The notes under the pieces were generated by a model. It did no database searches and had not been told where the DNA came from. It worked only from the letters and a program-made list of their open reading frames with translations. A stretch of 36,136 nt of DNA from Methylococcaceae bacterium (GTDB lineage: Bacteria > Pseudomonadota > Gammaproteobacteria > Methylococcales > Methylomonadaceae): positions 1 through 36,136 of the forward strand of contig JAJRDU010000154.1 of NCBI GenBank assembly GCA_028748685.1, given 5' to 3'. This document shows, piece after piece, positions 1 through 36,136 of this stretch (within the stretch, counting starts at the first letter, position 1; the number at the start of each line of letters is the position of its first letter). Made by a program: the position numbers and the translations under genes.

Positions 1-2
1 CC

Positions 3-491
3 CAGCGCTACTACAAACAGGAACTCGGAAAGACATTCAGATTGAACGACCCCGTCGTCGAGGTGGTGGCCGGACAGCATCCACGCAGCTACTACGAGAA
101 CACTCCCCAGTGGGGCGAGAAATACTGGTATTCGGTGGCCAACATGACTATTGAATTGCAGGATCGGTTCAAGCTGGGTAATCCCGACAATCGCTGGCTG
201 GTCGTCGGCGAAATCAGCGCCGAGGGCGATGGCGCGGGCGGCGGCGCGAATATCGGCTGGGTAATGCTCAGCCAACACGATGCCGACGGCGCGGCGGGGA
301 TAGGCGGCACCATGGAGCGCTGGTATGGCGGCATGGTGCACGAGCTCGGACATGCCTTCGGCCTGCCCGATTCGACGCACACAGACGGCACGCCGATGTC
401 CGCCTCTTTCTACGGCTATCCGAATACCCACTTCAGCGAGGCGCAGAAGAACGCCATCCTGAATGGTCCCTTCGGCAGCTTCCTGTTCTGA
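3..491 (+). CDS. Metzincin-like zinc metalloprotease, 3' part only
   Basis: The reading frame is open from the window edge (first full codon at 3), so the true start lies upstream. The visible part holds the zinc-binding signature HELGHAFGLPD, which fits the metzincin pattern HExxHxxGxxD, with Asp as third zinc ligand instead of the commoner His. About a dozen residues further on, the segment TPMSASFYGYP is a candidate Met-turn, the second hallmark of the clan. The protein ends shortly afterwards, so the catalytic domain is C-terminal. An Asp third ligand is known from snapalysin-type enzymes, but I cannot assign a family from this fragment. Substrate and localisation are unknown; the next gene encodes a secreted glycosidase, so secretion is plausible. 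A TTG at 42 is only the first possible start within the window and I do not treat it as the real one. Confidence 0.75.
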   Translation, partial: QRYYKQELGKTFRLNDPVVEVVAGQHPRSYYENTPQWGEKYWYSVANMTIELQDRFKLGNPDNRWLVVGEISAEGDGAGGGANIGWVMLSQHDADGAAGIGGTMERWYGGMVHELGHAFGLPDSTHTDGTPMSASFYGYPNTHFSEAQKNAILNGPFGSFLF

Positions 492-573
492 TGAGTGGAT
501 GATGACAAAAACGGAATCGCACGGCCTGTCTGCCGGGTAGATATTTCATTTAGAAAATTAACGAGGTTTGAGT

Positions 574-3354
574 ATGTGTGGAACAGAAAGAATAAGGTTC
601 TCGTGGCGACATGCCGCCCTGGCGATGTCCGTCGCCATGTTGGGCATGGGCAGCGTTCGCGCCGCCGATGTGAGGCTGAGCGCGACAGGGGGGAACGGCA
701 AGATAGACTTGTCATGGACGGTAAACGGTAATCTCCGGGGCGTCCAGGTGATGCGCGATACCGATGCCAACCCGTCCGGCCGGCAACGCTTGGCGATTCT
801 CCCCGGCAAGGTGCGCAACTACACCGACAACTCGGTGGCAAATGGGCGCCAATACTGGTATTGGATCAAGTACACCGATACCAACCGAGCCAGCGGCAAT
901 TCGAATGCCGCCAATGCAACGGCCGGCGACAACGGCGGCACCCAGCCCATCGCCGTGAGCGGCGTCACCGTCACGCCGTCGAGCGCATCGCTGTCAATCG
1001 GTTCGACTGCGAACCTCACCGCCAGCGTTCAGCCTACCAACGCCACCAACAAGGGCGTGAGCTGGAGTTCGAGCAATACCGGCGTGGCGACGGTCAACGC
1101 CAACGGCCTTGTCACCGGCGTATCGGCCGGCAACGCCAATGTCACGGTCACGACGGCCGACGGCGGACGCACGGCATCGAGCACCGTCAAGGTCTTGGCC
1201 GCGAATCAGCCACCACCTCAAGGCGACCGTACCGTGGGGGCCATGCTGAATGGTGAACGCCTGAGCGATTTGTCTCTGGCGGCGACAGGCGATTGGAACA
1301 AGTGGGCCGACAAGACCATCAACGTATTCCTGACCGCGGGAATCAATCGTTTGTCCTTCAAGGCCTATACGGGCGACGCTCGCGGCAATGTCCGAATCGA
1401 CTATATCGAGGATGCAAGCGGCACCGGCAAGGCCACCACTTACGAAGCCGAGTCCTCCACCAACACCTTAAGTGGCGCCGCTCGGATAGAGAATGTCGGA
1501 GGTGCATCGGGCGGACGCGCGGCAACCTATATCGGTGCCGGTGCCGGCAATGCGCTGCAATTCAACAATGTCAATGTGCCGGCAAGCGGTAGCTACCGCA
1601 TGGTGGTTGGCTATGCCAATGCCGAGATGGTTGGGGAACACGCCTACAACACCAACGTCGTGGAACGCTATGCGGACATCAGCGTCAATGCTGCCGCCGC
1701 CAAGCGGGTCTACTTCCGCAATACCTTGCAGTGGGACAACTACCAGACAAGGGTAGTCAACGTAGACCTGAGGGCTGGAAACAACACGATTCGATTCGGC
1801 AACGCCGATGCCTACGCGCCGAACATCGATCGCATCGAGATTGCGGCGCCGGTAACGAACGCGACCGCCGCCAACTTCGCGGCGACCTCCGGCATTGCGG
1901 CCGCGCCGCTCGCCGCCGCTGCGGCGGTCGGGGGCGGCTTGCCGCTGCGCGTGGATCTCTCATCGGATACCGGGCCGCTGCGCTATGGCGCAACCGGATC
2001 CCTCTACGCTATGGGCAAGGCCGACGTGCCGTCCGTCAATATGCTTGCGCCTTTACGTCCGCAGGTGATTGCCCAGAAGCCAGAGGGTGGCCTACAGCAT
2101 CCAAGTGGTGACGCAATCAACGTGTCCGAGACGTTTGCACAGGCCGGTGGGCGGGAAATCGAAATCTACATGCAGGACATGTATTCCTCATGGCCCTACG
2201 AAAATCGCGGCATCAACGACTACTTGAACAAGGTGGACGCCATCGCGCACAAGGTGGTCGCATCGCCGCATCCGAACCTGTATTCCTACGTACTATTTAA
2301 CGAGCCTGATTGGATCTGGTACGACACGACCGGTCGACGCCAGGCATTCTTCAACGACTACAAGGCCGTGTACGACCGAGTGAAGTCCATCCATCCTTCG
2401 GCTCGAACGGTCGGCCCCAACCTGGCGGCCTACAATAGTTCCTTCTATCGAAGCTTCCTGATTTTCTGCCGGGACAATCATTGCCTGCCGGATTCGGTTT
2501 CATGGCATGAACTCGGCGACGATTTCTTCGCGGCCTGGTACGACCACTACAACGACTACCGAGCGCTGGAGTCCAGCCTCGGGATAGCGCGACGCGACAT
2601 CGTCATCAACGAATACGGTCGAAGCAGCGGTGACCTGGGCATTCCAGGGCAACAGGTGCAATGGATCGCTCGCTTCGAGACCAGCAAGGTCGATGCCTGC
2701 ATGGCGTACTGGAGCAGCGCCGGCACCTTCGGCGACTTGGTGGCCCAGGATAACTACAACAAGGCGACCGGCGGGTGGTGGGCGCACAAGTGGTACGGCG
2801 AAATGACCGGCCACACGGTGAAGGTCACTCCGCCGAACGAAAGAGCCATGGGTCTCCAGGGAGTGGCGTCGGTGGATGCGGACAAGAAGCAGGCCCGCAT
2901 CCTGTTCGGCGGCTCGACCTCGGCGGATGTGACACTGTCCGGCATTAACGCCGCCCCGTATCTGGGGGACAAGGTACATGTCACCGTATGGGAGACGGCC
3001 GCCACCGGAAGAGCGCCTTCTTCGGGACCCACCTTGAAGCAGGAGGGGGACTACGCCGTCGCCAACGGCGAAATCACGGTTCCGGTGAGCGGAATGAGGG
3101 AGTCATCCGCCTATTTCATGATCGTTACGCCAAACACCGATTTGTCCCAGGCTAGCAACAGCCGACATGAAGCGGAGTATGCGACGCTTTCCGGTTCGGC
3201 GAAGGTCGGATATGGCAGCGGATCGGGCTACTCCGGCACGGCTTATGTCGACGGCTATGGCGCGTCGACCGACGCCGAAACCACTTTCACCATTACCGCC
3301 AAAGACAACGGCTACCATGCGATCAGGTTGCGTTACGCGGCCGGGTCGAACTGA
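574..3354 (+). CDS. Secreted multidomain glycoside hydrolase (clan GH-A, GH39-like) with Ig-like and CBM modules, C-terminus truncated
   Basis: The ATG at 574 follows an ACGAGG ribosome site 7 nt upstream and starts a signal peptide ending near SVRA-AD (about residue 30). Domains in order: a fibronectin-like strand domain (about 30-118), a bacterial Ig-like group 2 domain (about 127-207), a carbohydrate-binding half-module (about 222-282), a CBM6/CBM35-like module beginning TYEAESS (about 288-427), a TIM-barrel glycosidase (about 455-800) and a second CBM6/35-like start, RHEAEYATLSG (about 865-926). Glu577 in NEPDW and Glu680 in INEYGR lie 103 residues apart, as expected for acid/base and nucleophile of clan GH-A; the NEP context suggests GH39 or a relative. 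The last module stops after about 63 residues, half the usual 130, at a TGA beside a 13-bp direct repeat, so the 3' end looks deleted. Substrate is unknown; plant or microbial polysaccharide is a guess. Confidence 0.75.
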   Translation: MCGTERIRFSWRHAALAMSVAMLGMGSVRAADVRLSATGGNGKIDLSWTVNGNLRGVQVMRDTDANPSGRQRLAILPGKVRNYTDNSVANGRQYWYWIKYTDTNRASGNSNAANATAGDNGGTQPIAVSGVTVTPSSASLSIGSTANLTASVQPTNATNKGVSWSSSNTGVATVNANGLVTGVSAGNANVTVTTADGGRTASSTVKVLAANQPPPQGDRTVGAMLNGERLSDLSLAATGDWNKWADKTINVFLTAGINRLSFKAYTGDARGNVRIDYIEDASGTGKATTYEAESSTNTLSGAARIENVGGASGGRAATYIGAGAGNALQFNNVNVPASGSYRMVVGYANAEMVGEHAYNTNVVERYADISVNAAAAKRVYFRNTLQWDNYQTRVVNVDLRAGNNTIRFGNADAYAPNIDRIEIAAPVTNATAANFAATSGIAAAPLAAAAAVGGGLPLRVDLSSDTGPLRYGATGSLYAMGKADVPSVNMLAPLRPQVIAQKPEGGLQHPSGDAINVSETFAQAGGREIEIYMQDMYSSWPYENRGINDYLNKVDAIAHKVVASPHPNLYSYVLFNEPDWIWYDTTGRRQAFFNDYKAVYDRVKSIHPSARTVGPNLAAYNSSFYRSFLIFCRDNHCLPDSVSWHELGDDFFAAWYDHYNDYRALESSLGIARRDIVINEYGRSSGDLGIPGQQVQWIARFETSKVDACMAYWSSAGTFGDLVAQDNYNKATGGWWAHKWYGEMTGHTVKVTPPNERAMGLQGVASVDADKKQARILFGGSTSADVTLSGINAAPYLGDKVHVTVWETAATGRAPSSGPTLKQEGDYAVANGEITVPVSGMRESSAYFMIVTPNTDLSQASNSRHEAEYATLSGSAKVGYGSGSGYSGTAYVDGYGASTDAETTFTITAKDNGYHAIRLRYAAGSN

Positions 3355-3386
3355 AATTGAATCACGCGGCCGGGTCATCCGGCCGC
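3335..3386. repeat. 13-bp direct repeat and 8-bp GC hairpin at the truncated glycosidase end
   Basis: ACGCGGCCGGGTC occurs at 3335-3347 and again at 3364-3376, 29 bp apart. The second copy also forms the left arm of a perfect hairpin, GCGGCCGG (3366-3373) with CCGGCCGC (3379-3386), loop GTCAT. No T-run follows, so it is not a classic intrinsic terminator. The repeat spans the stop codon of the preceding gene. About 25 nt downstream a good ribosome site, AAGAGG, precedes an ATG at 3410 that opens only a 9-codon frame; it may be the start of a deleted gene. Confidence 0.6.
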
Positions 3387-3488
3387 AACCGGACAAGAGG
3401 AGCATCCCAATGTTTAGCGCAGCGGTCGCCGGAATTTAAGAACAAGGTTCATTGTTCCGAGATTACGGCGATCAATGGCTGAGCGGCG

Positions 3489-4034
3489 TCAACAAACGGC
3501 GACGCAGGCCGGGGAAGCAGCGCCGCAACAAGGTGCCTGTCTTTCGATCGCTTCACGAATCTTGTCGGCCAGCCTGTTGATACCACGCTGGCCGACTTTT
3601 TCGTGATTGCCTTTCAGTTCGATGTCAAAGCTTGCGCTCAAGGTTTGAGTCTTCACCCGAATCAAATGCGCCATCAAATAGGAATACAAAAAACTCGGTT
3701 TGCTGTGCTGGCTGACGATGACCCAGTCGGCGCCCAGTTGCTGGCCCAATCGCGCGGCCAGATCGTGAAAGCGAAACAGATAACCGAAACTGGCTTTGGC
3801 CGATTTTTGGCCGTCGGCATCGACCGCAACGATTTCATAGTCTCCTGCCCTGCTCAGTGCCTGGGTTAACAAGGGCGCCATCGATGAGGTACGTCGCAGT
3901 TCGGCCGGGGTATTGGGCATGGACGTCATATCGTTCAGTTCGAAATCCAAAACGGCGATGCGTTGCGCGGCATGGCCATTGCCGGACAGCAGAACCAGCA
4001 ACAGCACCTGGAGGATGGTATTCGGCCTGTTCAT
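3489..4034 (-). CDS. DUF2380/DUF3280-family exported protein
   Basis: 181 residues with a clear signal peptide (hydrophobic LLLVLLS, likely cleavage after GHA near residue 22). The mature part begins with a beta strand IAVLDFELND and continues as an alternating alpha/beta domain, including GADWVIVSQHSK and the helix KIREAI. This pattern matches the family annotated as DUF2380/DUF3280, small periplasmic proteins of unknown function often found in proteobacterial gene sets with regulators of alcohol oxidation; that association is recalled, not checked. A Cys-rich tail (CCG, CVAVC) is unusual and could bind metal or form disulphides. The start codon overlaps the stop of the upstream cupin gene by 4 nt (ATGA), so the two are translationally coupled. 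A periplasmic sensing or binding role beside the divergent kinase is inference. Confidence 0.6.
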   Translation of the reverse strand: MNRPNTILQVLLLVLLSGNGHAAQRIAVLDFELNDMTSMPNTPAELRRTSSMAPLLTQALSRAGDYEIVAVDADGQKSAKASFGYLFRFHDLAARLGQQLGADWVIVSQHSKPSFLYSYLMAHLIRVKTQTLSASFDIELKGNHEKVGQRGINRLADKIREAIERQAPCCGAASPACVAVC

Positions 4035-4474
4035 GAGCTTTTCCCCGTTTGTTTTTCGTACAAGTCGACGAAATCCCGCATGCCGAGTTCGGCGGTCACG
4101 TTCAACTCGTCGTCCAGAATTTCGTAGAACACGCCGTCGCCACCGCGGATGCTGAAATATACGACGACATCCTCATCGCCGCCGCCTTCCCGATGCGGCT
4201 CCTCGCTGGGCTGGCTAGAAGTGTAACGACCGACCGGCCGGATTTCCTTGAGGCTGCCGTCGGCGTGGTAAAGCCTATGTTCACCCTGAATCACGAAGGT
4301 CTTGTTCAATACCTTGTGCCGGTGCAGGACGATCTGCTTACGGGCGGCAAACTTGAACAGCACGTCGACGATTTTGTGGGATTCATCGATGTCCAGGATC
4401 GAATATTGTAAGTGATCGAAACCGGCCAGGGTTTGCCAGTGAATGTGGCTGTCGTCGAAAAGAAAGTGGGGCAT
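4031..4474 (-). CDS. Cupin-fold protein, probable small-molecule or metal sensor
   Basis: 147 residues, no signal peptide, so cytoplasmic. The centre reads as a single cupin barrel: HRH at 51-53, a VIQGEH strand turn at 61-66, then VVVYFSIRGGDGVFYEILDD. In standard cupin motif 1 the HxH is followed by a Glu ligand three to four residues on; here that place holds Asn/Lys (VLNK), so the metal site is incomplete or rebuilt. An acidic, glycine-rich loop (EGGGDED) separates the two halves. It is the first gene of a two-gene minus-strand operon with the DUF2380-like protein and is divergent from the histidine kinase at 4690, with 215 bp of shared upstream DNA. No enzyme activity can be assigned; an anti-sigma-like or ligand-sensing role is possible. 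Confidence 0.55.
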   Translation of the reverse strand: MPHFLFDDSHIHWQTLAGFDHLQYSILDIDESHKIVDVLFKFAARKQIVLHRHKVLNKTFVIQGEHRLYHADGSLKEIRPVGRYTSSQPSEEPHREGGGDEDVVVYFSIRGGDGVFYEILDDELNVTAELGMRDFVDLYEKQTGKSS

Positions 4475-4531
4475 GGATTTATCCTCGTCATTGAATGAGT
4501 AACTGCGATGCTGATCGAAGCTATCGTTAAC

Positions 4532-4604
4532 CGGATTGGTCGACTACAGCTTAAGCGTTGTCCAATCCGCCGTAATCCGATATTTGCCCGTGGAATTCGG
4601 GCAA
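4532..4604. promoter_or_regulatory. Candidate operators in the divergent cupin/kinase promoter region
   Basis: Two inverted repeats lie between the divergent start codons at 4474 and 4690. The first is CGGATTGG (4532-4539) with CCAATCCG (4562-4569), perfect over 8 bp with a 22-nt gap. The second is TTGCCCG (4584-4590) with CGGGCAA (4598-4604), perfect over 7 bp with a 7-nt gap. Centre-to-centre half-site spacing of the second is 14 bp, somewhat more than one helical turn. Either could bind the LuxR-type regulator encoded next door. No consensus for that protein is known to me. Confidence 0.35.
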
Positions 4605-4643
4605 TTTTCCCGCCGTGACCCTTGAGTTTTGTGAATGAGCGCT

Positions 4644-4659
4644 TGGCTCTTAGAATGCA
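4644..4659 (+). promoter_or_regulatory. Candidate sigma-54 (-24/-12) promoter for the kinase/regulator operon
   Basis: The segment reads TGGCTC-N5-ATGCA, which keeps the essential GG and GC pairs exactly 10 nt apart (GG at 4645-4646, GC at 4657-4658). It differs from the TGGCAC-N5-TTGCA consensus at two positions. Predicted transcription start is near 4670, leaving about 20 nt before the ATG at 4690. A sigma-70 reading, TAGAAT at 4651-4656 with TTTGTG 17 nt upstream, overlaps the same bases and cannot be excluded. Confidence 0.25.
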
Positions 4660-4689
4660 GCTATCCCGTATCAACCCTCACAGGCAAAC

Positions 4690-6051
4690 ATGAATCTACA
4701 ACTGCACTTGCTGTCCCGTATCGCGGTGCTTGCCTTGCTGTGCCTGCTGGCGATCGCCTCCTATGCGCTGTTTCAAAGCCACCACCAGTCCGAACAATCC
4801 ACCCGGCAAATGGCCGAATCACTGGGCAAGCAACTGGAATCTCAGCTATTGCTGATCGACGCCGGCATGGGCCTAGTCAACCCGTTTCCGGATTTCGAAC
4901 TATGGAAACAATCCGGCGCTCAGCCCGGCATCTGCCTGGCTTATGCGCCCGCCGGCGATGGCAATTCGCGCCGTCTTTGCACCGGCAGCAAACCAATTGC
5001 GGCCGATTGGCCGGCGAGCTTTGAAAAAACCTATCGGCGGATATTCGATCCCGGATTGCAAGCGGTAAGGCCCATAACCTCCAAGGGCCGAGTCCATGGC
5101 TCGCTGACGGTGACGCCCAGCGCCGAGCTGGAAATTGCCGATGCCTGGAACAAGACCCTGGACCTGATGACCTTGTCCAGCGTCACGGTGTCGGCGGTCT
5201 GCCTGCTGGTGTATCTGAGCATCAGCCGCGCCTTGCGGCCGGCGCAAACCATCGTTTCCGGCGTGGAAGACCTGGAATCGGGTCATCTTGATTTTCGCCT
5301 GCCGTCGTTTGAACTGAAGGAATGGCAACGCATCGCCTCGGCCATCAACCAACTGGCGGCCAGTCAGCAACAACTGCTGGATGAACGCCAAAAGTTGGCG
5401 GTGAAATTGATCGATCTTCAGGAACAAGAACGCCGCTATTTGGCCACGGAGCTGCACGACGAATTCGGACAATGCCTGGCTGCCATCAATGCCCTCGCCT
5501 CCTCCATCAAGCAAACGGCGGAACAACGATCTCCGGACTTGGTAGCCGAAGCCGATCACATCGGCCGAATTACCACTCACATGCTGGAAGGCGTGCGCTG
5601 CCTGCTAGCCCGCTTGCGTCCGGCCGAGTTCGACGAACTGGGCTTGGCGGCCAGCCTCAACAGCCTGGTCGCCGGGTGGAACGGGCGTAGCAGCGGCAAG
5701 ACCCGCTACCATTTGAGCATCGTCGGCGATTGTGCCGTGTTGACGGAGACGCAGGCGCTGGCCTTGTTTCGGATCGCCCAGGAATGCCTGACCAATATCG
5801 CCAAACATGCTTCGGCATCCGCCGTCGGCGTTACATTGACCATCGATGACGAAGCAGCAGTTTTGACCGTAAAAGACGACGGCGTCGCCAGGCAACTGCC
5901 GTTTGCCGATGTCGCCGGCATAGGCTTATTGGGCATCCGCGAACGCGTCAACGCCTTGCACGGACAACTGAAATTGGCGATTGCAGAGCCTTCCGGTTTG
6001 ATCGTCGAAGCCCGGCTGCCGCTGGCAGCCACGACCGAGGCGAGCGCATGA
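4690..6051 (+). CDS. NarX-type sensor histidine kinase (HAMP, HisKA_3, HATPase)
   Basis: 453 residues. A first membrane helix at about 7-29 and a second at about 157-178 enclose a periplasmic sensor region of about 125 residues, with conserved-looking Cys82 and Cys97 that could pair. A HAMP-like linker (about 180-232) leads to the HisKA_3 dimerisation helix with the phosphoacceptor His256 in ATELHDEFGQ. The ATPase domain shows an N box around Asn369 (ECLTNIAKHA) and a G box GIGLLGIRERV. It should phosphorylate the response regulator at 6048, whose start codon overlaps its stop by 4 nt. The signal is unknown. In methanotrophs a kinase called MxaY and a LuxR-type regulator MxaB act in the lanthanide switch, but nothing here proves orthology, so I give no gene symbol. 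Confidence 0.85.
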   Translation: MNLQLHLLSRIAVLALLCLLAIASYALFQSHHQSEQSTRQMAESLGKQLESQLLLIDAGMGLVNPFPDFELWKQSGAQPGICLAYAPAGDGNSRRLCTGSKPIAADWPASFEKTYRRIFDPGLQAVRPITSKGRVHGSLTVTPSAELEIADAWNKTLDLMTLSSVTVSAVCLLVYLSISRALRPAQTIVSGVEDLESGHLDFRLPSFELKEWQRIASAINQLAASQQQLLDERQKLAVKLIDLQEQERRYLATELHDEFGQCLAAINALASSIKQTAEQRSPDLVAEADHIGRITTHMLEGVRCLLARLRPAEFDELGLAASLNSLVAGWNGRSSGKTRYHLSIVGDCAVLTETQALALFRIAQECLTNIAKHASASAVGVTLTIDDEAAVLTVKDDGVARQLPFADVAGIGLLGIRERVNALHGQLKLAIAEPSGLIVEARLPLAATTEASA

Positions 6052-6707
6052 TCGGCATTTTATTGGTCGACGACCACGCCATCGTCCGCGAAGGTTACCG
6101 CGCCTTGCTGGCCAAACAACCTGGCTTGCAAGTAGTTGCGGAAGCCGGCGACGGCGCTCGGGCCTATCAATTATTCAAGGAACTTCAGCCGGATTTGACG
6201 ATTACCGATATTTCCCTGCCCGGCAGCAGCGGCCTGGAACTGATAGCCCGCATCAAACAACGCCAGGCCGACGCCAAAATCCTGGTGTTCAGCATGCATC
6301 AAAATCCCGGTTTCGCCGCCCAAGCCCTGCGGGCCGGCGCCTTGGGCTACGTCACCAAAAGCAGTCCACCCGAGGAACTGCTGCGGGCGATACGGGAGGT
6401 CCAAGCCGGCCGACACGTCTTGAGCGCCGACATCGCCCAGACCCTGGCGCTGGAAAAACTCGGCGGCGAGCGCATCGCGCTGGAGACCTTGACGGTGCGG
6501 GAATTCGAGATTCTGCGTCTCTTGGTCGACGGGCGAAGCACCGACGACATCGCCAAGACCCTCAACATCAGCCCGAAAACGGTCGGCAACTGCCATTATC
6601 TGATCAAACGCAAACTCGGCGTCGCCAGCGATATAGAGCTGACGCGACTGGCGATCAAATTGAATGTGCTGGATCTTTTGGAGCTATCCGGCTTGCCGCC
6701 GACTTGA
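6048..6707 (+). CDS. LuxR/NarL-family response regulator
   Basis: 219 residues with a receiver domain (1-120) and a LuxR-type helix-turn-helix (about 150-210). Acidic pocket Asp8-Asp9, phosphoacceptor Asp54 (LTITDISLPG) and the conserved Lys104 (YVTKSS) are all present, so phosphorylation should work. The DNA-binding part contains TVREFEILRLLVDGRSTDDIAKTLNISPKTV, in which the recognition helix follows DDIAKTLNIS. It overlaps the kinase stop by 4 nt and is therefore coupled to it. Its targets are unknown; the palindromes at 4532-4604 in the shared divergent promoter are natural candidates. The 266 bp between this gene and mutS hold no further gene that I can support. Confidence 0.88.
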   Translation: MIGILLVDDHAIVREGYRALLAKQPGLQVVAEAGDGARAYQLFKELQPDLTITDISLPGSSGLELIARIKQRQADAKILVFSMHQNPGFAAQALRAGALGYVTKSSPPEELLRAIREVQAGRHVLSADIAQTLALEKLGGERIALETLTVREFEILRLLVDGRSTDDIAKTLNISPKTVGNCHYLIKRKLGVASDIELTRLAIKLNVLDLLELSGLPPT

Positions 6708-6973
6708 TATTCACCAAGTGAAATGGGTTCTGACAGTCAAAAAACCGACCCGATGCTGTCTCCGACAACAATCGTTTAATTGGCTGAGCAGCGTTGGATG
6801 GCAGTCGGCCGTCAAACGACTAATAAAATGAATTTCATTCTGTAACGGAAGCTTTATCCTTCAAACGAAGCAACTGCAATTGTTCCCGTTCGTCTACGAT
6901 ACTCGGTTAAGCCGGCAAGCGGGGTATAAATCCGAAGGCGATAAATCCGCCGATTTTCGTTAAAATATCGGGC

Positions 6974-9544
6974 ATGACTCAGCCCAACGCCCCGCAACAT
7001 ACCCCGATGATGCAGCAATATTTCCGCATCAAGGCCCAACACCCAGAAACCCTGCTGTTTTACCGGATGGGCGATTTTTACGAGCTGTTTTTCGACGACG
7101 CCAAGAAGGCGGCGCAATTGCTCGACATCACGCTGACCGCGCGCGGCCATTCCGGCGGATCGCCGATTCCGATGGCCGGCATCCCTTATCATGCCGCCGA
7201 AAACTACATCGCCCGCCTGTTGAAGCAAGGCGAATCGATCGCGATCTGCGAGCAAATCGGCGATCCAGCCAAATCCAAGGGACCGGTGGAACGCAAGGTA
7301 GTTCGCATCGTCACGCCAGGCACGGTGACCGACGAAGCCTTGCTGGAAGACCGCAAGGACAATCTGCTGGTGGCGCTGGCGGTGTTCGACAAATTCTACG
7401 GCCTGGCTTGCCTGGATCTGGGCAGCGGCAAGTTCGTGTTGCAACAACTGGAAGGCGAAACCCAGTTGCTCAGCGAGATCGAACGCCTGAATCCGGCCGA
7501 ATTGCTGTACAGCGAAGACCAAGCGTTGCCCACCGCCGTCAAGGAACGCAAGGGTTTATGCCGGCGACCGCCCTGGCATTTCGACTTGGACAGTTGCCGG
7601 CAATTGATTCTGAAACAGTTCAACAGCCACGATCTGAAAGGCTACGGTTGCGAGCATCTGCCTGCGGCGATTTGCGCGGCCGGCTGCTTGTTGCAATACG
7701 TCCGCGATACCCAGCAAAGCGCCCTGCCCCACATCCAGGGCATCAGCGTCGAAAACTGCGACGACAGCATCAGCCTGGACGCCGCCAGCCGCCGCAATCT
7801 GGAGCTGGACAGCCATCCCAGCGGCCAGCTGCAATACACCTTGCTGGGCGTACTGGACAAGACCGCCACCGCGATGGGCAGCCGCTGCCTGCGGCGCTGG
7901 ATACACCGGCCCTTGCGCGATCACGGCATCATCAACGGCCGTTACGCCTGCGTCGCCAGTTTGCTGGATAACCAACTGTATCGCGATCTACAGACCAGCC
8001 TGCGCCAGATCGGCGACATCGAACGCATCAGCTCGCGGATCGCCCTGAAATCCGCCCGCCCCCGCGACCTGCTGGTGCTTCGCCATACTTTGGCGACATT
8101 GCCGGCTTTGCAATCCCAACTGGCGGACAGCGACAACCCTCATCTGGAAAAGCTGCGCTCGCAACTACGCGAACAACCGCAGTTATTGGAACTGCTGCAA
8201 CGCGCCATCATCGACAATCCGCCGGTCTTGATCCGCGACGGCGGCGTGATCGCACCGGGCTACCATCCGGAACTGGACGAGCTCCGCAATCTCAGCCAGA
8301 ACGCCGACCAGTTCCTGATCGACATGGAGCAGCGCGAACGCGCCAGCACCGGCATCGCCACGCTGAAGGTCAACTACAACCGGGTGCATGGCTATTACAT
8401 CGAGATCTCCAACGCCCAGGCCGACAAAGTGCCGGTGCATTACACCCGCAAGCAAACCCTGAAAGGCGCCGAGCGTTACATTACCCCGGAACTGAAATCC
8501 TTCGAGGACAAGGTATTGAGCGCCAGAGAAAAGTCTTTGAGTTTCGAGAAAGCCTTGTACGATCAATTGCTGGATACACTCGGCGATGCCTTGATCGACC
8601 TTCAACATTGCGCCAACGCGCTTGCCGAGCTGGACGTATTGGTGAATTTCGCCGAACGCGCCGACACGCTGAATCTGTCTCAGCCGCTGCTGGATCAACA
8701 AGCCGGCATAGACATCCTCGGCGGCCGGCATCTGGTGGTGGAAGCATTGTCCAGCATCCCTTTCGTCGCCAACGATCTGAATTTCTCCGCCGAACGGCGG
8801 ATGCTGGTGATCACCGGCCCGAACATGGGCGGTAAATCGACCTATATGCGCCAAGCCGCGTTGATCGTGTTGCTGGCGCATATCGGTTGTTACGTGCCAG
8901 CCCAGTCCTTGCGTTGCGGACCGATAGATAAGATATTCACCCGCATCGGCGCCTCCGACGATCTGGCCAGCGGCCGTTCGACCTTCATGGTGGAAATGTC
9001 TGAAACCGCCAACATCCTGCACAACGCCACCAGCAACAGCCTGATTTTGATGGACGAAATTGGCCGCGGCACCAGCACCTTCGACGGCCTATCGCTGGCC
9101 TGGGCCTGCGCCGATTATCTAGCCCGGCACACCCAGGCTTTCACACTGTTCGCCACCCATTATTTCGAGCTGACCACGCTGGCCGAGGAACAAGCCAACA
9201 TCCACAACATCCATCTGGATGCGATGGAACATGGCGACAAGATCGTGTTTCTGCATGCGGTCAAGGACGGCCCGGCCAGCCAGAGTTACGGCTTGCAGGT
9301 CGCTGCCCTGGCCGGCGTGCCGCAATCGGTGATCGCCAACGCCAAGGCCAAGCTGCTGCAACTGGAAAACACAGCCTATATCGAGCAGCAAAACCACAGC
9401 GAGGTGAACCAGTTTGATCTATTCACCTCCAAGGAATGCCATCCGGCGGTATGCCTGCTGGAGGACCTCAACCCGGACGATTTAAGCCCGCGCCAGGCCT
9501 TGGACACGCTGTATCGCTTGAAACAATTGTTGAAAAACAGTTAG
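6974..9544 (+). CDS. mutS: DNA mismatch repair protein MutS
   Basis: 856 residues, the usual length for bacterial MutS. The mismatch-reading Phe-X-Glu motif is Phe35-Tyr36-Glu37 in [10 protein letters not shown]. The ATPase domain has Walker A GPNMGGKS at 615-622, followed by the Walker B/signature region [14 protein letters not shown] and a switch His in FATHYFELT. The protein recognises base mismatches and recruits MutL. The C-terminus keeps a short dimerisation tail ([17 protein letters not shown]). No good ribosome site precedes the ATG. A TAAAAT hexamer at 6961-6966 ends 7 nt before it, so a leaderless transcript is possible. The gene stands alone between the two-component pair and zwf. 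Confidence 0.98.
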
Positions 9545-9573
9545 CCATACCGGCTTGACGGCTGGGGCCGAAC

Positions 9574-9603
9574 TTGTTCACAGCCCTCGGCGAACATTAT
9601 AAT
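9574..9603 (+). promoter_or_regulatory. Sigma-70 promoter upstream of zwf
   Basis: TTGTTC at 9574-9579 and a perfect TATAAT at 9598-9603, separated by 18 bp. The predicted start near 9610 gives a leader of about 90 nt before zwf. It is the best promoter match seen in the window and probably serves zwf-pgl and perhaps the downstream edd-eda genes. Confidence 0.6.
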
Positions 9604-9699
9604 GGTGGCATTATTGACTCCCGTCCGGATTTTCGCCGACCGTAGCATCAAATTCCGCGCGCGCAATCATCGCCGATTCAACCTCTAACATTACAAACA

Positions 9700-11166
9700 A
9701 TGACAAACAAAACCTTCAAGCCTTGCGATTTAGTCATCTACGGCGCACTGGGCGACTTATCCAAACGTAAGCTATTGATTTCGCTATATCGTCTGGAGAA
9801 ACACGATCTGCTCGAAGCAGACACCCGCATCATCGGCGTCGATAGACTGGATGAAACCAGCGAGGGTTTCGTCGAAATCGCACACAAGAGTCTACAGTCA
9901 TTTTTGAACAACACCATCGACGAGCAGATTTGGCAACGCTTCTCCAAGCGCCTGTCGTATTTGAAAATCGACCTGACTCAAGCCGAGCAATATAAACAGC
10001 TCAATGCGGCGGTGGATGCGAAAAAACGGGTGATGGTCAACTATTTCGCGGTGGCGCCGTTTCTGTTCAAAAACATCTGCCAGGGCCTGCAAAGCTGCGG
10101 CGTGCTGAATGCCGAGTCGCGGATGGTGATGGAAAAACCCATCGGCCACGACCTGAAATCTTCCAAGGAAATCAACGATGTGGTTGCCGACGTATTCCAC
10201 GAAGACCAGGTGTACCGCATCGACCATTACCTGGGCAAGGAAACGGTGCTGAACCTGTTGGCGTTGCGCTTTGCCAATTCGATTTTCACCACCAACTGGA
10301 ACCATAACACCATAGACCATATCCAGATCACGGTCGGCGAGGATATCGGCATCGAAGGCCGATGGGATTATTTCGACAAGACAGGCCAACTGCGCGACAT
10401 GCTGCAGAATCACTTGCTGCAGATCCTGACCTTCGTGGCCATGGAACCGCCGGCTGATTTGTCGGCGGAAAGCATCCACAGCGAAAAAATCAAGGTGTTG
10501 AAGGCGCTGCGGCCGATTACGGTCCGCGAAGTCGAGGAAAAGACCGTGCGCGGCCAATACACCGCCGGCTTCGTCAAGGGCCAAGCGGTACCCGGTTATC
10601 TGGAGGAAGAAGGCGCCAATACCAAGAGCACCACGGAAACCTTCGTCGCCGTCCGCGTCGATATCGACAACTGGCGCTGGGCCGGCGTACCTTTTTACAT
10701 GCGTACCGGCAAACGCACACCCAACAAACGCACGGAAATCGTCGTCAACTTCAAACAGTTGCCGCATAATATTTTTAAAGACAGCTTCCACGATCTGCCC
10801 GCCAATAAACTGGTCATCCATTTACAGCCCAACGAAGGCGTGGACGTGATGATGCTGAACAAGGTGCCGGGCATAGACGGCAATATTAAGCTGCAACAAA
10901 CCAAGCTGGATTTGAGTTTTTCGGAAACCTTCAAGAAAAACCGTATCTTCGGCGGTTACGAAAAACTAATCCTGGAAGCCTTGCGCGGCAACCCGACGCT
11001 GTTCTTGAGCCGCGAGGAAATCGAACAAGCATGGACCTGGGTCGATTCTATACAATCGGCCTGGTCGCATAATCACACCGCGCCCAAACCCTACCCGGCC
11101 GGAAGCTGGGGGCCGGTCGCATCCGTCGCCTTATTGGCCCGCGACGGTCGCGCCTGGGAAGAATAA
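9700..11166 (+). CDS. zwf: Glucose-6-phosphate 1-dehydrogenase
   Basis: 488 residues, typical length. It oxidises glucose 6-phosphate to 6-phosphogluconolactone with NAD(P)+, the entry step of the Entner-Doudoroff and oxidative pentose phosphate routes. The nucleotide-binding loop is YGALGDLSKRK (14-24). The substrate signature RIDHYLGKE is at 173-181, and EKPIGHDL (145-152) is also typical. The ATG at 9700 lacks a strong ribosome site (upstream is A-rich), but homology supports this N-terminus. It is followed after 30 bp by pgl and then by edd and eda, the full set that turns glucose 6-phosphate into pyruvate plus glyceraldehyde 3-phosphate. In type I methanotrophs it draws on hexose phosphate from the RuMP cycle. 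Confidence 0.97.
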   Translation: MTNKTFKPCDLVIYGALGDLSKRKLLISLYRLEKHDLLEADTRIIGVDRLDETSEGFVEIAHKSLQSFLNNTIDEQIWQRFSKRLSYLKIDLTQAEQYKQLNAAVDAKKRVMVNYFAVAPFLFKNICQGLQSCGVLNAESRMVMEKPIGHDLKSSKEINDVVADVFHEDQVYRIDHYLGKETVLNLLALRFANSIFTTNWNHNTIDHIQITVGEDIGIEGRWDYFDKTGQLRDMLQNHLLQILTFVAMEPPADLSAESIHSEKIKVLKALRPITVREVEEKTVRGQYTAGFVKGQAVPGYLEEEGANTKSTTETFVAVRVDIDNWRWAGVPFYMRTGKRTPNKRTEIVVNFKQLPHNIFKDSFHDLPANKLVIHLQPNEGVDVMMLNKVPGIDGNIKLQQTKLDLSFSETFKKNRIFGGYEKLILEALRGNPTLFLSREEIEQAWTWVDSIQSAWSHNHTAPKPYPAGSWGPVASVALLARDGRAWEE

Positions 11167-11196
11167 ATTCTGCACTGATATTGGGAAGATACTGTC

Positions 11197-11907
11197 ATGG
11201 TTAGAGAATTTCATTTCGAGCAACGCTCTCACTTATTTACCGCCCTGGCGGCCGAGTGCCAGGATCTGCTGTCCGAATCAGTCAGCAAACACGGCACCGC
11301 CACGCTGCTGGTTTCCGGCGGCAGTACGCCCGCGCCCCTTTATGAAGCCCTGTCGAAATTCGATCTGGCCTGGAAGAAAATCAAAGTGGCGCTGGTCGAC
11401 GAACGCTGGGTGGATCAACAGCATGCGGCCAGCAACGAGGCCTTGATCAGGCGCACCTTGCTGATCAACAACGCCAAGGCCGCCAGCTTCACCGGCATGA
11501 AGACCGCCGCCGAGCGTGCCGCCGACGGCCAGGCCGAAACAGAAACCAAATATCGCGCCTTGCCCCAGCCGTTTACCGTGGCCATCGTCGGCATGGGCAA
11601 CGACGGCCACACTGCTTCGCTGTTCCCGCACGCCGAAGGCCTGAATGCCGCGCTGCAAGAAGATGGCGACCAGCTCACTGCGGCGATTAACGCCGAGCAA
11701 AGCCCGGTCACCGGCCCCAACACCGAACGGCTGACGATGACCGTGTCGGCGCTACTGAAATGCGACCGCTTGATCATCTTGCTGACCGGCGAAGACAAAC
11801 TGGCGGTCTTCGACCAAGCCATGAAGCCCGGCCCCGTCGAAGACATGCCTATCCGCGCCTTGCTGAATCAGGAAACCGTGCCGGTGGAGCTATATTGGGC
11901 GCCTTGA
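11197..11907 (+). CDS. pgl: 6-phosphogluconolactonase (DevB type)
   Basis: 236 residues of the DevB/SOL family, sharing the NagB-like fold. It hydrolyses 6-phosphogluconolactone to 6-phosphogluconate. Family motifs are visible in order: LLVSGGSTPAPLYEAL (phosphate loop), VALVDERWVD, and VGMGNDGHTASLFPHA containing the likely catalytic Asp-Gly-His. A GGGAAG ribosome site lies just upstream of the ATG at 11197. It sits 30 bp after zwf, whose product it uses, and about 108 bp before edd, which consumes its own product. That gap is filled by a REP palindrome, so cotranscription with edd may be modulated there. Confidence 0.95.
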   Translation: MVREFHFEQRSHLFTALAAECQDLLSESVSKHGTATLLVSGGSTPAPLYEALSKFDLAWKKIKVALVDERWVDQQHAASNEALIRRTLLINNAKAASFTGMKTAAERAADGQAETETKYRALPQPFTVAIVGMGNDGHTASLFPHAEGLNAALQEDGDQLTAAINAEQSPVTGPNTERLTMTVSALLKCDRLIILLTGEDKLAVFDQAMKPGPVEDMPIRALLNQETVPVELYWAP

Positions 11908-11917
11908 TCCAATAATT

Positions 11918-11993
11918 GTAGGGTGGGTTAGACGCGCATAACCTGAGTACTCTCGATTTAATAAACGCTTTTCGGCGCGTCGTAACCCACCTA
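11918..11993 (+). repeat. GTAG-headed REP palindrome between pgl and edd
   Basis: A GTAG head (11918-11921) runs into TAGGGTGGGTTAGACGCG (11919-11936). It is matched by CGCGTCGTAACCCACCTA (11976-11993), which is its reverse complement apart from two 1-nt gaps. This is the build of REP elements moved by RAYT-type transposases (GTAG head plus imperfect palindrome). It ends 22 nt before the edd start, so a transcript hairpin here could affect edd expression. Confidence 0.7.
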
Positions 11994-12015
11994 TTTGCAA
12001 AGCCCAGGAGCGCTC

Positions 12016-13836
12016 ATGCACCCCATATTAGAAAAAGTCACCGCCGAAGTGGTGGAACGCAGCCGGGAAAGCCGCGCCGCTTATCTGGCCCGCGTCGATG
12101 CGGCGATTGAAAAAGGACCGCACCGCGCCAAACTGGCCTGCGGCAATCTGGCCCATGGCTTCGCCGCCTGTGCCAGCGACGAGAAAGACGATCTGGCCCA
12201 TGCCCAAAAAGCCAACGTCGGCATCATTTCCGCTTACAACGACATGCTATCGGCCCACGAGCCTTACAAGGACTTTCCGGCGCTGATCAAGGATGCGGTC
12301 CGCGAGGCCGGCGGTGTCGCCCAGTTCGCGGGCGGCGTGCCGGCGATGTGCGACGGCGTTACTCAAGGCCAGCCCGGCATGGAATTGTCGCTGTTCAGCC
12401 GCGACATCATTGCGATGAGTACCGTCATCGGCCTCAGCCACAACATGTTCGATGCCGCGTTGTACTTGGGCGTCTGTGACAAGATCGTGCCAGGACTCTT
12501 GATCGGCGCATTGAGTTTCGGCCATCTTCCAGCCGTTTTCGTGCCGGCGGGCCCCATGCCCAGCGGCCTGTCCAACAAGGAAAAAGTCCGCATCCGCCAG
12601 CTTTACGCGGAAGGCAAGGTCGGCCGCAAGGATCTGTTGGAATCGGAATCGCAGTCCTACCACAGCCCCGGCACCTGTACTTTCTACGGCACCGCCAACA
12701 GCAACCAGATGATGGTCGAGATCATGGGCCTGCATCTGCCCGGCAGCTCGTTTGTCAATCCTTACACGCCGCTACGCGACGAGCTGACCAAGGCCGCCGC
12801 CAAGCAGGTTTTGAAGTTCACCGCGCTGGGCGACGACTTCAGACCGATCGCTCACGTCATCGACGAAAAAGCGATTCTGAACGCGGTGATCGGCCTGCTC
12901 GCCACCGGCGGCTCGACCAACCATACCATCCATCTGATCGCCATCGCCCGCGCCGCCGGCATCATCATCAACTGGGACGATTTCGACAAGCTGTCGAAAA
13001 TCATTCCATTACTGGCGAAGATTTATCCCAACGGCTCCGCCGACGTCAACCATTTCCAGGCGGCCGGCGGCATGGGCGTGCTGATCGGTGAACTGCTGCG
13101 GAGCGGCTTGTTGCACGGCGACATCCTGACCATAGGCGACCAACGCGGCATGAGCCAATACAGCCAGGAACCGAAACTGGTCGACGGTGCGCTACGCTGG
13201 GAACAAGGCCCCGAAACATCGCTCGACGATGCGGTCATTTCCACTACAGCCAAGCCGTTCGCGGCAGGTGGCGGCCTGCATGTGATGCACGGCAACCTGG
13301 GACGCGGCGTATCTAAAATCTCAGCCGTGGCCGAGCAACATCAAGTCGTCACCGCGCCGGCCGTGGTGTTCGACGATCAGGACGACGTGGTCGCGGCCTT
13401 CAAACGCGGTGAACTCGAGAAAGACTGCATCGTGGTATTGCGCTTCCAGGGCCCGAAAGCCAACGGCATGCCAGAACTGCACAAACTGACGCCACCCTTG
13501 GGCGTGCTGCAGGATAAAGGCTTCAAGGTGGCGCTGGTCACCGACGGCCGCATGTCCGGCGCGTCCGGCAAGGTGCCTTCGGCGATCCACATGTGCCCGG
13601 AATGCGTGGATGGCGGCCCTCTGGCAAAAGTCCGCGACGGCGACATCATCGTGTTAAACACTCAGACCGGCGAAGTCAACGTCCAGGTCGATCCGGCCGA
13701 ATTCGAAGACCGCGTACCGGCCGCCAACCGAGCCAAGGGCCACCACTTCGGCATGGGCCGCGAACTGTTCGGCGCATTCAGGGCACATGCCTCTTCGGCG
13801 GAAACCGGCGCGACCAATTTGTTCTACGTCGATTGA
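12016..13836 (+). CDS. edd: Phosphogluconate dehydratase
   Basis: 606 residues from the ATG at 12016, which has AGGAG at 12006-12010 with ideal spacing; an in-frame TTG at 11995 would add 7 residues inside the repeat arm and is less likely. The enzyme dehydrates 6-phosphogluconate to 2-keto-3-deoxy-6-phosphogluconate. It belongs to the IlvD/Edd family with a [4Fe-4S] cluster. Candidate ligands lie in [20 protein letters not shown] and [10 protein letters not shown], and the motif [14 protein letters not shown] near the C-terminus is typical. It follows pgl; its partner aldolase eda comes next but one, separated by an unrelated PLD-like gene. Confidence 0.97.
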
Positions 13837-13848
13837 AAATATAACAAT

Positions 13849-13899
13849 GTAGGCCGGAATAAGCCTGTTGCAGCGAAAGCGAAAACAGGCGTTTCCGGC
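13849..13899 (+). repeat. GTAG-headed REP palindrome after edd
   Basis: A GTAG head (13849-13852) is followed by GCCGGAATAAGCCTGTT (13853-13869) and, after a 14-nt loop, AACAGGCGTTTCCGGC (13884-13899). The arms pair with one gap and one or two mismatches. The layout matches the element at 11918, but the arm sequence is different. It begins 13 nt after the edd stop and 30 nt before the PLD-like gene, so it might end or slow transcription. Confidence 0.65.
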
Positions 13900-13928
13900 G
13901 AAACGAATGGTGAAACGGAACATTCAAT

Positions 13929-14621
13929 ATGGCAAAATTTTTAAACACCAGCGCCACTAATTACTTCCTTGAAGAATTAATCAAAGACGCCAAAGACAGA
14001 CTAATTCTGATCAGCCCATTTTTGAAGCTCAATGATAGGATGAAAGAACTGCTGGCCGATAAAAACCGCTTGAAAATCGATGTGCGGATTGTCTACGGAA
14101 AAAGCGAATTACAACCAGAAGAAATAAACTGGCTCAAAGAGTTAACTTATATCCGCACCAGTTTCTGCAAAAACTTGCACGCCAAATGCTATCTGAACGA
14201 AGAGCTGTGTATCATCACCAGCCTTAATTTGTACGAGTTCAGTCAGATCAATAACAACGAAATGGGCGTATTAATGCGCCGCTCGGAAGATGCGGACCTC
14301 TATAAAGACGCCTACGAAGAAGCTCAACGCATCATTCGAATTAGCGAGGAAGTAAGAATATCCCTCGAACGTGTATCGACCAACGCAGACGCCAAATCTG
14401 AAACAGAAGAATCTTCCGACAAACTCACATCATCCAAATTAGCTCAAAAATTCGGCATAAAAACTAATGAGTTTATTGAAAAATTGGTGTCAGCAGATCT
14501 TCTTGAGCTAAAAGACGGCAAACACTACCTTACTACCAAAGGCAAAGAAATAGGTGGCGAATTTCGGATGAGCCCTAAATTTGGCCCATACTTTCTTTGG
14601 CCGCAAAATTTCAAATTTTAA
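13929..14621 (+). CDS. Single-HKD phospholipase D-like protein with C-terminal winged-helix-like segment
   Basis: 230 residues, cytoplasmic. The N-terminal half is PLD-like: strand RLILISPFLKL, then the active-site motif His84-x-Lys86-x4-Glu91 with TSLN at 97-100. The usual Asp of HxKx4D is Glu here, and only one motif is present, so a dimer would be needed for catalysis, as in Nuc- or BfiI-like nucleases. Residues about 160-215 (KLAQKFGIKTNEFIEKLVSADLLE) look like a small winged helix that could bind DNA. The gene is clearly more AT-rich than edd and eda and breaks the usual edd-eda order right after a REP element, which suggests insertion. Function is unknown; nuclease or phosphodiesterase activity is inference. 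Confidence 0.7.
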   Translation: MAKFLNTSATNYFLEELIKDAKDRLILISPFLKLNDRMKELLADKNRLKIDVRIVYGKSELQPEEINWLKELTYIRTSFCKNLHAKCYLNEELCIITSLNLYEFSQINNNEMGVLMRRSEDADLYKDAYEEAQRIIRISEEVRISLERVSTNADAKSETEESSDKLTSSKLAQKFGIKTNEFIEKLVSADLLELKDGKHYLTTKGKEIGGEFRMSPKFGPYFLWPQNFKF

Positions 14622-14666
14622 ATTAAGCTCCATAACAATAACAACGCAACCCACAGGATTAACTCC

Positions 14667-15296
14667 ATGACCGTATCCATTAAAGAAGTCATGACCACCT
14701 CGCCGGTAATGCCGGTGATGGTCATCAACCATCTAGAACATGCCGTGCCGCTGGCCAAAGCCTTGGTCGAAGGCGGCCTGAAAGTATTGGAAATCACGCT
14801 ACGCACACCGGTGGCGCTGGATGCGATCCGCCTCATCAAGGCCGAAGTACCCGGCGCCATTGTCGGCGCCGGCACCATCATCAATGTCCAGACCTTGCAC
14901 CATGCGATAGCCGCCGGCGCCGAATTCATCGTCAGCCCAGGCGTCACCGACAACCTGCTCGACGCGGCGCTGGAAACCAGCGTGCCGCTATTGCCCGGCG
15001 TTATCACTCCTAGCGAAGTCATGCGTCTGCTGGACAAAGGCATCACCTCGATGAAATTCTTCCCGGCCGAAGCCGCCGGCGGCATCCCGATGCTGAAATC
15101 CATCGCCGGCCCCTTGCCGCAAGTGACCTTCTGCCCCACAGGCGGCGTCAACCCCAAAAACGCACCTGAGTATCTGGCCTTGAGCAATGTGGCCTGCGTC
15201 GGCGGCTCTTGGATGGCACCCGTCGACTTGGTCGATGCCGGCAACTGGGCTGAAATCACGCGTCGTGCCGCCGAGGCCGCAAGGTTGAAAAAATAG
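14667..15296 (+). CDS. eda: KDPG aldolase (2-keto-3-deoxy-6-phosphogluconate aldolase)
   Basis: 209 residues, a class I aldolase on a TIM barrel. It splits KDPG into pyruvate and glyceraldehyde 3-phosphate. The Schiff-base lysine is Lys130 in TSMKFFPAE, and the proton-shuttling Glu43 lies in VLEITLRTP. The phosphate-binding segments GAGTI and CPTGGVN are also present. The ATG at 14667 is preceded by a short CAGGA site. It completes the Entner-Doudoroff set begun by zwf, pgl and edd, though a PLD-like gene stands between it and edd. A hairpin follows the stop, at 15315-15339. Confidence 0.97.
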   Translation: MTVSIKEVMTTSPVMPVMVINHLEHAVPLAKALVEGGLKVLEITLRTPVALDAIRLIKAEVPGAIVGAGTIINVQTLHHAIAAGAEFIVSPGVTDNLLDAALETSVPLLPGVITPSEVMRLLDKGITSMKFFPAEAAGGIPMLKSIAGPLPQVTFCPTGGVNPKNAPEYLALSNVACVGGSWMAPVDLVDAGNWAEITRRAAEAARLKK

Positions 15297-15314
15297 TCTG
15301 CCATCTCTACTGCA

Positions 15315-15339
15315 ACGGTTTGCCATCCCAACAAACCGT
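15315..15339 (+). terminator. Hairpin after eda, possible weak terminator
   Basis: ACGGTTTG (15315-15322) pairs perfectly with CAAACCGT (15332-15339) across a 9-nt loop, 19 nt after the eda stop. There is no following T-run, so it may end transcription only weakly or protect the mRNA 3' end. Confidence 0.35.
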
Positions 15340-15365
15340 CGCCACAATCACAGGACTAATTCATT

Positions 15366-15866
15366 GTGCTTTCTCTGTTCAAGCGCTTTCGAAACACGCT
15401 TTATATTCGCCTTGAACCTGAACGCATCAGGATTCTACACGTCGAATCCGGCCATGAAATAACGGATACGCCAACATTGGCTGTCGAAACCAGAAAAAGC
15501 CAACAAATTGTCGTAGCGGCTGGCCGAGATGCCATCGCTTTATCCACCCAGCCCAATGTCTGCGTGAGAAACGGCTTCCTGCATCCTCGCACCTTGTTGG
15601 CAGACTTCGCTATAGCCGAACAAACGCTGAGATATTTCATTAAACAGGCGCAACCAAAGTCAGTGCTAGTCATCGCACCCATTATCGTCATACATCCCCT
15701 AGCGTTATTGGAAGGTGGCCTGACGCAAATCGAAATTCGCGCATTCACCGAACTGGGGGCAATGTCAGGCGCCCGCCAGGTTTACATTTGGACGGGGCCA
15801 GATTTGAGTCGCGAAGAACTAAGCAATCTGTGTTTTTCTCGAACAGGCGGTCAACTGTTGTCATAA
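15366..15866 (+). CDS. MreB/actin-like half protein
   Basis: 166 residues starting at a GTG at 15366. The line-up with the N-terminal half of MreB is visible by eye: a short membrane-binding-like start (MLSLFKRFRNTLYIRL), a strand pair over ERIRILHVESG, VVAAGRDA, then LLADFAIAEQTLRYFIKQA, which mirrors the MreB segment ADF-x-VTE-x-ML-x-x-FI, then VLVIAP and a GARQVYI strand. MreB is normally about 345 residues, and the phosphate-2 and C-terminal lobes are missing. The nucleotide loop DLGT is also not preserved. It ends without a frameshift that I can see. It may be a natural MreB-derived regulator or a decayed copy. The neighbouring genes are eda and a cytochrome b561 and suggest no role. Confidence 0.5.
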   Translation: MLSLFKRFRNTLYIRLEPERIRILHVESGHEITDTPTLAVETRKSQQIVVAAGRDAIALSTQPNVCVRNGFLHPRTLLADFAIAEQTLRYFIKQAQPKSVLVIAPIIVIHPLALLEGGLTQIEIRAFTELGAMSGARQVYIWTGPDLSREELSNLCFSRTGGQLLS

Positions 15867-15982
15867 TCAATCCAATTATTGAGAGCAAATCCACTGTGGT
15901 GCATAATTCTTGCGCCATAATTTTCTCAGCGCCACAAGGCGGCTACAAAACCGCAGCAACGAATATGGAGACCCCAAAAATC

Positions 15983-16546
15983 ATGGAAAAAAACTCAAAC
16001 ACTCGCTACTCACCCTTGTTCATGGGCCTGCATTGGCTGATGGCGGCACTGCTGGTGGCCGTATATGCGTTTATCGAGCTTAGGGAACTGTTTCCCAAGG
16101 GTAGCGATCCACGCGAAGCCATGAAGGCATTACATTTCATGCTAGGCCTTTCAGTCTTGCTGTTGGTCCTGCCACGCCTGCTACTTCGATTGTCCGGCCC
16201 GACGCCGGCTATCGTCCCCGAACCGCCGGCTTGGCAAAATACAGCGGCCCACCTGGTACATCTGGCCCTTTACGCCCTGATGTTAGCCATGCCTCTGATG
16301 GGTTGGCTTTTGCTCAGCGCGGCCGGTAAACCGATACCATTCTTCGGTCTGCATCTACCGTCCCTGATAGCCGAAAACGAGGACCTGGCCAAGCTGATCA
16401 AGGAAATCCACGAAACAGCGGGAGAAGTAGGTTATTACCTGATCGGCCTACATATCGCCGCGGCTTTGTATCATCACCATTTCCAGCACGACAACACCCT
16501 GGCCCGCATGTTGCCTACCCCCAAAAGCGTCCAGGAAAACACCTGA
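15983..16546 (+). CDS. Cytochrome b561 family membrane protein
   Basis: 187 residues from the ATG at 15983; an ATG at 15965 in frame would add 6 residues, and GGAG at 15967-15970 supports the later start, although its 12-nt spacing is long. Four membrane helices are evident. Haem-ligand histidines are expected in helix 1 (GLHWLMAALL), helix 2 (KALHFMLGLSVLL), helix 3 (HLVHLALYALML) and helix 4 (GLHIAAALYHHHF). This is the bacterial YodB/CybB type, a diheme quinol-linked electron carrier of the inner membrane. Here it could pass electrons between the quinone pool and a periplasmic partner; the sequence does not identify that partner. It faces the Dabb-domain gene tail to tail. Confidence 0.85.
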   Translation: MEKNSNTRYSPLFMGLHWLMAALLVAVYAFIELRELFPKGSDPREAMKALHFMLGLSVLLLVLPRLLLRLSGPTPAIVPEPPAWQNTAAHLVHLALYALMLAMPLMGWLLLSAAGKPIPFFGLHLPSLIAENEDLAKLIKEIHETAGEVGYYLIGLHIAAALYHHHFQHDNTLARMLPTPKSVQENT

Positions 16547-16643
16547 TAATGGGTGTCAGAGACTCATTGCAGGCTGTTTCCGCAATTTATTTTCAGGCAA
16601 GGAAGCCACGACGCGTTGTCATTTTGTCAGACGACATACTAGA

Positions 16644-17057
16644 TCATTCGATAAAATCGTAGACCTTATATTTATCCACCAAGGGTTTCAAGACCTGTTG
16701 AGCCACCCGCAGATACTCGGGATTTTTTAAAAAATCCTCAAACGCCTGCTGGCTTTGGTAGCTGCTGGAAATCGCCAAGTCGTACGATTCATCCAGCGCG
16801 GCACTGGCACGCCCGCGCCTTATCGCCGCCGGAATACCAATATCGTAACTCAACACGCCGGGTAAAAGGGCCAACGGCTTGCTTACCTCGATATATTGCC
16901 GGCGCACATTGTCGTCACCGGCCTGTTTCAGCCAGACTACCACCACATGATGGACCTTATGCGGCTCGGCATTCGGCTCGGCGTGAACAGTGGCGGCGCA
17001 TATAAGACTGTTTAATCCCATTAACACCGGTAAAACGATTGAATAGCGACCTATCAT
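16644..17057 (-). CDS. Exported Dabb (stress-responsive alpha/beta barrel) domain protein
   Basis: 137 residues from the ATG at 17057, which has GGAG 8 nt upstream; the longer frame from 17114 has no comparable site and would bury the signal peptide. Residues 1-27 are a signal peptide ending near VHA. The mature part is a ferredoxin-like Dabb domain: strand HHVVVVWLK, the helix with QYIEVSKPLALLPGV, strand SYDLAISSSYQ, and a C-terminal strand YKVYDFI. Dabb proteins form dimeric barrels and some bind haem or cyclic products. No catalytic residue can be named. It is divergent from xoxF, with 440 bp between the start codons, so it might share regulation with methanol oxidation. Confidence 0.75.
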   Translation of the reverse strand: MIGRYSIVLPVLMGLNSLICAATVHAEPNAEPHKVHHVVVVWLKQAGDDNVRRQYIEVSKPLALLPGVLSYDIGIPAAIRRGRASAALDESYDLAISSSYQSQQAFEDFLKNPEYLRVAQQVLKPLVDKYKVYDFIE

Positions 17058-17497
17058 GTCGTTTTTCTCCAAGAAAAAATCAATAAATTGATCAGAGAAC
17101 ATATCTGAACACAACTTGCCCAGGCATTACTAATGCGAACCGACCATTTGATCAAAAAAGGGTTCAGGCGTCATGATATTCCGCTTTCGATGCACTAAAT
17201 TTCGTTGCTGGATAATTCCATCTGGACGCCTCCGCACAATCCGTTATCGCTCCCCTTCTCGCTAAGTAACTATTTGGCTTGAAAATATTCCCAGCCCCCT
17301 TTTCATCAGACTATTTCAGGTTGACTTTTAGGAAAAAATCCTTCAATTTACGCATCTGGTGTGGCTATCCAAAGCGCTCGGCCCGTGCCGAAACCGCCCC
17401 CGTGGGCAGTCATCCAAACAGAGCTTTTAAACTAATATTAGTCTTAACAACACAAAACCGTACTCTGTCTCATCAACAGATTACCAGGAGGAAACAT
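17058..17497 (+). promoter_or_regulatory. Long upstream region of xoxF
   Basis: This 440-bp stretch has no convincing gene. It carries TTGACT at 17321-17326, a good -35 box, with only a weak -10 (TTCAAT at 17343-17348). It also has a perfect 12-bp palindrome, ACTAATATTAGT (17431-17442), that may be an operator or part of an A/T-rich -10, and a very strong ribosome site, AGGAGG (17486-17491), 6 nt from the xoxF ATG. The reading frame is open upstream from 17279, but that segment lacks a start signal. No riboswitch fold was recognised. Confidence 0.45.
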
Positions 17498-19351
17498 ATG
17501 AAGAAGCCTGTAAAAAACTGGCTGCTTGCTTCGACTGTAGCTACATTACTTGCTGCACCAACTGTCTCTACTGCAAACGACGACCTCGAAAAATTGACTA
17601 AGAACCCAGCCAACTGGGCAACTTGGGGTGGCGACTATGCAGGTACACGTTATAGCCAACTGTCGCAAATCAACGCACAAAACGTCAAAAACCTGCAACC
17701 AGCCTGGTCTTTTTCTACAGGTGTTCTGCGTGGTCACGAGGGCGGTCCATTAGTTGTTAACGGCGTTCTGTACATCCACACTCCGTTCCCTAACACTGTT
17801 TACGCGATAGACCAAAAAACCAAGGCCGTCATCTGGGAATTCACCCCAACGATGGATGCTGACGTGACTATCCCAGTGATGTGCTGCGATACCGTAAACC
17901 GCGGTCTGGCTTATGGCGACGGCAAAATCTTCCTGCAACAATCCGACACCGTTCTGACCGCTCTGGATGCCAAAACCGGTAAACGCGTGTGGAGTGTGCA
18001 AAACGGTGACCCAAAATTGGGTATGACCAACACCAACGCACCATTGGTTGTTAAAGACAAAGTCATCACCGGTATTTCCGGTGGTGAATTCGGTGTTCGC
18101 GGCTTCCTGGCTGCCTATGATATCCGTACCGGCCAATTGGCATGGAAAGGCTACAGCATGGGTCCTGACAAAGACACCCTGCTGAAACCAGGCAAATCTA
18201 CCACCTGGGAAAACGGTAAAGTGACGCCTGTTGGCGCAGACTCTGGCACCAGCACCTGGAAAGGCGACCAATGGAAAATCGGCGGCGGCACCACCTGGGG
18301 CTGGTACTCTTACGATCCTAAACTGAATCTGGTCTATTACGGTTCAGGCAACCCATCTACCTGGAACCCAGTACAACGTCCAGGCGACAACAAATGGTCC
18401 ATGTCTTTGTGGGCTCGTGACGCCGACACCGGTGAAGTTAAATGGGTTTACCAAATGACTCCACACGACGAATGGGACTACGACGGTATCAACGAAACCG
18501 TTCTGGTTGACCAAGAAGTGAAAGGCAAAATGCACAAAACCATCGTGCATTTCGACCGTAACGGCTTCGGTTACACCCTGGACCGCGAAACCGGCGAACT
18601 GTTGGTTGCCGAGAAATTCGACAAATCAGTCAACTGGGCTACCCACGTCGACATGAAAACCGGCCGTCCTGCGGTTGTGCCTGAGTTCTCTACCGAACAC
18701 CACGGTGAAGACGTCAACACCGTAGGTACTTGCCCTGCCGCGTTGGGTTCCAAAAACCAACAACCAGTTTCTTACTCTCCACAAACCGGCCTGTTCTACA
18801 TCTCGGGCAATCACTTGTGCATGGAGTACGAACCATTTGAAGTCTCTTACACAGCCGGCCAACCTTATGTAGGTGCCACGCTGTCCATGATGCCTGCCGG
18901 CGCTGACGTGCTGACTGGCAAAAAAGACGACAGCACCAACCTGGGTCAGTTCACCGCTTATGACGCTAAAACCGGCAAAATTGCTTGGTCCAACAAAGAA
19001 CAATTCTCTGTTTGGTCAGGTTCGGTTGCTACCGCCGGCGGCGTCGTATTCTACGGCACCCTGGAAGGCTATCTGAAAGCGGTCGATGCTAAAACCGGTA
19101 AAGAATTGTACAAATTCAAAACCCCATCAGGCATCATCGGCAACGTCAATACCTGGGAATTCGAAGGCAAACAATACGTTGGCGTCCTGTCAGGTATCGG
19201 TGGCTGGGCAGGTATCGGTATCGCGGCTGGTCTGGACGATGGCTCTTCATCAACCAACTCGGAAGGTCTGGGCGCGGTTGGTGCATACAGAAGCTTGAGC
19301 TCTTACACCAAATTGGGTGGTACACTGACTGTGTTCGCTCTGCCTAACTAA
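17498..19351 (+). CDS. xoxF: Lanthanide-dependent methanol dehydrogenase XoxF (PQQ)
   Basis: 617 residues from the ATG behind AGGAGG. A signal peptide ends at about residue 26 (VSTA-NDD), so the enzyme is periplasmic. It is an eight-bladed PQQ propeller that oxidises methanol to formaldehyde and reduces a cytochrome c. Adjacent Cys129-Cys130 form the PQQ-facing disulphide ring. Metal ligands expected from the family are Glu197 (GGEFG), Asn285 (SGNPSTW) and the catalytic Asp327. Asp329 two residues later (DEWDYDG) is the extra acid diagnostic for lanthanide-type XoxF, where calcium MxaF has a small residue. W-motif repeats such as DAKTGK recur. Codon choice is noticeably biased and less GC-rich than in its neighbours, as for a very highly expressed gene. 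It is followed by a strong terminator and xoxJ; no xoxG cytochrome is in the window. Confidence 0.97.
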
Positions 19352-19380
19352 GATCTAATTTTTTAGATTCAGCGTTAAGC

Positions 19381-19414
19381 AAGCCTTGGCCGAGCAATCG
19401 GCCAAGGCTTTTTT
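19381..19414 (+). terminator. Strong intrinsic terminator after xoxF
   Basis: AAGCCTTGGCCG (19381-19392) and CGGCCAAGGCTT (19399-19410) form a perfect 12-bp stem with a 6-nt loop, followed by a run of T. It lies 30 bp after the xoxF stop and 35 bp before xoxJ. It should keep most transcripts to xoxF alone and make xoxJ expression depend on read-through or its own promoter. Confidence 0.92.
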
Positions 19415-19448
19415 ATGTATAGACCAAAGCTAAAGGAAAGAAACTGCG

Positions 19449-20309
19449 ATGAAAACGATCTCGACCGCCACAAAGTTCCTGATGATGGCCAGCCTAGCAT
19501 CACCCGCCCTCACTGCCCACGCCCAGGATAAATTCAGAGTCTGCGCCGACCCACTGAATCCCCCCTACTCCACCAAGGAGCAAAGCGGCTACGAAAACAA
19601 GATCGCCGCACTGTTCGCCAAGCAATTGGGACAGGAACTGGAATACACCTGGTTACCGGAAAGAATCGGTTTTATCCGCAACACATTAAAGGCCGAGAAC
19701 GATAATGGCGAGGGTTTTAAATGCGACGTGGTGATGGGCGTGCCGGCTGGTTACGATCTGACCGATACCACCAAACCCTATTTTCATTCGACCTACGTAT
19801 TATTAATCGCAAAGGGCCGCGGTTGGGACGACATAAAAGACAGTACTCAACTAGCCAGTCTACCCTTGGACAAACAGGAAAAGCTGAAAATAGCCATGTT
19901 CGACCGCGGACCGGGTACCGAATGGCTACAGAAAAACGGCTTGCTGGAATACGGCGTTCCTTACCAAAGCATGACTGGCGATAACGAACACAATATTGCC
20001 ATGCAAATCGAACAAGACTTGCGGGCCGGCAAAATCGACATGGTGATACTGTGGGGACCGATGGCGGGTTATGTGCAATCGCAAAGCTCGAAAAACAGCT
20101 ATATCGCGATTCCGATGCAATCCTCGCCAGACATGAAATTCGATTTTTCGATTGCGATGGGTATCCGCCAAGGCGACGAGAAGAGGAAACAACAATTGAA
20201 TGATTTGATAGCCAAGAATCTGGACAAGATTCAAGCCATCGTAGCCGGTTACGACATCCCTTTGCTGCCGATTCCAGCTCAAACCATCAAAAAGGATGAC
20301 GACGATTAA
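19449..20309 (+). CDS. xoxJ: XoxJ, periplasmic binding-protein-like partner of XoxF
   Basis: 286 residues with a signal peptide (cleavage near AHA-QD, about residue 26). The fold is that of a family 3 solute-binding protein: FRVCADPLNPPYS opening strand, the LGQELEYTWLP hinge segment, CDVVMGVPAGYD, and a second-domain entry LKIAMFDRGPGTEW. The family is annotated as quinoprotein dehydrogenase-associated, and XoxJ is thought to help XoxF mature or load its cofactor in the periplasm. Cys residues in VCAD and KCDV may form a disulphide. A GGAAAG site precedes the ATG. The short gap with a terminator after xoxF suggests lower, read-through expression, which suits a chaperone-like partner. The tail ends in a run of Asp (DDDD), possibly cation binding. 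Confidence 0.88.
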   Translation: MKTISTATKFLMMASLASPALTAHAQDKFRVCADPLNPPYSTKEQSGYENKIAALFAKQLGQELEYTWLPERIGFIRNTLKAENDNGEGFKCDVVMGVPAGYDLTDTTKPYFHSTYVLLIAKGRGWDDIKDSTQLASLPLDKQEKLKIAMFDRGPGTEWLQKNGLLEYGVPYQSMTGDNEHNIAMQIEQDLRAGKIDMVILWGPMAGYVQSQSSKNSYIAIPMQSSPDMKFDFSIAMGIRQGDEKRKQQLNDLIAKNLDKIQAIVAGYDIPLLPIPAQTIKKDDDD

Positions 20310-20469
20310 GCCGGCTCTTGGGTTACGCCAACGTACCAGCCGGACGCAATTTATAGCTATCGATCTTCAAATTTCGTTTTTTGATTTTGGCTTTTAAGAC
20401 AGTCTCAGCAAGAGAGGTGGTAGGAACGAACGCCTCCACTCACCACTTTCTACTCGCCACTCCCCATCT

Positions 20470-21942
20470 TTACCTGTCAAACATCCGTATCAGATGCGAC
20501 AGATAATCGACTTTGTCGCCGGTCAACTGCGACCAGTCGAAACGCCAGCCCCAATTGCCCTCTACGGTACCCGGCGTGTTCATTCTGTCCGCGGACCCCA
20601 GCCTCAAAACGTCCTGCATCGGAATAACCGCCAGATTGGCGACCGATGCCATCGCCGCATAAATCAAGACATTGGGCATGGGCATGCTGGACCAGCCCAG
20701 GTAATCATAAATACGCTGTTTTTCAACGTCGTTCAAATGTTCGAACCAGCCCAGAGTGGTATCGTTATCGTGAGTACCGGTGTAAACGACACAGTTATGC
20801 GGGTAGTTCATCGGCAAATAAGGGTTCGCGTTATTGCCGTCAAACGCGAATTGCAGGATTTTCATGCCCGGCAAATCGAAATCATCACGTAGGGCTTCGA
20901 CCTCTTCGGTAATGATGCCCAGATCCTCGGCAACCAATGACAATGCCGGAAATGTTTTCTGAATCGCCTGCAGCAACTCGCGTCCCGGCGCCCTGACCCA
21001 TTTACCGTTAATCGCGGTATCTTCACTGGCCGGAATTTCCCAGGCGGCTTCAAGCCCCCTGAAATGATCGATCCTGAGGATATCGAACATTTCATATTGG
21101 CTATCGAGTCTATCCAGCCACCATTGGAAGCCGGTTTTTTGCAGATAATCCCAATCATAGTGAGGATTGCCCCAGCGCTGCCCGCTTTCCGAAAAATAAT
21201 CCGGCGGCACCCCCGCCACCACTTCCATCTCGCCGGCCTGGTTCAACTTGAAAACCTGCCGATTGGCCCAGGCATCCGCACTGTCATAGGAAACAAAAAT
21301 CGGAATGTCGCCAAACAGCAAAACCCCTTGTTTCCCGGCATGCGCCTTCAACTCGTGCCACTGCCGAAAAAACACATATTGCTCAAACTTGATACCGTCG
21401 AGCACCTCCGCCAACAAATGCCGCGCTTCCTTTAGCGCATCCGCATCTCTTTGTTTCAGCGCTTCCGGCCAATGGTTCCAACTTCGGTGGGCAAAAACAT
21501 TTCTCAAGGCGATGAACAGCGCAAAATCATCCAACCAGCTCGACTTATCCTGGCAAAACTGTTGAAAATCCTTGAGTTCGGCGGCATCGGCCTGAGACTT
21601 AAAGCCGTAAAAAGCCTTACCGAGCATGCAACTTTTACCGGCCTCGCGGCTTGAATCGCACTCGGCGCAACGCTCATGACTGGACAGCCAGCCCTTTTCC
21701 ACCAGCCAGTCGAGGCTGATCAGCGCCGGATTTCCGGCATGCGCGGACAGACATTGATACGGTGAGCCATCACCGTGCGGCATGCCCAGAGGCAAGGTCT
21801 GCCATACGCTGACCCCGGCATCGTGCAAAAAATTTATAAAATTATAAGCTTCTCGGCCTAAATCGCCGCACTCTCCTCGGCCCGGCAAAGAAGTAATATG
21901 CAGCAACACACCCGCGCGGCGTTTATCCAAGAGAGAACTCAT
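20470..21942 (-). CDS. malQ: 4-alpha-glucanotransferase (amylomaltase)
   Basis: 490 residues, a GH77 enzyme that transfers alpha-1,4-glucan segments between malto-oligosaccharides. Family signs are the N-terminal RAGVLLHITSLPG, the SPYQCLSAHAGNP loop, the nucleophile region ILRIDHFRGLEAAWEIPA, the acid region SLVAEDLGIIT and the third acid in YTGTHDNDTTLGW. The C-terminal NTPGTVEGNWGWR is also conserved. It is the last gene of a minus-strand run glgC-GH57-malQ and starts 18 bp after the GH57 stop. In glycogen breakdown it lengthens short maltodextrins so that phosphorylase can use them; no phosphorylase gene lies in the window. Confidence 0.96.
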   Translation of the reverse strand: MSSLLDKRRAGVLLHITSLPGRGECGDLGREAYNFINFLHDAGVSVWQTLPLGMPHGDGSPYQCLSAHAGNPALISLDWLVEKGWLSSHERCAECDSSREAGKSCMLGKAFYGFKSQADAAELKDFQQFCQDKSSWLDDFALFIALRNVFAHRSWNHWPEALKQRDADALKEARHLLAEVLDGIKFEQYVFFRQWHELKAHAGKQGVLLFGDIPIFVSYDSADAWANRQVFKLNQAGEMEVVAGVPPDYFSESGQRWGNPHYDWDYLQKTGFQWWLDRLDSQYEMFDILRIDHFRGLEAAWEIPASEDTAINGKWVRAPGRELLQAIQKTFPALSLVAEDLGIITEEVEALRDDFDLPGMKILQFAFDGNNANPYLPMNYPHNCVVYTGTHDNDTTLGWFEHLNDVEKQRIYDYLGWSSMPMPNVLIYAAMASVANLAVIPMQDVLRLGSADRMNTPGTVEGNWGWRFDWSQLTGDKVDYLSHLIRMFDR

Positions 21943-21960
21943 GTATACCTATGAAATAAA

Positions 21961-23646
21961 TTAAATTGCGTTGCCGCGCCTCATAGCCCCGCCCATAACC
22001 GGAAATCCCGACCCCTGAGTAAAGGATAGGGCAAGATAGGCCGGCGGTTCTTCGCCTAGCAGCCGATAAAGATTGCTCAGGTTCAAGCGGTATTGTTTCT
22101 CGAAATCACTGACCGCTTCGCCGGGATTGTAATCGCCAAACCACCAGAACCAATCGGAACCTTCGCAAACCGCCAATTGCATCTCGGCGGCAGCCAGTTG
22201 CTGATCGGAAATATTACCCTGCGCCACGACCTTGTCAAAAACGATTTTGACGTCGCCCAACATATCCCAGCCGCAGTTCTTATCGGCATCGCCGATCCAG
22301 GTTGAGAAGGTACCATAAACCCAACTACCCGCAACCAATCTGGATAATGTAGTCACCTCCGCCCCATTATCGAGACATTCCGAGAAGGTCGTCAGCTCAA
22401 TCCGGGGATGCTCACTCAGGCGTTTGTACAAGGCACTGAGAAAATGGTAACCGTTGTCCGGGAAGTACTCCCAGGCATTTTCGCCATCCATGATGATAGA
22501 CACAATAGGTGGCTGTTTTTCAAGGTTGGCGATATTTTCCAGATGCTGGATCAGATCCGCCACCGCATCGTCGGCATGCCATTTCGAATATTCGAAGCCA
22601 ATCAGGTCCGACAAGCCGTCGTCCCGAAAAAAACAGGCAACGTCGGCGGTCTGCAATTTAAAGGGATGATGAACACTGGTAGTCGCGGCCATCGCCGAGG
22701 CATGCACGCTATTATGCAGCACATTGCCGCCGCTGGCCGTCCATTTGAAACCGAAGTCCGATAGAATCCGCAAGGTTTGTTCACTGATGCTGCCTTCCGA
22801 CGGCCAACAACCTCGCGGCTCGAAACCGAAAAAATGCCGAAAAGTCTCGACGCCTTTCCGCAAATGCCAGCGGACACGCTCTTCGCCACCGGGATAAGCC
22901 GCCAGCATCGGCAGCATCGCACCCGGCATGGCTTCATGCGCGCTGTTAATCTCTAGCATCAGTGGCATGATGGGGTGGGCATAGGGCGTAACTGAAAGTT
23001 CGATACGGCCTTTTCGGGCCAAGGACTTGTAACGGTAAAGCACTTTCGACAGCAGATCACCGATGATTTCGACGACTTCAATTCGGTCATGCAGCGTGAA
23101 GTTATTGCCTTTTTCTATCAACCTGCTGACACGGAAGTCGGTCAGCTTAACCGTCTCGCCCATCCAGATCAGGTGGTACCACACCAAAATATCCGAGATG
23201 AACTGCGAGTTGACGTAGTTGATTGCATCCTGATGGCCTTTGAGCCAATCGGCCATTTCGATCAACTTCCGAAACGCCGGATAGCGGTTGATTTGTCTTT
23301 CCCGATTGGCTTTCTTGCAATCCCTGAGCAATTTCAAGCGTTTTTCCGGGTCGGCCGACACCGAAGGCTCAACCAAGGCAGACAACAAGGGATCTTTTAT
23401 CGCGATGCGATCATGCAGGTAACCTGTGACCTGATTGGAATAATCCTCGATCTGTTCGAGTAGTATCGGCGCGAAATTGACGACCGCCCTGGCTTCCGGC
23501 ACCGCTTCCAGATGCGCCACCATGTCGACATAATCCTTGATGACATGCAAATAGGTCCACGGCAACTTGAATTCGCCATTATTCCTGTCCCGATATTCCG
23601 GCTGGTGCATGTGCCAACACAGCACCAGCTTCAATTTACCGGACAT
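21961..23646 (-). CDS. GH57 family alpha-glucan hydrolase/transferase
   Basis: 561 residues starting [14 protein letters not shown], the typical GH57 opening with its HQP motif. Other family regions are [27 protein letters not shown] with the likely nucleophile Glu, and [17 protein letters not shown] with the likely acid Asp. A C-terminal segment [12 protein letters not shown] and FWWFGDYN is usual in the alpha-amylase-like branch. GH57 contains amylases, branching enzymes and amylopullulanases; the sequence alone does not tell which. The start codon lies inside the end of glgC (11-nt overlap), so it is translationally coupled to glycogen synthesis. It probably trims or rearranges glycogen. 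It has no signal peptide and acts in the cytoplasm. Confidence 0.9.
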
Positions 23647-24916
23647 AATGCCGTCTTTGCCCCAGCATATCGGAAGTGACCAATACCACGCCTCCTGCGC
23701 TCACGTAAAAACGTTTTTCGTCGTCGGCCTTATCCTCGCCGATGATGGTGCCTTCGGGAACCTGGCAGCCTTTTTCGATAATCGCCTTGGTTATCCGGCA
23801 ATGCCTACCAATGTTCACGTCCGGCATCACCACGGAATCTTGCACCGTGCTATAGGAATTAACCCTAACTTGCGAAAACAGCAACGAGTGCCTGACGGTG
23901 GCACCGGAAATCACGCAGCCGCCGGATACCATGGAGTCGATCGCCTGACCTCTTCTATCGTCGTCATCGAAAACAAACTTGGCTGGCGGGGTTTGCGACT
24001 GATAGGTCCAGATCGGCCAGGTGTTATCGTACAGATTAAGGTCGGGCTTAACTCCGATCAATTCCATATTGGCCGCCCAATAGGCATCGATGGTTCCCAC
24101 ATCGCGCCAGTAGCTTTGTTGACCGCTTTGCAAATCCAAAAATGGATAGGCATTGACCCGGTACTTATCGATGACCGACGGAATGATGTCCTTACCGAAA
24201 TCGCGATGGGAGCCTGGCATGTCGGCATCCTTGATCAGTTGTTCGAACAGGAATGGGGCATTAAATACATAGATACCCATCGATGCCAACGCGGTCGTCT
24301 CACTACCCGGCATCTTCGGCGGATTGGCCGGCTTTTCGACGAAGGCCCTGACCCGCCGGTTATCGTCCACATGCATCACGCCGAATTCCTTGGCGTCCGC
24401 CAGAGGCACCTCGATACAGCCTATGGTCAAATCGGCATCATTGGCGACATGGTCCGCCAGCATCGCCGCATAATCCATTTTGTAAATGTGGTCGCCGGCC
24501 AGTACCAAGATAAACTCGGGATTGCGAGCCCGCAAAATGTCGATATTCTGATAGATGGCATCGGCGGTACCCTGGTACCAGGAGTGTTCGTCATGGCGTT
24601 GCTGGGCCGGCATCAAATCCACATACTCGCCGAATTCGCCGCGCAGGAATCCCCAGCCTTGCTGGATGTGCCTGATCAGTGAATCGGCCTTGTATTGGGT
24701 CAAGACCCCTATTTTGCGGATATCGGAATTGATGCAGTTGGACAAGGGAAAATCGATGATGCGAAACTTGCCGCCGAACGGCACCGCCGGCTTGGCGCGC
24801 CAGTCGGTCATATGCTTGAGTCTCGAACCGCGTCCGCCGGCTAAAATCAGGGCAATGGTGTTACGGGTAAGCTCATTGATCCTTCTCTGCTTATTTTTTG
24901 AGTCCACGACTGTCAT
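23636..24916 (-). CDS. glgC: Glucose-1-phosphate adenylyltransferase (ADP-glucose pyrophosphorylase)
   Basis: 426 residues. It makes ADP-glucose from ATP and glucose 1-phosphate, the committed step of bacterial glycogen synthesis. The nucleotide loop is [14 protein letters not shown] with [21 protein letters not shown] following; the SWYQGTADA and [10 protein letters not shown] segments and FVEKP complete the sugar-binding site. The C-terminal part (about 300-426) is a left-handed beta-helix that normally carries allosteric sites. A GGAAGGGG ribosome site precedes the ATG at 24916. It is divergent from glgB at 25121 across 204 bp, which likely holds promoters for both arms, though I could not fix clear -35/-10 pairs there. 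Confidence 0.97.
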
Positions 24917-25120
24917 TATTATCCCCTTCCAATGAATTGTAATCGCTGCCGAAAAGCTGCTCTCGGCGGATTTGTATCTAGTTTCGCTTGCCGCCTCGGG
25001 CCATTATCGTTACTCTTCACCGAAAAGTAAAAATCAAGCGGTTCAATGCTACGAATCGGATTATTTATAGATTACCGACTCTTTCCAAAAACAAACTCAC
25101 TATAACTGAGGCGCTATAAA

Positions 25121-27298
25121 ATGAACAAGCCAAGCAAAAAAAACACGCTTGATTCGAACATCGTAAAAATTATCGAGGCCAAACATCACGACCCTTTTTC
25201 CGTTCTCGGCCGCCATAGCCAAGGCAATAAAACCGTCATCAGGGCCTTTCTGCCGTATGCGGAAACCGTAAGGATAGGCGCCGACGGCCCGGTAATGCAG
25301 CGCATCACCGGCACCGATGCCTTTGAATATTATCCGGAAAAAGAAGAAATACCTACCCATTACCAATTATGCTGGACCGACAAGGATGGTCACGCCCATC
25401 AAGATTACGACCCTTACACCTTTGGCGCCGTATTACCGGAGTTCGATCAACATTTGTTCGCCGAGGGCCGGCACTGGCACATCTATCAAAAACTCGGTTC
25501 GCATCTGCATAATATCGACGGCATAGACGGTGTCTACTTCGCGGTATGGGCGCCGAATGCCCAACGGGTCAGCGTGGTCGGCGACTTCAATCGCTGGGAC
25601 GGCCGCACCCATCCGATGCGCAACCTCGGCGGCAGCGGTATCTGGGAAATTTTCATTCCCGGCCTGACCACCGGCTGTCTTTACAAATACGAGATCATCA
25701 ATCGCCACAGCGACGAATTACTGGTCAAGACCGACCCTTACGGACAACAATTCGAATTCCGTCCGCAAACTGCGGCGATCGTGATCGAGGAAGACCGCTA
25801 CCAATGGCTGGACAGCCTATGGATGGAGCAAAGGCCAAAACATAACTGGCTGCACGAACCGATGTCGATCTACGAGGTGCATCTAGGCTCTTGGCAACGC
25901 GACAGTCGCGGCAACTTCCTCAATTACCGAGAACTGGCCGTGCAGCTGGTCGATTACGTCAAGGAAATGGGCTTCACGCATATCGAGTTGTTGCCGATTA
26001 CGGAACATCCGCTCGACGTCTCCTGGGGCTACCAGACCACAGGCTATTTTGCGCCTACCAGCCGCCACGGTACCCCCGACGACTTCCGCTATTTCGTCGA
26101 CACCTGTCATCAGAACGGCATCGGCGTATTGCTGGACTGGGTGCCCGCGCACTTTCCCAAGGACAACTTTGCATTGGCGCGCTTCGACGGCACCCCGCTC
26201 TATGAACACGAAGATCCGCGCAAGGGCGAACACCGCGATTGGGGAACCTTGATCTACAACTACAACCGCAACGAAGTGAAAAACTTCCTGCTCGCCAGCG
26301 CCTTCTTCTGGCTCGAGGAATTCCACTTAGACGGCCTCAGGGTCGATGCCGTGGCTTCGATGTTATATCTCGATTATTCGCGAGACGCCAACGACTGGAT
26401 ACCCAATATGTACGGCGGCAACGAAAATCTGGAGGCCATAGACTTCCTGCGCCACATGAACGCGGTCACCCACGAACAGCATCCCGGCACCGTGATCATG
26501 GCCGAGGAATCCACGTCCTGGCCGCAGGTGACCCGCCCGACCTGGACCGGCGGGCTGGGCTTCTCGATGAAATGGAACATGGGCTGGATGCACGACATCC
26601 TCTGCTACATGAAGGAAGAGCCCATCCATCGCTCCTACCATCATGACCAACTGACCTTCGGCATGCTTTACGCGTTTACCGAAAACTTCATCCTGCCGTT
26701 CTCCCACGACGAAGTGGTGCACGGCAAACAGTCGCTGCTCAACAAAATGCCCGGCGACGAATGGCAGCGTTTCGCCAACCTACGCCTGCTCTATACCCTG
26801 ATGTTCACCTATCCGGGCAAGAAACTGTTGTTCATGGGCTGCGAATTCGGCCAGGGTACGGAATGGAGCGTGAACCGGGTTCTGGACTGGTATGTGCTGG
26901 ATTATGCGCATCATCGAGGCGTGCAAACCCTGGTCAAGGATCTCAATAAGTTGTACAAGACACATTCCTCGCTATACCACTATGATTTCGACCATCACGG
27001 TTTCGAATGGATAGACTGCCACGACGTCCAACAATCCATCATCAGTTACCGCCGCAAATCGGCCCACGAGGATTTGATCGTGATTCTGAATTTCACGCCG
27101 GTCCCCCGCGAAGGCTACCGCATCGGCGTTCCCGACGAAGGCACCTACCATGAAATTTTCAACTCCGACTCCCATTATTACGACGGCAGCAATGTCGGCA
27201 ATGGCTACGTGGCGTCGGAACCGCAACCCTGGATGAACCTGCCGCACTCCGTGACGGTCAACCTACCGCCCTTGGCCGGCATCATCCTGAAAATGTAA
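25121..27298 (+). CDS. glgB: 1,4-alpha-glucan branching enzyme (GH13)
   Basis: 725 residues, full length for the long GlgB type with two N-terminal sandwich domains. Residues about 20-110 form the first (DPFSVLGRH opening) and about 125-215 a CBM48 module ([21 protein letters not shown]). The GH13 barrel holds the nucleophile Asp409 (LRVDAVASM), the acid Glu462 (MAEEST) and Asp530 (FSHDEVVHG), with spacings identical to those of E. coli GlgB (405, 458, 526). The enzyme cuts alpha-1,4 chains and rejoins them as alpha-1,6 branches. A GAGG site lies upstream of the ATG. It heads the plus-strand arm with glgA, separated from it by a 351-bp repeat region. Confidence 0.97.
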
Positions 27299-27649
27299 CC
27301 GATGTTAAGCGAAGTTGGTTTTATACCCCGTTATTCCGCCCCGAGCATCGCAGCTTTTGGCGAAAAAGGCCTGTTAAGGGAGCGGCAAGGATGCTGCTCG
27401 TTTTCGCAGGGCCAAGGACGGCCCTTCGAAAACCCTCGCCAAAAGCGAGAAGCGCAGGCATCAGGCGGAATCCGGGTCGCCTTTTCTTTGGATACTTTCT
27501 TTTGGCGAAGCAAAAGAAAGTATCCCGCCCGCCGGTGCGGGAACCGGCATTTAGAACACTGTCGCGATAGCGACACCATCAAACAAAAATTAGCAAAGGT
27601 TCGTGGGCTGTTGAGTCCGCTTAACATCAGAAAGTAAACCGACACACAC
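27299..27649 (+). repeat. Repeat-element region between glgB and glgA with a perfect 15-bp hairpin
   Basis: No gene is supported here. The core is GGATACTTTCTTTTG (27490-27504) and its exact complement CAAAAGAAAGTATCC (27511-27525) with a 6-nt loop, followed by a GC-rich block CCCGCCCGCCGGTGCGGG. This pattern (a TTTCTTT...AAAGAAA hairpin plus GC-rich tail) resembles a dispersed non-coding repeat I recall from many proteobacterial genomes. An open frame crosses the region from 27302 to 27637, but its protein is low-complexity and basic, as expected for translated repeat DNA. The hairpin, with no T-run after it, could reduce read-through from glgB into glgA. Confidence 0.65.
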
Positions 27650-29083
27650 ATGAAAAAAATACTGTTCGCCAGCAGCGAAACCCATCCCTTGATCAAGACC
27701 GGCGGCCTGGCCGACGTCGCCGGCAGCCTGCCGATTGCGCTCTCGGAACTCGGACAGGAGGTGCGCATCATCATGCCCAACTACCAGGGCATCAATAACT
27801 ATGAACCTGGCCGCTACCTATGCACGGTGAGAGTCAACAACTGCGACGTCAACATTCTGGAAACGCACTTGCCCAATAGCGGGGTGATTGTCTGGTTGGT
27901 CGATTATCCGCCATTCTTCAATTTCCCCGGCAACCCTTATGTCGATGAAGCAGGCCTACCTTGGCCCGACATCGGCGACCGCTTCGCGCTGTTTTGCCGC
28001 ATCGTGGTGGAAGTGGCCATGGACCGGGCTTATCTGAATTGGAAACCGGATGTCGTACATTGCAACGACTGGCAAACCGGCCTGGTACCGGCCTTGTTGT
28101 CGCTTGAACATCACCGGCCGGCGACGATATTCACCATCCACAACATGGCTTACCAGGGCGTATTTCCCAGCACGACTTACACGCTGTTGAATCTGCCCGG
28201 CCAGTTGTGGAACCCCAATGGTCTCGAATATCACGGCATGCTGTCCTTCATCAAGGGCGGCTTGAGTTTTGCCGACCGCATCACCACGGTCAGCCCGACC
28301 TACGCCGAAGAGATTCAGAAGCCCGAATTCGGCTACGGTCTGGAAGGCTTACTGGCATACCGGCGGGATATATTATCCGGCATCATCAACGGCATCGATA
28401 CTTCGGTCTGGAATCCCTCGACGGATGCCCATATCACTCAAACCTATAGCGCGGACTCCCTGCCGGACAAAAAGCTCAATAAGACCGTCTTGCAGCAACA
28501 ACTCGGTCTGCCGATCGATGCCGAGACACCGCTGTTCGCCCTGATAGGCCGACTGGTCGACCAAAAAGGCATCGATCTGGTGTTGAGCTGCCTGCCGGAA
28601 ATGACTCACCTGCCCTTGCAATTCACGCTGCTGGGCAGTGGCGACAAGAGCGTCGAACTCAAATTGCTGAATTTCGCCCGCCTCTATCCCGAAAAAGTCG
28701 CCATCACCATAGGTTACGACGAACACCTGGCGCACCAGATCGAGGCCGGCGCCGATATGTTCCTGATGCCGTCCCGCTTCGAGCCTTGCGGCCTCAACCA
28801 GATGTATAGCCAGCGCTACGGCACGCTGCCCATCGTTCGGAAAACCGGCGGGCTGGCCGACACCGTGGTCGATACACTGCCGGGGAGCATGGCCGACGGC
28901 ACAGCCAGCGGCTTCGTGTTCAGCGACGCAGTTCCGGCCGCACTGCTGGAAGCCATCAAGCGTAGCCTGGTGTTATTCGACAACAAACCGGTCTGGGAAA
29001 AACTCCAGCGTAACGCGATGAGCAAGGATTTCTCCTGGCTGAACAGCGCTAACCAATATATGGAGCTTTACCGTGAAATTTAG
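27650..29083 (+). CDS. glgA: Glycogen synthase (GT5)
   Basis: 477 residues. It adds glucose from ADP-glucose to the growing alpha-1,4 glucan. The ADP-glucose loop KTGGLADV starts at Lys16, matching the catalytic Lys15 region of E. coli GlgA. The N-terminal Rossmann domain continues to about 240, including FTIHNMAYQGVFP and the GLSFADRITTVSPTYAEEI turn. The C-terminal domain has LIGRLVDQKGIDL and the GT-B signature SRFEPCGLNQMYSQRYGTLP with the nucleotide-facing Glu. The gene is shorter in its leader than usual only because repeat DNA precedes it; no strong ribosome site is seen before the ATG. Its end overlaps the next gene by 11 nt. Confidence 0.97.
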   Translation: MKKILFASSETHPLIKTGGLADVAGSLPIALSELGQEVRIIMPNYQGINNYEPGRYLCTVRVNNCDVNILETHLPNSGVIVWLVDYPPFFNFPGNPYVDEAGLPWPDIGDRFALFCRIVVEVAMDRAYLNWKPDVVHCNDWQTGLVPALLSLEHHRPATIFTIHNMAYQGVFPSTTYTLLNLPGQLWNPNGLEYHGMLSFIKGGLSFADRITTVSPTYAEEIQKPEFGYGLEGLLAYRRDILSGIINGIDTSVWNPSTDAHITQTYSADSLPDKKLNKTVLQQQLGLPIDAETPLFALIGRLVDQKGIDLVLSCLPEMTHLPLQFTLLGSGDKSVELKLLNFARLYPEKVAITIGYDEHLAHQIEAGADMFLMPSRFEPCGLNQMYSQRYGTLPIVRKTGGLADTVVDTLPGSMADGTASGFVFSDAVPAALLEAIKRSLVLFDNKPVWEKLQRNAMSKDFSWLNSANQYMELYREI

Positions 29084-29858
29084 AGTCTGGCCGGTCTTGC
29101 TGGCCTTGAGCGGAGTTGCTTATGCTGACAATACCGTGATAGAAGAGATTCCGCTATACAATCGTCCGGCATCGGAGATACAGCCCTTGCTGCAGCCCTT
29201 GCTGGAAGACGGAGATCGCCTCATCGACAACGGTTCCAGCCTGATCGTCAAGACCACGCCGGCACGGCTGGAAAGCATACAGGCACTGGTCAAGAAGCTC
29301 GACGCCAGGCTCAACAACCTGGTGATTTCGGTCTTGCAAAGCACCAATAAGACCGCCGCCGAACTCAACGCCGAAGCCGCGATGGCCGTATCGCCCTCCG
29401 GCATAGCGATGCGCGGCATGGTCGGCGATACCCGCGATTTACGAAGCAATCAAGCCAACCAAGTATTACGCACGTTGGAAGGACAAGCCGCCCATATCTC
29501 GACCGGCCAAGTCAGGCCGGTGCAGAACTACAGTGTTTATAGTTCACCCTATGGCTATCCGGCGATCAGCAGCAATACACAAATGATAGAAGCCAGCACC
29601 GGTTTCGCGGTCACTCCTAGATTGGCGGGGCAACAGGTAATGTTAGATATCGAACCCTGGTCGGAACGGTTTCAACGCGGCGGACAGATCGAAACCCATG
29701 GCGCGCGTACCTCGATACGCGCCAATCTCGGCGAATGGATAGAAATTGCCGGCAGCGATACCACTCAACGCTCCGATAGCCAAGGCTTCAATACCTTCAA
29801 CCACAGCACCAGCAAAAATGATCTACGGATATTGATTAAAGTCGACAAGGCGGATTAA
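29073..29858 (+). CDS. Exported protein with secretin N-domain-like (STN/NolW) repeats
   Basis: 261 residues from a GTG at 29073 with GGAG 7 nt upstream; it overlaps glgA by 11 nt and is likely coupled to it. A signal peptide ends near AYA-DN (residue 18). Residues about 22-90 read as a secretin short domain: VIEEIPLYNRPASEIQPLLQPLL, then NGSSLIVKTTPARLESIQALVKKLDARLNNLVISV, the strand-helix-strand of secretin N domains. A later part, TGFAVTPRLAGQQVMLDIEPWSE, resembles the first strands of the secretin core. The membrane-spanning beta barrel itself is missing, so it cannot be a whole secretin. It might be a pilus or type II system accessory or a remnant. Why it is tied to glycogen synthesis is unclear. 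Confidence 0.65.
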   Translation: MKFRVWPVLLALSGVAYADNTVIEEIPLYNRPASEIQPLLQPLLEDGDRLIDNGSSLIVKTTPARLESIQALVKKLDARLNNLVISVLQSTNKTAAELNAEAAMAVSPSGIAMRGMVGDTRDLRSNQANQVLRTLEGQAAHISTGQVRPVQNYSVYSSPYGYPAISSNTQMIEASTGFAVTPRLAGQQVMLDIEPWSERFQRGGQIETHGARTSIRANLGEWIEIAGSDTTQRSDSQGFNTFNHSTSKNDLRILIKVDKAD

Positions 29859-29870
29859 ACACGATCACGG

Positions 29871-30515
29871 CTATGCGCACGCCGCCTGACGTTGAGCGAT
29901 TAGACGCTCGGACATATTCGCCGCAAACAGGCGGATGCACTCATAAGCTTCCGGCAGAGTCTGCAACAAACCGGCAAAAATCAGTTCGTCGCTTGGCTCC
30001 TTGCCGGCCGCCAAGAGTTGCGCCTTCAATTTATCCAGATTGTCGAGGACCGTGACATCTTCCTCTATCAACGCGGTGAAAATGTTGACGCTACTGCGTA
30101 CTACGTCGACGGCCTGGGCGGTTTCATTGGCGATGATGCCGCTTTGCCAGAATGGGAGCCGTAGGCGTAACCCTTGTAGAAAACCGTAACACCAATGCCA
30201 GATGCGATCCAGCGTCGCATCGTCAAGGGCGCTGAAATCGAAGGGAAATTTCAATTTCCCGGCCAGCAATAACTTATTGCTCGATTTGACAACGGCCACG
30301 ACGGCCTTCTTCAAATCCTTGGCCTGCTTACCCGTCAATGCCGGCCGTTCACCATAAAATAATTCCGCCATCCAATCGGCCGGCTCGATAATGGCTGGCG
30401 TGATGGCCAAGGCATAAAACAGGCCACACAGCCCGTCCTTGTTCAGATGCTGGTCTACAGGGACGCATTTATTCAGTTCCGAGACCAATTTATCGAGTGT
30501 TTTATTATCTATCAT
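29871..30515 (-). CDS. UPF0149 (YgfB/YecA) family protein
   Basis: 214 residues from the ATG at 30515, preceded by GGAAG; a GTG at 30527 would add 4 residues. The all-helical pattern with LCGLFYALAITPAIIEPADWMAELF, a WHWCYGFLQGL core helix and a later acidic helix EPSDELIFAGLLQTLPEAYECI matches the UPF0149 family. Members with a C-terminal SEC-C zinc tail are called YecA; that tail is absent here, as in YgfB. YgfB-type proteins affect regulation in other bacteria, but no biochemical role can be given for this one. It converges with the secretin-like gene, with only 12 bp between stops. Confidence 0.7.
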   Translation of the reverse strand: MIDNKTLDKLVSELNKCVPVDQHLNKDGLCGLFYALAITPAIIEPADWMAELFYGERPALTGKQAKDLKKAVVAVVKSSNKLLLAGKLKFPFDFSALDDATLDRIWHWCYGFLQGLRLRLPFWQSGIIANETAQAVDVVRSSVNIFTALIEEDVTVLDNLDKLKAQLLAAGKEPSDELIFAGLLQTLPEAYECIRLFAANMSERLIAQRQAACA

Positions 30516-30579
30516 GGATGCTTCCACAAGTTGAAATAGAGGATTTTCATGATTCCAATTCCTGACATCAGAGGTCAGC

Positions 30580-30843
30580 CTAGCACCTATTCGACGATGA
30601 TTTTTCAGCCAGCAACAATTGATTGAGCTTGGCCTCCATCACGATCAGCTGCTGAGCCATTTGCGCCAATTCCTTGCGCAAGGCATTGTTATTGTCATGA
30701 ATGTACTGAAAATGGGCCTGAAAATATTGAGGCAAGGGAAATAGTTCCATTAAATCGCTTTCTTTGCCGATAGCTCCGGAACGCTTGGACTTCTTAAAAA
30801 TACCTTGAGCTTCCGGTTGTTGTAATTGTGTCAATTTTCCCAT
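30580..30843 (-). CDS. Small protein with C-terminal coiled coil, unknown function
   Basis: 87 residues from the ATG at 30843, chosen because GGAG lies 8 nt upstream; the longer frame to 30894 lacks such a site. The first 30 residues are polar and basic (KKSKRSG). The C-terminal half, LRKELAQMAQQLIVMEAKLNQLLLAE, has heptad-like hydrophobic spacing and should form a coiled coil. The middle segment LMELFPLPQYFQAHFQYIH recalls phasin-like or granule-binding proteins only loosely, so I do not name it. It lies between fae and the UPF0149 gene on the same strand. Confidence 0.5.
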   Translation of the reverse strand: MGKLTQLQQPEAQGIFKKSKRSGAIGKESDLMELFPLPQYFQAHFQYIHDNNNALRKELAQMAQQLIVMEAKLNQLLLAEKSSSNRC

Positions 30844-30940
30844 CTGATTTTCTCCTTGATTGTAACCATCCGTTTTCAAGCCTTTTTGATTCATGCCCCT
30901 ACGGCCGGATACGTTTTTAAAGTGACCGTTCGCCGACGAA

Positions 30941-30964
30941 CCGATTCCCCTTTCGGCGAATCGG
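30941..30964 (-). terminator. Hairpin downstream of fae
   Basis: CCGATTC (30941-30947) pairs with GAATCGG (30958-30964), a 7-bp stem with a 10-nt loop, about 36 nt after the fae stop on the minus strand. A second imperfect palindrome, GTTCGCCGACGAAC, adjoins it. No proper T-run follows directly, so termination is uncertain. Confidence 0.35.
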
Positions 30965-30999
30965 CCATCAAATACAGCCCTATAAATCTCCGCGATGCC

Positions 31000-31509
31000 C
31001 TATTTCGCCGCAAACGGATGTTTCGCGGTCGCTTTTGCCTCGACCACTTCCGTAGCGCTCGGCCAGCCTCTAACCGCTCGCTCTATGGCCTGCCTGGTCG
31101 CTTCGTAATTGTAGCGCTGGATTTTTTCGTCATCTTCCGCGGCCCAGTGAATGAACACGCCGACCGATATGAACAGATTGTCCGCTTCTTCCATCGGTAT
31201 AGTACCGTTTTCGACCGCATCGGCCACCGCCATCGCGACACCGCGTTGCGCCGGCCCGAACATTTGCACCGCCTGTCTGGAACCTTTGATGGTTACTTTA
31301 TTGAAAAGAATAGTGGCCGGCTTGACCATCAAGTTGGGCGCGACCACCGCCAACAAGGTGGAAAAGCCGTCCTTGTTGTTGGTCAACGCCAGCGCGAAGG
31401 CTGTTTCGGCGGCCGAACCGCGCGGCCCCATGATCAGATCGATATGAGCGATCTCGTTGCCATCGCCGACCAGGGATTCACCGACACATAAGCGATTGAT
31501 TTTTGACAT
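31000..31509 (-). CDS. fae: Formaldehyde-activating enzyme
   Basis: 169 residues. It speeds the condensation of formaldehyde with tetrahydromethanopterin to methylene-H4MPT in the cytoplasm, the entry to the main formaldehyde-oxidation route of methylotrophs. The family core is easy to see: [22 protein letters not shown] with the catalytic His22, [19 protein letters not shown], and [25 protein letters not shown] site precedes the ATG at 31509. It follows the bd-like operon on the same strand with a 34-bp gap, so cotranscription is likely. Some methylotrophs carry divergent Fae paralogues; the close match of the core suggests a working enzyme. The C-terminal tail ([16 protein letters not shown]) is slightly extended. 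Confidence 0.95.
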
Positions 31510-31543
31510 AGTTTTATCTCCTTGAGACAGTGGATTGAAAAGC

Positions 31544-32845
31544 CTAGTCCAGCATAAACTTGCTGATGGCTAGGAGTTCCGCATCGCCCAACTGCGGAAA
31601 GCCCGGCATTTGCATACTATTTGCCCGCTTCTTGCCCGGACTCTTGGTCCAGCGCACGATACCGGCCGGATTGCCGGCATAGTCCTTCCGGATTTCTTCC
31701 AGCGAAGGTCCTACCGTCGGCAAGCTGTGATGATGGCAGGCCGCGCAATTCTGCTTGAATCCGGTTTCTCCGGGCTCCTCCATCCCGGTGTGCCTGGCTT
31801 GCTCGACCAACTTGGCCTGCTCCTGTACTTCGGCCACGGCCGCCATGTAGTTGGCGGTTTTTTCGGCAATGGCGACCTTGTGATCGTGCAGCGCATTTTC
31901 CCGATATTCGTGCCTGGCAACGCCCATCACCACCAAGGCGCCAATGAACAAGGCGATGATTCTAGGGAAGTGATCATCCACCGAATTTTCAGGGTGGCTG
32001 ATATTGGCCCACATCCAGCGCAAGGCCGGTAGCGCCAGCGAGCCGCCGAAAAACAGCAACAAGGTCACCCCCCAACTCATGCCTTGCGGCGGCAGCGAGA
32101 CGAAGACGATCAATCCGCTAAATATCTGAAATATCGTCGCGCCAAAGGCAAACGCATAGAAAAAGCGGCGGATGACCAGGGACTGCCCAGGGCTGAATTT
32201 CACGTCTTCTTGAAAAGAGGGCCGACCGCTCCACCAGACAAAGAACAAGGAACTGAACAGGATGGCTGCCGACACGAAGTGCAAATAGCGCGGCAAGACG
32301 TTGGGCAACAGCATCGCGGAAAAGAAGCCCCTGACCTCCGGCCAATATTCGGGAAACAACATCAGATTGACGTTGGTCATATAGATCAGCGGAATGAACA
32401 GAAACAGCGCCGATTCCAGCGCCGAAATCCCGATGTGCAACTCGGGAATATTGACGAAGCGGTGCCACCAGAATTTGTGCGCATACGCCAACAGGAACGC
32501 GACGATGACCAGCGGAATCACCGCCATCCAGGCGCTCCCGATCAAGGCACTGGAGGCATAGAACTGCGGCGCGTAAAGGGTATTGATGATCAGCAGCGGC
32601 GCCACCCCCATCACCACCGCCATGCTCTTGTTAACCGTAACCGCCTGCATGATCTTGTAGGCCAGCGTCTCGTACGCCGGGATTTTCAAGCCTTTTATCT
32701 GGCAAAACAAACTGAACAAGGAGCCGCCCAGCATCATATGCACGAACACGATATGCACGATGAACGAAACGATCAATAACACTTCGAGTAAGCCTTCCGG
32801 CGCGGGGAGCGGCAATGGAATATCGCGTGGAACGGGAAAAGTCAT
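31544..32845 (-). CDS. CydA-like membrane subunit with C-terminal c-type haem domain
   Basis: 433 residues with about eight membrane helices in the first 310, then a periplasmic linker and a monohaem cytochrome c domain: Cys367-Ala-Ala-Cys370-His371, with likely sixth ligand Met413 in MQMPGFPQL. The membrane part resembles CydA of the cytochrome bd superfamily: His31 and His36 in the first helix ([14 protein letters not shown]), a second-third helix pair with [14 protein letters not shown], and His189 ([12 protein letters not shown]) near the place of the CydA haem-b ligand His186. No quinol-binding Q-loop can be seen. Its start overlaps the stop of the upstream partner gene by 1 nt (TAATG), so they form one complex or operon. 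Together they could receive electrons from a cytochrome c and reduce oxygen or another acceptor; this is inference. Confidence 0.65.
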
Positions 32846-34296
32846 TAGTGGGTTCCTGGTTGAGGTTTAGCAAGATCGGGTAAAGTGCCGTAGTGGGTCG
32901 CCGAGGAAATCTTGTCCGGCTTGGGAATGCCGGTGGTTTGCGCGCCCTCGATAGCCCGGGCGCGGGTTTGCAGCGACACCAGATAGACCGACAAGGCTTC
33001 CAGCTCGGAGCTATTGCCCGGAAACGGCGGCATGAAATAGCGGGCGCCATGCATGTTGTCTATGTAGGCGGCGATCACGGAAGCATTCCAAGGCTTCTCG
33101 CCGTACATCTTGATCAGCTGCGCGCGTATGCCGTTGACGCCCTTGACGGTATGGCAGCGCGTACAGGCGATCTCAAACACTTCTCGTCCGGCCTTCACCT
33201 GGTTATCGGGGGTAATGTGGCGAATGTCGGTGTAAGTCGCGTGTTGCAACATGCCGTCGCGCTGCAACAAAGGGTAATCGGATACCCGGATGCCGTTCGC
33301 ATACATGTAATTGCCGACGATAAACGGTTTGCGAATAAATTCCCTGACCCGCTCAAACTGGCCCAACATCAGACACAACACGACGAGCGAGGCCAAGTAT
33401 TTGCCGCCATGTACTTTGCCGGGCTGGCGTATGCTCTCCAGCAACACCCAGGCCACAAACAGCGAGCCGATAATCAGCAGCCACTTAAAGTTTGCATGCC
33501 AGTCGGTGTACTCCTGAGTGGTGATCGCCACCGGCAAGTTGGCCAGCATATTTTGAGGCACCACTTGGTAATACCAGTACGAGGCGATCACCAACACCCC
33601 CATCCATAGCGCGGACCAACGGGCGATCAAAAACATGACCCCGCTGCGTAGCGGCAGATCATTGACGGTGAACCAGTACATGAAACAAATCATGGTCATG
33701 CCGCCCATCACCATGGCCAACGAGGTTCTAAACGCCAGTTGCGGCGCGTACATCGGATTGAATAAACCCGATAACAGCGACTGATCGCTATGCCAATTGC
33801 CGGGCTCCATCATGAATCCCAGGATCGCCACGATGATGGCCATCGTGATCCAGGAAAATACCGCCAGCGCAATCCCCAACTTCAAATGTTTGTGTTTGGC
33901 TTCGGGAGACTTGGCTGCGGATTGCCAGCTCAGGAAATAGACCATAATCAACGAGACTTCGGTGACAAACACCAGCCATTCGGCAAACCAGCCCCAGAAA
34001 AACACCCGAATCAAGCTGCCTATCGCGGCGGGGTTGACCAAGGCCGCCGAAAACCAGATGCCGACTCCGGTCATCGCGCCAACGGTCGTGGTGACGATGA
34101 AAATGACTTTTAACAAACGATAAGCCAGTTGATCCCAGCGCGGATCTCGGTTACTGATACCGATATATTCCAGCAAGGCAATGATAGGCAAAGCTCCTAT
34201 CGCAAAGGCGTGATTTATCAGAACGTGCAAAATCGCATCGGCCGCGATCAATAGGCGATTGCCGATAAAATCGATATGAAAAATTGGAAAATCCAT
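32845..34296 (-). CDS. CydA-superfamily catalytic-type subunit with C-terminal c-type haem domain
   Basis: 483 residues. Nine or so membrane helices precede a cytochrome c domain: Cys378-Thr-Arg-Cys381-His382, with Met422 in YFMPPFPG as likely sixth ligand. The order of CydA features is kept: His29 in LINHAFAIGAL (like His19), GAMTGVG then acidic Glu106 and Glu113 in WFAEWLVFVTEV (like the oxygen-site acids Glu99/Glu107), and RKPFIVG as a degenerate GRQPWAIG. The place of haem-b ligand His186 reads LAFRTSL, so it is probably Arg190. The long quinol-binding loop is missing. Cytochrome bd relatives with c-haem tails and no Q-loop have been described from surveys of the superfamily (OR-C type); I place this pair there tentatively. 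First gene of the operon, then the partner and fae. Confidence 0.7.
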   Translation of the reverse strand: MDFPIFHIDFIGNRLLIAADAILHVLINHAFAIGALPIIALLEYIGISNRDPRWDQLAYRLLKVIFIVTTTVGAMTGVGIWFSAALVNPAAIGSLIRVFFWGWFAEWLVFVTEVSLIMVYFLSWQSAAKSPEAKHKHLKLGIALAVFSWITMAIIVAILGFMMEPGNWHSDQSLLSGLFNPMYAPQLAFRTSLAMVMGGMTMICFMYWFTVNDLPLRSGVMFLIARWSALWMGVLVIASYWYYQVVPQNMLANLPVAITTQEYTDWHANFKWLLIIGSLFVAWVLLESIRQPGKVHGGKYLASLVVLCLMLGQFERVREFIRKPFIVGNYMYANGIRVSDYPLLQRDGMLQHATYTDIRHITPDNQVKAGREVFEIACTRCHTVKGVNGIRAQLIKMYGEKPWNASVIAAYIDNMHGARYFMPPFPGNSSELEALSVYLVSLQTRARAIEGAQTTGIPKPDKISSATHYGTLPDLAKPQPGTH

Positions 34297-34681
34297 GCTT
34301 ATCCCGGAGAGTGAATACTAAAAATTGCGCATACCCACCCCCAATAGCAATTGCCGTGCCTGGTTTGTCGAGAAACAACGTTTTTTGCGACGAACCCTTT
34401 AAACTAGAGGGCTGTAAGGAAGTGCGAAGGATTCGATGAATGCAGTATGCCAGCCGTCTCGGTAGCGCCGTGCCGGCGTAAGAGTGTAAAAACTAGACAG
34501 GTATCCATTAATTGAACGCCCAATAAATGGATAGCGGCCGCTCGATCCGAGCCACCCAAGGTTGAGCGGCTCATGGTTCGACAAGGCTCTCCTGAGCGTA
34601 GTCGAAGGGCTCACCACGAATGGCTTAACTTAACGGTATTGCCTCTCCGATAAAGCGCTGGGACGAGGCGCACCGACGCGA
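34297..34681. other. Gene-free, repeat-rich gap upstream of the bd-like operon
   Basis: I find no gene in these 385 bp. Close to the operon start is TTGT-N6-ACAA (34365-34378), a weak match to an FNR/CRP-type site. At 34577-34606, TTCGAC...GGCTC pairs with GAGC...GTCGAA, part of a dispersed REP-like repeat reading GGCTCTCCTGAGCGTAGTCG. ATCCATT (34503-34509) and AATGGAT (34526-34532) form another short inverted repeat. An open frame across 34399-34617 on the minus strand is translated repeat sequence and is not counted as a gene. Confidence 0.5.
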
Positions 34682-35071
34682 CTAGACAGCTCGCACTCGT
34701 TGCGCCTCTCGCAGTACGCAAATCCCCGACTTTGTTAAATTCCACTCGCGCGACACCTCACTCGGCAGACGGCGTGGCTTGAACCAACGCATCTTCCGTA
34801 GCGGCGATCGAAGCCGTTTAAGGATTTTCGACTCCAGCCACTCCAAATCGAAGCCGGCCCAGGCGCCGGCAACGCAGACCAGGTTCCAGCGGCACACGGG
34901 ATGTACTTCTTCGACCAGGATCTGCTCCAACTCTTCAATGCTGTAAGGCAGGGTCGCAAGTTTTTCGACTCGCCACCGTCTGGCATGAGAGATGTCGGTA
35001 TCCAGATACAAATCGGAAAGCGCCTCCCAGGCAATTCTGCGATTGACTAGATCATCCGGCGTCACCCGCAT
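34682..35071 (-). CDS. DUF7079-like small protein
   Basis: 129 residues from the ATG at 35071 (a GTG directly before it would add one residue); no good ribosome site is visible. The sequence RRIAWEALSDLYLDTDISH and LEQILVEEVHPVCRWNLVCVAGAWAGFDLEWLES matches my memory of the family annotated DUF7079, a helical protein of unknown function in proteobacteria. The basic C-terminal half (KRLRSPLRKMRWFKPRRLPSE) goes beyond the usual domain and may be an added tail. It lies 52 bp after the secreted peptidase gene on the same strand. No function can be proposed. Confidence 0.55.
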   Translation of the reverse strand: MRVTPDDLVNRRIAWEALSDLYLDTDISHARRWRVEKLATLPYSIEELEQILVEEVHPVCRWNLVCVAGAWAGFDLEWLESKILKRLRSPLRKMRWFKPRRLPSEVSREWNLTKSGICVLREAQRVRAV

Positions 35072-35122
35072 CACCGCTCAGTCATCCGACTAAAACCCAA
35101 AGGCATTCCCACCCGCGCGCGT

Positions 35123-35683
35123 TCATAGCTTACCCGCCTCGCTCCAGATTCGTTCCTTACCGACAGTGGCATACCAATTTTCGAATTCGGAGCGGTATTG
35201 CTGAAAAGGCTCGGAAAGCTTTTGACGCGGGTCTTCGCTGAGCGCGTACGCCATCCCCTCGACCAACCACTCGGGTTTGGTCCAGGCCACGAACATCCCC
35301 AGTCGCTCATTTTGAAGATGATGGATCAATTCATGACGCACATAGAAAGGTTTCCATCCCCTAGTATTGATGACGATCCCGAATGTGCCTATCGTCATGC
35401 CGGCGCGCCGGCCGAGACCGAAGGACTCGGAACAGGCGTCGGAACCGCAGAAAATGACGCGCGGCTTGTTATCGATAGCGCCAAGCGCTACATCCACAAA
35501 CGTCAAAGCTTCGTCGTACAGCGCCGCCGCTTCCAGGGTGCGGGAGACGTCGTCGGTACACAAGGTATCTGTGACGCAAGACAATCCGGCCCATTCGGGC
35601 GCAACGACTCGAACCGGCTTTAATAATGCCCAGGCGGCAAGCGGCGTGCAGAGCATGACGACGAGTAACAGACGTTTCAACAT
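35123..35683 (-). CDS. Exported HExxH metallopeptidase, gluzincin-like
   Basis: 186 residues with a signal peptide ending near AWA-LL (about residue 19). The catalytic motif is HELIHH in YVRHELIHHLQ, and a second helix EWLVEGMAYALSE supplies a Glu 20-odd residues later, the third zinc ligand expected for gluzincins. Cys residues in the N-terminal half (SCVTDTLC, CGSDAC) may form disulphides, as suits a periplasmic or secreted protein. AGGA lies about 8 nt before the ATG. The domain is short, as in small peptidases of the MA clan found as single-domain hypothetical proteins. Substrate is unknown. Confidence 0.7.
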   Translation of the reverse strand: MLKRLLLVVMLCTPLAAWALLKPVRVVAPEWAGLSCVTDTLCTDDVSRTLEAAALYDEALTFVDVALGAIDNKPRVIFCGSDACSESFGLGRRAGMTIGTFGIVINTRGWKPFYVRHELIHHLQNERLGMFVAWTKPEWLVEGMAYALSEDPRQKLSEPFQQYRSEFENWYATVGKERIWSEAGKL

Positions 35684-35724
35684 ATGAATTTCCTAAGAGG
35701 TAAATGCTTGGTTCGCGATTGCAT

Positions 35725-35760
35725 CGATAGTTTGGCATTGGACAAATTTATTTCATTCGG
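35725..35760. repeat. 35-bp direct repeat, copy A
   Basis: CGATAGTTTGGCATTGG followed by TTTATTTCATTCGG. The same segment returns at 35989-36023 with one substitution and a short indel. Copy A abuts the inverted REP pair that starts at 35759, while copy B abuts the group II intron end. Confidence 0.75.
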
Positions 35761-35835
35761 CGGATGGCGCGTTGGTTATCCGCCCTACGGCCCTGGCTAC
35801 GGGATGTAGGGAGGATAAGCGAAGCGCCATCCGCC
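35759..35835. repeat. Inverted pair of GTAG-headed REP elements
   Basis: The arms GGCGGATGGCGC (35759-35770) and GCGCCATCCGCC (35824-35835) are exact reverse complements. TTATCCGCCCTAC (35776-35788) faces GTAGGGAGGATAA (35806-35818) with one mismatch. Read outward, both halves start with a GTAG head and form a 30-nt unit, so this is a two-REP inverted cassette. No RAYT transposase gene is in the window. Confidence 0.75.
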
Positions 35836-35988
35836 GTTCGAAATACCTATTAAATCTATTTCACCTGCCTCAAAAGATTCAGACATATCGCCCACCCATT
35901 TCAACAATATGCCCAATCAACAATGCCGATTTTCGTTCAAGCAGGTTAACCGTGAAAAAAATAAATTTCGCGCGAATTACGATTACGC

Positions 35989-36023
35989 CGATAGTTTGGC
36001 ATTGGCCAGTTTATTTCATTCGG
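35989..36023. repeat. 35-bp direct repeat, copy B, at the intron 3' exon
   Basis: Second copy of the segment at 35725-35760. On the minus strand it begins exactly at the inferred 3' splice point of the group II intron and so forms the first bases of the 3' exon (CCGAATGAAATAAA). The 153 bp between the REP pair and this copy contain no gene that I can see. Confidence 0.7.
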
Positions 36024-36091
36024 ATCGGGTCAGAGGAGGCCGAAGCCTCCGTCTGCCCACAGAACCGTGCGTACGGGTCCGTACACGGCTC
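36024..36091 (-). ncRNA. Group II intron domains V and VI
   Basis: Domain V (36062-36091, minus) reads GAGCCGT-GTACG-GACC-CGTAC-GC-ACGGTTC. The lower 7-bp stem contains the catalytic AGC, the two-nucleotide GC bulge sits on the 3' strand, and a 5-bp upper stem is capped by a GACC loop; it is about 4 nt shorter than the usual 34. Domain VI follows: GGG and CAGA pair with CCC and TCTG, and GGAGGC pairs with GCCTCC over a TTCG loop. A single unpaired A (36030) between TCTG and CCC is the branch-point candidate, 7 nt from the 3' end. Confidence 0.85.
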
Positions 36092-36136
36092 ATCACGCAA
36101 GACTCACCCATTGAGAAACTTCAAACCAATGCGCTA
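36024..36136 (-). mobile_element. Group II intron, 3' end only (runs off the right edge)
   Basis: Read on the minus strand, the last 113 bp of the window hold the conserved catalytic end of a group II intron. The intron 3' boundary is placed at 36024 because the sequence ends in GAT seven nucleotides after a bulged A, and the 35-bp repeat starts right after it. The intron body and any reverse transcriptase/maturase gene lie beyond 36136. Nothing in the short segment 36092-36136 codes for a recognisable protein end. Confidence 0.85.

Follow-up and report, generated by a model that had tools for sequence, protein, structure and literature searches.

When copper is depleted, methanotrophs exchange their copper-dependent pMMO for the iron-based sMMO, and the usual cytochrome c oxidases need copper too; electrons from methanol enter at cytochrome c, i.e. 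out of reach for a quinol-oxidizing bd enzyme. Within the cytochrome bd superfamily, proteins without a quinol site and with a c-haem tail form the OR-C branch, which was reportedly delineated by Murali, Gennis and Hemp in 2021. For a methanotroph, the closest described system is MCA1187 of Methylococcus capsulatus, which Ward et al. (2004) had, in the excerpt available, described as a novel eight-helix monohaem cytochrome (PMC517821). According to the parts of the study by Larsen and Karlsen (2015) on which we draw, copper-limited cells have 28.3-fold more MCA1187, 13.8-fold more MCA1185 and reduced caa3 oxidase; MCA1187 peptides were found only in sMMO-producing cells, in the inner membrane according to the text and in inner and outer membrane according to the table; and the protein, which is without the b558 ligands and keeps the oxygen-site residues, was proposed to be a copper-independent cytochrome c oxidase termed 'cytochrome cbd' (PMC4831470). 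A two-subunit arrangement is also on record: the OR-N type CydAA' of Nitrospira and Nitrospinota has been proposed, in excerpts of two papers, to be composed of two CydA-like proteins that probably receive their electrons from cytochrome c (PMC10839748, PMC12342949).

Here we describe a gene pair, P0001 and P0002, in a window of 36,136 nucleotides, i.e. the whole stretch of DNA that was analysed (table 1). We consider it probable that the two products form a heterodimer of the bd superfamily that reduces oxygen with electrons from cytochrome c, needs no copper and is made together with sMMO at copper scarcity. The idea of such an enzyme is not new, since Larsen and Karlsen proposed the same function in 2015 for MCA1187, a distant homologue. 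What is new here is the presence of a c-haem in both subunits, the distance from the Methylococcus-like type and the regulation, which is RegBA-like in Verrucomicrobia; a 2025 survey of Methylobacter genomes names bd, aa3 and caa3 oxidases and, in the excerpt used here, does not mention the pair (PMC12810054).

Table 1. The gene pair, its downstream neighbours and its upstream elements, in positions of the window.
Feature	Position	Strand	Basis or remark
P0001, CydA-like subunit with C-terminal c-haem	34296..32845	-	ORF, 483 aa
P0002, second CydA-like subunit with C-terminal c-haem	32845..31544	-	ORF, 433 aa
fae, copy of the formaldehyde-activating enzyme gene	31509..31000	-	TIGR03126 and PF08714
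Small protein, ~100 aa	30580..30894	-	relatives 3' of the pair (or of fae) in 11/13 Methylococcales loci
Sigma54-type -24/-12 element AGGCACGGCAATTGCT	34346..34361	-	65 nt upstream of the P0001 start
Candidate activator palindrome CGTTCAATTAATGGATA	34502..34518	-	mmoX-promoter motif, 14.0 bits; sole match of at least 14 bits in the window

The relation to CydA that a preliminary description of this DNA had proposed emerges by profile and fold for P0001, and by fold and by the profile of P0001 for P0002. Pfam recognizes the C-terminal cytochrome c domains alone in the two proteins (residues ~366–439 in P0001), and no NCBIfam family scores above its cut-off for either. The P0001 profile meets the Geobacillus CydA chain 5doq_A with an E-value of 8e-10, and fold comparison via an AlphaFold model (pLDDT 76.0, pTM 0.71) returns this same chain as the best match (Z 26.9, 320 residues, 3.7 Å). 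For the P0002 model (pLDDT 78.7, pTM 0.69) the best match is 7ose_A (Z 23.7, 295 residues, 3.5 Å). Entries 1–10 in both rankings are bd oxidases, whose matching chains we take to be subunit I, or CydA, as 5doq_A is named in the data, followed by alternative complex III at Z 18.1 for P0001 and 16.1 for P0002. On these models, both membrane domains are predicted to have the CydA fold. A sequence search of the PDB with the membrane part of P0002 gave no CydA match and its profile aligns with CydA only very weakly (probability 1%); hhalign joins it over most of its length to the P0001 family (probability 98, E 1.3e-13).

Judged from conservation and alignment, His24, Glu106, Glu113 and Glu319 make up a candidate two-haem oxygen-reducing site in P0001; together with Arg190 they are kept in 22 sequences of the window's own type and in at least 8 of 9 distant ones. 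The axial histidine had been sought in His29, but in the profile alignment His24 instead falls on His21 of 5doq_A, which is presumably the haem ligand equivalent to E. coli His19; His24 and His29 are both invariant. Glu106 and Glu113 are CydA-like as described, Glu113 corresponding to Glu107 by alignment and Glu106 fitting Glu99 within one residue, and both are invariant. Glu319 matches E. coli Glu445 by the RKPF/GRQPW motif, compared by eye, and by the ends of the fold alignment. At the place of His186, where Arg190 had been read, there is indeed no histidine, but a one-residue ambiguity of the alignment puts either Phe189 or the invariant Arg190 there. The E. coli ligand numbers used here (His19, Glu99, Glu107, Glu445, His186) are in part those given in PMC4831470; in the quinol oxidase, Met393 joins His186 as a b558 ligand. 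The reported absence of the Q-loop holds as well: P0001 has no room for it, since its membrane domain stops near residue 330, and that of E. coli CydA near 458.

These features bear on two other readings of the pair. If it were an ordinary quinol-oxidizing cytochrome bd with merely decorative c-haem domains, the CydA fold of both subunits would be expected; the missing Q-loop, the lack of a His186 equivalent in P0001, the lack of a recognizable CydB beside the pair and the separate CydA genes elsewhere in the genome (Pfam PF01654) make this very improbable. Alternatively, P0001 could have ceased to reduce oxygen and the pair could serve as a membrane complex for electron transfer between quinone and cytochrome c, a quite unlikely solution in our view: alternative complex III does provide the next-best folds and the b558 site is lost, yet the oxygen-site counterparts His24, Glu106, Glu113 and Glu319 are invariant, the bd folds match 8.8 and 7.6 Z units higher and the Q-loop is gone.

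P0002 has a different set of conserved histidines, His31, His189 and His312, and so the haem-site set is, as suggested earlier, divided between the two subunits, with the oxygen-site residues in P0001. His189 does stand at the place of E. coli His186, and His31 at that of His19, both in the very weak profile alignment with CydA mentioned above, and hhalign places His312 opposite Glu319 of P0001. At the places of Glu99 and Glu107, P0002 has no conserved glutamate, i.e. of the oxygen-site ligands the histidine (His31) alone is kept. P0002 may have a structural role only. The c-haem ligands in turn are as first described: C378/C381/H382/M422 of P0001 and C367/C370/H371/M413 of P0002 are invariant in 22 and 20 aligned sequences, respectively, the window included (the P0001 alignment omits L018, which is 5' truncated, and L020, which is from the same genome as L021; the P0002 alignment omits L018, L020, L036 and L038 as near-duplicate or truncated). 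The CydA relation, the absence of a quinol site, the c-haem tails and the divided haem set thus make a cytochrome c-fed oxidase the best reading, which is the part of the original proposal that stands; its link to fae does not.

The overlap of the P0001 stop and P0002 start codons by 1 nt and the gap of 34 nt between P0002 and fae are both real by ORF coordinates, and fae is probably co-transcribed with the pair. As an informative neighbour, however, fae fails: among the loci compared, its place after the pair is confined to Methylomonas relatives (the window's own locus, L018, L040, G107 and G141), and the same genome has a second copy, 82% identical, so that we reject fae as a general functional partner. 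A role of the small downstream protein as a third subunit is weakened because its family is widespread (68 of 201 genomes), and it is probably not a subunit. A conserved RNA leader was likewise considered and dropped, the consensus of nine sequences being without pairs; folding z-scores of the leader are strong in L019 (-5.4), L020 (-9.8) and L023 (-3.1), modest in the window (-2.1) and not notable in L024 and L037.

Close relatives were collected by a pattern-based scan of genome_contigs (84,980 species), which gave 23 loci, all from Methylococcales or Verrucomicrobia and 42–97% identical. All 23 hold both genes and the pairing is therefore not due to chance. In L036 and L038 the stretch ends within the P0002 gene, and in L035 and L038 this gene sits 2 and 7 kb further on. 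Methylotuvimicrobium buryatense (L028) is among the carriers of the pair. Distant relatives occur in 11 genomes of family f4, which we infer to be the Methylococcaceae, in the draw of 201 genomes from the order, and in six further genomes, two of them partial matches, in a class draw of 274 genomes. In Verrucomicrobia, 9 of the 288 genomes of a phylum draw match, four of them with the window's type.

The informative partner of the pair is sMMO, to which it is tied more strongly than to fae, namely by gene order, by co-occurrence and by promoter elements. Among the 201 Methylococcales genomes of the order draw, mmoX is present in 20 of the 21 with the oxidase family and in 28 of the 180 without it (Fisher p 1.7e-13, in a test that takes no account of relatedness). 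Inside the window's genus, the corresponding figures are 5/5 and 10/24 (p 0.042). A family draw, which overlaps with the order draw, yielded matches in 15 of 201 genomes at E 0.001 (12 full-length and close, one distant in G018, two partial), with mmoX in 11 of the 12 genomes with a full-length close homologue, G064 being the exception, and in 45 of the 201 overall. Members of the family without mmoX are G064, whose genome is 75% complete, G270 and G018; conversely, 28 of the 48 mmoX genomes in the order draw are without the oxidase family. In five of the 13 Methylococcales loci (L022, L023, L024, L028 and L037) mmoX is encoded on the same strand 4–5 kb further downstream, beyond other ORFs, and is followed, where the contig continues, by further sMMO genes; MmoX was identified by its Pfam Phenol_Hydrox domain and its neighbours, and MmoY, MmoB, MmoZ, MmoD and MmoC score above NCBIfam cut-offs. 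In the window's own genome, mmoX is on another contig.

The same tie is visible upstream of the genes. Of the 13 Methylococcales loci, some of which are close relatives, 12 have a sigma54 element in the 200 nt preceding the P0001 homologue, against a mean of 0.46 and a maximum of 4 in shuffled sequences and 2/111 for other ORFs, and in nine loci its distance from the start codon is 105–109 nt. L028 is the exception, with an element 430 nt upstream. Sigma54 candidates are also present in all of the 17 mmoX upstreams (500 nt, one duplicate), 16 scoring at least 10 and one 8. Moreover, the pair and mmoX promoters have a palindrome, TGTCTAnTnAnTAGACA, in common. Modelled on 16 mmoX promoters, it reaches at least 9.5 bits in the 400 nt preceding the pair in 10/13 loci, as compared with 2/60 in a cleaned background (9/69 before cleaning, i.e. 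before nine regions were removed in which divergent genes share the intergenic region of the pair or of mmoX) and 0.20 of 13 in shuffles. This test was not blind, because the motif had first been spotted by eye in both promoter sets, and training of the matrix on mmoX alone came afterwards. At least 14 bits are reached in four of the 13 pair promoters, and several sites of the pair are a degenerate version. The promoter tests omit L018, and the mmoX motif set omits the duplicate L041 and has no site within 400 nt for L043. Since MmoR acts at mmoX according to an excerpt of PMC5874634, the palindrome-binding protein, and hence by analogy the activator of the pair together with sigma54, is probably MmoR. 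Upstream of nine loci of the distant type, sigma54 elements and palindromes are inconsistent: a sigma54-like site in one locus scores 10, and a palindrome in another reaches 16.1 bits.

Verrucomicrobial relatives of the pair are wired differently. Their 10 loci have a sigma54 element in one case (shuffles 0.84), and all 10, some of which are near-identical, have a TGCGG-N6-CCRCA-like box at -50 to -54, using a pattern that was composed after these upstreams had been viewed; among other upstreams it is found in 2/86, both before a gene for a RegB-like kinase. A RegB-like kinase gene is near the pair in 8/10 loci (GGxxNPF in seven ORFs checked) and a RegA-like regulator gene in 7/10, where we take TGCGG-N6-CCRCA to be the RegA motif and GGxxNPF to be the RegB kinase signature. 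Box and neighbours fit a terminal oxidase under redox control. With a query that matched in Methylococcales, no mmoX match was obtained in any of 10 Verrucomicrobial genomes with homologues, and the enzyme is therefore not methane-specific. A relative from another gammaproteobacterium (L110) has in its cluster a dihaem cytochrome and the flavoprotein of a flavocytochrome c sulfide dehydrogenase (PF21706, PF09242), and the cluster of L111 resembles it.

Cytochrome bd oxidases are known for side reactions with nitric oxide and peroxide. A bd-family reductase for one of these compounds, induced under the same conditions and serving protection rather than respiration, could use the two-haem site to bind NO or H2O2, but seems unlikely to us: the associations of the pair are with sMMO or with a redox system of the RegBA kind, no stress genes were recognized beside it in flanks inspected short of systematic annotation, and MCA1187 goes up while caa3 goes down in the excerpted data (PMC4831470). 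For the cytochrome c-fed oxidase that we favour, these copper-induction data stem from the distant homologue MCA1187, and the evidence for the window's pair itself is that from promoters and co-occurrence. In such an enzyme, the c-haem domains would be served by a periplasmic cytochrome c that obtains its electrons from methanol dehydrogenase, a plausible source, and/or from the bc1 complex. They would hand the electrons on, possibly via one or more haems in P0002, and the two-haem site of P0001 would use them to reduce O2 to water. As the protons for this reaction would come from the cytoplasm, a membrane potential would be made without the copper-dependent haem-copper oxidase.

How the window's type relates to the distant one was addressed with trees from which duplicates (L102–L105, L113, L116 and L123) and, for a quick second-subunit tree, also missing, partial and truncated loci were left out. 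In the P0001 tree, the distant type (18 rows) stands on one side of a branch that measures 2.95 changes per site and has 100/100 support, with the window's type and the Verrucomicrobial relatives of that type on the other; the tree brings long branches together, and this is its sole firm split. Within the distant type, the f4 proteins group with those of other Gammaproteobacteria (100/100), L110 among them. E. coli CydA (branch 9.3) does not provide a reliable root, and the two own-type groups do not form one clade as drawn (86/57, 86/58). G018, a member of the window's own family, carries the distant type. In this tree, the two sMMO-linked types are not each other's closest relatives, which suggests that they were recruited separately. 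More tentatively, and with somewhat less than an even chance of being right, a copper-free cytochrome c oxidase of the bd superfamily may have been recruited at least twice into the copper switch of gammaproteobacterial methanotrophs: once as the Methylococcus-like type, consisting of a CydA-like/c protein, a plain CydA-like protein and a dihaem cytochrome c, and once as the window's type, whose nearest non-methanotroph relatives are Verrucomicrobial and under RegBA-like control and in which each of two CydA-like subunits would have its own c-haem input, with a haem in P0002, bound via His31, His189 and His312, acting as a relay or as a second catalytic site.

A copper-free cytochrome c oxidase would close the respiratory gap of copper-starved methanotrophs. 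It would also provide a fitting physiological function for a quinol-site-free branch of the bd superfamily, and it might matter for methane sinks in sediments that are poor in copper. A direct test is feasible, because M. buryatense has the pair and genetic tools exist for this organism.

Compared with known systems, the pair resembles the quinol oxidase CydAB (5doq, 6rx4, 7ose) in its CydA fold and in the oxygen-site residues of P0001, but differs in having no Q-loop, no b558 histidine in P0001 and no CydB beside it, and in having a second CydA-like subunit and added c-haems. Likened by description, it shares with OR-C a bd-superfamily protein that combines the absence of a quinol site with a c-haem tail. 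With the OR-N type CydAA' it shares, again by description and as far as the excerpts go, two CydA-like proteins and cytochrome c as the likely donor; unlike the pair, CydAA' forms a separate branch according to these excerpts, which describe no c-haem tails (PMC10839748, PMC12342949). The set MCA1187/MCA1186/MCA1185 of M. capsulatus Bath is represented here by f4 homologues (26–28% identical) that are equated with these proteins by gene order rather than by direct sequence comparison. Both systems have a CydA-like subunit with a C-terminal c-haem and the same kept and lost haem ligands, a partner subunit and a link to sMMO, copper repression being known in M. capsulatus. P0001 itself joins a CydA-like domain to a CxxCH motif, with the oxygen site kept and the b558 histidine and Q-loop lost, which is how 'cytochrome cbd' is defined in the excerpt of PMC4831470. 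The f4 genes are arranged as CydA-like/c, partner, dihaem cytochrome and pyrophosphatase (PF03030), with mmoX 7.6 kb away in G203. The distant-type partner is 28–34% identical to P0002 over 113–195 aa, its equation with MCA1186 resting on gene order, and in f4 it differs from P0002 in having no c-haem, Phe at position 189 and Glu at 312. Finally, the distant type has a separate dihaem cytochrome in 5/9 loci, whereas none of this MCA1185-like kind was found beside the pair within the window, where P0002 has a fused mono-haem domain in its place.

In some Methylobacter loci the leader of the oxidase pair, running from the sigma54 site to the start codon, contains a strong hairpin (z -5.4 in L019, -9.8 in L020 and -3.1 in L023), and comparison of L019 with L020 by eye reveals paired changes. 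The same folding test gave no strong hairpin in the leaders of L024 and L037, and an alignable hairpin consensus was not found among the nine leaders of pair loci that were compared. In Methylobacter-like genomes, the gene for a conserved protein some 225 aa long adjoins the pair or stands between it and the soluble methane monooxygenase (sMMO) gene mmoX; the one such protein tested had no Pfam match.

The fae copy beside the pair has a second copy, 82% identical, on contig C182 of the same genome, and the copy in the window may be the one used under sMMO conditions. Elsewhere in the window, about 12 kb from the pair, lies a dehydrogenase gene that looks XoxF-like by eye; the ORF after it resembles a periplasmic binding protein.

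Features in the window and in loci (L) carrying the pair or its relatives
Feature	Location	Remarks
Conserved protein, about 225 aa	L022:6757-7434	homologues in 6 loci
Leader hairpin	L019:7908-8000; L020:1321-1409; L023:7912-8000	
fae	window 31000-31509	
PQQ-dependent methanol/ethanol-family dehydrogenase	window 17279-19351	TIGR03075
Glycogen metabolism cluster	window 20470-29083	4-alpha-glucanotransferase, glucose-1-phosphate adenylyltransferase, branching enzyme GlgB, glycogen synthase GlgA
Partner subunit, genome G418	L108:4367-6199	
Oxidase clusters	L110:7183-12316; L111:2936-8151	

A partner subunit in genome G418 carries a long C-terminal extension with two CxxCH motifs, which would be a third way of attaching c-haems. 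In two other Gammaproteobacteria (L110, L111), the oxidase genes are clustered with those for a flavoprotein and a dihaem cytochrome, which suggests a sulfide-fed version of the oxidase; the L110 flavoprotein has the domains of flavocytochrome c sulfide dehydrogenase.
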